Origin: Chitinophaga pinensis
GTDB taxonomy: Bacteria > Bacteroidota > Bacteroidia > UKL13-3
DNA length: 64,000 nucleotides
Assembly (NCBI GenBank): GCA_945860865.1
Contig: CAMARW010000001.1
Span: 262,154 to 326,153 of the forward strand
Direction: 5' to 3'
A model generated the notes under the pieces. The model did no database searches. It was not told where the DNA came from and worked only from the letters and a program-made list of their open reading frames with translations. Position numbers and translations under genes: made by a program. Shown piece after piece: positions 1 through 64,000 of this stretch (position 1 is the first letter of the stretch; each line of letters opens with the position of its first letter).

Positions 1-706
1 GGTCTATGTTTACTTTGTCGGCATTAGGGTAAGCGCGCTTGTATGCCTCGTCTATACCGGCATGTATTTTATCCATGTAAGCCCTAAATACCTCTTTATC
101 GCCCGTATTTTGCAAAGAGCTCATGGTGGCTTGAACCGAATCGCTTTGATATACTTTATACAACATTTCTTGCTTGCGCTGCAAGTTTTTGTTGTTTATT
201 ATTTGCTCTAATTCTTGGGCTGTATATTTTCTACCCTGCACAATATAGAACTGGCAACCACTGCTCATTTGTTGCGGATTATTATCTCTTGCAGCGGCTA
301 ATGTTCCTCTTTTATGAAATAGATTCGACCTAAATTCAGGCATAATTTTGTAACCAATATCACCAGCGCCAAGCATGGCATCGGGCGTTGCATTTTTAGA
401 GGTAGGATCTCCTCCCTGAATCATAAAAGATTTGATAACCCTATGAAAAAGTAGACTATCATAAAAGCCTTCCGATACCAATTTTATAAAATTATCTCGG
501 TGCAAAGGCGTCTCATCATACAATGAAACCACCATAGTTCCAAACTCAGTAATAATCTCTACTTGTTGGTTTTTTTTAGTTTTTTCTATGGGTTTTGTAA
601 CCGTAGTGTGCTTTGGTGAGGGCTTTTTGGTGTTGGTTTTTTTATTTTGGGCCGAACCAAAAAATGCAATGAAAATGCAGATAAGGGTTAAAATTGATTT
701 TTTCAT
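1..706 (-). CDS. Cyclophilin-type peptidyl-prolyl cis-trans isomerase, 3' end cut by window edge
   Basis: Reading the minus strand from the ATG at 706 gives MKKSILTLICIFIAFFGSAQ, a signal peptide, then a Lys/Thr-rich linker and a cyclophilin domain from about residue 50. Family motifs visible are FHRVIKSFMIQGGDP and the MSSGCQFYIVQG stretch of the active-site groove. Cyclophilins isomerise Xaa-Pro bonds; the signal peptide places this one in the periplasm or at the surface. About 235 residues are visible and the frame is still open at base 1, so the C-terminus lies outside. An insertion after the QFYIVQG motif, rich in Lys, Glu and Gln, is typical of Bacteroidota secreted cyclophilins. It is the last gene of a minus-strand run after kmo. 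Confidence 0.9.
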   Translation of the reverse strand, partial: MKKSILTLICIFIAFFGSAQNKKTNTKKPSPKHTTVTKPIEKTKKNQQVEIITEFGTMVVSLYDETPLHRDNFIKLVSEGFYDSLLFHRVIKSFMIQGGDPTSKNATPDAMLGAGDIGYKIMPEFRSNLFHKRGTLAAARDNNPQQMSSGCQFYIVQGRKYTAQELEQIINNKNLQRKQEMLYKVYQSDSVQATMSSLQNTGDKEVFRAYMDKIHAGIDEAYKRAYPNADKVNID

Positions 707-758
707 ACTTACAATGCTACGTTAATCGATTAGGATTTCAAGGGTTTAACTTAAATTA

Positions 759-2093
759 TTATGCTAATAGGGGCCAAAGGCTCTCCATATAACTTGGGTC
801 TGATATGCGGTCTTCTGCTTTTTCTGCAATAATGCGCTCTAATAAAAGGTCGTTTTTTGCTCCTTGGTCTAAGGCATATTTGTACGGACTTAAACTAAAA
901 GTAGTGAGTTCATATTGCGATTTAAATTGGTCTGGGTACAAATCGCTTAGCTCATGTTCTATGTGTTTTTTATGTAAGAAGTGTTTATCACCCACTTTAT
1001 CTGCCATTTCATAATAATTTTGTATGGCTAGTTGTGAAATTGCATCTGCATTGGGCTTGCGCAGTTTTTGGTATTCATCAAATACTTTATGCCAATCGTT
1101 GCCATACTTTTCTATGCATTCATCCATTACCACCACATCTTCAAAACTGCAGTTCATACCTTGACCATAAAAGGGAACTATAGCATGCGCTGCATCTCCC
1201 ATTAAGGCAAGTTTATCTTCTTTTACCCAAGGATAGCAACGCACTGTAACTAAACTAGAGGTAGGGTTTTTCATATAATCATCCAATAAGCCTGGCATTA
1301 ATGGGATGGTATCTGGAAATTCCTCTTCAAAAAAGCGTAATACATCTTCCTTAGTTTTAACCGCGTCAAAGCCTTTTTCGCCTTCAAAAGGCACAAACAA
1401 AGTACAAGTAAAATCGCCAGCAGGGTTAGGAAGTGCAATCATCATAAAGGCTCCTCTTGGCCAAATATGCAGGGCATTCTTTTCCATTTTAAATTCTCCC
1501 AATGCACCAGCAGGTATTTCTAATTCTTTGTATCCAACGTGCAAATAAAACTGATGGTAATCAAACCTTTCACCCATTTGCATGCGAGCCCTAGTAGCCG
1601 CAAAGGCGCCATCGGTACCAATAATTCTATCTGCAGTAAAGTGTTGGGTGCTGCCATCTTCCATTTCAAAAATTGCGGTGCCCTCTGCTACATTTACATC
1701 GGTACAACGGGTGTTAAAATGTAAGGTAATGTTTGCAAACTCATCGGCTAGTTCCAATAATTTTATATTTAACCTGCCCCTTGAAACTGAGTTGATGGCC
1801 TGCCCTTCTTTTCCGTATGGTTGGTATTTTAATTCGCCTGTTTTACTATGCATCATGCGGCCATACATGGGTATAGCATCTGCTAATATTTCTTGGTCTA
1901 AACCAATTTTTGACAAGGCATTTAGTCCGCGAGTAGATAAAGCTAAATTAATAGATCTGCCAGCATAACCTTTGCTTTTTCGCATGTCAGGTCTGCGCTC
2001 AAATAAGTTAATTTCAAATCCCCTTTTCGCTAAATAAATAGCCATTAAAGTACCACTTAATCCGCCTCCTATGATGTTTATTTTTTCTGCCAT
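759..2093 (-). CDS. kmo: Kynurenine 3-monooxygenase
   Basis: FAD-dependent hydroxylase that converts L-kynurenine to 3-hydroxykynurenine with NADPH and O2. The N-terminus carries the dinucleotide-binding glycine motif (IIGGGLSG, residues 7-14). The second flavin motif GDAAHAIVPFYGQGMN is at about 299-314, and a C-terminal hydrophobic and basic tail resembles KMO. With the ATG at 2093 the product is 444 residues, the family's usual length; an in-frame ATG 10 codons upstream is less likely because homologues begin just before the Rossmann motif. It lies 60 bp downstream of kynureninase on the same strand, so the two enzymes take kynurenine to 3-hydroxyanthranilate, feeding quinolinate/NAD synthesis or tryptophan breakdown. 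No dioxygenase for the neighbouring steps is visible. Confidence 0.95.
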   Translation of the reverse strand: MAEKINIIGGGLSGTLMAIYLAKRGFEINLFERRPDMRKSKGYAGRSINLALSTRGLNALSKIGLDQEILADAIPMYGRMMHSKTGELKYQPYGKEGQAINSVSRGRLNIKLLELADEFANITLHFNTRCTDVNVAEGTAIFEMEDGSTQHFTADRIIGTDGAFAATRARMQMGERFDYHQFYLHVGYKELEIPAGALGEFKMEKNALHIWPRGAFMMIALPNPAGDFTCTLFVPFEGEKGFDAVKTKEDVLRFFEEEFPDTIPLMPGLLDDYMKNPTSSLVTVRCYPWVKEDKLALMGDAAHAIVPFYGQGMNCSFEDVVVMDECIEKYGNDWHKVFDEYQKLRKPNADAISQLAIQNYYEMADKVGDKHFLHKKHIEHELSDLYPDQFKSQYELTTFSLSPYKYALDQGAKNDLLLERIIAEKAEDRISDPSYMESLWPLLA

Positions 2094-2153
2094 GTTAATA
2101 TTTTTTCTGCCTTGTAAATTCAACCATTTTTATAATTGAATTGTTTGCAATAA

Positions 2154-3419
2154 TTATTTTTTTTCAAAATACGCTTCTAACGCAACACCAATCTTAAATA
2201 CATCTTCAAATGAATTATACAGTGGCACCGGACTCATTCGTATCACATCGGGTTCGCGCCAATCTGGTAGAATTCCTTGGGTTTCTAAGAAATCAAAAAG
2301 TTGTTTGCCGTTTTCTTTTACAATAATAGATAACTGGCAACCTCGTTGGGTTGGATCAGCCGGAGTAATGATGTGTAAATGTTCGGCAAAATTGCCTAGT
2401 ATAAATGCTAAGTAGCCGGTTAACATTTCACTTTTGGCACGCAAGTTTTCAATACCTGCCTCTGCAAAAATTTCCAAGGATGCTTTGTGTGCAGCCATAG
2501 GTAAAATTTGTGCATTGCTCAATTGCCAGCCTGCTGCCCCTTGCATAGGTATAAAGCCTTTTTTCATTTGAAAACGCGCCTGCTCATCATGTCCCCACCA
2601 ACCAGCAAATCTGTTTATTTCTGGGTTATTTCCATGTCTTTCATGCACAAAAACACCGCTGGTGCCACCCGGACCAGAATTAAGGTATTTATAGGTACAC
2701 CACACCGCAAAATCTACATCCCAATCGTGCAATTTTACGGGAATATTGCCAGCTGCATGGGCCAAATCAAAACCTGCTTTGGCGCCAACTGAGTGTGCCG
2801 CCGCAGTGATGGCCTGCATGTCGAATAGCTGTCCGGTATAATAATTTACCCCACCCATCATTACAATGGCTAAAGTATCTTTATGCTTTTCAATTTCGGC
2901 TAAAATATCTTCGGTGCGCAAAGTATATTCACCCGCTCTGGGTATTAACTCAATAATGGCATCAGCTGGGTTCAAGCCATGGTGTTTGGCTTGTGTTTCC
3001 ATGGCATACATATCAGAAGGGAAAGCACCTCCTTCCATCACAATTTTGTAACGGGTAGCGGTGGGTTTGTAAAAGCTAACCATCATTAGGTGCAAATTAG
3101 CAGTAAGGTTATTCATAATAACCACTTCAGAAGGCAAAGCACCCACTACTTTTGCTGCATTTTCTGTTAAAAAATGATGGTAATAGAGCCAAGGATTTTT
3201 ACCTCTAAAATGCCCTTCTACACCCAATTCTGCCCAGTCTTTTAGCTCTTGGTCTATCGCTTCTCTTACTCGTTTAGGTTGCAAACCTAAAGAGTTTCCG
3301 CAGAGGTAAACACAAGGCTTACCATTGTGATTTATCAAATGAAATTCGTTTCTATATGTTGCCAAAGAGTCTTTTAAATCCATCTCTTGGGCAAATTGCC
3401 TGCTATTCTCGAAATGCAT
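2154..3419 (-). CDS. kynU: Kynureninase
   Basis: PLP enzyme that cleaves 3-hydroxykynurenine or kynurenine to (3-hydroxy)anthranilate and alanine. The 421 residues match the family length. The PLP-binding lysine is in [12 protein letters not shown] (about K244), preceded by the FDLAHAAGN aspartate motif (about 218) and followed by FAGWWGH, all typical of KynU. The ATG at 3419 begins MHFENS. It is followed on the same strand by kmo and preceded by a Rieske gene 75 bp upstream, so the three may be co-transcribed. Confidence 0.95.
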
Positions 3420-3493
3420 AAACCTATAAATTTAGCGCAATAATACGGAATATTTTCACCGAAATTTCTCTAAATTAAGCAATCAAACCTTAT

Positions 3494-3841
3494 TTAAAAC
3501 TGCCACCATTTCTTTTCCAATCCAACATAAACGCCGTCTGCACGCGTTTCTACAGGATAGGTGTTTACATAATCTCCTTGTTTGGGCAAGCCTCTGCCTG
3601 TTTTTAGGTTGTATTGGTAGCGGTGTATGGGGCAAATTATCATGTGGTCTTCGGTGCATTTGCCCAAGCCCAAACGTGCACCTGCATGCGGACAAGCATC
3701 GTCAATGGCATAGTACCCATCTGGCATGCGGGTAAGGCAAATGCGTTTGTTTTCAATTTCTACGGTTCGGGCGCTAAATAAATCCTGAGGCTCTTTACCA
3801 TCCTGCTCAAAATCATAAATTTTATAATACCGAGTGGCCAT
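3494..3841 (-). CDS. Small Rieske [2Fe-2S] protein
   Basis: A 115-residue stand-alone Rieske domain. The cluster ligands are visible as C50-P-H52 and C70-P-I-H73, with the expected spacing and a GARLG loop between them. There is no signal peptide or membrane segment, so it should be a cytosolic electron carrier, like ferredoxin components of ring-hydroxylating oxygenases or NirD-type proteins. Its ATG overlaps the stop of the upstream esterase gene by one base (TAATG), which indicates translational coupling. Kynureninase follows 75 bp downstream. The partner oxygenase is not visible; supplying electrons to an aromatic-ring step is an inference from position. Confidence 0.85.
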   Translation of the reverse strand: MATRYYKIYDFEQDGKEPQDLFSARTVEIENKRICLTRMPDGYYAIDDACPHAGARLGLGKCTEDHMIICPIHRYQYNLKTGRGLPKQGDYVNTYPVETRADGVYVGLEKKWWQF

Positions 3842-5073
3842 TAATCTATCTTCAATTTTTTAACAAAAGTTTGTTTGGTGGTTTCCACTTGCAATAAATA
3901 CAACCCACTTGTAAATTGGTTTAAAGGCACTGTTATACTTCGGTCTGAACCAAACCATTGTTGCAGCAGCTGGCCATTTAAAGAAAATAATGCCATTCTT
4001 TTGATGCTTTCAACCGGGTGATTAACCGTAACCCAATTAGTGGCTGGATTAGGATAAACTAGTAAAGCGTTATCTGCCAGTTTTGGTTCGGCCAGTGCGC
4101 TTGGAATATTGCCTGTAACGTTTCTGTATAGGTACCTAGAAACATAATCAATGGTTGTATCCATGTATAGTTTATTGGCTTCTGTGAGTCCAACAAATGG
4201 CACATGAGGTGCGCCGTTGTAGGTGTATAGGCGCGTATCTAAAGCATAATTTTTAGCGGCAGAATCAACACTAAAACTACCGTTTAAAAGGGCAACATTG
4301 GTTCCAAAAAACTTAAAATAATCTGTTTTGTATGGCACGGTTGCATCGGCAGTGCCATGCATATTGCAAATGCTTACATCCTTGTTATCGCTCATCCAAG
4401 TTACATTTCCCATAGCACCACATAGGTTAATAACGCCCCTTACTTTCCAAGGGTAACCAGGGTTTCCGCTATTGCCTTCTATACCTCCAATAACATTGGT
4501 ATCTAAGCTTAAAGTGCTTAATTCGTTGGGTTTGTCTAAAAAGGCTAATTGTAATCCTAACACACCGCCAGCCGAAACGCCGCCCGTATATATTTGAGCT
4601 GGATTTATTTTATAACTATCCCCATTTTCAATGGTTTTATGCATAAACCTAATGGCAGCTCTGCCATCTTGCGCACCGCGCCAAACTGCTTGCTGAAACT
4701 CTTGTTCTAAAGTTTTGCCGCTGGCAATATCGATACCCAAGCGGTACTGAAAGGAAACTACTACATAGCCCATTTCTGCTAATCTTTTGCAAATAATAAT
4801 CATGTCGCTACTGCGTTTATTGCCTTGCACAAAAGAACCTCCGTGGGCCAAAGCCATTAGTGGACGTTTGGTAGCAGTATCGTTATGTGGCAAGTAAATG
4901 TCCATATACAGTTGCGTACTATCGCCCCTAAAATTGTAATTAAATCCGTACGGAATGTCTTGGAATACCACCACAGAATCGAAGCTTTTTTCTAAGTACC
5001 TTTGGGCGAATGAAAGTAAGCTAAGTATCATTAAAAAGCAAACAAGTGTAATTTTTTTAACCATCATTATCAT
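3841..5073 (-). CDS. Secreted alpha/beta-hydrolase (esterase) with T9SS sorting domain
   Basis: 410 residues with a signal peptide (cleavage near SFAQ, residue 24), a carboxylesterase-type alpha/beta-hydrolase domain, and a C-terminal T9SS type A sorting domain (LVYPNPATNWVTV near 335 through GLYLLQVETTKQTFVKKLKID at the end). The oxyanion motif HGGS is at about 77-80 and the nucleophile motif GGVSAGG at about 164-170 (Ser about 167). It should be exported and either released or anchored by the T9SS. Its stop overlaps the Rieske start. Placement beside kmo and kynU recalls kynurenine formamidase, which also uses an HGG motif, but an extracellular formamidase would be odd, so the substrate is unknown. 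In-frame ATGs at 5073, 5067 and 5064 are all possible starts. Confidence 0.8.
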   Translation of the reverse strand: MIMMVKKITLVCFLMILSLLSFAQRYLEKSFDSVVVFQDIPYGFNYNFRGDSTQLYMDIYLPHNDTATKRPLMALAHGGSFVQGNKRSSDMIIICKRLAEMGYVVVSFQYRLGIDIASGKTLEQEFQQAVWRGAQDGRAAIRFMHKTIENGDSYKINPAQIYTGGVSAGGVLGLQLAFLDKPNELSTLSLDTNVIGGIEGNSGNPGYPWKVRGVINLCGAMGNVTWMSDNKDVSICNMHGTADATVPYKTDYFKFFGTNVALLNGSFSVDSAAKNYALDTRLYTYNGAPHVPFVGLTEANKLYMDTTIDYVSRYLYRNVTGNIPSALAEPKLADNALLVYPNPATNWVTVNHPVESIKRMALFSLNGQLLQQWFGSDRSITVPLNQFTSGLYLLQVETTKQTFVKKLKID

Positions 5074-5196
5074 ATTTATTAAATTCGAAAATAGGGAATA
5101 TTCTTATAAAAGTTGTATGCTTGGGGAAGTTCTTTTTTGAAATATGTAAACAGACATTCGGTGCATTTGTTACTTAAAGATCCACTCTTTGGGTTG

Positions 5197-5724
5197 TCAC
5201 TTCTCCAATTTAAGCTTTAATAAAAAGTCTTCACAAACTCTTTCTCCCAATTGAAATTGGCGGGTATTATAAATTTCGAAGCCACATTTTTTGTAAAAAG
5301 CCAAGGCTCTTTCGTTTTCTTGCCATACCCCCAAATATAAGTTATTGGCTTTTTCGGTTCGAGCCAATTGTATGGCTGCATCCATTAAAACCTTTGCCAT
5401 TCCGCTGCCATGCGCTTCTTTTCTGAGGTAAATTTTTTCGAGTTCTAGTGTTTTACCTTCCAATTTTTCTACCTCAAATTGCACTATTGTTTTTATATAT
5501 CCCATCACTTCCGTTCCTTGGTAAATGAGGTAATAATGAATGTTTGGGTCGGCCAAATTTAGCGCAATTTGCTTGGGCGAATAGGTTTTGCCAATGTATG
5601 CCTGCATATCTTCCTCTGTGTTGTCTGCAGCAAAGGTTTCGTAAAAAGTTGATGCGCCAATTTCTGCTAGGGCAGCGTGGTGTCTCCAATTACAAGAAAC
5701 CAATGTATAGGCCTCTTTCATCAC
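5197..5724 (-). CDS. GNAT family N-acetyltransferase
   Basis: 175 residues with the GNAT fold. The acetyl-CoA binding motif is recognisable in the region LEKIYLRKEAHGSGMAKVLMDAA (about 94-116), where R/HGSGMA matches the Q/RxxGxG/A loop. It is followed by NLYLGVWQENERALAFYKKCGFE, the usual motif B. Related proteins are annotated as spermidine/spermine or diamine acetyltransferases, but the substrate cannot be read from the sequence. It starts directly after the purK stop on the same strand, so it is probably co-transcribed with purK. Confidence 0.85.
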   Translation of the reverse strand: MMKEAYTLVSCNWRHHAALAEIGASTFYETFAADNTEEDMQAYIGKTYSPKQIALNLADPNIHYYLIYQGTEVMGYIKTIVQFEVEKLEGKTLELEKIYLRKEAHGSGMAKVLMDAAIQLARTEKANNLYLGVWQENERALAFYKKCGFEIYNTRQFQLGERVCEDFLLKLKLEK

Positions 5725-6885
5725 TTAGTTTTCTTGTTTAAACTGCAATACTTTATTAATGTAAATGGCTTTTTCTATCACTTCTTCAATGGTTGGCGCC
5801 AAAATGCTAACATGGCCCATTTTGCGTTTGGGTTTGCTTTCTGTTTTGCCGTATAAATGCACATAAACTCCAGGCAATTTGCTTACTTTGTCTAAGTTTT
5901 CTAAGTAATATTTGCCACTAAAACCATCAGCTCCTAAGAGGTTTACCATGCCAGCGCATTGCACTAAATCTGTATTTCCAAGTGGTAGGTTCAATAATAT
6001 TCTGAGTAACTGCTCATACTGCGAGGTATAACAAGCCTCTATCGTATGATGTCCGCTGTTGTGTGGCCTTGGAGCCACTTCATTCACAAAAATTTCGCCC
6101 TCTTTTGTCATAAATAATTCTACCGCAAATAAGCCAGGACCGTTTAATGCCTGAACCAAATTTCTGGCAATTTCTTCTGCTTTTTCTTCTAAAACACTGC
6201 CAATTCTGGCAGGCGATAGCAATACCGTAACTAGGTTGGCAATGGGGTCAAACTCCATTTCTATTGAAGGAAAAGTAACAATATTTCCTTCCAAATCTCT
6301 AGCAACAATAACGGCTAGTTCTTTTTCACAGGCAATAAATTCTTCTAAAACGCAGGGCTCATCAAAGGGTATTTTTTCTGGCTGATCCAAAATTTCTTGG
6401 CTGTTTAAAATCGCCACTCCCTTACCATCGTAGCCGCCTTTGCGTGTTTTAGCAACAAACTTGTTTGAACCCAATAAGGGAATCAAATTTGCCCATTCTT
6501 CTTTGCTGTTGGCCAAGAAAAACTTGCCTGAAGGTATATTATTGTTTTGGTAAAATTCTTTCTGTAAGCCTTTGTCTTGTATTAATTGTAAAATCCTTGG
6601 CGATGGAATTATTTGTTTTCCTTCTGCTTCTAATTTCAATAAGGCTTCTGTATTTACATGCTCAATTTCGTAGGTAAGCACATCGCTTATAGCGGCTAGT
6701 TCCCTTATTTTTACCTCATCCATAAGGCTGCCGCATATAAACTGGTTGGCCATGCTGTAGCACGGACAATCTGTTGAGGCTTCTAAAATATTGAAGTGAA
6801 CATGCAAGCGGGCACTTTCTTCTAATAGCATTCTACCTAATTGTCCGCCTCCTAAAACACCAATTTTTTTTCTTAAGGGATTCAT
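5725..6885 (-). CDS. purK: N5-carboxyaminoimidazole ribonucleotide synthase
   Basis: ATP-grasp enzyme of purine synthesis that carboxylates AIR to N5-CAIR using ATP and bicarbonate. The start MNPLRKKIGVLGGGQLGRML has the PurK N-terminal glycine motif. ATP-grasp signatures include FVAKTRKGGYDGKGV and the metal/ATP site FVNEVAPRPHNSGHHTIEAC. The ATG at 6885 gives 386 residues, the normal length; an upstream TTG at 6900 is unlikely. PurE is not in the window. A 14-bp direct repeat (6997-7010 and 7012-7025) lies in the leader region. Confidence 0.95.
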   Translation of the reverse strand: MNPLRKKIGVLGGGQLGRMLLEESARLHVHFNILEASTDCPCYSMANQFICGSLMDEVKIRELAAISDVLTYEIEHVNTEALLKLEAEGKQIIPSPRILQLIQDKGLQKEFYQNNNIPSGKFFLANSKEEWANLIPLLGSNKFVAKTRKGGYDGKGVAILNSQEILDQPEKIPFDEPCVLEEFIACEKELAVIVARDLEGNIVTFPSIEMEFDPIANLVTVLLSPARIGSVLEEKAEEIARNLVQALNGPGLFAVELFMTKEGEIFVNEVAPRPHNSGHHTIEACYTSQYEQLLRILLNLPLGNTDLVQCAGMVNLLGADGFSGKYYLENLDKVSKLPGVYVHLYGKTESKPKRKMGHVSILAPTIEEVIEKAIYINKVLQFKQEN

Positions 6886-6996
6886 AGCCGCAAAAATCAA
6901 TTATATTTTAAGTAAAAAAAATTTACTTTTTACTTTCATAATTTATAATCCATTTGCGGATATTAGTTGTTAAAGTGTTAGCTAATTACCAAGCCT

Positions 6997-7025
6997 AAAT
7001 TTGAAACCATAAAATTTGAAACCAT
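6997..7025. repeat. 14-bp direct repeat upstream of purK
   Basis: The sequence AAATTTGAAACCAT occurs twice with a single base between copies, about 110 bp upstream of the purK start and just after the bshA stop. It may be a regulatory site or chance duplication. Confidence 0.5.
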
Positions 7026-7049
7026 TGAAGGTTTTGAAAAGTGCTTTTT

Positions 7050-8195
7050 TTAGTTGGGCGCAAGTGCATTAAACTTATCTAATACTTCTGTATAATATTG
7101 CTCATAAATGGGCACTATTTCATTAATATCAAATTGTTTGGCTCTTGCTAATGCTGCGGCTTTAAATTGCAGCAATCTGTTTTCATCTGATAAAATATAA
7201 ATGGCTTTTTCTGCCATGGTTTTTACATCTCCAACATCACACAAATAGCCTGTTTCGCCCTCTGCATTCAATTCTGGTATTCCGCCTGCATTACTCGATA
7301 TTACTGGTAATTCGCAGGCCATTGCTTCTAAGGCTGCTAATCCAAAACTCTCTGTTTCGCTAGGCATTAAAAATAAATCGCACACAGATAATATTTCTTC
7401 AACTTGGTTTTGTTTCCCCAAGAAGGTTATGTTGTTGCATAGCTCTAGTTCTCTGCAAAGTTTTTCAATGTTTACCCTTTCCGGACCATCCCCAATAAGG
7501 AGTAATTTGGCAGGCATTGCTTTTACTATTTCGGCAAAAACTTTTACGGCATCATCTATGCGTTTTACTTTCCTAAAGTTAGACGTATGCACAATCAATT
7601 TTTCATCGTTTGGTGCAATGGCCTTTTTAAAATGCCCTCTATCTTGCTTACTAAACCTCGTAAAATCTATAAAATTGGGAATTACTTTAATATCCCTGCT
7701 CACTTTAATATGTTTAAAAGTATCTTGCCTCAACGATTCTGAAACCGAGGTTACGCCATCAGATTGATTAATACTGTATCTTACCACAGGCTCGAAACTT
7801 GGGTCTTTACCTACCAAAGTGATGTCTGTGCCATGTAAGGTTGTAATAACGGGTATATGTATGCCTTCGGTAGCCAAAATTTGCCTAGCCATTATGGCTG
7901 CAGAGGCATGGGGTATGGCGTAATGTACATGTAAAATATCTAATTTCTCAAATTTAACTACATCTACTAAATGACTAATTAATGCTGTTTCGTATGGAGG
8001 AAAATCAAACAGGGGATAATTGCTTACATACACCTCATGGTAAAAAGTATTCTCGGTAAAAAAATCGAGCCTAGCCGGTTGCTTGTAGGTAATAAAATGC
8101 ACTTTATGTCCGCGTAAAGCCAATGCCTTACCCAGCTCGGTGGCTACAACCCCGCTACCTCCATAGGTAGGGTAACAAACAATTCCAATATTCAT
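7050..8195 (-). CDS. bshA: N-acetyl-alpha-D-glucosaminyl L-malate synthase (bacillithiol synthesis)
   Basis: GT4 glycosyltransferase that joins UDP-GlcNAc to L-malate, the first step of bacillithiol synthesis. The start MNIGIVCYPTYGGSGVVATELGKALA is the BshA N-terminus, including the GGSG nucleotide-sugar loop. TTLHGTDITLVG and the C-terminal GT4 motif PSETESFGLAALEAMACELPVI (about 286-307) are also family-typical. The ATG at 8195 gives 381 residues. bshB and bshC are not in the window. It stands alone, with 85 bp to the next upstream gene. Confidence 0.93.
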   Translation of the reverse strand: MNIGIVCYPTYGGSGVVATELGKALALRGHKVHFITYKQPARLDFFTENTFYHEVYVSNYPLFDFPPYETALISHLVDVVKFEKLDILHVHYAIPHASAAIMARQILATEGIHIPVITTLHGTDITLVGKDPSFEPVVRYSINQSDGVTSVSESLRQDTFKHIKVSRDIKVIPNFIDFTRFSKQDRGHFKKAIAPNDEKLIVHTSNFRKVKRIDDAVKVFAEIVKAMPAKLLLIGDGPERVNIEKLCRELELCNNITFLGKQNQVEEILSVCDLFLMPSETESFGLAALEAMACELPVISSNAGGIPELNAEGETGYLCDVGDVKTMAEKAIYILSDENRLLQFKAAALARAKQFDINEIVPIYEQYYTEVLDKFNALAPN

Positions 8196-8280
8196 TTTCA
8201 ATTTTATTTTGGTTCAAGCCAATATGAACTGAACCTATTTTTAATAACCTAGGATACGCTTTAAATGTTTTGGTTCAGAC

Positions 8281-9546
8281 CTATTGCAAGTCTGTATTAA
8301 GCCTGTACCTGCAAACGCGGTTATTGCCTTTATCGCAAACAAAAATGGTTCTGTTATTATAACAAACTCCCGTTGGGTCTTTGAGGTTAAAAGGTCCGCT
8401 GCCATTGCCATCTGCGCCACTGCCGCCAAACGATACAATGAGTTGTTTTTTAACCGGACTATTAGCCGGAGGGTTTACGCCTTCGAAGCCATTGTTGCTA
8501 AATACAAAAACAGAATCTTTTCTGCTATCTGTTACAAAAATATATCCTGTGGCATCTGGTGCAGCAAAAATGTCTTCTGGTTTTTGAAAGCGGAAGCTTT
8601 CGTACATAAAGCGGTTGGCTTTGCTAAAATCAAAGTTTAAGAAGCTTGCATTTTCGCCATATATTGTGCCTTGGTCTGGGTCTTCGGTAGCCACAATACT
8701 CAAGGCTCTGTATTCTAAATTTTGGCTTTGCTCTCCCAAACAAATAAACATATTTTTAGAAGTGCTTATGCCCGATAATCGCTGCGGTGGCGCCGCCAAT
8801 GTGGCAATGCCGCTAATCCCAACACTCGATTTTAAACTCGATTGGTTGGGGGTAAGTTGTGAGGTAAAACCAATATTAGTTCCCGCAGCATCAAAAATTA
8901 ATACACCATTATCTGGTCGGGCAATTCCACCTAACTCGTTTCTAGGACCAGTACGTGACACATATAAAGTATTATCAAATAAGGTTGCTAAACCGGTAAA
9001 TTGAACGGCCACATCATCTGCACCTCTAAACGAGGTATTGTTTCTGCTTTCGTCGCAGATATAATGTTTAAGGGTATCTATAAATTGGGGAGCGCCAGCG
9101 GCTAAATTGCTCAGGTGGTATACGGCTGCTAGGTTGGTGGCTCTGCTGGCATCTGTGTAAAACCTGCCGGCAATGTATGTATGCAATCTTCTGTCTTGGG
9201 TAATGTCTGTTGCGCCTGCAATATTTAACCTGTATACCAACTGTGCTTTTTGATCAAACATAAGCACTTCATTGTCGTCTATGATGCTTTCGTCGTTATC
9301 TACTAACACATAAATAAACTCGTCGTAGCCCACAAAAACATCTAGCGGGTTGCGCACATTGTTTATAAACGGATACAAAGGCACATAACTCACATTATCT
9401 GGCACCAAATTAGGGTCAATCGCTCCTTGTTTAAAAACATCATCTACCGTACTGTTTTTCTTGCTTCCTATTAAAAAGCAAGCATTTACTAACAGCAAAG
9501 AAGAGGCTATTGTGAGCAGAAAAAATGTTTTTTTTACCTGATACAT
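8281..9546 (-). CDS. NHL/6-bladed beta-propeller lipoprotein
   Basis: 421 residues with a lipoprotein signal (lipobox LVNAC, Cys at about residue 23). The rest looks like a beta-propeller: repeated strands such as LDVFVGYDEFIYVLVDNDE, EDIFAAPDATGYIFVTDSRKDSVFVF, and a last NHL-like unit, KDPTGVCYNNRTIFVCDKGNNRVCRY. It should sit on the outer membrane or surface. Its start overlaps the end of the upstream barrel gene by 13 bp, so the two are translationally coupled and probably work together at the outer membrane. No enzymatic motif is visible and the function is unknown. Confidence 0.75.
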   Translation of the reverse strand: MYQVKKTFFLLTIASSLLLVNACFLIGSKKNSTVDDVFKQGAIDPNLVPDNVSYVPLYPFINNVRNPLDVFVGYDEFIYVLVDNDESIIDDNEVLMFDQKAQLVYRLNIAGATDITQDRRLHTYIAGRFYTDASRATNLAAVYHLSNLAAGAPQFIDTLKHYICDESRNNTSFRGADDVAVQFTGLATLFDNTLYVSRTGPRNELGGIARPDNGVLIFDAAGTNIGFTSQLTPNQSSLKSSVGISGIATLAAPPQRLSGISTSKNMFICLGEQSQNLEYRALSIVATEDPDQGTIYGENASFLNFDFSKANRFMYESFRFQKPEDIFAAPDATGYIFVTDSRKDSVFVFSNNGFEGVNPPANSPVKKQLIVSFGGSGADGNGSGPFNLKDPTGVCYNNRTIFVCDKGNNRVCRYRLNTDLQ

Positions 9547-10565
9547 ATAGAAAGCGTTAATCTGTGAAGGTTACCTAATCTAGATTTATTACTAAAGCCA
9601 TAATCGCAGCGTACGCTACCAAAATTGCGGTTTAATGCTAGGCCAAATCCTGTGGTTGGCATGCTAAAAGCTTCATCACTTCCAAGCTCGTACCCACTGC
9701 GCAAAAACAATAAATTCTTGTAGCTATATTCCGACCCTAGGGCAAATGTTTCGTTATTATCTGTTGGGTGGTTCAATTGCGCGGCAATGGTTAATGTATG
9801 CAATCTACTGTGAATAGGATCAAACGCGCCTCCAATTCTAAATGCACTGGGAACAGATATTTGTGCAAAGCTTTGGTTAATTTGGTCGCCAGATAACTTT
9901 AGCATGGTTACGGTACCTGTTGGAGCAACATTAACCCCAAAATTACTAAACGAAACCCCAAATTTACTGTGCATCAGTCCTACATTGTAAATTAAGCCCA
10001 AATCAAAAAGCACATTGTTTACCCGCACATCTGCAATGCCTTCATACGCCCATTTTGCATTTACACCAAAGCTAAAATTATCTGTTAAAACTTGGGCGTA
10101 ACTTAGTCCCAACATTACGTTGCTTACCATTACATTTCGACCAGTGCCATAAGGTTGCCATTCTGTTGTTTCTTGCATATCGCCAAAATTGAGCGATTGT
10201 GCCTGAAACCCAAAATAGCGATATTTACCAGAACGGTAAACCATTCCAAAATTATTGCCCGTAGCATTGGCGTAATAACGTGTACTAGATAATTGAATAT
10301 TAAACCTACCGGTGTCTACTTTGGTAATACCAGCTGGATTCCAAAACATTGCCGATGGATCGTTGGTAATACCTACCACCGCACCACCCATAGCAGTAGA
10401 TCGGGCATCGTTGGGTATTTTTAAAAATTGCATACCACTACCACCTGTTCTAGAATTGCCAAAAGTGGGCAAAATCTGAGCGTTCAAACTGCCTGATAAG
10501 CAAATAAATAATAGTATAAACAGCTTTTTAACCATGGGGTAGCAAGGTAAATATTTTTTATTCAT
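9534..10565 (-). CDS. PorV/PorQ-family outer membrane beta-barrel protein
   Basis: The mature part begins after a signal peptide (MVKKLFILLFICLSGSLNAQ). The motif FLKIPNDARSTAMGGAVVG, followed by DPSAMFWNPAGI, is the hallmark N-terminus of the PorV/PorQ (FadL-like) family. The rest is alternating beta strands ending in an aromatic-poor strand. PorV and PorQ are outer membrane parts of T9SS that shuttle or hold substrates. At about 330-345 residues this is shorter than typical PorV and closer to PorQ-like paralogues. Two starts are possible: 10565, just past the thiL stop, or 10535, directly before the signal peptide. It overlaps the NHL lipoprotein gene downstream. Confidence 0.8.
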   Translation of the reverse strand: MNKKYLPCYPMVKKLFILLFICLSGSLNAQILPTFGNSRTGGSGMQFLKIPNDARSTAMGGAVVGITNDPSAMFWNPAGITKVDTGRFNIQLSSTRYYANATGNNFGMVYRSGKYRYFGFQAQSLNFGDMQETTEWQPYGTGRNVMVSNVMLGLSYAQVLTDNFSFGVNAKWAYEGIADVRVNNVLFDLGLIYNVGLMHSKFGVSFSNFGVNVAPTGTVTMLKLSGDQINQSFAQISVPSAFRIGGAFDPIHSRLHTLTIAAQLNHPTDNNETFALGSEYSYKNLLFLRSGYELGSDEAFSMPTTGFGLALNRNFGSVRCDYGFSNKSRLGNLHRLTLSICIR

Positions 10566-10569
10566 ATTC

Positions 10570-11604
10570 CTAAAAGGCTGTCCAACCTTGTGCTTTAAGT
10601 TCATGTTTATTGCCACTTTTGGTAATAAGGTTCATGCCTTCTTGCTTATCACTTACATAGCCAATAATGGAAAAATCGGGGTGATTTTCAATTTTTTTGT
10701 AATCGGCTTGTGATATAGTAAACAATAATTCATAATCCTCTCCGCCGCTAAGGGCGCAAAGGGTTGGGTCTAAATCTAACTCGCGGGCAAAATTATACGT
10801 GCTGGGGTCAATCGGGATTTTTTCTTCATACAAACTAATGCCTACTTCAGATGCTTTGGCCAAGTGAAAACACTCGCTAGCCAAACCGTCGCTAATATCC
10901 ATCATGGCTGTTGGTTTTATTTGCAAGGTTTGTAAAAGTTCGTAAATATCTTTTCTGGCTTCTGGCTTTAATTGGCGTTCAATGATATAATCAAATCCGC
11001 CAAGGTCGGGCTGAACCGAAGGATTATCCAAATACACGCGTTTTTCTCTTTCTAGCAATTGGTATCCGCAATAGGCTCCGCCCAAATCTCCGGTAACCAC
11101 CACTAAATCGTGTACTTTAGCGCCGCTGCGGTAGGCAATATCCTCTGCTTTGGCTTCACCAATGGCGGTTACACTAATCATTAAGCCTTGCTTAGAAGTG
11201 CTGGTATCGCCGCCTATTAAATCTATCTGGTATCGCTCGCAAGCAAGCTGTATACCTGCATATAATTCTTCAACAGCTTCTAAAGAAAACCTGCTCGATA
11301 GCGCCAAAGAAACCGTAATTTGTTTGGGCTTGCCGTTCATGGCATAAATATCACTCAAATTTACCACCACAGCTTTGTAGCCTAAGTGCTTCATCGGAAA
11401 ATAGCTTAAATCAAAATGTACGCCTTCTACCAAAAGGTCGGTACTTACCAAGGTTTGGAATCCTTCAGTGGGTAAAATAACTGCGGCATCATCGCCAATG
11501 CCCAATTGGGTATTATTCTGTAGGGTAAAGTTTTTGCTGAGGTGCTCAATTAAGCCAAACTCACCCAAACTGCTAATTTCCGTTCTTCCTGCATTTTCAA
11601 ACAT
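10570..11604 (-). CDS. thiL: Thiamine-monophosphate kinase
   Basis: Phosphorylates thiamine monophosphate to thiamine diphosphate with ATP. The N-terminus SSLGEFGLIEHL, the ATP/metal motifs GIGDDAAVI (about 36-44) and DLLVEGVHFD, then GGDTS, DISDGLAS and SGGEDYELLF are all ThiL signatures. The 344 residues match the family. It is followed within 5 bp by the possible first start of the PorV-like gene, so they probably share a transcript. Confidence 0.95.
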   Translation of the reverse strand: MFENAGRTEISSLGEFGLIEHLSKNFTLQNNTQLGIGDDAAVILPTEGFQTLVSTDLLVEGVHFDLSYFPMKHLGYKAVVVNLSDIYAMNGKPKQITVSLALSSRFSLEAVEELYAGIQLACERYQIDLIGGDTSTSKQGLMISVTAIGEAKAEDIAYRSGAKVHDLVVVTGDLGGAYCGYQLLEREKRVYLDNPSVQPDLGGFDYIIERQLKPEARKDIYELLQTLQIKPTAMMDISDGLASECFHLAKASEVGISLYEEKIPIDPSTYNFARELDLDPTLCALSGGEDYELLFTISQADYKKIENHPDFSIIGYVSDKQEGMNLITKSGNKHELKAQGWTAF

Positions 11605-11630
11605 CTGGCAAATTTAGACCATTTTTAGGT

Positions 11631-12686
11631 TCAGACAAGGTTATGTAATTGCAAATTTAAGGTTTCAAAAAGTTTTTCATTGCCCTTTTGTTCATATTGG
11701 GCCAATTGCCCTTTAAAAATAGGTAAATCGTACAAAAAGGCTTTTAATTGGTCTGAACCTAAACTTTTAAAATGCCTGCCGTAGCCCATTTTTTCTATGT
11801 ATGCGGCGTTCATGTATTGCTCAAACTGGCCATCAATAGGGAAAGAGTAAATGGGTTTGTGGAGGTAAACAGCTTCGCTTAAAAATGAAAATCCGCCATT
11901 GGCAATCACCGCTTTGGCTGAGGTAAAATCGGCAATAAATTCGGTTTCGCTAAAGGGTTTAAACTGCACATTCCCTTGCGTGTAGTTTTGGTTCATACCA
12001 TAAACTATAAAGTTTTCATGAGGCAATTGGGCCAAGGTTTCTTGTACGTTTTCTAAACTGCTAGAAGTTTGGTACATGAGAATATGATTGCCTTCGCTGG
12101 GCTTTGCTTGTAATATGGCCTCGCGAATAATGGGTGGCACAAGCTGGGTGTTTTTCTTAACTATTTCTGCCTCAAAAAAACTACTTATAAAATACTGATT
12201 GCAACCGGGTAATTTGGCTTTTACAATTTGTTTGGCCAAGGTAAAATTGCTTTCCTCTTCTTTAGAGATGGCTATGTCTAATTTACACCTATTCATTACT
12301 TGCATATTGTCTATGCTAATAATGGGTAATTTGTGCATTTTGGCATAAAAATAAGCGAAACTTTCAAAGTCGCTAATAACCAAATCCGCCTCAAATGTAT
12401 GCTCAATTTCTAATTTCTTAATGTAATTATAAACCAAGTTTTTGCCTGCCGATTTTAGGTTCAGCATAAAGGTGCCACTTTTAGATATTTTGGCATTTTT
12501 GTATGCAAAGTGAAAGCCTTTTATTTCGGTAACCCTGCCCGGGAAAGCAGTATTTAAAAAGGTAAAAGCCCTATCGCTCGAAACTACGCGTACATCATGA
12601 TTTTGCTCCAATAAGTATTGAATAATTACCTTGCTGCGCGTAGCATGTCCCATGCCTTCGCCCGGCACGCCGTATAGTATTTTCAT
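11631..12686 (-). CDS. MJ1255-type glycosyltransferase
   Basis: 351 residues starting MKILYGVPGEGMGHATRS, a GT28/GT-B-like N-terminus with the GxGxGH nucleotide-sugar motif. AVIANGGFSFLSEAVYLHKPIYSFP near 265-290 is the C-terminal donor-binding motif. This is the conserved MJ1255 family of predicted glycosyltransferases; acceptor and sugar are unknown. Its ATG overlaps the end of the PAP2 gene by four bases (ATGA), so the two are coupled. A glycosyltransferase paired with a lipid phosphatase suggests work on a lipid-linked sugar, which is an inference. Confidence 0.8.
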   Translation of the reverse strand: MKILYGVPGEGMGHATRSKVIIQYLLEQNHDVRVVSSDRAFTFLNTAFPGRVTEIKGFHFAYKNAKISKSGTFMLNLKSAGKNLVYNYIKKLEIEHTFEADLVISDFESFAYFYAKMHKLPIISIDNMQVMNRCKLDIAISKEEESNFTLAKQIVKAKLPGCNQYFISSFFEAEIVKKNTQLVPPIIREAILQAKPSEGNHILMYQTSSSLENVQETLAQLPHENFIVYGMNQNYTQGNVQFKPFSETEFIADFTSAKAVIANGGFSFLSEAVYLHKPIYSFPIDGQFEQYMNAAYIEKMGYGRHFKSLGSDQLKAFLYDLPIFKGQLAQYEQKGNEKLFETLNLQLHNLV

Positions 12687-13456
12687 GTGATTTGTTTCTT
12701 ATGGGTTATCCAATGTCTGCTATGGTCTATGGTGAGTAAAATATTTCCTATTAGAATGCCCAGTAATGCGCCGGTACAAACATCTTGCAGGGTGTGTACG
12801 CCCAAAGAAACGCGCGATATACCCACGCTAATTGCCCACAAAAAAGGCAGAAAATAAAAGGCTTGCCACTGTTTAATCTTACTATTATTCTTGATTCCAA
12901 AAGCAAATATGCAAGCCAACAAAAATGCGTTAAAGGTATGTCCGCTTGGGAAAGAAAATCCTGCTTCATTGAGCCAATGTTCTAAAACCATAGGATTAAT
13001 TTCTGCAAATTTCTTAGCTTCTTCCTGGATTTTTTGTCTGAACCAAAGTGCTCTTTGTTCTTTTGGTAATTGGTATAAGGAATCTATTTTAGCTTCTAAA
13101 TGCAATTTTTGTAATACATAAACATGACTAGGTCTTTGGTATCTAAAATACGGTTTGGTTAGGTATTCATTGCTAATAGCAAACAGGCTTATTATGGCAA
13201 TTAAACCAACCATGGCTTTGGCAAAAACTTGCATCTTATTTTTGAAGCCAATTTCTTGCACCGTATATAAATAACAAGCCACAAATATGCCCAACAAAGT
13301 ACCGTTAACACCCGCCGATTCTGTTAAAATATATGCGGTGTTTGTCCATAAGCTATGCATAATAGTAGCGCTGAATCCAAAAGGCACTAAAAATAAAATC
13401 ATTGCCATTAGCAGTGCACTAGCCGCAGAAACTAAGCGTATTTTTGGAAGATTCAT
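12683..13456 (-). CDS. PAP2-family membrane phosphatase
   Basis: 257 residues with several hydrophobic segments and the three phosphatase motifs in order: KPYFRYQRP (KX6RP), PSGHTF and SRVSLGVHTLQDV (SRX5HX3D). It should be an integral membrane lipid or isoprenoid-phosphate phosphatase with its active site at the outer face of the inner membrane. An interval of about 75 residues between motif 1 and motif 2 forms an extended loop. It overlaps the MJ1255-type glycosyltransferase by four bases. Confidence 0.88.
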   Translation of the reverse strand: MNLPKIRLVSAASALLMAMILFLVPFGFSATIMHSLWTNTAYILTESAGVNGTLLGIFVACYLYTVQEIGFKNKMQVFAKAMVGLIAIISLFAISNEYLTKPYFRYQRPSHVYVLQKLHLEAKIDSLYQLPKEQRALWFRQKIQEEAKKFAEINPMVLEHWLNEAGFSFPSGHTFNAFLLACIFAFGIKNNSKIKQWQAFYFLPFLWAISVGISRVSLGVHTLQDVCTGALLGILIGNILLTIDHSRHWITHKKQIT

Positions 13457-13500
13457 AAAATCATGAATAGTATGGTTTTCATATTTTATAAATAAATACC

Positions 13501-13989
13501 TTAAACCACCGGCTTAAACTGCTCAAACGCCTGCAAACAATTGTTGCAGTAATGCAAGCTGCGGCAGAGTGTTGGTCCGAACGGCGTTTTCATATCAACG
13601 TTTTTGCTGGCACAAAACGGACATTCAATATTCTCTAACAGCTCTTGGGTAATTTCGCCATGGTGTTTGGGTGGGGGAGCCAAACCGTGTTTTTTAAGAT
13701 GTTGCCTGCCGCGCTCTGTAATAAGATTGCTGTTCCAAGGTTTGTTAAAAGTAGTACGAACTTCTACCTCTTTTACGCCAATTTCTATGAGCCTATCATG
13801 CACCATTTGCTCCATAGCTTTAATAGCAGGGCAGCCAGAAAAGGTAGGTGTCATCTCCACAAATGCCTTGCTTTGATCGGCACTCATTATAACACCCGTA
13901 ATAATTCCCATATCCACCATCGATATAGTTGGTATCTCTGGATCCATCACACTTTCAAGTGCTTCCCATAAACTTTGTTCTGTAATCAT
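13501..13989 (-). CDS. paaD: PaaD-like protein (phenylacetyl-CoA epoxidase assembly factor)
   Basis: 162 residues. The N-terminal half is a MIP18/DUF59 domain (ESVMDPEIPTISMVDMGII, then TPTFSGCPAIKAM with its conserved Cys). The C-terminal half is a zinc ribbon (CPFC near 122, then CRSLHYCNNC near 141), the domain order of PaaD. In complete systems PaaD helps mature the PaaABCE phenylacetyl-CoA epoxidase. Here no other paa gene lies within the window, so this is an orphan copy or its operon is elsewhere. Confidence 0.85.
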   Translation of the reverse strand: MITEQSLWEALESVMDPEIPTISMVDMGIITGVIMSADQSKAFVEMTPTFSGCPAIKAMEQMVHDRLIEIGVKEVEVRTTFNKPWNSNLITERGRQHLKKHGLAPPPKHHGEITQELLENIECPFCASKNVDMKTPFGPTLCRSLHYCNNCLQAFEQFKPVV

Positions 13990-14000
13990 AATTTTTTAGC

Positions 14001-14053
14001 TATTAGCCTTTAGCCTACTTAACTTTTAACTCGTAATTCGTAATTCGTAATTC
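14001..14053. repeat. Heptanucleotide tandem repeat
   Basis: TCGTAAT is repeated 3.3 times at 14031-14053. The preceding bases from about 14001 keep a loose 7-base rhythm (TTAGCCT twice). It lies between paaD and the first AAA/DUF4143 gene, 37 bp past that gene's stop. It resembles short tandem heptamer repeats known from cyanobacterial and other genomes. Confidence 0.65.
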
Positions 14054-14089
14054 AAAAAGCCTTTGCAAATTAATGTTTTTGGAAACGAA

Positions 14090-15220
14090 TTAATCTATAA
14101 AATCTAAATAATTATCCTGAGTAATCACTTCAAAACTGGCATCTGGATATGATTTAGCAAACTCACTAGGAATTTTGGCTGGGTTTTTCCCCCATTTGTA
14201 TTCGAAGGCAGATAGTTTTCCATTTCTTTCTTCAATTCGGTCTATCTCTTGTTTGGTATGGGTTCGCCAGAAATATTCGAAGTGGACAATTTCTTGGTGG
14301 GCAAGTTTTTTTCTTCTTTCGCTGTTTAAATAGTTTTCCCAAATTTTGCCTGTATCGTCACGTAAACTTATCGGACTAAATGCGTTGACAATAGCGTTTC
14401 TTATGCCATTATCTACAAAGTACCACTTCTTCATTTTAGTAATTTCATTGTCACGATTTCTACTAAATCCTTGTACTGGGTAAATTATAAATACTTTGGT
14501 AAATAGGTCTAAGTATTTTTCTACTGTGTTTTTGCTTATTTGCAGGTCTCTTCCAACGCTTTCTAACGATATTTCACTTCCTACCCTAAAGGCTAAAATT
14601 TGTAACAGACTCACAATTTTTTCTCTTTTCTTTATTCCTTCAAAAGATAAAATATCCCGCAATAAATGATTGTTTACAATTTCTTTTAAATAGCTTATTT
14701 TCTCGTCTCTATTGATTATTTCTGTAAGTTCAGGATAAGACCCAAATATCAATCGTTCCGCTAAGTTACTTTTGGTCTGAACCAAATTTTCGGTTTTAGC
14801 AAACTCCATCTGGGAAATAGGGTAGAGATGTATGGTCTTCATTCTTCCAACCAAAGGCTCACCTGTTTGGTTATTGAGTTCAAATGCTGATGAACCGCTT
14901 ATTATAATTTTCAAATCGCTAATGGTGTCTACCATTAATTTTAACTTTTTACCAATATTGGGTATCTCTTGCGCTTCATCTATAACTAATAATTTAACAT
15001 CCCCAAGCAAACGTTGGTAGTTTAGTATACTTTGGTTTTCTAGCAAGGTATGACTATCCATATCATCGCCATTTAAGAAAATATATGTTTCTTTTGTTTT
15101 TGAAAGGAAGTGCTCAAGTAGTTTGGTTTTGCCAACCCTTCGAGCACCCAAAATTACCACCACCTTATTGGGCTTAAGGTATTTGTTTATCAAGTTTTCT
15201 GTCTGTCTTTCAATTGCCAT
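14090..15220 (-). CDS. AAA_14/DUF4143 ATPase, copy 1
   Basis: 376 residues from the ATG at 15220. The N-terminal P-loop ATPase has Walker A GARRVGKT (25-32) and Walker B LLVIDEAQ (77-84) with a sensor-like IISGSSAFEL. A DUF4143 domain follows, ending in a restriction-endonuclease-like pattern (EIDRIEE then AFEYKWGK, i.e. E..D..ExK). These proteins are common and scattered in bacteria and archaea; their role is not established, though mobile or stress-related functions have been suggested. The gene is isolated among housekeeping genes. 32-bp tandem repeats with palindromic cores lie just upstream and a heptamer repeat just downstream. It is not closely similar to the copy at 24.8-26.0 kb beyond shared domains. 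Confidence 0.85.
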   Translation of the reverse strand: MAIERQTENLINKYLKPNKVVVILGARRVGKTKLLEHFLSKTKETYIFLNGDDMDSHTLLENQSILNYQRLLGDVKLLVIDEAQEIPNIGKKLKLMVDTISDLKIIISGSSAFELNNQTGEPLVGRMKTIHLYPISQMEFAKTENLVQTKSNLAERLIFGSYPELTEIINRDEKISYLKEIVNNHLLRDILSFEGIKKREKIVSLLQILAFRVGSEISLESVGRDLQISKNTVEKYLDLFTKVFIIYPVQGFSRNRDNEITKMKKWYFVDNGIRNAIVNAFSPISLRDDTGKIWENYLNSERRKKLAHQEIVHFEYFWRTHTKQEIDRIEERNGKLSAFEYKWGKNPAKIPSEFAKSYPDASFEVITQDNYLDFID

Positions 15221-15255
15221 AAGTAATTTTTTGAAAAACAAAGATATGTTTTTTT

Positions 15256-15335
15256 GTTAATTTCCGTCAATCAACTGACGCAATTAAGTTAATTTCCGTC
15301 AATCAACTGACGCAATTCAGTCAATTTCCGTCAAT
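15256..15335. repeat. 32-bp tandem repeat with palindromic core, about 2.5 copies
   Basis: Two nearly identical 32-bp units (15256-15287 and 15288-15319) and a third partial unit lie 36-115 nt upstream of the AAA/DUF4143 start. Each full unit holds CGTCAATCAACTGACG, an inverted repeat with 5-bp arms and a 6-base spacer (15265-15280 and 15297-15312). There are no spacers between the units, so this is not CRISPR. The position suits an array of operator sites for autoregulation or a recombination end. Confidence 0.85.
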
Positions 15336-15365
15336 TTTGTAGAATCCAGAATCTAAACTCAAAAC

Positions 15366-15403
15366 AAAAAGAGAGCATACCCGCAAGGATATACTCTCTT
15401 TTA
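15366..15403 (-). terminator. Rho-independent terminator after deaD
   Basis: An inverted repeat with 13-bp arms (15367-15379 and 15390-15402, one mismatch) and a 10-base loop. In the minus-strand transcript it is followed by a T-rich run. It lies 85 bp past the deaD stop and separates deaD from the AAA/DUF4143 gene. Confidence 0.75.
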
Positions 15404-15433
15404 AATTTATGATATTAAACTGAAACTAAAGTA

Positions 15434-15464
15434 CTATAGACCATGGACTATGGTCTATCGACTA
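15434..15464. repeat. CCATAG-family repeat, copy A
   Basis: A palindrome-rich copy of a repeat built from 7-base units like CCATAGT and CCATAGA on either strand. It lies between the deaD stop and the deaD terminator. Five more copies occur at 17533, 17773, 17825, 18857 and 19255. Confidence 0.75.
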
Positions 15465-15487
15465 AATTATTCTTTAATCAACTTCAG

Positions 15488-17416
15488 TCAATCTTCTCTG
15501 CGTCTCGGTCTATCGCTTCTGCCTTCGCTGCTTCTGCTATCGCCGCTTCTACCTTCACTTCTTCTACCGCCGCTAAATCTGCCTTCAGAACGCGGAGCGC
15601 TATCCGATCTGCCTCCTTCTCTTACTCTTCTCTCTCCACCGCTAGACCTGCGTTCGCCACCACCGTATGATGGGCGTTCGCCGCCGCCAGATCTGCGTCC
15701 ACCTTCATAAGAACCGCCGCCGCTTCTACCGCCGCCGTATGTTCTGCGCTCTCCGCCACCAGAACCACCTCTTCTGTCACCACTTACTTCTGCGCGTACA
15801 GGACGATCATTGTAGGTGATGCCATTTAAAGATTTTATAATGGCATCTACATGAGATTCTTGTGCATCTACAAAACTGTATACACCACTCACATCTACAT
15901 GTAAATCTTGCCAAGATAAATTAGACGAAGCTGCAACCCAGTCTTTAAAACTGCGGATATCAAAACCATCTTTTTTACCTAAGCTCACAAAAATGCGCTT
16001 TTCGCCACTTCTGCCGCCTCTGTCGCCACCTCTATCTCTGTCTCTTCCGCCTTCTCTACCTTCTCTAGCACCACCACGTTCATTTGGATTAATGTTTAAA
16101 TCTGGAGCGTTAGCAAAATCTACCGAGAACCTACGTAATTCAAGTGATAAGAATTTTTTCAATAACTCTTCTTTTTCAAGCGCCATTAAGCTCTCAATGC
16201 CTTTCATTACGTGGGCATCAAATACACCTTCTTCAACTTCTGTATTGATGATAGTATCTGTGAAAGCTAGTAATTTTTTATCGCGAACATCTTGCGCACT
16301 TGGAATCAAAACTTTTTCAAATTTGATATTACTAATACGTTCAATATCTTTTAACCTACCACCTTCGCGCATGTGTAAAAGAGTGAAAGATACGCCTAAT
16401 TTACCAGCACGTCCGGTTCTACCCGAGCGGTGTGTGTAATTTTCAATATCATCTGGTAAGTGGTAATGTATAACGTGGGTTAATCCGCTAACATCAATTC
16501 CCCTGGCTGCTACGTCGGTTGCCAATAAAATTTTAATGGCATGGTTACGGAAGCGTCCCATTACTTTTTCGCGTTGTGCCTGACTTAAATCTCCATGTAA
16601 ACAATCTGCATTATAGCCATCTTTGATAAGTTTATCGCTGATGTCTTGCGTTTCCATGCGGGTTGTACAGAAGATAATAGCATAAATATCTTCCGAGTTA
16701 AAATCTACAAAACGCTTTAAGGCAGCATATTTATCTTTGGCATGCACCACCGCGTATTGATGGGTGATATTTGCGTTGCCAGAATTAGATTTTCCTACGC
16801 TAATCTCAACTGGCTCATTCATATATCTGTTACCGATATTACGAATGGCTTTAGGCATGGTAGCACTAAATAAACAAACTCTTTTTTCTGCTGGAGTATG
16901 ACCCAAGATGTATTCTACATCTTCTTCAAAACCCATGTTAAGCATTTCATCTGCTTCATCTAACACTACAAAATTTACTTCGTTGATGTTGATGGCTTTG
17001 CGTTTCATTAAATCCATTAAACGCCCTGGAGTAGCTACAATAATGTGGGCTCCACGTTTAATGTCTCTAATTTGGCCTTCAATGCTGGCTCCTCCATAAA
17101 CGGGTACTACATTAATGCCGTGTTTGTGTTTGCTATAACTAGCTAAATCGCGCGAAATTTGCATGCAAAGTTCGCGGGTTGGACAAATAACCAAAGATTG
17201 GATGTGCCTTGCTGCAGGGTTAATTAACTGCAAGATTGGTAATCCAAATGCCGCTGTTTTTCCGGTGCCCGTCTGAGCCAAACCTAGAATGTCGCGTTCG
17301 GTTTCTAAAAATACAGGGATCGTCTGCTCCTGTATAGGCGTTGGGTTCTCAAAACCCAGTTCTTGAATCGCATTCAAGAGGGACTGCTCTACGCCTAGTT
17401 CACTAAAATTTTTCAA
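15488..17416 (-). CDS. deaD: DEAD-box RNA helicase
   Basis: 642 residues. Helicase core motifs in order: Q motif PTPIQEQTIP, AQTGTGKTAA (Walker A), PTRELCMQ, VLDEADEM, SAT, and HRSGRTGRAG. A DbpA-type RNA-binding domain follows (EKRIFVSLGKKDGFDIRSFKDW near 475). The tail is about 100 residues rich in RGG, GGGERR and RSEGR repeats, typical of cold-shock RNA helicases that remodel ribosomal and messenger RNA. The Gly/Arg/Ser codons make this stretch unusually GC-rich and create long spurious reading frames on the other strand. Confidence 0.95.
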   Translation of the reverse strand: MKNFSELGVEQSLLNAIQELGFENPTPIQEQTIPVFLETERDILGLAQTGTGKTAAFGLPILQLINPAARHIQSLVICPTRELCMQISRDLASYSKHKHGINVVPVYGGASIEGQIRDIKRGAHIIVATPGRLMDLMKRKAININEVNFVVLDEADEMLNMGFEEDVEYILGHTPAEKRVCLFSATMPKAIRNIGNRYMNEPVEISVGKSNSGNANITHQYAVVHAKDKYAALKRFVDFNSEDIYAIIFCTTRMETQDISDKLIKDGYNADCLHGDLSQAQREKVMGRFRNHAIKILLATDVAARGIDVSGLTHVIHYHLPDDIENYTHRSGRTGRAGKLGVSFTLLHMREGGRLKDIERISNIKFEKVLIPSAQDVRDKKLLAFTDTIINTEVEEGVFDAHVMKGIESLMALEKEELLKKFLSLELRRFSVDFANAPDLNINPNERGGAREGREGGRDRDRGGDRGGRSGEKRIFVSLGKKDGFDIRSFKDWVAASSNLSWQDLHVDVSGVYSFVDAQESHVDAIIKSLNGITYNDRPVRAEVSGDRRGGSGGGERRTYGGGRSGGGSYEGGRRSGGGERPSYGGGERRSSGGERRVREGGRSDSAPRSEGRFSGGRRSEGRSGDSRSSEGRSDRPRRRED

Positions 17417-17439
17417 AGTACTTTATTAAAATTGAGGCG

Positions 17440-17447
17440 CAAAAGTA
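17440..17447 (-). promoter_or_regulatory. Candidate Bacteroidota -7 element for deaD
   Basis: TACTTTTG on the minus strand matches the Bacteroidota -7 consensus TAnnTTTG and lies 24 nt before the deaD ATG. No clear -33 TTG was found at the expected spacing, so support is partial. Confidence 0.35.
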
Positions 17448-17532
17448 AGTATAATATTTTGAATTACCGCTAAAGTGCTGAATTATTGTTGGTTTTAGTA
17501 ATATGAACAAGCTTTTACATGCTTGCAATGCT

Positions 17533-17555
17533 CCATGGTCTATCGTCTATTGTCA
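17533..17555. repeat. CCATAG-family repeat, copy B
   Basis: A shorter, degraded copy of the same 7-base-period repeat, in the divergent deaD/metH intergenic region upstream of the SAM riboswitch. Confidence 0.6.
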
Positions 17556-17610
17556 GTTTTCTTCAAACAAAAAATTTGCATTACACCACATAATATCAAT
17601 ATATTCGCAG

Positions 17611-17720
17611 CACTTATCCAGAAAGACGGAGGGAATAGGCCCTATGATGTCTTGGCAAGTCGGCTACAGCCGTAGTGCCAATACCTATTTCGGTGGTTCT
17701 CCCCCGAATGCTGATAAGTG
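17611..17720 (+). ncRNA. SAM-I riboswitch (S-box) leader of metH
   Basis: The outer stem is CACTTATC (17611-17618) paired with GATAAGTG (17713-17720). Inside are the S-box core GGAGGGAATAGGCCCTATGA, the conserved TTGGCAA-like stretch, a GGCTACAGCC hairpin, and a second hairpin ending CTCCCCCGAATG. This is the known order of a SAM-I riboswitch, which shuts off methionine-synthesis genes when S-adenosylmethionine is plentiful. It lies 139 bp upstream of the MetH homocysteine-domain start. The rest of the 444-bp gap from 17417 to 17859 holds the deaD promoter region and repeat copies B, C and D. Confidence 0.88.
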
Positions 17721-17772
17721 AATGATGGCAACCCGCCTAATCAAACACTTAAGCAACAACTTTCTGGAAAAA

Positions 17773-17801
17773 GTCCATAGACCATGGTCCATAGTCCATA
17801 G
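17773..17801. repeat. CCATAG-family repeat, copy C (29 bp)
   Basis: Four 7-base units of the GTCCATA/GACCATG kind plus one base. It is an inverted partner of copy D: by hand alignment 25 of 29 positions match its reverse complement, so the leader RNA can form a long hairpin between the riboswitch and the start codon. Confidence 0.8.
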
Positions 17802-17824
17802 TTTTTGGCCAACCCTAGCCTTTG

Positions 17825-17853
17825 CTATGGTCTATCGACTATGGACTATGGAC
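17825..17853. repeat. CCATAG-family repeat, copy D (29 bp)
   Basis: Inverted copy of repeat C, separated from it by 23 bases, ending 6 bp before the metH start codon. Together they put an extended stem-loop in the metH leader. Confidence 0.8.
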
Positions 17854-17859
17854 CCAAAT

Positions 17860-18855
17860 ATGAATATAAACGAAATATTAAAACAACGAATTCTCATTTT
17901 AGATGGTGCCATGGGTACCATGATTCAGCGGTATAAGCTGGAAGAGAAAGATTTTAGAAATGAAGCATTGGCTAACCATGCAAGACCGCTTCAGGGTAAT
18001 AACGACCTATTAAGTTTTACCCGACCAGATGTTATTAAAGCCATTCACAAACAGTATTTTGAAGCAGGGGCAGATATCATTGAAACCAATACGTTTAGTG
18101 GTACTACCATTGCTCAGGCCGACTACGATTTGGGTCAGGAATGGGTAGATTTAATAAACTATGAAAGCGCCAAAATTGCCCGTGAGGTGGCCGATGAAAT
18201 TACAGCACTTAACCCGGCTAAACCGCGTTTTGTGGCAGGTGCTATGGGGCCAACCAACCGAACTTTGTCTATTAGTCCGGATGTAAACGACCCAGGCTTT
18301 AGGGCAGTTACTTTTGAAGAATTGGTGCTAGCCTACAAACAGCAAGCGCGCAAACTTATTGAGGGTGGTGTAGATATTATTTTAATTGAAACCATTTTTG
18401 ATACACTCAATGCCAAAGCGGCTTTATTTGCCGTAGATGAATTGTTTGAAGAGCTTGGCAAACATTGGCCAGTTATGATTTCGGGAACCATAACAGATGC
18501 TTCTGGCAGAACCTTATCGGGTCAAACCACCGAAGCCTTTTTAATTAGCATGCAACATATGCCGCTCTTAAGCATAGGATTAAATTGTGCCTTAGGAGCA
18601 AGCGCCCTTAGACCTTATTTGCAGGTTTTAAATAACAATGCGCCGTTTTATGTAAGCGCTTATCCAAATGCTGGTTTGCCCAACGAATTTGGTGAATACG
18701 ATGAATCGCCTGCAGCCATGGCAAAGCAAGTAGAAGAGTTTTGCAAAGAAGGCCTGGTAAATATCCTCGGCGGTTGCTGCGGCACCACGCCAGATCACAT
18801 CCAAGCGATAGGAGAAATGGCCGCTAGGTATGAACCAAGGAAGCTTTTAGCATAA
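17860..18855 (+). CDS. metH: Methionine synthase, homocysteine-binding subunit (split MetH N-terminal part)
   Basis: 331 residues covering only the homocysteine S-methyltransferase domain of MetH. The zinc ligands are visible as LNCALGA and [10 protein letters not shown] near the C-terminus. The start [23 protein letters not shown] fits MetH; in-frame ATGs further upstream would translate through the repeats and the end of the riboswitch and are rejected. Other MetH domains are encoded by the gene at 19298. Flavobacteria and relatives are known to have MetH split at this boundary. The unusual point is the foreign gene placed between the two parts. Expression should respond to SAM through the upstream riboswitch. 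Confidence 0.93.
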
Positions 18856-18856
18856 T

Positions 18857-18885
18857 GTCCATAGTCCATAGACCATAGTCCATAG
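18857..18885. repeat. CCATAG-family repeat, copy E (left inverted repeat of cassette)
   Basis: A 29-bp run of four 7-base units (GTCCATA, GTCCATA, GACCATA, GTCCATA) plus one base. It starts two bases after the stop of the homocysteine-domain gene and ends 7 bp before the four-helix-bundle ATG. Copy F is its inverted partner. Confidence 0.85.
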
Positions 18886-18892
18886 TGAAGAT

Positions 18893-19246
18893 ATGTTTAA
18901 ATTTGAAAATTTAGCGGTTTGGAGGAAGTCAATTGAATTAATTGGTTTTATTGATTTTGTGGTAAAGAAATTTCCCAAAGATGAAGTCTATGTGCTAAGT
19001 TCTCAAATTAAAAGAGCCTCAGATTCTGTCGCTTTGAATATTGCAGAAGGGTCGCAAGGACAATCAAACCCGGAGTTTTCAAAATTTGTTGGATATGCCA
19101 TTAGGTCTGCCATCGAAGTTGTTTGTTGCATACATATTGCCAAAACAAGAGAGATTATTAGTAAAGAGGATTTTGATAAAATATATGAAGATTGTGAGGT
19201 TTTAATCAAAATGTTACAATCATTAAGAATAACATTAAATAAGTAA
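18893..19246 (+). CDS. Four-helix bundle protein (S23/IVS family)
   Basis: 117 residues. MFKFENLAVWRKSIELIGFIDFVVKKFPKDEVYVLSSQIKRASDSVALNIAEGSQG is the standard N-terminus of the 23S-rRNA-intervening-sequence (S23) four-helix bundle family, including the SVALNIAEG helix. Members sit in rRNA intervening sequences, as accessory proteins (Avd) of diversity-generating retroelements, or as lone genes of unknown role; they tend to bind nucleic acid. Here the gene separates the two parts of metH and is flanked by inverted 29-bp repeats 7 and 8 bp away. No reverse transcriptase or variable repeat is present, so it is not a DGR. Confidence 0.9.
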   Translation: MFKFENLAVWRKSIELIGFIDFVVKKFPKDEVYVLSSQIKRASDSVALNIAEGSQGQSNPEFSKFVGYAIRSAIEVVCCIHIAKTREIISKEDFDKIYEDCEVLIKMLQSLRITLNK

Positions 19247-19254
19247 AAATTTAG

Positions 19255-19283
19255 CTATGGTCTATGGTCCATGGACTATCAAC
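19255..19283. repeat. CCATAG-family repeat, copy F (right inverted repeat of cassette)
   Basis: Inverted copy of E, starting 8 bp after the four-helix-bundle stop. It overlaps the first in-frame ATG (19271) of the second metH gene, which supports use of the next ATG at 19298 as the original start. Confidence 0.82.
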
Positions 19284-19297
19284 AAAAAATACAAACA

Positions 19298-21970
19298 ATG
19301 AACAAAGATTATACATTACGACTCTCAGGACTTGAACCACTTGTAATTACCAAAGAAACCAACTTTGTAAACGTAGGTGAACGCACCAATGTTACGGGTT
19401 CTAAGATGTTTTTGAGATTAATACGTGAAGGCAATTTTGATGCTGCTTTGGCTGTGGCCAGGGAGCAAGTTGAGGGCGGTGCGCAGATTATTGATATTAA
19501 CATGGATGAGGGAATGATTGATGGCGTGGAAGCCATGGAGCGTTTCCTTAAATTGATTGCCTCCGAGCCAGATATTTCTCGTGTGCCTATTATGATAGAT
19601 TCGTCTAAATGGGAAATAATTGAAGCGGGATTAAAATGCGTGCAGGGGAAGTGTGTGGTAAATTCTATTTCGCTTAAAGGGGGTGAGGAAGAATTTGTGC
19701 GCCAAGCCAAAACAGTGAAGCGTTTTGGAGCTGCCGTAATTGTAATGTTGTTTGATGAATTGGGTCAGGCCGATAACTTTGAACGACGTATAGAAATTGC
19801 CGAGCGTGCTTATAGGATATTAACCGAAAAAGTACACTTTCCGGCAGGTGATATTATTTTCGACCCTAATATTTTTCCAGTGGCAACAGGCATGGAAGAA
19901 CACCGCAGAAATGCCATCGATTTTTTTAGGGGTAGCAAATGGATAACAGAAAATTTACCTGGTGCAAAAATTAGTGGAGGTGTAAGTAATGTGTCTTTCT
20001 CGTTTAGGGGAAATGATAAGGTGCGCGAAGCCATGCACAGCGCTTTCTTGTATCATGGCATACAAAACGGTATGACCATGGGTATTGTGAATCCTAGTCA
20101 GTTAGAGGTTTACGACCAAATTGACAAAGAACTCCTGGATATGGTGGAAGACGTGCTTTTGGATAGGAAAGAAGATGCCACAGAAAGGTTGTTGGATTAT
20201 GCAGAAAAAGTAAAAGGCAAAGGCAAAGAAAAAGTACTGGATTTGGAATGGAGAAATGCCCCAGTTTCTGATAGGTTATCGCATGCTTTGGTAAAAGGTA
20301 TTGTTGAGTTTATCGACCAAGATACAGAAGAAGCTCGTCAGCTATTTAATAAGCCTTTGGAGGTAATTGAAGGTCCGTTAATGTCGGGTATGAATATAGT
20401 AGGAGACCTTTTTGGTTCGGGCAAAATGTTTTTACCGCAGGTGGTTAAGAGCGCAAGGGTAATGAAAAAAGCAGTGGCTTATTTGCTGCCTTACATGGAT
20501 GCCGAGAAGAAATTAAGTGGCGATACCAGCACCTCGCAAGGCAAAATATTAATGGCTACCGTAAAAGGTGATGTGCATGATATTGGGAAAAATATTGTGG
20601 GTGTGGTAATGGCTTGTAATAATTTTGAAATTATTGATATTGGGGTAATGGTGCCAGCAGAAAAGATTTTGGAAGCAGCCATTAGAGAAAAGGTAGATGT
20701 AATTGGTTTAAGTGGTTTAATTACGCCTAGCCTAGATGAAATGGTGCATGTGGCCAAAGAAATGGAACGCTTGGGCATGAAAATTCCTTTGCTTATTGGC
20801 GGCGCAACCACTTCTAGGGCACATACTGCTGTAAAAATAGACCCTGTTTATAGCGGACCCGTAGTGCATGTTTTAGATGCCAGTAAGAGTGTGCCGGTGG
20901 CGCAAAGTCTTATTAGCAAAGACCAATTGGCTGGCACTACCAAGCGTATTAAAGAAGAATACGAGCAATTTAGAATTGATTATAAAAATAGAAAAAAAGA
21001 CAAAAACTTTGTTGCCTTAACGCATGCGCAACAGAAGAAAATGGCGCTTACTTATGAGCAAATTGTAGCGCCTACTTTCTTGGGAAATAAAACGTTTATC
21101 GATTTTCCTTTAGATGAATTAAGAGAGCGAATAGACTGGACACCCTTTTTCCTTACTTGGGAATTAGTGGGTAAATATCCGCGTATTTTTGATGATAAAA
21201 TTGTGGGTGTAGAAGCCAAGAAATTATTTGAGGATGCCAATAAAATGTTGGATGAGGTTATTGCAAATAAGTTATTGGAAGCCCGCGCCGTGATTGGTTT
21301 CTATGAAGCTAATTCGGCAGGAGATGATGTAATTGTTCAAACTCCAGGCGGTGAGCAAACTTTCCATTTCTTACGCCAGCAAAATGAAAAAGCAGCCAAT
21401 TTACCTTATTTATGTTTGGCCGATTTTGTGGCACCCAAAGAAAGTGGTAAAAAGGATTATATGGGATTCTTTGCTGTAACAGCGGGCATAGGCATTGAGC
21501 CACTTATTGAGAAATATGAGGCCGATCACGATGATTATAATAGCATCATGATTAAAGCCATTGCAGATAGATTAGCAGAAGCCATGGCCGAGAAAATGCA
21601 TGAGTTGGTTCGAACCAAATATTGGGGATTTGTAGAAAATGAACAGCTTAGCAACGATGAAATCATCCACGAAAAATACATTAGCATTCGCCCAGCTCCA
21701 GGTTACCCTGCTTGTCCAGACCATACCGAAAAACGCAAGTTATTTGATTTATTACAAGCAGAAGAAGCAACCAGTATTACGCTCACAGAAAACTACGCCA
21801 TGTACCCAACTGCGGCCGTAAGTGGGTTCTATTTTGCGCATCCAGAAAGCAAGTATTTTGCCGTTGGTAAAATAGATAAAGACCAAGTAGTAGATTATGC
21901 AAACCGCAAAGGTGAATCTGTAGAATACATAGAAAAATGGCTTGCCCCATATTTGGCTTACGATAATTAG
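19298..21970 (+). CDS. metH: Methionine synthase, pterin/cobalamin/activation part (split MetH C-terminal part)
   Basis: About 890 residues holding the remaining MetH domains in order. The pterin-binding domain begins [13 protein letters not shown]; the cobalamin cap and binding domain carries [11 protein letters not shown] (DxHxxG, about residue 425) with the histidine that ligates cobalt; the SAM-binding reactivation domain carries [15 protein letters not shown] (about 797-811). The enzyme moves a methyl group from methyltetrahydrofolate through cobalamin to homocysteine bound on the separate subunit encoded at 17860. An upstream in-frame ATG at 19271 lies inside repeat F. B12 supply is probably served by the riboswitch-controlled uptake operon at 29-33 kb. 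Confidence 0.95.
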
Positions 21971-21977
21971 CAGGTAT

Positions 21978-22017
21978 TTGCCCTAAATGTTTATTTTTGA
22001 TTAAATATTTAGGGCAA
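21978..22017 (+). promoter_or_regulatory. 16-bp stem-loop covering the translation start of the next gene
   Basis: Arms 21978-21993 and 22002-22017 pair over 16 bp with one G-U or mismatch position and an 8-base T-rich loop. The right arm ends on the A of the ATG at 22017, so the hairpin would occupy the whole ribosome-binding region. No T-run follows, which argues against an ordinary terminator. Confidence 0.6.
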
Positions 22018-24746
22018 TGCTTAAAAAATTAATAACCGTTTCTGCTATAATACTTCTTTTCTTTTTCGGTTTGAACCAAACCTTTTTTTCGAAGTCTTCG
22101 CATTCCATAGATGGCATGACGATGAATTTAAAGGCGCGATTAAAGGCGATGGTAAAAATGTATGCCGATCCTTCATTGGGAACCATTCCGCCCAATATAC
22201 GCGCTTTAGAATTGGCTTATGCCAATACCTTACCTACAGATTTTTCTCAAAATAAATTTGCTACTTGGCAGTCTATTGGTCCGTACAATGTGGGTGGCAG
22301 AACCCGAGTATTAGCCATTGATATTTTAGATAAAGAGGTGTTAATTGCTGGCGCTGCAACAGGTGGCATCTGGCGCAGTACAAATGGCGGTATTTCTTGG
22401 TATCTAACCCAAATGAAAGACGCCCCAACAGCCAATATTACCAGTTTGGTTCAGGATAAAAGAAAAGGAAAAGAAAAAACTTGGTATGCCTCCACCGGCG
22501 AATTATATGGCGGCAGTTTGCCGGGTGCTTTTTACAATGGTAGCGGCGTGTATAAATCTACAGATGGCGGAGATACTTGGATTAAAACAGGCAATCTAAA
22601 CACTGGTTTGGGCGGCCTATCGGGTGCTTGGTCTGTAATTCATAGAATAGCCCTGAACCAAACCATTGATAGCATAGATGTAGTATTTGCAGCCAATTTT
22701 GATGGCATTTTTAGAAGCATCAATGGGGGTGCCACTTGGACAAAAGTGCGTGGTGGAAATTCGCAGGCTACAAGTTATAGTTATTTTACAGATGTGGCTG
22801 TTTCGCCCAAGGGTTTTGTATTTGCATCGCTTTCTGGTGGTGGCCAACACCAAGGAATTTGGCGCTCTGCTGATAATGGGAGAAACTGGATAAACATTTC
22901 TCCTGATAGTTTTCAATCTACTTGGGATAGAATTGCCATCGGCATAGCACCATCAGATGAAAATCAAGTGTATTTTGTGGCACATACTCCTGGGATCGGA
23001 AAAGAAAGTAAAACCTTTGAAGGAAGAAGCGAGTACAATAGTTTGTGGAAGTACACTTATGTAAGTGGAGATGGCAGCGGAGCAGGCGGAACTTGGAGTG
23101 ATAGGTCAGCAAATATTCCGGTTAACAATGAGATTTTTGGTAGTTATATTTCGCAGGGTGGTTATTGTTTAGAGGTAAACGTAAAGCCAGATGATGCCAA
23201 TACAGTGTTTTTAAGTGGAACCAATTTGTACCGATCAACGGATGGGTTCAGCACAAAAAATAATACGCTAATGATGGGCGGATATGGCGTGGGAACTACC
23301 CTTCCCGATTTTCAATTATATCCCAAACATCACCCTGATTGTCATGCTGTAGTTTTTTACCCCGATGATGTTAACCGCATGATTTCTGTGCACGATGGCG
23401 GTATTTCGCGTACGCAGAATTGTTTGGCGAGCAATGTTACTTGGGAGTATTTAAACAACGGCTATGTAACTACTCAATTTTATACCATTACCCAAGATGC
23501 TGCCAGTACCAGCAAGTTTACGGTGGGTGGTACACAAGACAATGGTACCTATGCATGTTTAGCGCCAGATGCTAGAAAAGAATGGTATATGCCTTTAAGT
23601 TATGATGGTTCGTATTGTTATGTAAAACCAGGCGGAGGCGAGGTGTATTTATCTATTCAACAAGGTAGAATGCACCGCATGATTCTAGATGCAGAGGGTA
23701 AGGCAACACAATATACGCGGATTGACCCAAAAGGAGTTGATAAAAACATTTATGAATTTATAAATCCGTTTACGCCAGATGCCAATAATTTTAAGGTGCT
23801 TTATACACCAGCTCAAACAGTAATTTGGCGTAATAGCGATATTACTGCCATTCCATTAAAAAGCAAATTAGATAGTAATGCAAGTAATATTAATTGGGTA
23901 GAATTAAGCAATACCCGCCTAACAGTTGCGGGAGATGAAATAACCTCTATTTTTAGCTCCAAGTCTCAAAACGATGTATTGTATTATGGCACACGCCGAG
24001 GCAGATTATTTAGGCTAAGCAATGCATCCAATACAAGTAGTGTTCCTGCTTTAATAAGTGGCACTAATTTCCCAAGTGCCTATTTGCATTGCATTACACA
24101 AGACCCAACAGATTCTGCTCGCATGTTTGTGGTGTTTACCAATTATGGTGTACACAGTTTATTTGAAACCAAAGATGCCGGACTAACTTGGCAGCCCATT
24201 GGAGGTAACTTAGAGCAAACGTCTACGGGCGGTGGTAATGGTCCGAGTTGTAGGTGGTTTACCATTGCACCAACCCAAGATAGTTTGGTATATTTTGTAG
24301 GTACAAGTACGGGTTTATATGCCACTAAAAAGATAGATGGCATGCAAACGGTATGGACCCGCCAAGGTGCTTCAACCATTGGTATGCAACCCGTAACCAT
24401 GATGCACCACAGAACCACAGATGGTAGAATGGTAGTGTCTACTTATGGTTCTGGTGTATTTGAATCGTATGTTAATTCGTTAAATCCAACTACCAGTATA
24501 AAAGAAAATAAGTTAAATGATTTTGTAGTTTATCCAAACCCAACATCCAATTATATTTGGCTAAAAGGCTTATCTAATGAAACAAATATTCGCTTCGAAA
24601 TCTACAACTTACAAGGAGCAAAAGTAAAGCAAGGCAATATCGTTTCTAATGAAGGAATTGATGTACAAGAATTGCTAGAAGGAATGTATATATTAAAACT
24701 GCAGATGCATGGAAATTGGCTTTCAAAAACCATTAGTATAAAATAA
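22017..24746 (+). CDS. Secreted beta-propeller (BNR/VPS10-like) protein with T9SS sorting domain
   Basis: 909 residues with an N-terminal signal peptide or anchor (MLKKLITVSAIILLFFFGL). It carries many Asp-box/BNR-type units: IWRSTNGGISWYL, VYKSTDGGDTWIK, IFRSINGGATWTK, IWRSADNGRNWIN, LFETKDAGLTWQPI. The C-terminus is a type A T9SS sorting domain (FVVYPNPTSNYIWLKG through GMYILKLQMHGNWLSKTISIK). It fits the large sialidase-like propeller proteins of Bacteroidota. The Asp boxes are structural, so glycosidase activity is not implied. The stop codon abuts the first 47-bp palindrome. Confidence 0.85.
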   Translation: MLKKLITVSAIILLFFFGLNQTFFSKSSHSIDGMTMNLKARLKAMVKMYADPSLGTIPPNIRALELAYANTLPTDFSQNKFATWQSIGPYNVGGRTRVLAIDILDKEVLIAGAATGGIWRSTNGGISWYLTQMKDAPTANITSLVQDKRKGKEKTWYASTGELYGGSLPGAFYNGSGVYKSTDGGDTWIKTGNLNTGLGGLSGAWSVIHRIALNQTIDSIDVVFAANFDGIFRSINGGATWTKVRGGNSQATSYSYFTDVAVSPKGFVFASLSGGGQHQGIWRSADNGRNWINISPDSFQSTWDRIAIGIAPSDENQVYFVAHTPGIGKESKTFEGRSEYNSLWKYTYVSGDGSGAGGTWSDRSANIPVNNEIFGSYISQGGYCLEVNVKPDDANTVFLSGTNLYRSTDGFSTKNNTLMMGGYGVGTTLPDFQLYPKHHPDCHAVVFYPDDVNRMISVHDGGISRTQNCLASNVTWEYLNNGYVTTQFYTITQDAASTSKFTVGGTQDNGTYACLAPDARKEWYMPLSYDGSYCYVKPGGGEVYLSIQQGRMHRMILDAEGKATQYTRIDPKGVDKNIYEFINPFTPDANNFKVLYTPAQTVIWRNSDITAIPLKSKLDSNASNINWVELSNTRLTVAGDEITSIFSSKSQNDVLYYGTRRGRLFRLSNASNTSSVPALISGTNFPSAYLHCITQDPTDSARMFVVFTNYGVHSLFETKDAGLTWQPIGGNLEQTSTGGGNGPSCRWFTIAPTQDSLVYFVGTSTGLYATKKIDGMQTVWTRQGASTIGMQPVTMMHHRTTDGRMVVSTYGSGVFESYVNSLNPTTSIKENKLNDFVVYPNPTSNYIWLKGLSNETNIRFEIYNLQGAKVKQGNIVSNEGIDVQELLEGMYILKLQMHGNWLSKTISIK

Positions 24747-24793
24747 ATTATCCCCGAAAATCGGAAGTTTAACTTCCGATTTTCGGGGATAAT
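24747..24793. repeat. 47-bp palindrome, left flank of AAA/DUF4143 copy 2
   Basis: A perfect palindrome with 23-bp arms around a single central base; the arms begin ATTATCCCCGAAAATCGG and the match extends two more A/T pairs outward. It touches the stop of the propeller gene and ends 6 bp from the stop of the ATPase gene. A second copy at 25996 has an identical right arm. Confidence 0.92.
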
Positions 24794-24799
24794 TTCTGC

Positions 24800-25981
24800 T
24801 TATCCGCATATTTTACTGAGTTTAATTTCTAAGAAGTTTCTGAGGCCAATAGAAAAAATATCTTTACTAAGCGGCCATTCTTCTTCGTCTCCTGGCGTAA
24901 TGATATAGTTGTATTTTGTGTTTAATTCTTTGATACTTTCGGTGTATCCTTTACTCAATTTTGGTTTTTCTGAGTATTTAATTTCTATGCTGGCCAAAGG
25001 GGTTATTCCTTTAACAAGAATGAGGTCAATTTCTGCGCCATCATGTGTTCTAAAATAGTATGGCTGAACCGAGTTTGGAAGCAACGAAATGATTTGTTCT
25101 ATTACATATCCTTCCCACGAATAACCCAATTGTGGATGGTATTGAAGGTTTTTGGCGTGTTGTATATCTAAGAGGTAATGCAATAGCCCACTGTCTCTGA
25201 TATAGACTTTCGGACTCTTAACCAATCTCTTGGAGGTGTTTTTATGGTAAGGCATTAGCTTGCGCACCATAAACGCACCTTGCAGGTAATCTAAGTAATG
25301 ATTTACGGTTTTAGCACTTACATCCAAGCCTTTTGAGAACGATTGTGCGTTCCAAATGCCACCATGATGATGGGCAAGCATACGCCAAAGTTTAAACATC
25401 AACTGCGGCGAAAAGCTAATGCCAAATAATAGGTTCAAGTCTCTTTCTATAAAGGTACGTGCAAAGCCATCCACCCACAATAAAAAGGCTTCGTCTGTTT
25501 TGGCTTTCCAAGCATCTGGAAAGCCTCCTCTAAACCAATGTTTTTGCAATGTGCCCGTTTTATTTGGCAGCTCAATAAGTAATAATGGCGTGGCTTCAAT
25601 ATAGTAGATTCTTCCTGCTAGTGATTCTGAACTGTCTTTCATTAAGGCTGGGCTTGCCGAACCTAATAACAAAAAACGACCTGTTTTTCTCTTTTTATCT
25701 ATAAGCGAGCGCATAATTGGAAATAACTCGGGCATACGTTGCACTTCATCAATGATAACTTGGTCGTTTTGATGTGCAGCTAAAAATAACTCTGGATTCT
25801 CAAATTTGCGAATGTCTTGCGGACTTTCTAAATCGAAGTAAACGCCATTTTTAGCAGCAATTTTCTTTTGGATTTGCTTGGCTAATGTGGTTTTGCCACA
25901 TTGCCTTGGGCCAATTAATCCAACAGCTGGAAATTGCTTGAGTACTTTTTCTATCTTTTTCTCTATTATCCTCGTTATCAT
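24800..25981 (-). CDS. AAA_14/DUF4143 ATPase, copy 2
   Basis: 393 residues. The P-loop ATPase domain has Walker A GPRQCGKT (about 24-31) and Walker B VIIDEVQ (about 76-82), followed by LLLGSASPALM. The DUF4143 domain ends in a restriction-endonuclease-like motif, HDGAEIDLILVKG then ASIEIKYSEKP (D..ExK). As in copy 1, this suggests an ATPase joined to a nuclease-type fold, with activity unproven. It is opposite in direction to its neighbours and enclosed by two copies of a 47-bp palindrome, 6 bp beyond its stop and 14 bp before its start. The whole 24747-26042 unit looks inserted between the propeller gene and asnS. Confidence 0.88.
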   Translation of the reverse strand: MITRIIEKKIEKVLKQFPAVGLIGPRQCGKTTLAKQIQKKIAAKNGVYFDLESPQDIRKFENPELFLAAHQNDQVIIDEVQRMPELFPIMRSLIDKKRKTGRFLLLGSASPALMKDSSESLAGRIYYIEATPLLLIELPNKTGTLQKHWFRGGFPDAWKAKTDEAFLLWVDGFARTFIERDLNLLFGISFSPQLMFKLWRMLAHHHGGIWNAQSFSKGLDVSAKTVNHYLDYLQGAFMVRKLMPYHKNTSKRLVKSPKVYIRDSGLLHYLLDIQHAKNLQYHPQLGYSWEGYVIEQIISLLPNSVQPYYFRTHDGAEIDLILVKGITPLASIEIKYSEKPKLSKGYTESIKELNTKYNYIITPGDEEEWPLSKDIFSIGLRNFLEIKLSKICG

Positions 25982-25995
25982 TTTACAAAGATAAA

Positions 25996-26042
25996 ATTAT
26001 CCCCGAAATATAGAAGTATAACTTCCGATTTTCGGGGATAAT
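25996..26042. repeat. 47-bp palindrome, right flank of AAA/DUF4143 copy 2
   Basis: Second copy of the 24747 palindrome. Its right arm is identical over 23 bases; its left arm differs at five positions, four of them clustered (about 26009-26012), so it is an imperfect hairpin. It lies in the promoter region of the ATPase gene. Confidence 0.9.
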
Positions 26043-26118
26043 TTATTTTTTTATAATCTTTTCAATGGGGTTTGGCTACTAATGCGCTACTATTTTCTTC
26101 ACTTTACATTGCTTTTTT

Positions 26119-26126
26119 ATCTTTGT
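26119..26126 (+). promoter_or_regulatory. Candidate -7 element for asnS
   Basis: TATCTTTG matches the Bacteroidota TAnnTTTG element, 59 bp before the preferred GTG start of asnS. No well-spaced -33 element is evident. Confidence 0.35.
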
Positions 26127-26184
26127 GTTGCGGCTTCTTATGGTTATTTTTGCCAATCAGATTTTAATAGTAAAAGTATTCATT

Positions 26185-27708
26185 GTGCAAAAATATTTAA
26201 TAAAAGACCTTGCAGATTATGAAGGTCAGGTTGTCACCTTATTAGGTTGGGCCAGCAACAAGCGCGAAAGTAAAGGTTTGGTTTTTGTTGTTTTACGCGA
26301 TGGTACGGGTTGGTGCCAATGTGTAATTAGTTCAGATACTATTGGCGAAGCTCTTTTTGAAGAGGCGCGTAAAATTACCCTGGAAGCTTCTGTTTCTTTA
26401 ACAGGTTTGGTAGTGAAAGACGAGCGCCAAATGGGTGGTTTTGAATTGCAAGTAAATGCCCTTGAAATAATAGGCGAATCTCCAGATTATCCCATAGCCA
26501 AAAAAGAACATGGCGTAGATTTTTTAATGGATAAACGTCATCTTTGGCTTCGCAGTCAGCGCCAGTGGGCCATCATGCGTATACGTAACAAGATTATTTT
26601 TTCTATTCATGAGTTCTTTCAATCAAAAGGATTTGTGCAAATGGACGCGCCACTCTTTACGGGCAATGCCTGCGAGGGAACAAGCAATTTGTTTGAAACC
26701 GACTTTTACGGCGATCCCGCTTATTTAAGTCAGAGCGGACAATTATACGGTGAGGCTATGGCCATGACATTGGGTAAGATTTATACATTCGGACCAACCT
26801 TTCGTGCCGAGAAATCGAAAACCCGCAGGCATTTAAGTGAGTTCTGGATGATTGAACCAGAAATGGCCTTCTATGATATTTTTGATAACATGGATTTAAT
26901 CGAAGATTTCTTGCGCAGTGTGGTTACAGCCGTGTTGGGTTCTTGCGAGAAAGAATTGGCTATTATTGGAAGAGATACCGAGGTTTTAAAGAATATTATT
27001 AAGCCATTTCCGCGTTTAACCTACGACGAAGCGGTGCGCATTATCAAAGGGGAACAAGATGTAAACGGCCAAAATTCTATTGTTTCGCTAGAGAATGAAT
27101 TAAAAGCAGTTCAGGAGCGTATAGGTTTGGTTCAGACCGAAATTGCCGAGCGCGAAGCCAAGATAAAGGTGCCGGGAATGAAAAAGGGTGAAATTGGCTT
27201 TAACCAAGCGCAAATAGATAAGTTGAAACAAGAGCTAGGCGATTTGCAAGAGCAGGAAAGAAATATTCCGCAGTGGCTAAACAGTGCGCGTAATTTTGAA
27301 TATGGCAACGATTTGGGTGGTAGTGATGAAACCGTAATTACGCGTTTATTTGATGTGCCTATTATGGTTTATAATTGGCCACATGAAGTGAAGGCTTTCT
27401 ACTTAAAGCGCGACCCTGAAAATAGTAAATTTGCGCGTGGGGTGGATGTTTTGGCGCCAGAAGGCTACGGCGAAATTGTGGGTGGAGGTGAACGTGAAAC
27501 CAACGAGCAATTGTTAATTTCAAAAATAAATGAGCACCAATTGCCTATGGAAGCTTTTGAATGGTACCTAGATTTAAGAAGATACGGAACAGTGCCGCAT
27601 GCAGGTTTTGGTTTAGGTTTGGAACGTCTCGTTACATGGCTTTGTAAATTGCCTCACGTGCGCGAAAGTATTCCGTTTCCAAGAATGTATGGAAGGCTAC
27701 TGCCTTAA
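26185..27708 (+). CDS. asnS: Asparaginyl-tRNA synthetase with coiled-coil insertion
   Basis: Class II synthetase charging tRNA-Asn. It has an N-terminal OB-fold (VVTLLGWASNKRESKGLVFV), motif 2 FRAEKSKTRRHLSEFW (about 207-222) and motif 3 HAGFGLGLERLVTWL (about 472-486). The GTG at 26185 gives MQKYLIKDL, which aligns with the family N-terminus; an ATG at 26140 would add 15 residues. Between LTYDEAVRIIKGE and NFEYGNDLGGSDE lies an insert of roughly 75 residues (about 292-368) rich in Glu, Gln, Lys and Leu, predicted as a helical hairpin or coiled coil. The 507 residues exceed the usual 430-480. Confidence 0.92.
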   Translation: MQKYLIKDLADYEGQVVTLLGWASNKRESKGLVFVVLRDGTGWCQCVISSDTIGEALFEEARKITLEASVSLTGLVVKDERQMGGFELQVNALEIIGESPDYPIAKKEHGVDFLMDKRHLWLRSQRQWAIMRIRNKIIFSIHEFFQSKGFVQMDAPLFTGNACEGTSNLFETDFYGDPAYLSQSGQLYGEAMAMTLGKIYTFGPTFRAEKSKTRRHLSEFWMIEPEMAFYDIFDNMDLIEDFLRSVVTAVLGSCEKELAIIGRDTEVLKNIIKPFPRLTYDEAVRIIKGEQDVNGQNSIVSLENELKAVQERIGLVQTEIAEREAKIKVPGMKKGEIGFNQAQIDKLKQELGDLQEQERNIPQWLNSARNFEYGNDLGGSDETVITRLFDVPIMVYNWPHEVKAFYLKRDPENSKFARGVDVLAPEGYGEIVGGGERETNEQLLISKINEHQLPMEAFEWYLDLRRYGTVPHAGFGLGLERLVTWLCKLPHVRESIPFPRMYGRLLP

Positions 27709-28856
27709 TGCCTAATGTTTCTATAACATATAAGCGGGCATTTATTTTTACTTTTTTCTTGTTGTTTCTATCATCTGTAGATGCGCAGGAAAAAAGTAAG
27801 TTGGAGCTCTTAATTGATAAAGCTTATTCTATCATTGAAGGTCCAACCGCTAAACCAAGAAAGAATTATTTTTTTGTAGTACCTATTTGGTCTGTTTCGC
27901 CAGAAACCGGAATTAAATTAGGCGCTAGTTTTGGTTATGTCTTTAAAACCGCTGATGATAGCACTACTCGGCCATCTTCTGTGCGCTTAAATTCGTCTTA
28001 CACACAGCTTAGACAGTTTAGTATTAGGCCGCATGTAGATATTTTTTTTAAACAAAATACCTATAACCTGAAGGCTCAATATGTTTACAACGATTTTAAT
28101 GAGTATTACTGGGGAGTGGGAAATACAAGCCCTGGATCTGCTAAAGAGTTATATAATTTTAATCAACATAGGTTCAATGCCCGTTTGGTAAAGCAGGTTT
28201 TTAAAAATTGGTATTTTGGGCCACAATTAATGTATGAAAAAATTTATAAAATTGATTTCTCAGCCTTAAGTAATACGCAGCAAAGCAATATTCCGGGTAT
28301 TAACGGTTACGAGGTTTTTGGTGCAGGTTTGGCATTGGCTTTCGATAACAGAAACAACGTATTTTTTCCAACTTCGGGCGCTTACCTAGAAATTAGCAAT
28401 CACCTGTTTTTAAATCCTACTATAAATAGCTATCGTTATAAAACGCTGCTTATGGATTTAAGAAAGTATGTAACTGTTGGGAAAAGGGATGTATTTGCCG
28501 CACAGTTTTTAGGTAGTTATAATAGCGGATTGGTTCCTTTTAGGCAAATGCCAACCATTGGAAACGACATGATAATGCGGGGTTACTACAATGGCAGATA
28601 CCGAGATAACCATTATTTTGCCTTGCAGGCTGAATATAGAAAGTTTATTTGGGGCCCAGTTGGGGCTGCTGTTTTTGTAGGATTGGGAAATGTGGGCACT
28701 AATGTTAGCGACCTTACCAAACAAATAAAGCATAATTATGGTATAGGTTTGCGCGGATTAATGATTCGAAAAGAGCACCTTAATGCACGCATAGATATTG
28801 GATTTGGCGATAAAAATACAAGGGGAGTTTATTTTACTATTGCAGAGGCTTTTTAG
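27708..28856 (+). CDS. BamA/TamA-like surface antigen, outer membrane beta-barrel
   Basis: 382 residues: a signal peptide (cleavage near SVDAQ), then a 16-strand-type barrel similar to the C-terminal domain of Omp85/BamA proteins without POTRA domains. Features include FDNRNNVFFPTSGAYLEIS, the conserved DxRxxxFxPxxG barrel motif, and GLRGLMIRKEHLNARIDIGFG before the final strand. Such solo barrels are often linked to phospholipase or surface-antigen proteins; the function is unassigned. The ATG overlaps the asnS stop by one base (TAATG), implying coupling. Confidence 0.8.
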   Translation: MPNVSITYKRAFIFTFFLLFLSSVDAQEKSKLELLIDKAYSIIEGPTAKPRKNYFFVVPIWSVSPETGIKLGASFGYVFKTADDSTTRPSSVRLNSSYTQLRQFSIRPHVDIFFKQNTYNLKAQYVYNDFNEYYWGVGNTSPGSAKELYNFNQHRFNARLVKQVFKNWYFGPQLMYEKIYKIDFSALSNTQQSNIPGINGYEVFGAGLALAFDNRNNVFFPTSGAYLEISNHLFLNPTINSYRYKTLLMDLRKYVTVGKRDVFAAQFLGSYNSGLVPFRQMPTIGNDMIMRGYYNGRYRDNHYFALQAEYRKFIWGPVGAAVFVGLGNVGTNVSDLTKQIKHNYGIGLRGLMIRKEHLNARIDIGFGDKNTRGVYFTIAEAF

Positions 28857-29038
28857 GTTTTTTTGTACGGACAATGTCTACAACCATTGCTGCAGCAATA
28901 ACCTCTATGTAGGTGATAGGCTTCTGTAAACACCATAAATCCATTTTCAAAATAGTAGTGTTTATCAGCCTGAAGTTCTACCTTTTTTAAAGGCGTTTTT
29001 TGACTCTTTTCTATGTCCTCATTAAGGTTGTTTGGCAT
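28853..29038 (-). CDS. DUF5522 small cysteine-rich protein
   Basis: 61 residues ending HLHRGYCCSNGCRHCPYKKT. The CC...C..C cluster with the GYCCxxGCRHCPY signature is the DUF5522 family, often annotated as a small metal- or redox-binding protein of unknown function. It overlaps the 3' end of the surface-antigen gene by 4 bp (convergent) and the upstream BtuG-like gene by 17 bp (same strand), so it may be the last gene of the cobalamin operon. Confidence 0.8.
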   Translation of the reverse strand: MPNNLNEDIEKSQKTPLKKVELQADKHYYFENGFMVFTEAYHLHRGYCCSNGCRHCPYKKT

Positions 29039-30083
29039 AAAAATTTCCTGTGTTTATTTGTGTATGAAAACTGCCTCTTAATTGACCTAATAAATTGTAC
29101 CTAAATACCTCACTTTTTTGCACAAAATCTTTGGCATCCGATACTAAAATTTCTTTGTTGTAGGGCTCATAACCTAAGGTATAAAAGTTTTTACCTCCTG
29201 CGGTAATAAGGGCTTGGTTCGGCAATAGCGTATCGTTTACAGATAGGGTATACACGTCTTTGTTGATCCAAAATAACTGATTTTTTTGTTCGTTTATTTC
29301 TAATCTGCGGGGCATATCTATGTTTTTAAACCAAAGTTGTAAGGCTATTTTTCCAGCGGCATTAATCTTGGTTAAACAAGGCAAAATGGGAGCTTTGCCA
29401 TTGCTTAGTACCCAAATATTATTAGCCAAATCTTTACGCATATACTGGGCACCAAAGCCAATTTCTAGACTGTCTTCTAGTTGATCGTTTGCAGTATTTA
29501 TAACATAAACATACGGCGATTCTACGCCACAAACAAAAGCTTTGTTGTTTACTAAAACCATTTCTTCTGTCCAACCTTTGCAGTTAATTTTGCCACTAAT
29601 TTGCTGCGTGTTTAGGTTCAGAACGTATACAGCATTTTCATATAAATCGCTTACATATGCCTTTTGTGTATTCACTGGCAGAAAGTACCTGGGCGAGTTA
29701 AAGCCTGTTATGGTGTGTATTTCTTTCCAATTTTTTGCGTTGAGTACGCTTATTTTTTGTGAGTTGTTTACTACCAAATAGAGTTTGTCTTGAAAGCTAC
29801 AAATAGATTGCAGTACATCACCAATTCCTTTTCCATTGTTGGCTTTATAAATATCGGTTTGAACCAAACCACTTGCTGGATTGTAAAAACTTAAACTGGC
29901 ATTTCCCCATTGAAAATTTCCTTCGTTGGCTATAAACATACCCACCAAATTGCTGTCGGGCATTTGGGGTGTTTCTGCTATTATTTGCTCAGGCGTTTTA
30001 TCGCATGAAGCCATCATAAGGAGGCTAACTACAAGCCACTGCAAGCCCTTTATCTTTGTGAAAATGCCAGTTAAGTTTTGCAT
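29022..30083 (-). CDS. BtuG-like surface beta-propeller lipoprotein (YncE/DUF5074 type)
   Basis: 353 residues with a lipoprotein signal (lipobox region LLMMASC, Cys at about 27). Repeated propeller blades of the YncE/DUF5074 kind follow: LYLVVNNSQKISVLNAKNWK, KAYVSDLYENAVYVLNLNTQQ, PYVYVINTANDQLEDS. In Bacteroides, BtuG is a DUF5074-like propeller lipoprotein that captures cobalamin at the cell surface and passes it to BtuB. This copy lies in an operon behind a cobalamin riboswitch and a BtuB-like receptor, which supports the same role. The assignment is by family and context, not by visible ligand residues. Confidence 0.75.
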   Translation of the reverse strand: MQNLTGIFTKIKGLQWLVVSLLMMASCDKTPEQIIAETPQMPDSNLVGMFIANEGNFQWGNASLSFYNPASGLVQTDIYKANNGKGIGDVLQSICSFQDKLYLVVNNSQKISVLNAKNWKEIHTITGFNSPRYFLPVNTQKAYVSDLYENAVYVLNLNTQQISGKINCKGWTEEMVLVNNKAFVCGVESPYVYVINTANDQLEDSLEIGFGAQYMRKDLANNIWVLSNGKAPILPCLTKINAAGKIALQLWFKNIDMPRRLEINEQKNQLFWINKDVYTLSVNDTLLPNQALITAGGKNFYTLGYEPYNKEILVSDAKDFVQKSEVFRYNLLGQLRGSFHTQINTGNFYAKQP

Positions 30084-31040
30084 TTATTGTTTAATTAATT
30101 TTTGTTGACTGATGCCAAAAGCATGTTGAACGTGTACAATATAAATACCTGGTTTTAATGCATCAATATTTAGGTTGGTATCTTCGCTTTGTAAAACACT
30201 TACTCCGTTTAAATTGAATATTTCTATGGCTTCAATTTTTTCATTACAAGCAATGTGCAAAGTATTTTGTGCCGGATTTGGATACATCCTTATGCCAAAG
30301 TTATTGTTTGCCTTTTCAATGCCTATGGTGTGGGAGCCAAAGTTATCTATACAAAAATAAAGGGGAGTATTAATACCAAATTGGCCGGTATCTGAAGAGT
30401 AAAAATTGAAACTAAAACTGTCTACTGCACCAAATGCATTTAAGTCTACAAATTTCCAAGTATTTAAGATATAATCATTGGCATTATTGCTAAACCTAAA
30501 ATCGGCTAAGTATACTTCTAGGCTTGTGTCTACTGGGTTGCCGCTGTTTTTCCAAGCGCTAATTTTCACCTTTAAATAATCTGGGTCGTTGCCACTTGTG
30601 CCTCCAAATTTTTTGGTAAATGCGCTACCTTCTTTCATATCGTAATAGGCATAGGTTCCATTGGTAATATAAAAACCGCTCACGGGTTTGCCTTTGGCAT
30701 CTCCTTCTACAAGAAGGTTTCCTTTTCCATAATATACGCCATAGTTGGAAGAGTTAAATCCGCCTCCTGTAATAGCGCTGTATTGGTTCGTAAAACCTCT
30801 GCTGCTATCGTCTTTCATATTCGATACTGAGAAGCCACTCCAGAATCCGCCAAATGAAGAATCGTAGCTATTTCTAAAATAGAAATCACCGCTTTTTGTG
30901 CCGCCTGCAAAATCGCTTCCATTGTAAAATGAGTTAGGCGACAAGCTGATGTTTTCAAAGGTGGCAGCTGTTTGTGCTTTGCTAAATGTGCTTAGCAATA
31001 CGAGGAGAAGTACTCCTGCAAATGGTAATTGTTTTTTCAT
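30084..31040 (-). CDS. DUF4465 protein with T9SS sorting domain (BtuH-like)
   Basis: 318 residues. A signal peptide is followed by a DUF4465 domain: ATFENISLSPNSFYNGSDFAG, then GGFWSGFSVSNMKDD and GFTNQYSAITGGG, all characteristic. The last 80 residues form a type A T9SS sorting domain (IRMYPNPAQNTLHIAC through GIYIVHVQHAFGISQQKLIKQ). DUF4465 proteins have been described as surface cobalamin binders (BtuH) in gut Bacteroidetes, where they are lipoproteins. Here the anchor is a T9SS tail instead. It lies between the BtuB-like and BtuG-like genes. Confidence 0.8.
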   Translation of the reverse strand: MKKQLPFAGVLLLVLLSTFSKAQTAATFENISLSPNSFYNGSDFAGGTKSGDFYFRNSYDSSFGGFWSGFSVSNMKDDSSRGFTNQYSAITGGGFNSSNYGVYYGKGNLLVEGDAKGKPVSGFYITNGTYAYYDMKEGSAFTKKFGGTSGNDPDYLKVKISAWKNSGNPVDTSLEVYLADFRFSNNANDYILNTWKFVDLNAFGAVDSFSFNFYSSDTGQFGINTPLYFCIDNFGSHTIGIEKANNNFGIRMYPNPAQNTLHIACNEKIEAIEIFNLNGVSVLQSEDTNLNIDALKPGIYIVHVQHAFGISQQKLIKQ

Positions 31041-31066
31041 GTTGTTTAAAGTTTATGGTTTAATGT

Positions 31067-33058
31067 TTAAAGTTTTAGGTTTAGACTTAATTGATAATTT
31101 ACCAATGGCATGGGTTGGTTCACCATAATTTGGTAACTGGTATTAAAGAGGTTGTTTACCAATATTTGGGTTTGCCAATTCTTGCTGAACCAATGCCATT
31201 TTTTACTGAGGTTTATACCATGCAAGCTATAGGGCATTAGCCAATTGCTATGGTCTGAGCTTACAAATCGGGTGCCTATATAATTGTATAGGTATTGAAA
31301 GGCATAATCTCCCCGCAAAAATTGTACTTGCATTTGGTGTTTTACACGGGGTGTATATATAAGTTGTTTGTTTAGCGAAGCATCATTTAATAGGGTAGAT
31401 GCTTGGTTGCTTGTTTGGGTATAATCGTGCATTCCTCCCACTACAAATTCACTTTTTTTATTATTCCTGAACCTAATTTGCCAAGCCATTTCCACGCCCC
31501 TGCTCCATACTCTGTAAACATTCATTGGGGTACTTAAGTTGCCTCCTGCCGGCACCCAAATAATCCAGTTGTTTACTTGCTTATTAAAATAGGTAATATT
31601 GCCACTTAAAAAGGCTCTTTTGCCACTATAGTTTCCTCTCCAGCCTTTAAAATTAATAACATGGTGTGCGTGTAAACTTAGTTCTTGGTTCCAGCCAAAC
31701 TCTGGTTGTAAATCTGGATTACCCATACCGGGCCAATATAAATCGTTAAAGGTAGGTAGTCTATAATTGCGCGAAACATTGCCATCTAAATGCATTTTTG
31801 GCAAAAATTGGTAACTAAAGCCATAAGCTGGCATCAGCGGAATTGCTAATCCATTCACCCACTCTTGTCGGACTGAAATTTGTTGTTTTAATTTTTGGTC
31901 AAAGTGCTGCAATTTTACACTGCTAAACAAGGCAATTTTATCTTGTTGCCAAGGTTTACCTTGGCCACTTAATTGGGCTTGGTTTTGCTGAAACATGGCA
32001 CTGCCATGCCATTGAAATTTGTCTTTTATATAAAATTGGTCTACAAACGCAGTGTGGCTATTGGCTAGGCTATAGCTCTCTAATAGCTGATTGTTTTTAA
32101 AGGTAAGGGCGTCTATAAAGTGGGCGTACCTTGCCTGCAATTCGTAGGCTTTTTGTTTAAATGTATACTCAAACATGGCCTTGGCAGATTCGTCTTTTTG
32201 TTGGGAATTTAAGATAGGTCCTTGCAGGCTAGGCGGAATATTTCGCTCATGGTTTTGCAGCCAATAGCGAAAATTAAAGCTATGTTTTCTCGAAATTTGA
32301 TAGGCCAATTCTTGTACCCAAACCACATTGTTTCTTTGTGCATTTACTGCGTTCAGCGTAGGTAATGTTTTTGGATTAATGGGTTGTGTAGCCTGCGGAT
32401 AAAGGGCATCCATGGCTTTATAGGTAAAGTTGTTTTCTGCTTTTTCTATGAATATCTTCTGATCCATTTGCCATTTGGTTCCAGCCAAACCATATTTTAT
32501 ACCTACCATGTTTGAACCAAAACTACCGGTGCCAAGTAATATATTTACATGTTGACCTACCTGTTTGTTTGCTTGGCTATTTAGGTGAATCGTTCCGCCA
32601 ATATTGCCTGAACCAAATAACACAGACTGGCTGCCAAATTGAATGTCTATATTGTCTATTAAAAAACTGGGAATATTGTTTAAATCTACTTGTCCGTTCA
32701 TGGGGTTTTGCAAGTTAAACCCGTTCCAAATAATAGCAGTGTGGTTGGCATTTCCTCCTCTAAAACTTGGCGTGGCCAGCATACCTGGTCCGTACGACTT
32801 AATAAAAACCGGACTTTTAAAGGCCAGTGCGCCTGCGATAGATTGCTGTTGGAATGGGTTTAGCTGACTAGAATCTAAGTAAAGCATTTTGCTTCCTGTA
32901 AAAAATTGTGGATAGCGGGTGCCAGATACTTTTACGGTTTGTAATACTTTATTGGTGTCTATTTTGGAAAGGGCAAGGGTATATATAATTGGTTTAGCAG
33001 ACAGTGCTGCTATGCCAAATACAAACATACAAATGAATACACCTAAGTTCTTTTTCAA
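31067..33058 (-). CDS. btuB: TonB-dependent receptor, BtuB-like cobalamin transporter
   Basis: 663 residues: signal peptide (cleavage near LSAKP), a plug domain (TVKVSGTRYPQFF, FRGGNANHTAIIWNGFNLQNPMNGQ, IDIQFGSQSVLFGSGNIGGTI) and a 22-strand-type barrel ending LNNLFNTSYQIMVNQPMPLVNYQLSLNLKL. Size and plug resemble BtuB, the outer membrane cobalamin importer energised by TonB. The cobalamin riboswitch directly upstream gives the substrate with good confidence. It is the first gene of the operon with DUF4465, BtuG-like and DUF5522 genes. Confidence 0.88.
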   Translation of the reverse strand: MKKNLGVFICMFVFGIAALSAKPIIYTLALSKIDTNKVLQTVKVSGTRYPQFFTGSKMLYLDSSQLNPFQQQSIAGALAFKSPVFIKSYGPGMLATPSFRGGNANHTAIIWNGFNLQNPMNGQVDLNNIPSFLIDNIDIQFGSQSVLFGSGNIGGTIHLNSQANKQVGQHVNILLGTGSFGSNMVGIKYGLAGTKWQMDQKIFIEKAENNFTYKAMDALYPQATQPINPKTLPTLNAVNAQRNNVVWVQELAYQISRKHSFNFRYWLQNHERNIPPSLQGPILNSQQKDESAKAMFEYTFKQKAYELQARYAHFIDALTFKNNQLLESYSLANSHTAFVDQFYIKDKFQWHGSAMFQQNQAQLSGQGKPWQQDKIALFSSVKLQHFDQKLKQQISVRQEWVNGLAIPLMPAYGFSYQFLPKMHLDGNVSRNYRLPTFNDLYWPGMGNPDLQPEFGWNQELSLHAHHVINFKGWRGNYSGKRAFLSGNITYFNKQVNNWIIWVPAGGNLSTPMNVYRVWSRGVEMAWQIRFRNNKKSEFVVGGMHDYTQTSNQASTLLNDASLNKQLIYTPRVKHQMQVQFLRGDYAFQYLYNYIGTRFVSSDHSNWLMPYSLHGINLSKKWHWFSKNWQTQILVNNLFNTSYQIMVNQPMPLVNYQLSLNLKL

Positions 33059-33161
33059 AACACTAATTTTTTACTTAGGGCAAAAGAAAAGGTATAGCAA
33101 ATACTGCCAAGCAAGATTTGGTTCACCCCGACTCTTTTTCCCGAAAGTCTTGTTGAATAAT

Positions 33162-33327
33162 TTACTTTGGCAGGTCTTCTGACTTACACCTTCTTTTTCC
33201 GCCTTCCCATTTATTTGCATAAAAAGTGGCCATGTTAGAAAAAGAAATGAATGATTGCTCATTCGGTGCTTACAGCAGCGGGTACTGTCTAGGATTTTCA
33301 CCTAAGTTCCCTTTTAATGAAAGTAAC
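33162..33327 (-). ncRNA. Cobalamin riboswitch
   Basis: Read on the minus strand, the element contains AAAAGGGAACTTAGGTGAAA, ATCCTAGACAGTACCCGC, GCTGTAAGC, then GGGAAGGCGG and AGTCAGAAGACCTGCC. These are the conserved cobalamin-aptamer blocks including the B12 box. The closing stem pairs 33320-33326 with 33162-33168. It lies 104 bp upstream of the BtuB-like receptor and should repress the operon when B12 is plentiful. The rest of the 366-bp gap (33059-33424) holds the expression platform on one side and a GGTTTGAACC palindrome at 33397 on the other. Confidence 0.93.
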
Positions 33328-33424
33328 ACTTGGTGTGTTCAATCAACCTAAAGCGATGCAAAACTAATTTTTTTTATTTCAATTGCAATTAAATTTGGTT
33401 TGAACCAAATTTTTATGCTGCAGA

Positions 33425-34840
33425 TTATTGCACTTCATAGGCGCCAATACTTGGCGATGCAGTGTTCCTATTTCTATTTTTTAAATCTAATATTATCCCC
33501 ACATTAGCACCGGCATTGCGGCAGGGCGAGTTGGCTTGTAAATCAAAATCTGCTTTAGAAACATTTATAAACTTGGGGTCTATGTTTAAAACATTGCCAT
33601 TGGTATTTAAACTGGCATTTTTGGTTTTGATTAAACAATTTTCTAAAATAGGATTGCTAATAGGGATGCCATTTGCATCGTTGTTAATAAAAAATTCATC
33701 GTCTAAATTGCCGTAAATAATATTGTTTTGAACCTTCATTTGAAGCGGGAAACTGAATAAGATATTTCCAGAGGCACTTCTGCCGGGCGCGTTGCTCAAA
33801 TAAAATCCAGGGTCTTTTCTTCCCGTAACCTGACTTTGAGAAGAAAATGTATTGTGAATGAGGGTGTAGGTTCCGCCTAGCTCTCCAATGAAAGTAAATA
33901 ATCCGGTGTTGGCTATCAAGTTGTTTTCTGCGTATACCTTGGCCGAATAGTTTAATAAGCCAACGGCACTCATGTTTCTGATGATAGACGATTTGAGCGT
34001 TAATCCATATGCACCAGTGCTTGGCATAGAATCAACTTCAATACCAATATAGCCATTTTTTATGATGGCACCTTGAATAATATTTCCGCTGCTACCTGGT
34101 AAAAATCTGATGCCAATCCATTGTCCGGGGAATTCTTTGTACTCATCATCTAATCTAGTTCCCTGAAAAACTACTGGCTTGTCAATGGTTCCGTTTACAA
34201 CCAATGTGCCCTGAACCAAAATACAGGATAGGTTATAATTATGTATTTGGGCACCCGCTTCAACGGTAAGTGTGCAGCCTTTCGGAATTAATATAGAATC
34301 GTAAATAACAATGGGCTTATCGCTTGTCCATAATAAATTACCACTACTACAATCTAATATCGCATTTTGGTAGTAATCTGCATCTTGGGTCCAAGCAACC
34401 AAATCTACATCTTGTTTATTGCCATTGGTTTCAAACAAAATTTGGTCGGTAACAATAAAGGGCGTATTGCTTCCAACGGGGTCTATGTAGGCTTGTACAA
34501 AAATATAAATACTGTCGTTACCTCTAATTTCTATGTCGTTAAATACGCTGCCGGCTCTACCATCTACATTGAGTTTAAAAATGCCATAAAAATTGCCCAA
34601 TAAACTAATGTTGGTTTTTATGGCATTGGCAGCAGGATTGGTAACGCGCACCTGCAAAGTAATGCTTCGTGGCGAGTTGGGGTTGTTTCCTAATTTGGAA
34701 AAAATAGTATCAAAAAAAACAGTATCTGTAGAAAACTGAAGGGATACAGCATCTTTGGTAAACAAATCGTTTTTACGGCAAGCTTGGGTTAAAAAGCCTA
34801 CAAAAAACAAAACAAACAAATGTGGAATAAATTTTTTCAA
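33425..34840 (-). CDS. Lipoprotein with predicted right-handed beta-helix
   Basis: About 471 residues. Starting at the TTG at 34840 gives MKKFIPHLFVLFFVGFLTQAC, a good lipoprotein signal with the lipobox Cys at residue 19 counted from that TTG; the ATG at 34882 would add 14 residues and overlap the thioesterase gene. The N-terminal part has an Ig-like pattern (LQFSTDTVFFDTIFSKLGNNPNSPRSITLQVRV). The C-terminal part repeats short beta-helix rungs with Asn ladders (NIIQGAIIKNGYIGIEVDS, LKSSIIRNMSAVGLLNYSAKVYAENNLIANTG, KVQNNIIYGN). This fits a surface polysaccharide-binding or lyase-like fold; no catalytic residues can be assigned. Confidence 0.7.
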   Translation of the reverse strand: MKKFIPHLFVLFFVGFLTQACRKNDLFTKDAVSLQFSTDTVFFDTIFSKLGNNPNSPRSITLQVRVTNPAANAIKTNISLLGNFYGIFKLNVDGRAGSVFNDIEIRGNDSIYIFVQAYIDPVGSNTPFIVTDQILFETNGNKQDVDLVAWTQDADYYQNAILDCSSGNLLWTSDKPIVIYDSILIPKGCTLTVEAGAQIHNYNLSCILVQGTLVVNGTIDKPVVFQGTRLDDEYKEFPGQWIGIRFLPGSSGNIIQGAIIKNGYIGIEVDSMPSTGAYGLTLKSSIIRNMSAVGLLNYSAKVYAENNLIANTGLFTFIGELGGTYTLIHNTFSSQSQVTGRKDPGFYLSNAPGRSASGNILFSFPLQMKVQNNIIYGNLDDEFFINNDANGIPISNPILENCLIKTKNASLNTNGNVLNIDPKFINVSKADFDLQANSPCRNAGANVGIILDLKNRNRNTASPSIGAYEVQ

Positions 34841-34862
34841 GTATGCAAATGTAGTTGTTTTT

Positions 34863-35282
34863 TTAAATGCTGTAACGCGCAATTATCCATTCTGGTATAA
34901 TAGCAGCACGAGCTGTTTTAAGGTCAATCATGGTATAATTAAAATAGCCGGTGCAGGCAATTTTTCCGTTTGTGGCTTTAATGATTTCAAAATTTACTTT
35001 TACACTGTCTTTTTGCATTTCGTCTATATAGGTTCGAACCAGCATTTCATCTCCCAAAATTAAGGGTCTTTTAAATTCTATGAATGTATTTCGCACCACC
35101 CATCCCAAGCCGTGTTTGGTAAATTCTGTGATGGGCATTTTGTAACAGCGCTCCATTTGGTCGTACCTGGCTGCCAATACATAATCTATATATTTGCTGC
35201 TGTGCACGTGTTGATTCATGTCTATGTCATCTGGCCTAACCTTGAGTGCACTCTCAAATTTGCTTTTGTTTAATTGAGTCAT
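34863..35282 (-). CDS. Acyl-CoA thioesterase (4HBT hot-dog family)
   Basis: 139 residues of the hot-dog fold. VRPDDIDMNQHVHSSKYIDYVLAAR carries the catalytic-aspartate pattern D..D.NxHV typical of YbgC/FcbC-like thioesterases, and WVVRNTFIEFKRPLILGDEM is the next conserved strand. It probably hydrolyses acyl-CoA in the cytosol. The beta-helix lipoprotein follows directly. Confidence 0.87.
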   Translation of the reverse strand: MTQLNKSKFESALKVRPDDIDMNQHVHSSKYIDYVLAARYDQMERCYKMPITEFTKHGLGWVVRNTFIEFKRPLILGDEMLVRTYIDEMQKDSVKVNFEIIKATNGKIACTGYFNYTMIDLKTARAAIIPEWIIARYSI

Positions 35283-35330
35283 TTGTCAAAAATACGCTTT
35301 GAAAACAATTTTGATTAAAATTTATTATTA

Positions 35331-37745
35331 ATGGTGTGCAATTCTGTATGTTTGTTTAGTTTGAAAAAAATTCTATCCATATTAAGTTTATTTTTAATGC
35401 CCATTTTGTTGCAAGCAACACATTTGGTAGGAGGGATAATAGAATTAAAATGGATTAGTGGCAACAATTATCAATTAACTGTGCGCGTGCTCAGAGATTG
35501 CGAAAATGGGAATCCCAACGCCTACTTTGATAACCCGATTGTAGTTGGAATTTTTGAAAAAAATACCCACACAAAAAAAGCTCAGTTTTCTCTTAATTTC
35601 GTTAGTATTAACGATGATACCCTTAAATTTACAGGAGATAATTGCGCCAGTATTGCCACAGGTTGCACGCATGTAGGAACATATAGGTCGAACATAACTC
35701 TCAACGAAAATAATTACAACAGCAATAATGGTTATTATATGAGCTATCAGCGCTGCTGTAGAAATGGAATCATTGAAAATATTGTACGCCCCGGAGATGC
35801 CTCTTTAACTTTGTATGCAGAATTGCCCAATTTAAGAACTGTAAAAAACAGCACTCCACGCTATACCAACAATCCCAACACACTTATGTGTGTGAATAAT
35901 TTGTATTCGTACAATATGGATTTTGTGGATGATGATGGCGACGAATTGCGGTACTCGTTTACAGAACCAATTAATGGGAATCTGGATAGAGACAATCCAG
36001 CATCCACTAATGCCACCTCGGGCCCATACAGCAACACCATTTGGAAAAATGGCTACGATAATTCTAAGCCTATTTTAGGCTCATCTCCTTTAGCTATAAA
36101 CCCCGTTACTGGGCAAATATCTTGCAATCCCAATGCGCCAGGTGTTTATGTGGCAAGCATAAGGGTTGAAGAATTTAGGTTCAATGTAAAAATTGGCGAA
36201 GTACGTTTAGAATTGCAATACACTGTTTCTAATTGTCCTAATAATCCTCCATTGGCAAGTCTTATTCAAATAAACGGACAGTTACTTATGAAGGATACTG
36301 TGGAGGTTCAAATTCCAGGTAATGTTTGTCTTAAAATTAGAAGTATTGATTTAGAAGATTCTGTTTACCTGCAAGTTAGTATGGGAGATTTGGATTCTAC
36401 TATAGTTAACAGACCAGTTTTTGATACCCTTAGCAGCGGATTTAAACTAGCCGAAACAGAGGTTTGCTGGCAGTCGGCTTGTGAAATGGAGAAAATTAAT
36501 GGTGGTATTCCTTTTTATATTTATACCTATGATAATGGTTGTCCGTTTTCTAAAAATGCTTCAGCCAAATTTGTAATAAAGTTTTTACCCATGCCCATTA
36601 CCAATTCTACAGATTTACTTTGTATGACCTTAGAGAATAATGCGGCTACTTATGTTTATTACGGAGATTCTACCCTACAAAATGATCCTAGTTTTGCGGC
36701 CTATTTGGTGTATAGAGGTATAAATTATGAAAACTTTACTGTAATTGATACTATTTGGACCAAAGGAAAGCGTTATTTTTATGACAAAAATACGCCCAAT
36801 TACGATAGGATAAATTATACTTATTTTATGCGGAGTATGAATAAATGCGGTGTGCTTGGCCCAACTTCGGATACCTTATCAACTTTTGAGCAGCTTGCTT
36901 ATATTCCGCAACAACAGTTTCTAAAATATGTTACAGTAGTTAATAATGAAAGCCTAGAATTAGAATGGCCTGCCAGTACAGAAAGAGATTTTGCACGGTA
37001 CTTTTTATACAAGAACAAGCGGGGCGAATCACAATTTAAATTACTAGCTACTTTTGATAATGTAAACGAAACCAAATATGCAGATAAAGCAGTAAATGTA
37101 GCCGATACCTCTTATTGTTATCATTTGGTGATGAAAGATACTTGCGATAATATTGGTCCGCAGGGAAAAGTGGCCTGTTCTATTGTACTGAGGGGAAAAT
37201 CAGAAAAGTACATGAGTAGGTTAAATTGGCAGGAGTATTTGGGATGGCAAGATGGGGTTGAAACTTACGAGTTGCATAGGGCCGATCCAGCCAATGATTA
37301 TTCCATTGTAAGCAATCAAAAACCAGAGGTTTTTACCTGTCTCGATGATAAGTTGAATTTTAACGAAGGTTTGTTCTATTATTATATTAACGCCAAGCAG
37401 AAGGATGATTCGGAATCTACCAACTTTTTTAATGCAGAAAGCAAATCAAATACGATAACATTATACCAGCCGCCAATTGTTTATACACCCAATGCTTTTA
37501 CAGCAAACGGCGATGGCTTAAACGACACTTACCAATGGGTGCCTGTTTTTGTTAAAGAATTTAAAATTCAGATTTACGATAGGTATGGTGAACGTATTTT
37601 TGAAACCAATAATAAAAATGAAGCTTGGGATGGAAAATACAAAAATGCACCCTGCCAGGAAGCGGTTTATTTTTACATTTTACGCTATACAGGATGGGAT
37701 GGGTCTGATGAGTCTCAATCTGGCAATTTTACCCTGCTAAGGTAA
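35331..37745 (+). CDS. Large secreted protein with gliding-motility-associated C-terminal (CHU_C) domain
   Basis: 804 residues. A signal peptide ends near LLQATHLVGG. The N-terminal region begins with THLVGGIIELKWISGNNYQLTVRVLRDC, and contains a cysteine-bearing GYYMSYQRCCRNGIIENI motif shared by many Bacteroidota surface proteins. Fibronectin-like stretches lie in the middle. The end is a type B T9SS sorting domain: PPIVYTPNAFTANGDGLND, then FKIQIYDRYGERIFETN and EAWDGKYKNAPCQEAVYFYILRY. It should be exported by T9SS; adhesion or gliding is a family-level guess. Confidence 0.85.
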   Translation: MVCNSVCLFSLKKILSILSLFLMPILLQATHLVGGIIELKWISGNNYQLTVRVLRDCENGNPNAYFDNPIVVGIFEKNTHTKKAQFSLNFVSINDDTLKFTGDNCASIATGCTHVGTYRSNITLNENNYNSNNGYYMSYQRCCRNGIIENIVRPGDASLTLYAELPNLRTVKNSTPRYTNNPNTLMCVNNLYSYNMDFVDDDGDELRYSFTEPINGNLDRDNPASTNATSGPYSNTIWKNGYDNSKPILGSSPLAINPVTGQISCNPNAPGVYVASIRVEEFRFNVKIGEVRLELQYTVSNCPNNPPLASLIQINGQLLMKDTVEVQIPGNVCLKIRSIDLEDSVYLQVSMGDLDSTIVNRPVFDTLSSGFKLAETEVCWQSACEMEKINGGIPFYIYTYDNGCPFSKNASAKFVIKFLPMPITNSTDLLCMTLENNAATYVYYGDSTLQNDPSFAAYLVYRGINYENFTVIDTIWTKGKRYFYDKNTPNYDRINYTYFMRSMNKCGVLGPTSDTLSTFEQLAYIPQQQFLKYVTVVNNESLELEWPASTERDFARYFLYKNKRGESQFKLLATFDNVNETKYADKAVNVADTSYCYHLVMKDTCDNIGPQGKVACSIVLRGKSEKYMSRLNWQEYLGWQDGVETYELHRADPANDYSIVSNQKPEVFTCLDDKLNFNEGLFYYYINAKQKDDSESTNFFNAESKSNTITLYQPPIVYTPNAFTANGDGLNDTYQWVPVFVKEFKIQIYDRYGERIFETNNKNEAWDGKYKNAPCQEAVYFYILRYTGWDGSDESQSGNFTLLR

Positions 37746-37931
37746 GTAGTTAATCCACAATACATTATTGATGCGGCCTTAATTTGAGGCCTTGCGTAAT
37801 CCACAACTTATTAACTTTTATTTGCCTGAGGTTGAAAACCATGGCCATTTTGGTGGTTAAATCATGCAATCTTAACTTATCAATTTCCAGAGAAATTGTA
37901 ATTTTACAAACTCAAAATAAAGGAAAAAGTG

Positions 37932-38330
37932 ATGTCAGAAGAAACACCTGTTTTATTAAGTAAACGCAAAAATATTCAAGTATTATTAGATTATTGTTTA
38001 GACCAGCGTATTGCCTTTACCGCAAGGCCACGTGCTATTTCACATGATGATTTTGAAATTGAAGTGCACATTAGCGGTATTAAGCAAGCCATTGCTCTTG
38101 GTATGTTTGTAAAAGAAAACAAATTTGAGGTAACCGGCATGGGCGATTTGGTGAAGCCTAAAGTGGCACCACCAAAGAAAATAGAGCCACGGGTTGAAAC
38201 CAAATTAGAAAGTAAAGATGCAGATGTTTTTATGTCGCTAAATGAAATATCAATACCTACTCCATCACCTGCCTCTTATAGGGATGATAGTGCTTTATTA
38301 AACTTTGACTTAAATGTTACGGGTAACTAA
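37932..38330 (+). CDS. Conserved hypothetical cytosolic protein
   Basis: 132 residues from the ATG at 37932 (a GTG lies one codon upstream). There is no signal peptide, membrane segment or recognised motif. The N-terminal 80 residues look like a small alpha/beta fold (NIQVLLDYCLDQRIAFTARPRAISHDDFEIEVHISGIKQAIALGMFV) and the C-terminal part is Pro/Lys/Glu-rich and likely disordered. The 185-bp gap upstream holds only a weak GGCCT/AGGCC hairpin. I do not recognise the family. Confidence 0.65.
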   Translation: MSEETPVLLSKRKNIQVLLDYCLDQRIAFTARPRAISHDDFEIEVHISGIKQAIALGMFVKENKFEVTGMGDLVKPKVAPPKKIEPRVETKLESKDADVFMSLNEISIPTPSPASYRDDSALLNFDLNVTGN

Positions 38331-38405
38331 TTAAGAACATATTAGTTGTTGCCATATTTAAGATTCGTTGTGTGTGGTAACGCAGCGAAGATTTGATTGA
38401 TTACG

Positions 38406-38435
38406 CAAGAATGGGAGCCTCGGCTCCTATTCTTG
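38406..38435. terminator. Stem-loop between hypothetical gene and rluD
   Basis: 14-bp arms (38406-38419 and 38422-38435) with one G-U pair and a 2-base loop, followed by TTATATTAG. It lies 76 bp after the upstream stop and 27 bp before the rluD start, and may terminate the upstream transcript or regulate rluD. Confidence 0.55.
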
Positions 38436-38461
38436 TTATATTAGCTTACCTTTGCCCAAGT

Positions 38462-39568
38462 ATGCAAGCGTTTTTAGAAGAAGAATTAGATGCTCCAGAA
38501 GAGCAGGAACTGTTCGAACATTTTAGAATGGTAGTGGATAAAGGCCAAGGCCTAATCCGTATTGATAAGTTTTTAATGAACCGCATGGAGAATGCCAGCA
38601 GAACAAAAATTCAAGCTGCGGCCGATGCTGGTTCCATTCTCGTTAATGAGAAACCCGTTAAATCCAGCTACAAAGTAAAACCGCTCGATTTAATTTCTAT
38701 CGTACTACCAACCCCTCCAAAAGATACAGAAATAGTTCCGGAGGATATTCCGCTAAATATCATTTACGAAGATGGAGATGTGCTCTTAGTTAACAAGGTG
38801 CCAGGCATGGTGGTGCATCCTGGGTATAATAATGTAAGTGGCACATTGGTTAATGCCCTCGCTTTCCATTTAAAAAATGAGGAATTTATTCAAGAAAATA
38901 ATATTCGACCGGGTTTAGTGCACCGCATAGATAAAAATACTTCCGGACTTTTAGTAGTTGCAAAAAATGAAGTGGCCATGACACACTTGGCCAAGCAGTT
39001 TTTTGATCATAGCATTGAGCGCAGTTACCAAGCTTTGGTTTGGGGCGATTTGGCTCAAGATGAAGGAACAATTACAGGCTACATTGGCAGGAGCTTGAGA
39101 GATAGAAAGATTTTTCAAATGTACGATGACCCTGAAAAAGGTAAGTGGAGTGTTACGCATTACAAGGTTTTGGAGCGTTTAGGTTACGTAACTCTGATAG
39201 AGTGTAGGTTAGAAACGGGCAGAACGCACCAAATTCGTGTGCATTTAAAAAGTATTGGTCACCCTATTTTTTCTGATAGCACCTACGGTGGAGACTATGC
39301 GGTAAAAGGAACCACGTTTACCAAGTATAAGCAGTTTGTAGAAAATTGTTTTGCCCTAATGCCACGACAAGGTTTGCATGCTAAATCATTGGGTTTTATT
39401 CACCCAAAAACCAAGGAAAAAATATTTTTTAACAGCGATTTGCCCGAAGATTTCGCCAGCGTTTTAGATAAATGGCGCAACTATATTCAATATGTACCTA
39501 TTGAGGTAAAAGATGATGATTTATCTAAAGACAAGGAAACCCAGAAGCTGTTAAACCTCAAAAAATAA
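38462..39568 (+). CDS. rluD: 23S rRNA pseudouridine synthase, RluD type
   Basis: 368 residues from the ATG at 38462 (MQAFLEEELDAPEEQELFEHF). An S4 RNA-binding domain (IRIDKFLMNRMENASRTKIQAA) is followed by the RluA-family catalytic motif HRIDKNTSGLLVVAKN with the catalytic Asp, and by ETGRTHQIRVHLKSIGHPI near the C-terminus. The S4 domain and length fit RluD, which modifies helix 69 of 23S rRNA. Confidence 0.92.
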   Translation: MQAFLEEELDAPEEQELFEHFRMVVDKGQGLIRIDKFLMNRMENASRTKIQAAADAGSILVNEKPVKSSYKVKPLDLISIVLPTPPKDTEIVPEDIPLNIIYEDGDVLLVNKVPGMVVHPGYNNVSGTLVNALAFHLKNEEFIQENNIRPGLVHRIDKNTSGLLVVAKNEVAMTHLAKQFFDHSIERSYQALVWGDLAQDEGTITGYIGRSLRDRKIFQMYDDPEKGKWSVTHYKVLERLGYVTLIECRLETGRTHQIRVHLKSIGHPIFSDSTYGGDYAVKGTTFTKYKQFVENCFALMPRQGLHAKSLGFIHPKTKEKIFFNSDLPEDFASVLDKWRNYIQYVPIEVKDDDLSKDKETQKLLNLKK

Positions 39569-39573
39569 TCGGT

Positions 39574-40029
39574 TCAAACCGAAGTATTACCTATTTCTAT
39601 CTGAAACAAATATTTAAGGGCAAGAATGATGATTGTCCAAAAGCTAAAGGATAAAAGCATAATTAATTTTATGCGCCATTTATTGGGTTCTATGCTGGCG
39701 GCCAAAATAGTTCCAAGCGGCGGCGTTAGGAGAAGTGGGGTTAAAAACGCAATGCCCCAAACTTCATATCTGCGGATAAATAATACGAGTTTTCGGGTTA
39801 AAAGCTTAAACTTAATGGGCTTTGGTTTCTTGGGAAAAAACCGGTAATAAATTTTTAAGATTAAGGTCCACAAATACAAGTAAACCAACACCCCCAACAT
39901 GCCGCCACCAATGGTAAGCAGCATTATTTCTATCGGGTTAAATCCAAATCCGATTGCAAAACTTATTCCTACGATATATTTAACAGCACTCCAAATCATT
40001 ACCGTTAACATTTTGATGATTATTTCCAT
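39574..40029 (-). CDS. Hypothetical membrane protein
   Basis: 151 residues with four probable membrane segments: WSAVKYIVGISFAIGFGF, IMLLTIGGGMLGVLVYLYLW, VWGIAFLTPLLLTPPLGTIL, and LIMLLSFSFWTIIILALKYLF. A basic loop (KKPKPIKFKLLTRKLVLFIRR) lies between segments 2 and 3. The LTPPLGTIL stretch resembles small-multidrug or SNARE-associated (DedA-like) proteins but the match is weak. It starts directly after murQ on the same strand. Confidence 0.7.
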   Translation of the reverse strand: MEIIIKMLTVMIWSAVKYIVGISFAIGFGFNPIEIMLLTIGGGMLGVLVYLYLWTLILKIYYRFFPKKPKPIKFKLLTRKLVLFIRRYEVWGIAFLTPLLLTPPLGTILAASIEPNKWRIKLIMLLSFSFWTIIILALKYLFQIEIGNTSV

Positions 40030-40857
40030 TTAATTTTCCGAAAAGTTGTCAATTACTTTTCGTACACTGCCATGCAAGGTAAGCAGGCTCTCAGCCTTTT
40101 TTTCTGAAATCTTTAATTCTTTCACAATCATTTCAATGCCACGCTTTACCAATTTGTGGTTGCTCATGCGCATGTCTACCATTTTATTGCCTTTTACCTT
40201 GCCTAATTTAATCATGAGGCTGGTGCTAATCATATTCAATACCAATTTTTGCGCTGTTCCTGCCTTCATGCGGGTACTGCCTGTTACAAATTCTGGTCCT
40301 ACCACCACCTCTACCGGGTATTTTGCCACACTGGCTAAGGGCGAATTTTTATTGCAACTTATACAGCCCGTTTCTATGCCATTTTTATTGGCCATTTCTA
40401 GCGCGCCAATTACATAAGGAGTGGTTCCGCTGGCAGCAATTCCTATTACAAAATCATTACCATTAATTTTATGTTTCTGCAAATCTAACCAGCCTTGTTC
40501 GGCGTTGTCTTCTGCAAACTCTACAGCTTTTCTAATGGCCTTGTCTCCGCCGGCTATTATTCCAACAACCAAACCAAAAGGAACGCCGTAGGTAGGCGGA
40601 CATTCACTGGCGTCTACAATGCCTAATCTGCCACTTGTACCTGCACCTATGTAAAATAACCTGCCCCCATCTTTCATTTTTTTATAGGCTGCCTGAACCA
40701 ATTTTTCTATTTTACCTAAAGATTTTTCGATGGCAAACGGAACGCTTTGGTCCTCTATGTTAATTTGTTGCAACAATTCTTTAGTGCTCATCTGGTCTAA
40801 GTTTTGATGTGCAGATTCGGCCTCTGTGGTTTTGATTATTTTTTTTGTTTTGCTCAT
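40030..40857 (-). CDS. murQ: N-acetylmuramic acid 6-phosphate etherase
   Basis: 275 residues of a SIS-domain enzyme that removes lactate from MurNAc-6-phosphate during peptidoglycan recycling. YIGAGTSGRLGIVDASECPPTYGVP is the MurQ signature with the catalytic Glu region, followed by GIAASGTTPYVIGALE and GSTRMKAGTAQKLVLNMIST. It is divergently placed from the carboxy-terminal protease; the two start regions lie within 55 bp. Confidence 0.95.
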   Translation of the reverse strand: MSKTKKIIKTTEAESAHQNLDQMSTKELLQQINIEDQSVPFAIEKSLGKIEKLVQAAYKKMKDGGRLFYIGAGTSGRLGIVDASECPPTYGVPFGLVVGIIAGGDKAIRKAVEFAEDNAEQGWLDLQKHKINGNDFVIGIAASGTTPYVIGALEMANKNGIETGCISCNKNSPLASVAKYPVEVVVGPEFVTGSTRMKAGTAQKLVLNMISTSLMIKLGKVKGNKMVDMRMSNHKLVKRGIEMIVKELKISEKKAESLLTLHGSVRKVIDNFSEN

Positions 40858-40910
40858 TGGTTCAAATAATTATTATGCCTCTTATATTTGCTCAATACGA
40901 ATTCAAAAAT

Positions 40911-42524
40911 ATGGCAAATAATCATAATAAGTGGCAGCCTTTTATATACTCTTTAGTTTTAGTTATTGGATTGTTAATTGGGATTTTATTAAAGCCTTCG
41001 GGTAAAATAAGCAATATCATCGGAGGCAACAATAAATTTTCAGAATTGTTGTCAATTATTAATCAATCTTATGTAGATACAGTGAACATGGCTGATATAG
41101 AAAATCGTGCCATCAACGATTTATTGCACGAGCTTGATCCGCACTCGGTGTATATTCCGGCCAGCGATTTAAAACAAGCCAACGAGCAACTTGAAGGTAA
41201 TTTTGAAGGAATTGGCATTGAGTTTAATATTGTTTCGGATACCATTATGGTGGTTACCGCGCTCAATGGTGGTCCTTCTCAAGAACTGGGTATTTTGCCC
41301 GGAGATAGAATTATTAAAGTAGATACTTTGCCCGTTGCAGGCAATGGTATAACCAGCGATAAAGTGTTTAAATTATTGCGCGGTGAGGGCGGTACAGTAG
41401 TTAATGTACTCATTAAAAGAATGGGTGTAAAAGAACCTATTTTATATAAGATTACGCGTGGTAAAATTCCTATATTTAGTGTAGATGCTTGGTTTATGCT
41501 GAACCAAGAAACAGGATATATAAAGGTTAGCAGGTTTGCCGAAAAAACCCACGAAGAATTTTTAACAGCCTACGAAGAGCTTAAAACGGAGGGCTTAAAA
41601 AACCTAATTTTAGATTTAAGGGGAAACCCTGGCGGGTATTTAAATACTGCTATTCAGCTTACAGATGAGTTGTTAGATGATTATAAATTAATTGTATACA
41701 CAGAGGGAAGAACCAAGCCTCGTAGCGATTATCGCTCAGAGCAACCGGGTGTTTTTGAATCGGGTAAGTTAGTAGTGCTTATTGATGAAGGCTCGGCCTC
41801 AGCCAGCGAAATTGTGAGTGGTGCCATACAAGATTGGGATAGGGGATTAATTGTGGGTAGAAGAAGTTTTGGCAAAGGTTTAGTGCAAGAACCTTATGGT
41901 TTATCAGATGGATCTGCTATTCGCTTAACAGTTTCTAGGTACTATACACCCAGTGGCAGGTGCATACAAAAAGATTATAAAGACAAAAATGAATATGAGC
42001 ACGATTTAATGAGTCGTTATGAAAATGGCGAATTGGAGGGTATTGGAAAAGCTGCCATCTTTGATTCTACACCATACAAAACCTTGCTCCTTAACAGAAC
42101 CGTTTATGCCGGAGGTGGTGTTCAGCCAGATATATTTGTGCCCATTGATACAGGCTACTATTCTCGGTTTTTAACAGAGGTAGTATCTAACGGATTAATT
42201 GGAAAATTTGCATATACTTTTTTAGACAAAAACAGAGCCGCCATAACGGGAATTAAAAATTTAAAAATGTATGCTAATGCTTATCAAATAAGTGATGGGG
42301 TATATGCCGAATTTATTGCTTTTGCAATGTCTAATGAAGTAAAAGCTCCGAGTGATTGGGATAAAGAAAAATCGAAACAGTTTATAAAACTGCAACTAAA
42401 AGCCCTTGTGGCAAGGCAAATTTGGCGCGATAAAGGATATTATACCGTTATCCAAAGTGGCGATAAAGCCATACAAATTGCCTTGCAAAAATTGTTGGAA
42501 AAGAACGATTTGCTCAGAAATTAA
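40911..42524 (+). CDS. S41-family carboxy-terminal processing protease
   Basis: 537 residues from the ATG at 40911. An N-terminal membrane anchor (PFIYSLVLVIGLLIGILL) is followed by a PDZ domain (FEGIGIEFNIVSDTIMVVTALNGGPSQELGILPGDRI) and the S41 protease domain. LVVLIDEGSASASEIVSGAIQDW carries the catalytic Ser and VGRRSFGKGLVQEPY carries the Lys. It should act in the periplasm on the C-termini of envelope proteins. Confidence 0.92.
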   Translation: MANNHNKWQPFIYSLVLVIGLLIGILLKPSGKISNIIGGNNKFSELLSIINQSYVDTVNMADIENRAINDLLHELDPHSVYIPASDLKQANEQLEGNFEGIGIEFNIVSDTIMVVTALNGGPSQELGILPGDRIIKVDTLPVAGNGITSDKVFKLLRGEGGTVVNVLIKRMGVKEPILYKITRGKIPIFSVDAWFMLNQETGYIKVSRFAEKTHEEFLTAYEELKTEGLKNLILDLRGNPGGYLNTAIQLTDELLDDYKLIVYTEGRTKPRSDYRSEQPGVFESGKLVVLIDEGSASASEIVSGAIQDWDRGLIVGRRSFGKGLVQEPYGLSDGSAIRLTVSRYYTPSGRCIQKDYKDKNEYEHDLMSRYENGELEGIGKAAIFDSTPYKTLLLNRTVYAGGGVQPDIFVPIDTGYYSRFLTEVVSNGLIGKFAYTFLDKNRAAITGIKNLKMYANAYQISDGVYAEFIAFAMSNEVKAPSDWDKEKSKQFIKLQLKALVARQIWRDKGYYTVIQSGDKAIQIALQKLLEKNDLLRN

Positions 42525-43186
42525 ACTGGGAACAATACTTCATCTAAGGTAAACTTCATAAACTTAATGGTTCGGCCTCTACCTCTAAAGAGTTTTTCGT
42601 AGTGGGTGCTGATGTTTCTTACATATTCATCGGCTTCTTCGGTTCCGTGCACATCTCTTACTATTTGCAGGGGCTTAATGCCAATTTCTTGGAACAACTC
42701 TACCGTATAATTAAATAAGCCGTCGTCGTCTGTTTTAAAATTAATAATCCCATTTGCTGGAAGTACCTCTTTATATATCTTCAAGAATCTTGGGTGGGTT
42801 AAGCGGTGTTTATCATGCCTATCTTTTGGAAAAGGGTCGGGGAAGGTTATCCAAATTTCGCTGATTTCACCCTTCTCAAAATGCTCGGCTAATTTTTCAA
42901 TAATCATGCGAATAAAGGCGGCATTGTTAAGGTTTCGCTCTTGCGCCATTTTTGCCCCTACCCACATTCGGTTCGATTTTATGTCGATACCAATAAAATT
43001 TTTATCCGGAAATGCTTCTGCTAAGTTTACGGTATATTCTCCTTTGCCGCAGGCCAACTCTAATACAATAGGATTATTATTTTTAAAAAAATCTTGATGC
43101 CATTTTCCTTTTAAGTGATAAGGGTAATCAAAACAATGGGGAAAGGTTTTAAATTCTGCGAACCTGCGTAGTTTGTCTTTTGCCAT
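42521..43186 (-). CDS. trmB: tRNA (guanosine(46)-N7)-methyltransferase
   Basis: 221 residues from the ATG at 43186 (MAKDKLRRFAEF). The SAM-binding motif is VLELACGKGEYTVNLAE, followed by FIGIDIKSNRMWVGAK and the TrmB signature ITFPDPFPKDRHDKHRLTHPRFL. It methylates G46 in the tRNA variable loop. It overlaps the protease gene's 3' end by 4 bp (convergent). Confidence 0.94.
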   Translation of the reverse strand: MAKDKLRRFAEFKTFPHCFDYPYHLKGKWHQDFFKNNNPIVLELACGKGEYTVNLAEAFPDKNFIGIDIKSNRMWVGAKMAQERNLNNAAFIRMIIEKLAEHFEKGEISEIWITFPDPFPKDRHDKHRLTHPRFLKIYKEVLPANGIINFKTDDDGLFNYTVELFQEIGIKPLQIVRDVHGTEEADEYVRNISTHYEKLFRGRGRTIKFMKFTLDEVLFPV

Positions 43187-43209
43187 AAACTGCAAAGAAA
43201 GTTATTTTT

Positions 43210-44457
43210 TTACGTTAAATCGGCAGTTGTTTTACCTTTTAGCAACCAATTCATCATTGGACCTGCCACAATACTGGTAATTACAGCCATAATAACAATG
43301 GCCACAAACACTTCTTCGCCAATTAAATTGGCTTGTAGGGCAAGGGTTGCTAAAATAATTTCCATAGCACCTCTGGCGTTCATGCCAAATCCAATAGCCA
43401 ATGATTCTTTGTTGCCTAAGCCCCCAATTTTGGCGCCGAAATAACCACCAAATATTTTTCCAACAAAGGCTAAAACCAATATAATTATTGTAATTTGTAG
43501 ATTAAAATGATCTAAGAAATTAACTTTAAAGCCGATAGAAATAAAAAATAAGGGAGCAAAAATATTGGTCACAAATTGGTTCACAATATCTTTCATTTTT
43601 TCTGTAACATGAACCGAATCTCCAATGGTGATGCCAATAATAAAGGCGCCAAATATGGCATGTAAGCCAATAAATTCAGTAAACGCCGCGCCTAAAAAGG
43701 CTAATCCCAAGGATAGGCTTAAAAAGCCTCCTGGCCAGGTAAAGTTTTTTTCGGCCCAAGGCAGTGATTTGTTAATTAATATTCGTACAACAGTAAGCAT
43801 TAAAATGGCGTAGGCTACTGTATATAATAGGGTTAATAAAACACTGTGGTTTGCACTTCCTTTAAGCATGCCCATAATCATGGAAAATAGCACCCATCCT
43901 ATTAAATCATTAAACATGGCTGCAGTTATTATTATTGAGCCAATTTTGGTTTTAAAGAGGTTTAAATCTATGAGCGTCCTTGCAATTACCGGCAAGGCAG
44001 AAATAGCCATTGCGGTTCCCATAAATAATGAAAAGGCAACTTTATCTGTGCTATTTCTGCCGTAATACTCGTAGCCATAATAGGCAGTTACAAATCCCAA
44101 ACCCAATGGAATAATTAAACTAAGCACGCTGGTAGATAAGGCGGCTTTTCCTTGCTGTCTGATAAGCGAAAGATTTAATTCCATACCTGCCACAAATAGC
44201 AACATGATAATAGAAATATTTATGATTCCACTTAAGGCAATGGATGCATTTGTATTGTGGGTATATAAGATTTCACTGATGCCTGGTGCATAATTACCCA
44301 CCAAAGATGGGCCTAAAATTATTCCAGCAATGAGTTCACCAACAACCAATGGCATTTTAAATTTGCGAAAAAATTCGCCAAACATGCGGGCAGCAATAAT
44401 GAGTAATCCTATACTAAGAATTAAACTCAAATTTTCATAATGGCTAAGTACCTGCAT
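43210..44457 (-). CDS. Cation:proton antiporter (CPA2/KefB-like)
   Basis: 415 residues with 12-13 hydrophobic segments. MPLVVGELIAGIILGPSLVG is the CPA2 signature of the third helix, and GFGMNARGAMEIILATLAL is the late conserved helix. There is no TrkA-N regulatory domain. It exchanges Na+ or K+ for protons at the inner membrane. The upstream universal stress protein gene is separated by 2 bp, so the two form a unit, and the stress protein may act as its soluble regulator. Confidence 0.88.
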   Translation of the reverse strand: MQVLSHYENLSLILSIGLLIIAARMFGEFFRKFKMPLVVGELIAGIILGPSLVGNYAPGISEILYTHNTNASIALSGIINISIIMLLFVAGMELNLSLIRQQGKAALSTSVLSLIIPLGLGFVTAYYGYEYYGRNSTDKVAFSLFMGTAMAISALPVIARTLIDLNLFKTKIGSIIITAAMFNDLIGWVLFSMIMGMLKGSANHSVLLTLLYTVAYAILMLTVVRILINKSLPWAEKNFTWPGGFLSLSLGLAFLGAAFTEFIGLHAIFGAFIIGITIGDSVHVTEKMKDIVNQFVTNIFAPLFFISIGFKVNFLDHFNLQITIIILVLAFVGKIFGGYFGAKIGGLGNKESLAIGFGMNARGAMEIILATLALQANLIGEEVFVAIVIMAVITSIVAGPMMNWLLKGKTTADLT

Positions 44458-44459
44458 AT

Positions 44460-45323
44460 TTACTCTCCTCCTTTAGGATGTACAATAAGCAAATTGCATG
44501 GCAAATTACCCAAGGCATATTCCATATCATGCGGAAATACTCTATCAAGCAAATTTAATGGCTTATCTGGCGAATTGATAACCAACAAATCAGCCTCCTT
44601 TTCGCGTGCATATTTGCTAATTACATAGCCTGGTTTTCCTTCAATTCTTTCGGTATGTATGGCCAAATTTCCGCAGTCGCTGCAGCGTATTATCTCTTTT
44701 AATTTCTGATCTTCTTCACTCAAAATTTCTTTTTTACGTTCGCCCGCTTCATGTTCTTTAAGCTCTTCGCTGCGTATTAAAGCTATTTTAGATAAATCAT
44801 TTTCTTGAATTATATCAAGGCTTTTACTATTGTAATTTCGTGCCCATAAAACAGCTGTAGCAATAGTGTTTTCTGTTTTTGGGTGGTCTGTACCTTCTAC
44901 CACCAAATGGTTAAATCCTTTGGGATGTATATTGGGTTCTGTAAGCAATAACATGCTACATTTTATTTTTCTGCTTAGCTGCCTAGAAACACCTCCCAAA
45001 ACGTAATTAATTAAACTCTCTTTTTCTAAGGCCCCCGCTACCAATAAATCTACCTGTGCTGATTGGCATATCTCAATAATCGTTTCTACAGGTTCTCCTT
45101 CGCGCCAAATAACTTCATTTTCTGGCTTATCCAAGCCAAACCTGTGTAATAAATGTTTAAGGTATTGTTCTTCTTGTAATGTTTTATTACCCACATGTAT
45201 AAACACCAATTTACAGTCAAATTTTTCTTGTAAAAATTTCACTTCGGCCAATAATGCCTCACACCGTGGTGAAAATGCAATAGCCAAAGCAACCCTTGAA
45301 AAGGGTGATATTTGTTCTGTCAT
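44460..45323 (-). CDS. Tandem universal stress protein domain protein
   Basis: 287 residues with two UspA-like halves. The first (RVALAIAFSPRCEALLAEVKFL through VDLLVAGALEKESLINYVLGGVSRQLSRKIKCSMLLLTEP) resembles the family core, with GGVSRQLSRK as the nucleotide-binding loop. The second ends ADLLVINSPDKPLNLLDRVFPHDMEYALGNLPCNLLIVHP. It precedes and is nearly joined to the antiporter gene, as in other antiporter-Usp pairs. Confidence 0.8.
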   Translation of the reverse strand: MTEQISPFSRVALAIAFSPRCEALLAEVKFLQEKFDCKLVFIHVGNKTLQEEQYLKHLLHRFGLDKPENEVIWREGEPVETIIEICQSAQVDLLVAGALEKESLINYVLGGVSRQLSRKIKCSMLLLTEPNIHPKGFNHLVVEGTDHPKTENTIATAVLWARNYNSKSLDIIQENDLSKIALIRSEELKEHEAGERKKEILSEEDQKLKEIIRCSDCGNLAIHTERIEGKPGYVISKYAREKEADLLVINSPDKPLNLLDRVFPHDMEYALGNLPCNLLIVHPKGGE

Positions 45324-45483
45324 TTTACGAAATTAATAAAATACTTGGGTTTTGGGTCGACCTAAATTTTTTATTACTTTATTAAACAGTTGTTTTTAAC
45401 TGCAATTAAGGCTCGTTTGGTCTGTTTAATGAATAAAAAGGATTTAGGTTTTGCTTTTATTTAGTTAAACTTGCAATCACCTT

Positions 45484-47532
45484 ATGGATAAAGATATACT
45501 TTTAGAAGCATACGCGCACATGTGTGCCGCTAGGGCCATGGCCGATATTTATGATGCCAATCGTAGCATCGCCAAATATGTTCATTCTACTAGTCGTGGA
45601 CATGAAGCCATTCAATTAGCTGTTGGCATGCAATTAACAGGTGCAGATTTTGCCGCTCCGTATTACCGCGATGAAAGTATGCTTTTGGGCATGGGCTTAA
45701 GTCCGTACGAACTAATGTTGCAACTTTTAGCCAAAGCCGAAGATCCTTTTTCGGGTGGCCGAACCTATTATGGTCACCCCAACTTAAAACGCGATGGCTT
45801 TGTTAGAATGCTTCATTCGAGCAGTGCAACAGGTATGCAAGCTATTCCGGCAACGGGTATGGCCCACGGTATAGCTTATTTAGAAGGCCAAGGTTTGCTA
45901 GATACAGATGAAAATCCGGTGGTGCTTTGTAGTTTAGGCGATGGTTCTGTTACAGAAGGAGAAGTGGCCGAGGCTTGGCAAATGGCTGTTCTTAAAAAAT
46001 TGCCCATTATTTATTTGGTTCAGGACAATGACTGGGGCATTAGTGCCAGCGGAGCCGAAATGCGTGCTATGGATGCCTACGAATATGCGGGTGGATTTAA
46101 AGGCATGCAGCGCATGCGTGTAGATGGTAGTGATTTTTTAAAATCGTGGAATGCCGTTTTGCAATGTATAGATTATGTTCGTGGACATCGAGCGCCCATT
46201 TTATTGCATGCTAAAGTGCCTTTGTTGGGTCACCATACTTCGGGCGTGCGCAAAGAATGGTACAGAACGGAAGAGGATATGGCCAAACATTCGGCCAATG
46301 AGCCGCTTCCAAAATTGCATAAACATTTATTGTCGATTGGCATTTCGGAAGCCGAACTAAAAGAAATTGATGAAATAGAAACGGATAAAGTAGCACAGCA
46401 ATTTAAATTAGCGGTTTCTTCGGCAGATCCTTTGCCTAGTTCTGCCGAAGATTTTATTTATGCGCCAAGTGGCGCCAGTGAAGAAATTGGCAATAGAAAA
46501 CCTGAAGGCAGAGAACCTGTGGTAATGGTAGATGCCGCTTTGCACGCCGTAGATGAGTTGTTGGCCAAACATCCAGAATGTATGTTTTATGGGCAGGATG
46601 TGGGGGCGAGGTTAGGAGGTGTATTTAGAGAGGCCGCTACTTTGGCCGTAAAATATGGAGAAGATAGGGTTTTTAATACACCCATTCAAGAAGCCTATAT
46701 TGTTGGTTCAACCGCCGGTATGAGTGCCGTTGGCGTGAAACCAATTGTAGAAATTCAGTTCGCAGATTATATGTGGACAGGTATGAACCAATTGGTTTGT
46801 GAAATTACTAAATCGAGCTATTTAACCAGTGGTAAATATCCGGTGAGCGCTGTTATTCGTATTCCAATTGGGGCTTATGGTGGTGGCGGACCTTATCACA
46901 GTGGTAGTATAGAATCTACCTTACTTACCTTAAAAGGCATAAAGATTGCTTACCCGAGTAATGCCGCCGATATGAAAGGCTTAATGAAAGCCGCGTATTA
47001 TGATGGCAATCCGTGTATTATGTTAGAGCATAAAGGCCTGTATTGGAGTAAAAATCCAGGTACAGAATTGGCTCGTTGCATAGAACCAGATGAAGATTAT
47101 GTATTGCCATTTGGCAAGGCGAATATTGTTTTAGAAGCCACTGAAGATGCTATAGATAATGGAGAATCTTGTGTGGTGGTAACTTATGGCATGGGAGTAT
47201 ATTGGGCATTAACTGCTGCCAAAGATTTTGATGGTAGCATAGAGGTTTTAGACCTAAGAAGTTTGCTACCATTAGATGAAGAAGCGATAATGCAATCGGT
47301 TAAAAAACATGGCAAATGTTTGGTATTAACCGAAGAGCCATTAAACAACTCCTTTGCAGAATCATTGGCAGCTAGAATTATGCAGCAATGTTTTACGTAT
47401 TTAGATGCACCTGTGGCAACATTAGGCTCAAAGAATGTTCCAGCTATACCCATGAATATGGCCTTAGAAGCAGAGATTTTACCTAATGCTGGTAAGGTAT
47501 CGGCTAAGTTAAAGGAACTGTTGTTTTCGTAG
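45484..47532 (+). CDS. Fused 2-oxo acid dehydrogenase E1 (alpha + beta), branched-chain type
   Basis: 682 residues combining both E1 subunits. The alpha part spans about 1-330, with the thiamine diphosphate motif GDGSVTEGEVAEAWQMAVLK through VQDNDWG. The beta part spans about 345-682: FYGQDVGARLGGVFREAATLAVKYGEDRVFNTPIQEAYIVG, then SAVIRIPIGAYGGGGPYHSGS. It decarboxylates 2-oxo acids such as 2-oxoisovalerate with TPP and passes the acyl group to an E2. Fused E1 genes are common in Bacteroidota. No E2 or E3 gene is nearby. Confidence 0.9.
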   Translation: MDKDILLEAYAHMCAARAMADIYDANRSIAKYVHSTSRGHEAIQLAVGMQLTGADFAAPYYRDESMLLGMGLSPYELMLQLLAKAEDPFSGGRTYYGHPNLKRDGFVRMLHSSSATGMQAIPATGMAHGIAYLEGQGLLDTDENPVVLCSLGDGSVTEGEVAEAWQMAVLKKLPIIYLVQDNDWGISASGAEMRAMDAYEYAGGFKGMQRMRVDGSDFLKSWNAVLQCIDYVRGHRAPILLHAKVPLLGHHTSGVRKEWYRTEEDMAKHSANEPLPKLHKHLLSIGISEAELKEIDEIETDKVAQQFKLAVSSADPLPSSAEDFIYAPSGASEEIGNRKPEGREPVVMVDAALHAVDELLAKHPECMFYGQDVGARLGGVFREAATLAVKYGEDRVFNTPIQEAYIVGSTAGMSAVGVKPIVEIQFADYMWTGMNQLVCEITKSSYLTSGKYPVSAVIRIPIGAYGGGGPYHSGSIESTLLTLKGIKIAYPSNAADMKGLMKAAYYDGNPCIMLEHKGLYWSKNPGTELARCIEPDEDYVLPFGKANIVLEATEDAIDNGESCVVVTYGMGVYWALTAAKDFDGSIEVLDLRSLLPLDEEAIMQSVKKHGKCLVLTEEPLNNSFAESLAARIMQQCFTYLDAPVATLGSKNVPAIPMNMALEAEILPNAGKVSAKLKELLFS

Positions 47533-47592
47533 ATAATAATGCTGCGTATACAAATTGTAGATTGAGATATTTCATGGGCGTAAACGTAATAT

Positions 47593-47622
47593 AGTAGGGG
47601 CGGAAGATTTTCCGCCCCTACT
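47593..47622. repeat. 30-bp GC-rich palindrome
   Basis: Perfect 13-bp arms, AGTAGGGGCGGAA and its complement, around a 4-base loop. It lies 60 bp after the E1 stop. It has no T-run, so it could be a terminator, but the TAGGGGCGGAA type of arm is also seen in dispersed repetitive elements in other genomes. It is much more GC-rich than its surroundings. Confidence 0.7.
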
Positions 47623-47684
47623 GCCGATTCATACATCACAACACAAATTTTACACTTGATTCTCTTTTATTTAGAACCAAATGA

Positions 47685-47701
47685 TTTAGAACTAATCTAA
47701 A
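47685..47701. promoter_or_regulatory. Metalloregulator-like operator 1
   Basis: TTTAGAACTAATCTAAA is a near-perfect palindrome, embedded in a longer inverted repeat with 12-bp arms (47679-47690 and 47696-47707). It sits 75 bp before the iron-uptake operon and matches the layout of DtxR/MntR- or Fur-type boxes. A second copy is at 47748. Confidence 0.6.
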
Positions 47702-47747
47702 TCATTTGTAAATTTACATGGAAAGAATACATTCGCATCGCGTACTA

Positions 47748-47764
47748 TTTATAATTAGTCTAAA
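47748..47764. promoter_or_regulatory. Metalloregulator-like operator 2
   Basis: TTTATAATTAGTCTAAA matches operator 1 at 14 of 17 positions and ends 11 bp before the ATG of the DUF4856 gene. Two matching operators in one promoter suggest metal-dependent control of the operon. Confidence 0.55.
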
Positions 47765-47775
47765 TAAAAATAGAA

Positions 47776-48906
47776 ATGAAAAAACAATATTTACTGCTGT
47801 TTATGATTGCATTTGCTACCAGTTTTGTGGCGTGCAAGAAGGATGAAACCAATACAGAAAACAAAAGTTTAGTTATTCCAAGTGCCTATGATAGCACTAA
47901 TTTTATTTGGAATTTAGGTGATTTAATCTCTTTCAGACAAAATTTTGACGCCATGGTAAACGAAGCTAAAAAGGGCAGAGTTAGCGGACAAACCGTTTCT
48001 GGAGTTGCTATTCAGAATGCCTTTCAAGCAGGAGATTTAAGCATAGCTGCTGTTACTAATTCCGTTTTTAGCGGAAAATTATTCGGTTCAAACAATGATG
48101 GTTGGTTTAATAAAATTGAGCAAGTATCGGGTAAAACCTACCATGTAGATTCTGCAAACAATACAGGTGGAACATTTGGCGGTTACTTATTTGATGAAAA
48201 CGGATTTGAACCAGAGCAAATTATTGAAAAGGGTTTATTTGGTGCAGCATTAGTAAACCACGCGCACAGTTTATTAACATCGCCACGTTTAGCAGAGGTG
48301 GATCAAGCTTTATATGTTTTTGGTTTTACAACTCATTTTGTAAATAGCAGCGACGCAAAACATGGCAGGGCCGCCGATAAATATTTAGCCGTTTACGTGG
48401 CCCGCAGAGATAAAAATGATGGCAATGGATTATATTCAAATACCCGTTTTAACTTTATAAAATTACAAGCTGCCTTAAAGGCTGGTGAGGCTTATCAAAC
48501 AGAGAAAAATGAAGCCATTGCTGCCATCATTTCTAACATGGAAAAGGCAAATTTTGCTACAGTAGTAAATTATTGCCATACTTCTATTGCTAATTTATCG
48601 CAAACTACTTTAACCGATGCACAAAAAGCAAATACTTTGCACGCCATTGGAGAGTGTATCGGTTTTACGATGGGTTACAAAGGCTTGGTAAACAACAAAA
48701 TTACCGATGCGCAAATAGATGAAATCTTGGAACTACTAAATGCTCCTGTTTCTGGCAATGGAAAGCCAGCATTATTTATTACAGATAGGGTAAATCAAAT
48801 TCAAAAATTAGAGTTAATTATAAATAAGATTCAACAGATATATGCATTCAGCGATTCTGATGTAAACGATTTTAAAAAGAACTGGATTGCCGAACAAAAC
48901 AGATAA
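47776..48906 (+). CDS. DUF4856 lipoprotein of iron-uptake operon
   Basis: 376 residues with a lipoprotein signal (FATSFVACKKDE, Cys at 20). The DUF4856 domain shows ...VIPSAYDSTNFIW near its start, FGGYLFDENGFEPEQIIEKGLFGA, and LHAIGECIGFTMGYKGL. DUF4856 lipoproteins are usually adjacent to imelysin genes in Bacteroidota. First of four coupled genes behind two operator-like palindromes. The stop overlaps the next ATG by one base. Confidence 0.85.
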   Translation: MKKQYLLLFMIAFATSFVACKKDETNTENKSLVIPSAYDSTNFIWNLGDLISFRQNFDAMVNEAKKGRVSGQTVSGVAIQNAFQAGDLSIAAVTNSVFSGKLFGSNNDGWFNKIEQVSGKTYHVDSANNTGGTFGGYLFDENGFEPEQIIEKGLFGAALVNHAHSLLTSPRLAEVDQALYVFGFTTHFVNSSDAKHGRAADKYLAVYVARRDKNDGNGLYSNTRFNFIKLQAALKAGEAYQTEKNEAIAAIISNMEKANFATVVNYCHTSIANLSQTTLTDAQKANTLHAIGECIGFTMGYKGLVNNKITDAQIDEILELLNAPVSGNGKPALFITDRVNQIQKLELIINKIQQIYAFSDSDVNDFKKNWIAEQNR

Positions 48907-50015
48907 TGGGTATGAAAAATAAAGCAGTTCTATCGCTCATAGTTGGACTTTTATTCATAGGCTCTTGCAAAGAAAAAGACAAAGGCATGGACGCCTCTTT
49001 GGCTTTTGATAGGGGCGCTTTATTAAGCAATATGGCCAATGGAATGATTATGCCCGCATATGATTCAAGCGTGTTTTATTTTGCATCATTAGCACAATCT
49101 ATACAACAATTTCGGGCTGAACCAACTGTTCTGCATTTGCAAGTAGCCCAACAAAATTGGAAGCAGTTTGCGCGTTCTTGGCAATATGCCGCGGCCTTCA
49201 ATTTTGGTCCAGCTGCCGAAAAAGGCATCAAAAAAACCTTAGCCGAAGAAGTGGGTAGCTTTCCTGTTTCTAGCACCAAAATGGAGTCTTTTATTATGGC
49301 AAACGATACCAGCTTTGCCAATTTCGACCGTGATTCTCGTGGAATTTTTGCCCTAGAATATTTGCTCTTTGGCGAAAACGAATCTGCCAATGAAATCCTC
49401 GCAAAATATGCCAACCAAGCACCCAGATTTCTATACTTATTGGCCTGTGCCAACCATATCGGACTGAACCTAAAATGGGTTCAAACCGAATGGAAAACCT
49501 ACCAAGCCTCTTTTGTAAGTAGTGTGGGAACAGATATTGGTAGCAGCACTTCTTTGTTGTACAACGAGTTTTTAAAATATTATGAGGGATTAAAGAACTT
49601 TAAGTTTGGCATTCCTTTGGGTAAAAGACCCGGACAAACCACTGTATTGCCCAAAAGTGTGGAAGCCTATTACAGCGGATATAGCACCCAATTGGCCCGC
49701 GAACATTGGCGCTGTGTGCAGCTAATTTGGGAAGGTACAAATTTAAATGGCAAAAGTGGGGTTGGATTTAAAGCCTATTTAGACAAAGTAGAAGGTGGCA
49801 AAGCTTTAATAGATTTAACCTTAGACCAAGTAAAAGCTACCCAAAATAAATTAGATTCTCTGCCTGCAAGTAGCTTATCTACTGCCATTAGCAATGATTT
49901 TAATAGGGTTGATGAGGTACATACAGAATTGCTAAAACTTACGCGTTTTTATAAAAGTGATTTGTCGAGTTTAATTGGAATTGCCGTAACCTATAGCAGT
50001 GGAGATGGTGATTAA
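48906..50015 (+). CDS. Imelysin-family lipoprotein, with altered GxHxxE motif
   Basis: 369 residues with a lipoprotein signal (LLFIGSCKEK, Cys at 21). The imelysin (peptidase M75/IrpA) fold is recognisable from RGIFALEYLLFGE (about 145-157) and HWRCVQLIWEGTNLNGKSGVGFKAYL. The family's GxHxxE motif reads G-I-F-A-L-E here, so the His is replaced by Phe. Imelysins are iron-regulated surface proteins of iron uptake. Alternative start two codons in. Coupled with DUF4856 and followed by an HTTM gene. Confidence 0.85.
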   Translation: MGMKNKAVLSLIVGLLFIGSCKEKDKGMDASLAFDRGALLSNMANGMIMPAYDSSVFYFASLAQSIQQFRAEPTVLHLQVAQQNWKQFARSWQYAAAFNFGPAAEKGIKKTLAEEVGSFPVSSTKMESFIMANDTSFANFDRDSRGIFALEYLLFGENESANEILAKYANQAPRFLYLLACANHIGLNLKWVQTEWKTYQASFVSSVGTDIGSSTSLLYNEFLKYYEGLKNFKFGIPLGKRPGQTTVLPKSVEAYYSGYSTQLAREHWRCVQLIWEGTNLNGKSGVGFKAYLDKVEGGKALIDLTLDQVKATQNKLDSLPASSLSTAISNDFNRVDEVHTELLKLTRFYKSDLSSLIGIAVTYSSGDGD

Positions 50016-50021
50016 TAAGAT

Positions 50022-51380
50022 ATGTTTAATCGCATAAAAACACACTTCTTTTCACCGCAATCTATTGCACCTTTAGTGGTGTTTAGAATTCTTTTTGGCT
50101 TAGCCACATTGATTAGTACTACCCGGTTTTTGATTTTAGACTGGGTAGATTTACATTTTGTAGATACCCAAGTACAATTTAAATATTTTGGGTTTGAATG
50201 GGTGCAATTGGCGTCGCCTGAAATCATGTATGCCATTCATTATTTACTAATATTGGCTTCGTTGGGAATTGTATTTGGGGCATTTTACCGCATAAGTATT
50301 ACGCTGTTTTTTGTGCTATTTACCTATTGTGAGCTTATAGATATAACCTATTATTTAAACCATTATTACTTTGTAAGTATAGTTGCATTTATGCTTATTT
50401 GGGTACCCGCCAATGCGTATTTTTCATACGATAGTTTCAAAAACAAAAAATGGGTTAGATCCCAAATACCTGCATGGAATATTTACATTTTTAAATGGCA
50501 ATTGTGCTTGGTCTATTTTTTTGCAGGTCTTGCCAAAATCAATGAAACTTGGTTATTAGAGGCTTTGCCATTAAAAATTTGGTTGCCTGCCAATAGCCAT
50601 TTTCCATTTATTGGTTGGCTATTTAATTACCCCATTACAGCCTATATTTTTAGCTGGACAGGCATGTTGTTCGATTTGTGTATTGGCTTCTTTTTGTTTT
50701 ACGCTCCCACTCGGTTTTATGCTTGGTTATTGGTAATCATTTTTCATGCCATAACCGGCGCGCTTTTTCAAATTGGGGTATTTCCTTTGGTTATGGTGCT
50801 TAGCACGCTCATCTTCTTCTCCACTGCCTTTCACCAAAAAATCATCCACTTTTTAAGTCGGCTCTTTCCTTATCCTTTTCTGTCTGAACCAACAGCTATT
50901 CGGGCTATAAATTATCCAAGTGCACGCAGGCAAAATTTGGTCATAATAGCGTGTATGCTTTGGTTTTCATTTCATGCGCTGTTTCCATTGCGGTATGTAT
51001 TGTATCCCGGCAATTTTTATTGGACAGAAGAAGCGTATCGTTTTGGGTGGCGGGTAATGCTGATGGAAAAAGCCGGAACCGCTACTTTTTATGTATACGA
51101 TAAAAATACGCAACGAGAGGGCGTTGTAGATAATACCACGTTTTTAAATTCGCATCAAGAAAAACAAATGGCCATGCAGCCTGATTTGATTTTACAATAT
51201 ACGCAGTTTTTAAAAAAGCATTACCAACAGCAAGGATTAGCTGTAGAGAAGGTGCGGGCCGAGGTGTATGTTACCTTAAATGCCAAACCCAGTAAATTAT
51301 TGTTTAATGAGCACCTCAATCTGTTGGCAATTTCAGATTCGTGGGCTCCAAAATATTGGTTAAATCGTTTTGAAGAATAG
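50022..51380 (+). CDS. HTTM-domain membrane protein (vitamin K-dependent carboxylase-like)
   Basis: 452 residues with several membrane segments in the first 300. The HTTM pattern is visible in SPQSIAPLVVFRILFGLATLIST and IFKWQLCLVYFFAGLAKINETWLLEALP. The C-terminal 120 residues are soluble and contain FHALFPLRYVLYPGNFYWTEEAYRFGWRVML, as in gamma-carboxylase homologues. Its substrate is unknown. The set DUF4856, imelysin, HTTM and TonB receptor is a recurrent Bacteroidota iron-uptake layout. It overlaps the receptor gene by 11 bp. Confidence 0.88.
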   Translation: MFNRIKTHFFSPQSIAPLVVFRILFGLATLISTTRFLILDWVDLHFVDTQVQFKYFGFEWVQLASPEIMYAIHYLLILASLGIVFGAFYRISITLFFVLFTYCELIDITYYLNHYYFVSIVAFMLIWVPANAYFSYDSFKNKKWVRSQIPAWNIYIFKWQLCLVYFFAGLAKINETWLLEALPLKIWLPANSHFPFIGWLFNYPITAYIFSWTGMLFDLCIGFFLFYAPTRFYAWLLVIIFHAITGALFQIGVFPLVMVLSTLIFFSTAFHQKIIHFLSRLFPYPFLSEPTAIRAINYPSARRQNLVIIACMLWFSFHALFPLRYVLYPGNFYWTEEAYRFGWRVMLMEKAGTATFYVYDKNTQREGVVDNTTFLNSHQEKQMAMQPDLILQYTQFLKKHYQQQGLAVEKVRAEVYVTLNAKPSKLLFNEHLNLLAISDSWAPKYWLNRFEE

Positions 51381-53796
51381 CATCTTATTTATGTTTGTTT
51401 GCCTGCTTTTAACTCAGAAAGCAGCGGCCCAAGTGGGACTTGTGAAGGGAAAGGTTTATCAATCTAATTATAAAGAAGTGCCTCGTGCGCTAATTTCTAT
51501 TCCAAAGCTTAAGCTCAAAACGCAATCCGATAGTAGCGGTAATTTTATTTTAGATCAAATTCCATACGGAAAGCATGAGCTTATAATTTTTAAAGAAGGT
51601 TTTCAACGCTGGACTTTGCAACTGAAAATAATATCGCCTGAAAGTACCATATACCCCGAGTTGCAGTTTATCTCAGGCTATTTAAATGAGGCTACTGTTA
51701 AAGCCGCTAAAGAAGAAATCAATGGCATGGCACGGTTAAAAAGCGTGGAGGGTTTTGGAATTTATGAAGCCAAAAAAACAGAGCTTATTGTGCTCAAAGA
51801 TGTATTAGCCAATACAGCCACCAACAATCCACGACAAATTTTTGCCAAGGTGCCCGGATTAAACATTTGGGAAAGCGACCAAGCCGGATTGCAATTGGGT
51901 GTGGGCGGCAGAGGATTAAGTCCGAACCGAACCTCCAATTTTAACACCCGCCAAAATGGGTATGATATTAGTGCCGATGCTTTAGGTTACCCCGAAACGT
52001 ATTACACGCCACCCATGGAAGCTTTAGAGAAAATTGAAGTGGTGCGTGGTGCCGCCAGTTTGCAATATGGAACCCAGTTTGGGGGTATGCTCAATTTTGT
52101 ATTTAAAAAGGGCGCTGAGGAAAAAAAGATGGAAATTGTTTCGCGCAATACAATTGGTTCATTCGGATTTTTAGGAAGCTTTACCAGTATAGGCGGCACG
52201 CTTTACAAAGGGAAATTAAACTACTATACCTTCATTAACCACAAACAGGCAAACGGTTGGCGACCAAATTCTGGGTTTGATGTAAATACCATGTATGCCT
52301 CTGTTATTTGGAAACCAATGCCTCAATTGAGGTTACAAGCAGATTATACGTTTATGCGCTACAATGCGCAGCAAGCGGGTGGTTTAACCGATGCGCAATT
52401 TGAGATTGATCCGCGCCGTTCATTCAGGGCGCGCAATTGGTTTAGGGTAAACTGGAATTTGTTTGCCTTGCATGGCGATTATAACTTTACAAATAAAACC
52501 AAATTAAATACCCGCACTTTTGGACTCCTATCTAGCAGGTATTCTTTGGGTAATTTGGAGCGAATAAATGTGGCAGATTTGGGAGGAAATAGAACCTTAA
52601 TTACGGGTGATTTTGCGAATATGGGTAACGAAACGCGCCTGATACACAATTATTCTTGCATGGGTAAAGCGCAAACGGTATTAATAGGAACTCGGTTTTA
52701 TTTAGGCAATACACGCTCCATACAAGGTGATGGCAGCAATGGGAGTGATGCTCATTATGCCTTGCTTAATCCGCAAAAGCCAGAAGGCTCAGACTATACT
52801 TTTGTAAATAAAAATGCTTCTTTTTTCATAGAAAATATTTTTAGGTTCAATGCCAAATGGAGCCTAACACCAGGTGTTCGTGCAGAATATATTAACACCG
52901 CATCGGATGGGTTTTACCGCGTTCTGAGTAGAGATTTTAGTGGCAATATTATTGCAGATACCAGTATTGTGGGTTCAGAGCAAAATGTGCGGTCTTTTGT
53001 TTTTGCAGGCATTGGATTGAGTTACAAAGCCAAAGTTTGGCTAGAGTTTTATGGTAATATTTCGCAAAATTATAGGGCTGTAAACTTCAATGATTTGCGC
53101 ATTGTTAATCCTAATATAAAAGTAGATGCCAACATGAAGGATGAACGTGGATTTACCGCAGATGCGGGTGCGAGGGGAAATTATGAGGGAATTGTAAACT
53201 ATGATGTGAGCTTATTTTTATTAAGCTACCAAGATAAAATTGGTCAGGTATTGCGAGCCGATAGGCCACCTTTGTTTCAAGATTATAGGTTCAGAACAAA
53301 TATTGCAGATGCAAGGAACTCTGGCGTAGAATGTTTTGTGGAAATAGATTTTTTGAAGTGGCATAACAAAAAAACCAAAGCTCATTTGTTGTATTTTGCT
53401 AATATAGCTTATGTACATGCCGTATATGTAAGGGCAGCAGATAAAGCTTTAGAAAATAATAAGGTAGAAATGGCTCCTCCTTTTATGTTTAGAAATGGAA
53501 TTACTTTTAAGCGTAAAAATTTTACTACAGCCTTGCAGGCAGCTTATGTGCAAGAACATTACACAGATGCCAGCAATGCGCGTAGGGTTAGCGGCGCGGT
53601 AAACGGAATTATTCCGAGTTATTTTGTGGCAGATTTTTCTCTTGCCTACGAGTGGCGCATGTTAAGAATTGAAACCAGTTGTAATAACCTGCTCAATCAA
53701 ATGTACTTTACCCGTCGGGCAGACTCTTACCCGGGACCAGGCATTATACCCAGCGATGCCCGCAGTTTTTATATAAGTTTGGGAGTAAAAATTTAA
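51370..53796 (+). CDS. TonB-dependent receptor, FecA-like
   Basis: 808 residues. The TTG at 51370 gives MKNSILFMFVCLLLTQKAAAQ, a good signal peptide, within the end of the HTTM gene; an ATG lies 7 codons in. A carboxypeptidase-regulatory-like domain (GKVYQSNYKEVPRALISIPKLKLKTQSDSSGNFIL) precedes the plug (FAKVPGLNIWESDQAGLQLGVGGRGLSPNRT, KIEVVRGAASLQYGTQFGGMLNF) and a large barrel ending SFYISLGVKI. It should import an iron complex such as ferric citrate; the substrate is inferred from imelysin and operator-like sites. Confidence 0.88.
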   Translation: MKNSILFMFVCLLLTQKAAAQVGLVKGKVYQSNYKEVPRALISIPKLKLKTQSDSSGNFILDQIPYGKHELIIFKEGFQRWTLQLKIISPESTIYPELQFISGYLNEATVKAAKEEINGMARLKSVEGFGIYEAKKTELIVLKDVLANTATNNPRQIFAKVPGLNIWESDQAGLQLGVGGRGLSPNRTSNFNTRQNGYDISADALGYPETYYTPPMEALEKIEVVRGAASLQYGTQFGGMLNFVFKKGAEEKKMEIVSRNTIGSFGFLGSFTSIGGTLYKGKLNYYTFINHKQANGWRPNSGFDVNTMYASVIWKPMPQLRLQADYTFMRYNAQQAGGLTDAQFEIDPRRSFRARNWFRVNWNLFALHGDYNFTNKTKLNTRTFGLLSSRYSLGNLERINVADLGGNRTLITGDFANMGNETRLIHNYSCMGKAQTVLIGTRFYLGNTRSIQGDGSNGSDAHYALLNPQKPEGSDYTFVNKNASFFIENIFRFNAKWSLTPGVRAEYINTASDGFYRVLSRDFSGNIIADTSIVGSEQNVRSFVFAGIGLSYKAKVWLEFYGNISQNYRAVNFNDLRIVNPNIKVDANMKDERGFTADAGARGNYEGIVNYDVSLFLLSYQDKIGQVLRADRPPLFQDYRFRTNIADARNSGVECFVEIDFLKWHNKKTKAHLLYFANIAYVHAVYVRAADKALENNKVEMAPPFMFRNGITFKRKNFTTALQAAYVQEHYTDASNARRVSGAVNGIIPSYFVADFSLAYEWRMLRIETSCNNLLNQMYFTRRADSYPGPGIIPSDARSFYISLGVKI

Positions 53797-53807
53797 AGGA
53801 TTGCAGC

Positions 53808-54914
53808 TTATTTTTTTATTCTAAAAACCAAGCTACCAAGTGCTAAAAGATTGCTGTTTTGGAAACTTCCCTTGTTTTCAAAAACGTTTAATGTACTTCT
53901 TAAATAGCGGGTTTCAAATCTAAATAAAAGATAGGGGTTGGGAGCGTAATCCCAGTTGAGTGAATAACCATTGCAATCGAAGCCAATTTGGTTGGTTGGC
54001 GTAATCATTATATTTTGCATATCGGCGTATTTTTCTGCTCTGGCGGCCATTTTCCAACGTTCATTAAAGGCATATTGGGCAATAAAAATTGGGCTAAACC
54101 AGGTGTGGTAAGTTGTACTGTTTTTATTTCTTTGTTGAATGCCAACATCAAATCCGCCAATAATTAACACTTTAGAATTTAATTGCCATTGAAAATAGTA
54201 GTTTTGGTAATAACGCATTCTTCTAATGCTATCTGGGAAAGTTGTACCTATAAATGTGCTCCAATTGGCAGAAAAGTTTTTGTTGGCGGTGTAAACAAGC
54301 TGTGTACCTAAAGCAGGCAAAGTATTTCCTTTAATGGCCCGTATGCGCTGCCAGCCGTTGAGTAAGGCAAGGTTTATGGTCCATTTTTTATTAGGCACAT
54401 AGTTTAATTTTATGCCCGTCATGTAATAGGGTGTTTGCTCTGCTACCAGCGATCTGCTTAAAGTTAAGTTTTCGGCAGAAATAGCGCTCTCAAATCCAAT
54501 ATGTGAGGCAAAAATACCTGCGTCTAACCAGAGGTTTTTGCGTTTATTGATAGCTACTCCCGCATTGGCTTCCTGAAAATGCCTTAATATGGGATGGTCG
54601 CTAGCATAATTATCGTTTATAAAAGTTCCAGTTTGAACCGACAAATTTGCCCTGTAATTTTCATGTTGCAGGCCCATTTTCAAAAAGCCTAAATTCAAAT
54701 CAACTTTTGCATGCCGGTTGTGGTTGAATAAAAATGGCTGGCGGCTCTCCCCAGCTGGATTGTTGGCATCGTATGCCAAAAAGAAATCTCCATATGCTTG
54801 CCAATTAAATTGTGGTTTTACTTTTTGTATACTGTCGTTTATAGCAAATAAAGGCTTGCTAAATCCCAGTAGCAAGCAGTAAAAGAAAATATTTTTTACT
54901 CCCAATTTCTTCAT
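53808..54914 (-). CDS. BBP2-type outer membrane porin
   Basis: 368 residues with a signal peptide (cleavage near PLFAIND). FNWQAYGDFFLAYDANNPAGESRQPFLFNHNRH and HENYRANLSVQTGTFINDNYASDHPILRHFQEANAGV are typical of the putative beta-barrel porin-2 family, ending with FETRYLRSTLNVFE..LLALGSLVFRIKK. It forms a general outer membrane channel; the substrate is unknown. Convergent with the receptor gene. Confidence 0.78.
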   Translation of the reverse strand: MKKLGVKNIFFYCLLLGFSKPLFAINDSIQKVKPQFNWQAYGDFFLAYDANNPAGESRQPFLFNHNRHAKVDLNLGFLKMGLQHENYRANLSVQTGTFINDNYASDHPILRHFQEANAGVAINKRKNLWLDAGIFASHIGFESAISAENLTLSRSLVAEQTPYYMTGIKLNYVPNKKWTINLALLNGWQRIRAIKGNTLPALGTQLVYTANKNFSANWSTFIGTTFPDSIRRMRYYQNYYFQWQLNSKVLIIGGFDVGIQQRNKNSTTYHTWFSPIFIAQYAFNERWKMAARAEKYADMQNIMITPTNQIGFDCNGYSLNWDYAPNPYLLFRFETRYLRSTLNVFENKGSFQNSNLLALGSLVFRIKK

Positions 54915-55024
54915 TTTATTTCATTTTAAAGCTTACAAATAAACACAAGATTGCAAATACCTGAGCACATTGTTTCATGATTATTAAATTTTTGCAAAAT
55001 ATTCTATTATTGAATGCTAATTAA

Positions 55025-55513
55025 ATGAACATGAAAAGTTTTGAAATTGAAATAAAATGGGCCTTTATTTTTACTGCTATGGGCTTATTTTGGATGGTAC
55101 TTGAGCGCATATTTGGCCTACACGACATTCACATTGCCAAGCATGCAATTTATACCAATTTTGTAGCTATACCTGCTGTGGCTATCTATGTTTATGCACT
55201 ACTCGATAAAAAGAAAAATTACTACAAAGGCAAAATGAGCTATCGCCAAGGATTGGTTTCAGGCATTTTTTTATCAGTGGGAATTACAGTATTAACTCCC
55301 GTTAGTCAGTTAATTACAGCAACACTTATAACACCAAATTATTTTAACAATGTAATTGCTTATGTGGTAGAGCAAAAGCAGATGACACAAGAACAGGCCA
55401 TGGATTATTTTAACCTAAAAAGTTATATCATTCAATCTGTTTTTTTTGCACCGGTTATGGGCGTTATTACAAGTTTGATTGTTGCCTTTACGCTTAAATC
55501 GAAATCTATTTAA
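55025..55513 (+). CDS. DUF4199 membrane protein
   Basis: 162 residues with four membrane segments in the DUF4199 layout: IKWAFIFTAMGLFWMVLERIFG, IYTNFVAIPAVAIYVYALLD, MSYRQGLVSGIFLSVGITVLTPVSQ, and VFFAPVMGVITSLIVAFTL. MSYRQGLxSG and the VISP-like region are family marks. Function unknown. An ATG two codons in is an alternative start. Confidence 0.82.
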   Translation: MNMKSFEIEIKWAFIFTAMGLFWMVLERIFGLHDIHIAKHAIYTNFVAIPAVAIYVYALLDKKKNYYKGKMSYRQGLVSGIFLSVGITVLTPVSQLITATLITPNYFNNVIAYVVEQKQMTQEQAMDYFNLKSYIIQSVFFAPVMGVITSLIVAFTLKSKSI

Positions 55514-55748
55514 TTGCTTTTTAGCGATGATCTAGGCCTAGGTTTAATTAATAATTTTGGATTATATGTATTTTTTCTAAATGTTTAAATAAGACATTGT
55601 TCAACCCTATGGCCAAACCCTAACCATTGAATTCTTAGTTTAATGAATTTATTGCATGGTCATTAAGATTTATTTCCTTGTAAATTTTGCTTTCCCCTAA
55701 CTAAAACGCAAATTCGCATAATAAAATTATTTAAGAAATTAAGACAGC

Positions 55749-56579
55749 ATGGCGCTAGATCAGATAGAAGAAACCTCAACAGACGGGAAAGAAATGGGGT
55801 TTTTCGAACATATTGATGAGTTAAGAAAATACATTATTCGGTCTGTTATTGCTATTTTAGTTTGTGCCGTAGTCGTTTTTGTTAATAAGAGTCTTGTTTT
55901 TGATACCATTTTGTTTGGCCCAGCCCACACCAATTTTTGGACCTATGAGCAAATGTGTAAATTTTCCTATTGGCTTACAGATACCGATGCATATTGTGTT
56001 AAGGAAATGGGATTTGTTCTCTCCAATATCGACATTACAGGCCAATTTACGCAACACATATTTATTTCTTTCGTAGGGGGTTTTGTTATTTCTTTCCCTT
56101 TTGTATTATGGCAATTATGGTCGTTTATTAAACCAGCTTTAAGTAATAAAGAAATTACTTATGCACGTGGTTTTGTATTCTTTAGTTCAGCCTTATTTTT
56201 TATAGGGATACTATTCGGTTATTTCTTATTGTCTCCTCTTTCTATCAATTTTTTAGGATCGTATAGGGTGAGTGAGCTTGTTAGTAATGAAATTAACTTA
56301 GAGTCGTATATCTCGTTTTTAGCCACTACAACTTTTGCTTGCGGATTAATTTTTGAAATGCCTATGCTGGTCTATTTTTTGGCCAAACTAGGTATTTTAA
56401 CTAGTACTTTAATGCGCAAATACAGAAGATATGCCATTCTTATTATTCTTATTCTCTCTGGTATTTTAACCCCATCACCAGACATGGCGAGCCAAATTAT
56501 GATGGCTTTGCCACTTTATGGTTTGTATGAAATTAGTATTTTAGTGGCTAAAAAGGTAGAAGAAAATAAAAAATTGTAA
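55749..56579 (+). CDS. tatC: Sec-independent translocase subunit TatC
   Basis: 276 residues with six membrane segments. GFFEHIDELRKYIIRSVIAIL is the TatC N-terminal signature, followed by a long first periplasmic loop and GFVISFPFVLWQLWSFIKPALSNKEI, then FEMPMLVYFLAKLGILT and LILSGILTPSPDMASQIMMALPLYGLYEISI. It is the receptor core of twin-arginine export. TatA is not in the window. A 235-bp AT-rich promoter region precedes it and holds no other clear feature. Confidence 0.95.
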   Translation: MALDQIEETSTDGKEMGFFEHIDELRKYIIRSVIAILVCAVVVFVNKSLVFDTILFGPAHTNFWTYEQMCKFSYWLTDTDAYCVKEMGFVLSNIDITGQFTQHIFISFVGGFVISFPFVLWQLWSFIKPALSNKEITYARGFVFFSSALFFIGILFGYFLLSPLSINFLGSYRVSELVSNEINLESYISFLATTTFACGLIFEMPMLVYFLAKLGILTSTLMRKYRRYAILIILILSGILTPSPDMASQIMMALPLYGLYEISILVAKKVEENKKL

Positions 56580-56635
56580 AGCGATTGCTTCATTCAGAAT
56601 TATTTAGATATATTCGTAAATAAATATTTAAGACA

Positions 56636-57100
56636 ATGAAAATGATTAAATTTTTTGCTGTTGCATTAGCAGCAATTACCATGAGCTTAAGTGCTTGTAA
56701 GAAAGACGAAGCAACCCCAGCAACGCCTAAAATATCAGGAGCTTCTTTGTTAACCGGAAAAGATTGGAGAATTACTGCTGCAATTGTAACTAGTCCAGGA
56801 GGAACCATTGATGTATTTGCTACTTTTGATGCTTGTCAAAAAGACGATCTATTGGAATTTGTAGCTAATGGAACAATTTTAGAAAAAGAAGGCGCAACAA
56901 AATGCGATCCAGCAGATCCAGATACCGCACCAGGTGGATTTTGGGCTTTAATAGATAATGATACCAAACTAAGAATAATAGATGGAGATACTACTATTGC
57001 TGATGTTATAGAATTAACTGCCACTGCAATGAGACTTAGAATCTCAGAAAATGATAATGGAGCTGTTTATACTAACAATATAACATTTGTTAAAAACTAA
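56636..57100 (+). CDS. Lipocalin-like lipoprotein
   Basis: 154 residues with a lipoprotein signal (MSLSACKKDE, Cys at 21). The mature part LLTGKDWRITAAIVTSPGGTIDVFATFDACQKDDLLEFVANGTILEKEGATKCDPADP is typical of the small Bacteroidota lipocalin-like domain, with a conserved Cys pair (DAC.K and KCDP). No specific ligand can be named. An efficient terminator follows. Confidence 0.78.
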   Translation: MKMIKFFAVALAAITMSLSACKKDEATPATPKISGASLLTGKDWRITAAIVTSPGGTIDVFATFDACQKDDLLEFVANGTILEKEGATKCDPADPDTAPGGFWALIDNDTKLRIIDGDTTIADVIELTATAMRLRISENDNGAVYTNNITFVKN

Positions 57101-57120
57101 TTTTAATAACTAATTTTATA

Positions 57121-57152
57121 AAAAAGCCATCCAAATTTGAGGTGGCTTTTTT
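57121..57152 (+). terminator. Rho-independent terminator after the lipocalin-like gene
   Basis: AAAAAGCCATCC pairs with GGTGGCTTTTT with one bulged base, followed by further T residues. It lies about 20 bp after the stop and separates this gene from rpiB. Confidence 0.8.
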
Positions 57153-57181
57153 ATTTTATAGCTAGTCCCTAATTTTGACCA

Positions 57182-57613
57182 ATGAAAATAGCAATAGGTT
57201 GCGATCACGCTGGATTTGATTTTAAAGAAGCCATTAAGGCAACGCTTATGGCGCAAGGACATGATTTGTTTGATGCAGGTACCCACAGTTTAGATTCTAT
57301 GGATTACCCAGATACTGCGCATCCTGTGGCCATCAAGGTTGAGTCTGGTGATGCCCAGTTGGGTATTTTAATTTGTGGCAGTGCCAATGGTGTAGCTATG
57401 GTAGCCAACAAGCACCAAGGTGTAAGAGCAGCCATTTGCTGGGAAAACGAATTGAGCTTATTGGCCAGAACGCACAACGATGCCAATATTGTTTGTTTGC
57501 CCGCCCGTTTTATCTCTCTAGAGATAGCGCAACAAATTGTGCAAACTTTTATTAATACTGAATTTGAGGGTGGCCGACATGCCAACAGGGTAAATAAAAT
57601 TGCTTGTTGCTAA
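57182..57613 (+). CDS. rpiB: Ribose 5-phosphate isomerase B
   Basis: 143 residues of the RpiB/LacA family interconverting ribose 5-phosphate and ribulose 5-phosphate. MKIAIGCDHAGFDFKEAIK has the phosphate-binding CDHAG motif; LICGSANGVAMVANKHQGVRAA contains the catalytic Cys region. It is followed closely by the meaB-like gene and probably co-transcribed. Confidence 0.94.
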   Translation: MKIAIGCDHAGFDFKEAIKATLMAQGHDLFDAGTHSLDSMDYPDTAHPVAIKVESGDAQLGILICGSANGVAMVANKHQGVRAAICWENELSLLARTHNDANIVCLPARFISLEIAQQIVQTFINTEFEGGRHANRVNKIACC

Positions 57614-57619
57614 TTAAAC

Positions 57620-58519
57620 ATGCAATCACTTATAACAGGTATTCAAGCAGGTCATACCAGAACTTTAGCAAGATTTATCTCTTGGGTAGAAAACGATGTG
57701 CCGGGCTATGAAGAAGTGCTCACCCAGTTAAAATTTCATCCAACACCCATTGTTGGCATAACGGGTCCTCCGGGTGCTGGTAAAAGCACTTTAATCAATG
57801 CGCTGGTTGGCTTCTTGCTGAACCAAAACTTGCGGGTGGCCATTGTGGCAGTTGATCCAAGTTCACCCTTTAACAAGGGATCTTTAATGGGCGATAGGTT
57901 GCGTATGAGTGAACATTATTTGCATCCCAATTTGTTTATTCGCAGTATGGCTAGCAGAGGTAGCTTGGGGGGCTTAGCACCAAAGATATTTGAGGTTTGT
58001 GATGTGTTGCGTGCGGCCAATTTCGATTATATAATTATTGAAACCGTGGGTGTTGGGCAAAGCGAAGTAGAGATTGCAGCCCTCGCTGATACAACCGTTT
58101 TGGTTTTGGTACCAGAGGCTGGCGATGATATACAAACTATTAAAAGTGGTGTAATGGAAATTGCAGATATCTTTGTTTTAAACAAATCTGATAGGGATGG
58201 GGCTGCCATTTTTGAAAAGAATTTAAATGCTTTAGCTCACCAATATGCTAGTGAAGCATGGGAAAACCCAGTTATTAAAACAGTGGCTTCTCAAAATATA
58301 GGCTTGAGTTTGCTGATAGAACAAATTCAATTGCATCAAAACTTGGCTCATAAAGGAGATAAGAAACTTCTATTATTGTCTCAAAAAGCCATGATGTTAA
58401 TTAAAGCATTGCGCACCAAAGATATTTCTTTACCACACTTGGTAAGCGAGTTGGGTGAAGAAGCAAACAATTCTGATTTTAATTTGTATCGTTTTATAGA
58501 AAAGTATAGAATAGATTAA
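57620..58519 (+). CDS. meaB: MeaB-like G-protein chaperone of methylmalonyl-CoA mutase
   Basis: 299 residues. The G1 motif GITGPPGAGKSTLINAL, then VDPSSPFNKGSLMGDRLRM, ETVGVGQSEVEIA (G3) and VLNKSDRDGA (G4) are signatures of the ArgK/MeaB family. MeaB protects and loads B12-dependent methylmalonyl-CoA mutase. The mutase genes are not in the window. Expression with rpiB is suggested by the 6-bp gap. Confidence 0.93.
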   Translation: MQSLITGIQAGHTRTLARFISWVENDVPGYEEVLTQLKFHPTPIVGITGPPGAGKSTLINALVGFLLNQNLRVAIVAVDPSSPFNKGSLMGDRLRMSEHYLHPNLFIRSMASRGSLGGLAPKIFEVCDVLRAANFDYIIIETVGVGQSEVEIAALADTTVLVLVPEAGDDIQTIKSGVMEIADIFVLNKSDRDGAAIFEKNLNALAHQYASEAWENPVIKTVASQNIGLSLLIEQIQLHQNLAHKGDKKLLLLSQKAMMLIKALRTKDISLPHLVSELGEEANNSDFNLYRFIEKYRID

Positions 58520-58543
58520 TCTGCTTTTTGTTAATTAATACTC

Positions 58544-59119
58544 ATGAATATTGCCATTCTTTCTGGTTCGGCTCGAACCAATAATAATACACTAAGGGTT
58601 GCCAAAGCCATTGCCCGTTTAACAGAACTGGATCACAATGTGAAGCTTATTGATTTTCAACAATATGATATTCCTTTGATTGCACAGGGTGGTTTAAATC
58701 CAAATGAATTAAGTGTTTTTCAACAAGAATTGGTTCAGGCCATGGATTTTGCTCAGTTAATCATATTTGTTTCACCTGAATATAACTGGAGCACTACACC
58801 AGAAATTTTAAACATGCTTCATTTATTGCCAACTAAATCTTTTATTCATTTATTTGAAAACAAAGTTTTTTCTTTTGTTGGCGTTTCTACAGGCAAAGGT
58901 GGTAAAGCTCCAGCCTTACATTTAATGCAAATTGTAAATAAGGTGGTTAGTTTTGCTGATTTAGAATCTATTGTGGCTGCTAAAATATTTGAATCTCATT
59001 TTACCAAAGAGGTCTTAGATGCAGATGGGCAAAGTTTAGGAAACGAACTATATGATGCGGGCTTACAATCTTATGTAGATTATACCATGCAGATTACAAA
59101 GCGTTGGCAAAAGTTATAA
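58544..59119 (+). CDS. NADPH-dependent FMN reductase family protein
   Basis: 191 residues of a flavodoxin-like fold. ILSGSARTNNNTLRVAKAIA is the FMN phosphate-binding loop, and VSPEYNWSTTPEILNMLHLL is the second family motif. It probably reduces quinones, chromate or azo compounds with NAD(P)H. The exact substrate is unknown. Confidence 0.87.
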   Translation: MNIAILSGSARTNNNTLRVAKAIARLTELDHNVKLIDFQQYDIPLIAQGGLNPNELSVFQQELVQAMDFAQLIIFVSPEYNWSTTPEILNMLHLLPTKSFIHLFENKVFSFVGVSTGKGGKAPALHLMQIVNKVVSFADLESIVAAKIFESHFTKEVLDADGQSLGNELYDAGLQSYVDYTMQITKRWQKL

Positions 59120-59120
59120 A

Positions 59121-59612
59121 CTAGTTTTTTGCCAATGAAAAGTCTTCTATTCTAATTCCTGCAGCATAGATGGGAGATAAGGTGTCTTCGCGCATGTTTT
59201 GCTCAAGTTCTATTTTGTAAAGACCTTTTTGATTGAATCTCTTTTGTGTATAGATGGGAATTTGGAAATCAAATATATCTCCTAGGCCTTTACCTAACCA
59301 GTTTCCTCTATCATCAAGCAATATTAACTCCTTTCGTTCTTTACTGGATTGTAAGCTTGGGTTTGTTTGGTGCACCATCACAAAAAAGTTACTGTAGCGA
59401 TAATCGCTTCCTACACGTAAATTCACAAATACATTGTAGGTTTTGTTTGTATCTGTTATGTTAACATCAAAGGTGAGTTTATTTTTGAAATCCCAGTTTT
59501 GATCTGGAATACTTTGATTTTCGTCTATAATTTTAGCCTCATCACATGATTGAAATACTCCTAAAAACAGGATTATAGAGAGGAAAAGAAAAATAGGTTT
59601 GCAAAACTTCAT
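59121..59612 (-). CDS. gldH: Gliding motility lipoprotein GldH
   Basis: 163 residues with lipobox GVFQSCDEAK (Cys at 23). WDFKNKLTFDVNITDTNKTYNVFVNLRVGSDYRYSNFFVMVHQ and LLDDRGNWLGKGLGDIFDFQIPI are GldH motifs. GldH is a periplasmic-side lipoprotein needed for gliding in Flavobacterium johnsoniae. Its position directly after ricT and near holB matches the order seen in other Bacteroidota. It fits with the several T9SS substrates in the window. Confidence 0.9.
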   Translation of the reverse strand: MKFCKPIFLFLSIILFLGVFQSCDEAKIIDENQSIPDQNWDFKNKLTFDVNITDTNKTYNVFVNLRVGSDYRYSNFFVMVHQTNPSLQSSKERKELILLDDRGNWLGKGLGDIFDFQIPIYTQKRFNQKGLYKIELEQNMREDTLSPIYAAGIRIEDFSLAKN

Positions 59613-59615
59613 TAC

Positions 59616-60965
59616 TTAACTAGGATTCTGATTGTTTGTTTTTTCTTGGTTTGGGTTTCTATTTGGCCTGTTATTATGTTTGGGCCTATTAATAGGTCTA
59701 TTGGCCATAGATTTCTGATTGTTAGAAGGGATTTTAGGTTCTGTGGCTGCAATAGTTTTATTTTCTGCTGTTGCTAAATTTTGAGGACTGTTTTGGTTCG
59801 GTTTTGGTCCGTTAAAATTTGGGTTGTTTGTATTGCGCGACTTATTTTTATTTCTTTGGTTTGTGTTGCGTCTTCTATCTTTTTCGTCTAAACGTGTTAA
59901 ACTACCAATACCCATATCATTTTTAAATTCCAACTCTACTTTTTCTGGCTTCAATGATTTTTTTTCTTGCGCTTCTAGCACAGGAAACTCGCCTTTTTTA
60001 TTTAGTTCCTGAAATTCTCTAACTTCAGTTACCGTTAAGCTCAACCATTCTCCACCTATTTCTGTTTGGGGAGCAAACCACATTAAACGTTTTAAAATGT
60101 CGGTTTTAACCGATTTATAAACCTTATTTTCTGCAAAATTTAAAGTTACATAGTTTTCTGAAGGAAACTCTTTAACGGCCTCCATGTATGATTCTAGTTC
60201 GAAGTTTAGGCAGCATTTTAACTTTCCGCATTGCCCATTTAACTTCAGGGGATTTAAAGATAGGTTTTGATAACGAGCGGCATGCGTGCTTACAATTTTG
60301 AAATCTGTGAGCCATGTGCTACAACAAAGTTCTCTACCACAAGAGCCAATAGCACCTAATCTGGCAGCTTCTTGGCGGTAACCAATCTGGCGCATTTCAA
60401 TTCGTACTTTAAAACTCTCAGCTAATCTTTTAATCAATTCCCTAAAATCTACTCTTTCTTCGGCTGTGTAAAAGAAGGTAGCTTTTCTTCTATCTCCTTG
60501 ATATTCCACATCGCTAAGTTTCATGCTCAGCCCAAGCTCCATAGCAATGCTTCTTGCTTTGTACATTGTAGGCACCTCTAGTTCTTGATTTTCTTTAAAT
60601 TTGGCAATATCAGCTTCTGTAGCTTTACGCACAATTTTTCTAAAATCGGTATCATGTTCGCTGCGGTTATATTTTTTAAGTTGAAGTTTAACTAATTCAC
60701 CTTTTAAACTCACCTTTCCAATGTCGTAACCATTTTCTGCTTCCACAACCACAAACTCATTTGTAAAAAAATCTACCAATGAGCTTTTGTAAAATTCTTT
60801 ACGTGTGCCCTTAAACCTTACCTCCACAATATCGAAAGGTTTCATATGTGGAGGCAGATCCATCTCTGCCAACCAATCAAAGGTGTTTAATTTATTGCAA
60901 CCGCCCGAACTACATCCGCCGCTGCTGCACCCTCCACTACTACATCCACCAGATCCACAACCCAT
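59616..60965 (-). CDS. ricT: RicT/YaaT-like PSP1-domain protein with Cys-repeat N-terminus
   Basis: 449 residues. The core PSP1 domain includes FFYTAEERVDFRELIKRLAESFKVRIEMRQIGYRQEAARLG and GRELCCSTWL, with further Cys in GQCGKLKCCLNFEL. RicT/YaaT acts in mRNA processing (with RicA and RicF) and in [4Fe-4S] binding in Bacillus. The N-terminus is an unusual Gly/Ser/Cys repeat with Cys at every fifth position (3, 8, 13, 18, 23). The C-terminal 100 residues are Asn/Lys/Pro/Arg-rich and disordered, perhaps RNA-binding. holB lies 56 bp upstream on the same strand. Confidence 0.9.
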   Translation of the reverse strand: MGCGSGGCSSGGCSSGGCSSGGCNKLNTFDWLAEMDLPPHMKPFDIVEVRFKGTRKEFYKSSLVDFFTNEFVVVEAENGYDIGKVSLKGELVKLQLKKYNRSEHDTDFRKIVRKATEADIAKFKENQELEVPTMYKARSIAMELGLSMKLSDVEYQGDRRKATFFYTAEERVDFRELIKRLAESFKVRIEMRQIGYRQEAARLGAIGSCGRELCCSTWLTDFKIVSTHAARYQNLSLNPLKLNGQCGKLKCCLNFELESYMEAVKEFPSENYVTLNFAENKVYKSVKTDILKRLMWFAPQTEIGGEWLSLTVTEVREFQELNKKGEFPVLEAQEKKSLKPEKVELEFKNDMGIGSLTRLDEKDRRRNTNQRNKNKSRNTNNPNFNGPKPNQNSPQNLATAENKTIAATEPKIPSNNQKSMANRPINRPKHNNRPNRNPNQEKTNNQNPS

Positions 60966-61021
60966 ATATTTATTCTAATAATAGTTAATCAAATTTTATA
61001 TCCCAAATAGATATAATTTTA

Positions 61022-62146
61022 TTAAGAGGCAGCTTTTTGCGCCATCTTCAATTGTGTGCCAATATACAAAGAAAGATTTAAAAACAGGATTTTTAGATTT
61101 GCATTTCGTTCTACACCCACAATAGCATCATCCAAATTACTTAAAATATGGTCCAAATTTTTTTCATTTAAAAAGCTTGAAAACTTCACTAAAAACTGCT
61201 TTTCTGCTTCGTTTACCCGAATTAAATTAGGATCTCCGTATTTAATTAAAAATGCAGCACGTGTCATTTGAATGGTATACCCCAAAAAGTTTTTTACGTA
61301 TTCACGGCCTGTGCCAGCTATTTCATCTACCCATTTTTGAAGTTCGGCAACCTTTCCGCTGAAACAAAAGCGCATCCAACTGCTGTAACTATCAAAATAC
61401 CCATCTTGGTCTATGCTTATTAAACTTTGCGCATGGTTATAATCTCCATCTGCTAAGCGTGCAATATCGCTGGCTTTTTGGGGTAAACAATGGTGTATTT
61501 TTTCTAATGCTTCTGCAAGCTCTTCGTCTTTTAACTTCGGTATTTTGATGGTTTGTGCCCGCGAAAGTATAGTAGGTATCACTTTTTCAGTGTTATTGGC
61601 TACCAATATAATGAGCGTTCCTTCAGGTGGCTCTTCCAATAGTTTTAACAATATATTTCCACTTAAGTGCAAGTACTCTGGCAACCAAATAATTTGGGTT
61701 TTAAACTTGGCTTCGTAGCTTGTTAAACTTAATCTATTGATAATGTCTCTGCATTCTTCAGCTGTTATATTCCCTTGTTTGTTAGCATTGCTATCTATGG
61801 TTTGTAGCCATTGAAAATCGTTTATGTAAGGGTTATTCAAGAGAGCCTCTCGCCAATCTGCTAAAACTTCTTTGGTTTGTTTGTAGGGCGAAATAGTTGG
61901 CACAGTAAAATGTAAATCAGGATGAATTAGTTTTTGAAACTTAATGCAACTGCTGCATATACCGCAACTATCTTGCAGGCTTGGTTGTATACAATTTACA
62001 TATTGTGCGTAGGCTATCGCCAAGGCTAAATTGCCGCTGCCTTCGTTGCCTACAAAGAGTTGAGTGTGGCTAATCCTTCCGGTATTGGCCATTGCAATGA
62101 GCTTTTCTTTTATAAAGTTCTGACCTATTATTTGTTTAAATAGCAC
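61022..62146 (-). CDS. holB: DNA polymerase III delta' subunit (clamp loader)
   Basis: 374 residues of the clamp-loader family. The N-terminus MLFKQIIGQNFIKEKLIAMANTGRISHTQLFVGNEGSGN has a degenerate P-loop (lysine replaced by Asn39), as expected for delta'. The zinc module Cys are at 52, 61, 64 and 67. IIWLPEYLHLSGNILLKLLEEPPEGTLIILVANNTEKVIPTILSRAQTI is the delta' core with the SRC/SRA motif. First gene of the holB-ricT-gldH run. Confidence 0.92.
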   Translation of the reverse strand: MLFKQIIGQNFIKEKLIAMANTGRISHTQLFVGNEGSGNLALAIAYAQYVNCIQPSLQDSCGICSSCIKFQKLIHPDLHFTVPTISPYKQTKEVLADWREALLNNPYINDFQWLQTIDSNANKQGNITAEECRDIINRLSLTSYEAKFKTQIIWLPEYLHLSGNILLKLLEEPPEGTLIILVANNTEKVIPTILSRAQTIKIPKLKDEELAEALEKIHHCLPQKASDIARLADGDYNHAQSLISIDQDGYFDSYSSWMRFCFSGKVAELQKWVDEIAGTGREYVKNFLGYTIQMTRAAFLIKYGDPNLIRVNEAEKQFLVKFSSFLNEKNLDHILSNLDDAIVGVERNANLKILFLNLSLYIGTQLKMAQKAAS

Positions 62147-62232
62147 GTTTTATCTGTTTATGAGGCAAATTAATATTTTTATACAGAACATGAAGTAAAA
62201 TTCAATATATTTTTTTAATTTTGAAGCGTTAA

Positions 62233-62412
62233 ATGGGTAAAATATTATTTAAATGGAAACTAGGGAATCATTGTCCAAACTGTGGTTCTTGGGACTTAGA
62301 GCGGGTTCAACGCCCTTTTTGGATCAAAAGCATATTATTTTTTTTAGACTTCAAAACCTACTGGTGTAGAAAATGTTTTAATCTAATACATTGTTTTAAA
62401 AAACAGGATTAA
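62233..62412 (+). CDS. Small zinc-ribbon protein (59 aa)
   Basis: A 59-residue frame with the ATG at 62233. Two Cys pairs (C14-P-N-C17 and C45-R-K-C48) form a zinc-ribbon pattern, with a hydrophobic middle SILFFLDF. It has no family name that I recognise. The frame lies divergently from holB with 86 bp between starts and converges with the RhuM/ORF6N remnants. Short size makes it uncertain, but the paired CxxC motifs are unlikely to arise by chance. Confidence 0.6.
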   Translation: MGKILFKWKLGNHCPNCGSWDLERVQRPFWIKSILFFLDFKTYWCRKCFNLIHCFKKQD

Positions 62413-62426
62413 TTTTTTCTGCCAAC

Positions 62427-62645
62427 TCATAAGCTAATTTCTTTTAATATATTCTCTATTGAGCATTTCAGTAATTTTGAGAAAGCAAACCATTTTTTCT
62501 CAAGGTCTTTCAAGGAATCTCCTAAATGATAAACTTCTGTATTGTCTATAATCAGAAAACGATCATGACTTTTGGTAAAAAGTTGCAACCAAAAAAACAC
62601 CTTGGGTTGGTAGTTTATGGGAGTTAACTTGTAATTCAATTTGGC
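62427..62645 (-). pseudogene. C-terminal remnant of ORF6N-domain protein (PLD-like end)
   Basis: About 72 residues, stop to stop. The core SHDRFLIIDNTEVYHLGDSL, then KDLEKKWFAFSKL, matches the C-terminal end of Bacteroidota ORF6N-domain proteins. The whole ORF6N DNA-binding domain and middle are missing, and there is no good start codon (only TTG at 62639). It lies just downstream of a broken RhuM gene. It is a decayed fragment rather than a functional small gene. Confidence 0.6.
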
Positions 62646-62649
62646 TTAC

Positions 62650-63063
62650 TTATTCCGAAACAGCTTTTACACTATCCTCTATGCGGTTTATTCGGTAACC
62701 TTTCAATAAGTAATCTTTCAAAACCCTGTTGGCCCAAATACGGAATTGTGTGGCACGAGCTGAGTTTATCCTATATCCCACCGAAATAATAACATCTAGG
62801 TTGTAATATTCTACACGCTTAATTTAGCTTTTCCCCTTTAAAGCGCCGTGTTGTGTGGTTGTAGCAAAATTTGCGACAACCACTTCTTTTGCTAATTCAC
62901 CATCCGAGAAAATATTATTGATATGCTTTCCAATAGTTTTTATATCTCTTCCAAAAAGTAAAGCCAATTGCTGTCGGTTTAACCAAACAGTTTCCTTATC
63001 TAAACACACTTCAATTCGTTTATTTAATTCCACTGTTTGGTATAATAAAATTTCATTGTTCAT
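62650..63063 (-). pseudogene. RhuM-family gene with internal stop
   Basis: The ATG at 63063 opens a typical RhuM N-terminus (MNNEILLYQTVELNKRIEVC, then TVWLNRQQLALLFGRDIKTIGKHINNIFSDGEL). After ALKGKS the frame meets TAA (about 62826), then continues in the same frame with IKRVEYYNLDVIISVGYRINSARATQFRIWANRVLKDYLLKGY, the next part of the family. It stops again at 62650. An intact RhuM has about 300-350 residues, so this copy has a nonsense change and lacks its C-terminal half. Confidence 0.8.
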
Positions 63064-63146
63064 ATCCTTCTGATCTAAATATGAATGAGCATTGGTAGGT
63101 TTTTAACTATAAAATCTTTCCAAACTTTACCCATTTATTATGCATC

Positions 63147-64000
63147 CTAACTCCCGCCCCAACTCTCTCTATCTAAGCTTCTGTACTGAATAGCTTCTGC
63201 TAAGTGTTCTATTTTAATTTCTTCCGAACCGGCTAAATCACTGATGGTTCTAGCAACTTTTAAAATTCTATCGTAAGCTCTTGCAGATAATTGTAATTTA
63301 TTCATGGCATTTTTGAGCAGGTTTTGTCCTACGTTGGATAGCATACAATACTCTCTTGCCATGGTAGAGCTCATTTGAGCATTACAATAAATACCTTCCA
63401 TATCTGCATAGCGTATTCCTTGTATCTCCCTGGCTTTTATCACTCTTTCTCTAATATTTATGCTTGGTTCGGCTTTGCGCATATCTGTTAATTGTTCAAA
63501 ACTTACGGGTGTAACCTCAATGTGTATGTCTATTCTATCTAGGAGCGGACCACTAATTTTGCTGAGATATCGCTGCACTTGTGGTAAGCCACAAACACAT
63601 TCTTTTTCTGGGTGGTTAAAGTAGCCACATGGACATGGATTCATGCTGGCTACTAACATAAAGCTTGCTGGGTATTCAATAGAAAATTTTGCCCGCGAAA
63701 TGGTTACCCTTCTTTCTTCTAGTGGCTGCCGCATTACCTCTAAAACAGAGCGTTTAAACTCTGGCAATTCATCCAAGAACAAAACCCCATTATGGGCCAA
63801 AGATATCTCGCCAGGATTGGGATTATTTCCTCCGCCAACCAAGGCCACATCGCTAATGGTATGGTGAGGCGATCTAAACGGACGTAAATGTAAAAGGGTT
63901 GCATTTTTACCTAGCCTGCCAGCTACAGAATGTATTTTGGTTGTTTCTAATGCTTCCTGAAGAGTTAAAGGCGGCAATATGCTTGGCAATCTTTTTGCTA
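63147..64000 (-). CDS. YifB/ComM-like Mg-chelatase-family ATPase, 5' part cut by window edge
   Basis: The reading frame is open through base 64000, so only the C-terminal part is visible (about 284 residues). The start of the visible protein, [11 protein letters not shown], is the end of the Walker A helix. [32 protein letters not shown] holds the Walker B, and [16 protein letters not shown] plus [13 protein letters not shown] follow, all typical of YifB/ComM. ComM is a helicase that promotes branch migration during natural transformation. The first half lies outside the window. Confidence 0.9.

Follow-up and report, generated by a model that had tools for sequence, protein, structure and literature searches.

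Why should the gene for an AAA/DUF4143 ATPase be bounded on both sides by copies of the same long palindrome, one just past its stop codon and the other just ahead of its start? The locus lies on contig 1 of a 2.59-Mb genome (G000), which its nearest named relatives suggest to be one of Bacteroidota, within the window (the whole stretch of DNA that was analysed, 64,000 nucleotides), and its features are the following.

22017-24746, + strand: left neighbour, a secreted-protein gene
24745-24795, no strand: left (downstream) palindrome, with 25-nt arms that are 100% complementary and a 1-nt centre
24800-25981, - strand: ATPase gene, 393 aa (AAA_14 and DUF4143; PADLOC PDC-S01)
Residues 18-136 of the ATPase, - strand: AAA_14 (Pfam)
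Residues 179-337 of the ATPase, - strand: DUF4143 (Pfam)
24977-25114, - strand: codons 290-335, holding the PD-(D/E)xK residues E290, E317, D319, E333, and K335
25040-25045, - strand: codons 313-314, the nuclease-fold turn between strands 305-312 and 317-324 (from the structural model and covariation)
25310-25345, - strand: codons 213-224, from the start of the first helix-turn-helix (HTH)-type helix (212-219) to the N terminus of the presumed recognition helix (223-235) (from the structural model and covariation)
25986-25993, - strand: -7-like box TATCTTTG, 4 bp ahead of the ATG, fitting the Bacteroidota pattern TAnnTTTG
25994-26044, no strand: right (upstream) palindrome, 90% identical to the left copy
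26125-27708, + strand: right neighbour, a tRNA synthetase gene (class II [D, K, and N] match), which we read as asparaginyl-tRNA synthetase (asnS)

The left palindrome begins 4 bp past the ATPase stop, overlaps the stop codon of the secreted-protein gene, and is terminator-like on both strands between the two converging genes; a 12-bp gap separates the right palindrome from the ATPase start codon. The initial annotation had described a unit opposite in direction to its neighbours and abutting the preceding stop, with 47-bp palindrome cores lying 6 bp beyond the stop and 14 bp before the start, and all of this is borne out. It had also described identical right arms and one decayed left arm; the outer (right) arm of the right copy is indeed the same 25 nt as in the left copy, and its inner (left) arm is altered mid-arm, at about positions 7 to 9 from the dyad, so that positions 5, 6, 13, and 16 are equal on both arms and positions 7 and 8 differ. 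Folded as single-stranded DNA, the left palindrome reaches -26.4 kcal/mol (z of -10.3; 0/200 shuffles) and the right -16.4 kcal/mol (z of -6.0; 0/200 shuffles). With up to 3 mismatches allowed, the 23-nt half-palindrome had no copy in the 2.59-Mb genome beyond these two, and a genome-wide repeat was rejected on that count. The pairing of palindromes around the ATPase gene is thus confirmed and goes beyond chance.

Pfam assigned the product to AAA_14 (95.2 bits; cut-off, 27) and DUF4143 (140.1 bits; cut-off, 28.1), and its matches were confined to AAA, STAND-type, and DUF4143 families, with no transposase, recombinase, or HUH domain among them. Seven PADLOC models for PDC-S01 were matched (best E value of 1.8e-86, in rows that carry no cut-off); matches in NCBIfam and PHROGs were weak and all to other ATPases or kinases. 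In an AlphaFold2 model (mean pLDDT of 90.4), helices 212-219 and 223-235 are arranged as in an HTH, and strands 305-312, 317-324, and 327-334 form a nuclease-like sheet. Its best structural matches are the archaeal ATPases PABY2304 (2qen; Z of 16.7, rmsd of 2.9 over 247 residues) and SSO1545 (2fna; Z of 15.8, rmsd of 3.0 over 248 residues), both spanning model residues 1-272 with the nuclease fold outside them. STAND proteins of plants and animals come next (for STAND clades, see PMC8195603); the PDB matches as a group cover mainly residues 1-305. By sequence, solved structures gave five matches, four to P-loop stretches and one of 2fna to residues 8-92. The C-terminal motif that had been called nuclease-like (EID...EIK) belongs to a set of PD-(D/E)xK residues that are intact in the window protein, as are Walker A and B, and near-invariant among homologs: K30, D78, E79, E290, E317, and K335 are kept in 151 of 151, D319 in 149, and E333 in 148.

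An upstream palindrome recurs across the family. With starts set by script from the position of the P-loop, a palindrome scoring at least 10 was present within 110 nt upstream of the start at 36 of 80 named loci versus 9 of 409 other ORFs, at 19 of 29 ATPase loci in a Bacteroidota sample versus 0 of 50, and at 24 of 32 in the family versus 1 of 34. Of 151 homolog loci, 80 have 14 or more of 18 pairs in an upstream dyad, versus 1 of 512 other ORFs at the same loci, and 53 loci lack a dyad of 13 pairs; two further samples, from which 3 of 109 loci were dropped as unusable, have a dyad of at least 13 of 18 pairs upstream at 48 of 86 and 7 of 20 loci and downstream at 2 of 86 and 2 of 20. Several loci carry more than one such palindrome: two stand in tandem upstream of one homolog (L024, 2680-2772) and downstream of another (L023, 2673-2799), and the Algoriphagus loci L155, L158, and L162 have a second upstream palindrome that spans the start codon.

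The consensus of the Bacteroidota -7 box is TAnnTTTG. Since the TATCTTTG box of the ATPase gene stands only 4 bp from the ATG, the transcript is predicted to be leaderless, and the upstream palindrome would cover the -33 region. The related pattern TAnnYTTG lies within 40 nt of the start at 39 of 44 family loci (Bacteroidota) versus 8 of 70 ORFs. Palindromes of Proteobacteria and others often hold a TTGnnn...YAnnnT promoter whose end is 4 to 9 nt ahead of the ATG, as in CCTTGCAAATC...CCATAATTGCAAGG-ATG, and the full pattern TTGnnn-N15-18-YAnnnT-N4-9-ATG was found at 31 of 80 named loci versus 10 of 447 ORFs. Five proteobacterial loci (L190, L199, L202, L203, and L208) have a near-consensus sigma-70 promoter within the palindrome that ends 7 nt before the ATG, which again implies a leaderless mRNA. 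From these motifs, the promoters of homologs are apparently leaderless, with the dyad covering the promoter.

Upstream and downstream cores were both selected for highest symmetry among the 37-mers lying within about 100 bp, so the pairing of their arms is by itself partly built in; covariation between protein residues and palindrome bases is not. We paired each of 18 dyad positions with each of 382 protein columns (6,876 pairs) and computed their mutual information, with average-product correction, over the 151 of 258 loci that had at least 13 of 18 pairs and proteins of 300 to 480 aa. The leading pairs were position 16 with D314 (z of 12.8), 6 with K224 (10.1), 5 with S222 (8.6), 7 with A223 (7.8), 13 with H313 (7.6), and 8 with Q213 (6.9). 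They form two patches, one joining recognition-helix residues 213, 222, 223, and 224 to inner positions 5 to 8 from the dyad, the other joining the turn at 313-314, three residues before E317, to outer positions 13 and 16; the strongest pair outside both reached a z of 4.6. Permuted data never gave a pair with a z above 6.7 (10 permutations) or 6.5 (60 permutations), and neighbouring 37-mers used as a control gave 5.2 and 5.9; pair 8-213 exceeds these values only narrowly, and the other five do so clearly. The signal was unchanged after thinning to 144 loci. In 10 random halves, 16-314, 6-224, 13-313, and 8-213 were among the top 8 every time, 5-222 in nine, and 7-223 in eight; 16-314 and 6-224 head the ranking in the named set (46 loci) as well as in the remaining 105, with 5-222 outside the top 12 of the former and 8-213 outside the top 12 of the latter.

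The covarying letters amount to a code. Position 16 is A where residue 314 is Asn (31/33) or Gln (11/11), C where it is Asp (25/27), G where it is His (10/10), and T where it is Ala (21/22) or Thr (20/24), and over the covarying pairs Asn and Gln go with A, Asp with C, His and Lys with G, and Ala, Thr, and Val with T, in accord with the side chain-base contact preferences known from other proteins. Trained on the 46 named loci, the code predicted 820 of 1,086 letters in the 105 others (76%; permuted mean of 39%, maximum of 44%), and trained on those 105 it predicted 426 of 536 letters in the named set (79%; permuted 48%, maximum of 55%); on downstream palindromes it was right at 228 of 310 letters (74%). 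Four of the 258 loci are present twice, with identical proteins, one of them across both samples, so the test was repeated without the shared locus and with thinning, which lowered the accuracies from 76 and 79% to 69 to 78%. At less than 97, 70, 60, and 50% identity to the training proteins, they were 71, 70, 69, and 69% one way and 78, 77, 78, and 71% the other, with permuted means of 39 to 49% and maxima of at most 59%; at the lowest identity the counts were 222 of 322 from named to others (permuted 39%, maximum of 50%) and 99 of 140 from others to named (permuted 48%, maximum of 59%). The conclusion that protein and palindrome are linked by a code stands after thinning. Position 7 is poorly predicted (128/196 and 52/86, and 31/62 in downstream copies), prediction of position 13 fails for distant proteins (14/44), and in the window's own palindrome the code is right at 4 of 6 letters and wrong at positions 7 and 8. 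Twelve of the 34 named loci titled outside Bacteroidota and Ignavibacteria reach 13 of 18 pairs, and all 12 are among the 46 used for covariation, so the reach of the code across phyla rests on few loci. Covariation together with a predictive code makes it most likely that the product binds its own palindromes, and of the roles suggested by the initial annotation, that of a palindrome-binding enzyme is the one supported: the ATPase very probably recognises its own palindrome.

Taken as a whole, we consider it probable that the gene encodes a STAND-like AAA ATPase whose winged HTH and PD-(D/E)xK fold bind the palindrome at its own promoter. The recognition helix would read half-sites 5 to 8 bp from the dyad, and the turn beside the nuclease active site would read those at 13 to 16 bp. 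Bound to the promoter dyad, the protein would repress or gate its leaderless promoter and limit its own synthesis until a trigger, such as an invader, displaced or activated it. Here we infer physical binding, autoregulation, the trigger, and use of the nuclease from patterns in sequence; the covariation is compatible with repression, activation, or cutting alike, since the same signal is expected from each. A more doubtful reading along the same lines makes the ATPase a site-specific nuclease that silences its gene from the promoter palindrome and, when triggered, cuts cognate palindromes, which would set off the presumed defence and drive clean loss or transfer of the unit. Specificity in that case would be set by about six residues, giving each clade a palindromic "language" of its own and leaving resident paralogs independent.

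The second palindrome, past the stop codon, has a narrower distribution. Paralog L002 of the same genome (34% identical) also lies between two palindromes, of a sequence unrelated to that around the window's gene; the palindromes of the window protein and L002 are of the types CCGAAAAT and GACAAATACGG. Pattern scans of 64 family genomes for both types returned pairs around ATPase genes or single copies. For the second (clade 2) type, the ATPase was present at 21 of 21 fetched loci, three of them cut by contig ends. The 30 fetched loci of the first (clade 1) type comprise 18 with an ATPase gene, 1 with a remnant (G051), 8 gene-free leftovers (in one of them, L071, the arms are clearly imperfect), and 3 weak matches at three mismatches (L078, L079, and L084) that were treated as chance; the clade 1 scan gave another three-mismatch match, in G005, outside the fetched set. 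A backward control pattern matched one genome in the clade 1 scan and none in the clade 2 scan. Fetched leftovers number at most one per genome, with no multiplication. Pairs of similar palindromes number 27 in 152 homolog loci free of identical proteins (778 kb), and every one of them encloses the ATPase. The palindromes are therefore tied to the ATPase gene, as had been proposed, occurring as pairs or single leftovers in the 64 genomes and nowhere else in G000, rather than being scattered terminators. Two of the leftovers, L080 and L081, lie near position 1500 at one locus shared by two genomes of another genus; the palindrome is perfect in one, and a fumarase-like gene adjoins the L081 copy. 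Such leftovers can persist, perhaps as terminators.

A downstream palindrome scoring at least 10 was found at 23 of 31 family loci versus 2 of 21 other ORFs, at 12 of 79 named loci versus 15 of 363, and at 3 of 29 loci of the Bacteroidota sample versus 1 of 39. The downstream copy passes the 99% level of cross-locus similarity at 29 of 44 loci in the family, at 1 of 79 in the named set, and at 1 of 27 in the phylum set; the nearest named relatives (L137 to L141) have a weaker resemblance by eye, and the family paralogs L361 and L362 have the copy. The downstream copy is confined to few clades, and the pairing whose conservation across families the initial annotation had wished to see checked does not extend to most relatives beyond them, which have an upstream palindrome only or none that is strong. 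Paralogs L003, L004, and L005 of the same genome lack a clear pair. L003, a second DUF4143 ATPase in the window (14105-15211, - strand; 23% identical), has two tandem 32-bp repeats upstream, each with a short dyad CGTCAgttgatTGACG beside a TATCTTTG box, and is the same design in different letters, and L004 is flanked by 164-bp direct repeats (956-1119 and 2706-2869, 95% identical), possibly an alternative way to bound a gene. Elsewhere in the window, a gene for a 23S rRNA-intervening-sequence protein (18893-19246) has on either side an ORF that reads like one part of a split metH (methionine synthase).

Comparison of related genomes indicates how the gene is lost. Upstream of asnS (18 loci, with intergenic DNA read in part and G061 ending at a contig edge), the flanks in G046 and G026 are joined by exactly one palindrome, G043 has one palindrome and G002 half of one, and in G051 a 142-bp stretch combines the palindrome with some 90 bp from the 3' end of the ATPase gene. 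In another genus, the flanks of G005 (full) and G047 (empty) are about 95% identical, and those of G054 and G052 are shared at about 92%, which brings the one-palindrome empty sites to G046, G026, G043, G047, and G052. The single palindrome of G043 is a hybrid of the two copies in its sister G016, with a downstream-type left arm and an upstream-type right arm. Over the 45 pairs of ten full genomes, ATPase divergence equals that of asnS or exceeds it by up to about 8 points, and the ATPase and asnS trees agree in well-supported pairs; the gene is therefore old at the asnS locus, and the empty genomes lost it. This indicates loss in at least four independent lineages, provided that the full state is ancestral and with the second genus judged by flank identity, and it points to recombination between the two palindrome copies that left one behind, for which two 50-bp direct repeats would be enough. 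Insertion into a pre-existing palindrome is not needed, given the hybrid in G043 and an ATPase tree that follows asnS, and it keeps a slim chance at sites other than G043 and asnS. The locus thus varies among relatives, a point that had been put forward for checking, and the variation is loss leaving one palindrome.

The same data bear on the idea, unlikely in our judgment, of a slow mobile element whose ends or attachment sites are the palindromes and whose ATPase-nuclease would synapse, cut, excise, and reinsert the unit. Cognate sites do stand at both ends, and at loci with both cores (13 of 18 in clade 1 and 13 of 16 in clade 2) the two copies within a locus are more alike than copies between loci (permutation p of 1e-4 in both clades), the downstream copy being the best match of the upstream one in 11 of 13 clade 1 and 6 of 13 clade 2 loci. 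Clade 1 units also occupy loci that differ by genus, with the closest homologs beside asnS in the window's genus, polA in another, and a hutU-linked gene in further genera, among others (names from reading translations); the unit in G048 is on the opposite side of the hutU-side neighbour. The catalytic residues are kept (E290, E317, and K335 in 151/151 and D319 in 149/151), and 377 of 72,556 plasmid records carry homologs of less than 60% identity, as do, at 23 to 31% identity, 10 of 50,697 phage records. Against mobility, however, no clean palindrome-free empty site was found at the asnS loci, at 23 loci upstream of polA, or at 25 of 28 loci at the hutU-side neighbour (without L265 to L267 of G052); in G035 the palindrome is absent at polA, and the intergenic DNA is also shortened (100 bp versus 296 bp in G047). 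Copies have not multiplied, with at most one leftover per genome among fetched sites, clade 2 has the gene at all 21 fetched sites and no leftovers, Pfam gave no transposase or recombinase domain, and inheritance at asnS is vertical. The self-mobilising enzyme that the initial annotation had envisaged is not supported by these data: within the genus the gene descends vertically beside asnS, and its variability is loss.

It is quite improbable that the palindrome serves the nuclease domain as a DNA hairpin or cruciform to be recognised or cut, with symmetry kept for folding rather than for dimer binding. The best copies are symmetric through their centre and their variable positions and have strong hairpin energies, but the covarying positions form two short patches about 8 to 10 bp apart, like half-sites on one face of a duplex, the letters fit classic side chain-base contacts, and the centre pairs least well (0.54 at position 1). 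Ordinary bidirectional terminators flanking the gene by chance are highly unlikely, and for the right copy this reading was rejected. Only the left copy, terminator-like on both strands between converging genes, has a suitable position. The right one has a divergent start on either side, a place with no obvious job for a terminator and one where the initial annotation had likewise not expected it; it has upstream counterparts in homologs of several phyla that covary with their proteins, and it occurs nowhere else in the genome outside the pair.

Returning to a protein that binds its own promoter palindrome, in this clade a second cognate palindrome stands at the end of the gene, which gives the unit a long direct repeat on either side; by recombination between the two repeats the gene would be removed cleanly, with one palindrome left. 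The downstream copy itself may be a terminator, a second binding site for looping, or the end of a formerly mobile unit. A cognate DNA site and a residue-base code offer a concrete molecular handle, in the form of an exact oligonucleotide and exact residues, and the code makes the sites of the PDC-S01 family predictable and explains the clean gene loss in this clade.

PMC12988326 reports PDC-S01 as an ATPase fused to PD-(D/E)xK that ranks fourth in frequency among (candidate) defence systems of prokaryotes, at 29,494 cases in bacteria and 9,986 in archaea, most PDCs awaiting validation; its main text does not contain the string "palindrom." PDC-S01 is described as abundant in the rumen (PMC13356809), and an archaeal protein that joins an AAA+ ATPase to HTH and RecB nuclease domains has been listed as likely to act in defence (PMC4158269). 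The window protein shares with PDC-S01 both the profile match and the ATPase-PD-(D/E)xK fusion, and it adds a cis palindrome, a residue-base code, and two-ended units, none of which was found in the papers searched; full-text literature searches, their scope mostly outside subscription papers, likewise returned no link to palindromes.

Among better-known arrangements, a homing endonuclease gene splits its own site, whereas the element in the window does not, occupied loci having two whole sites and empty ones a single site. As with a transposable element, related units are found at different loci (asnS, polA, hutU, and others). The stem and T run of an intrinsic terminator at a transcript end fit the left copy, but the right copy is upstream of both flanking starts. 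With RAYT/REP systems, the window's gene has in common that it is single copy and lies between palindromes that are specific to the clade and matched to the protein it encodes; it differs in that its product has no HUH (Y1) transposase domain in Pfam and in that its palindromes are not scattered, with two copies in G000 and, apart from weak three-mismatch matches, a pair or one leftover per genome in the 64 genomes. Restriction controllers and antitoxins are autoregulated by a protein that binds a dyad at its own promoter, and the predicted binding of a dyad at the promoter of the ATPase gene resembles this, except that here the binder would be a STAND-like ATPase in which the nuclease fold seemingly joins in reading the bases.
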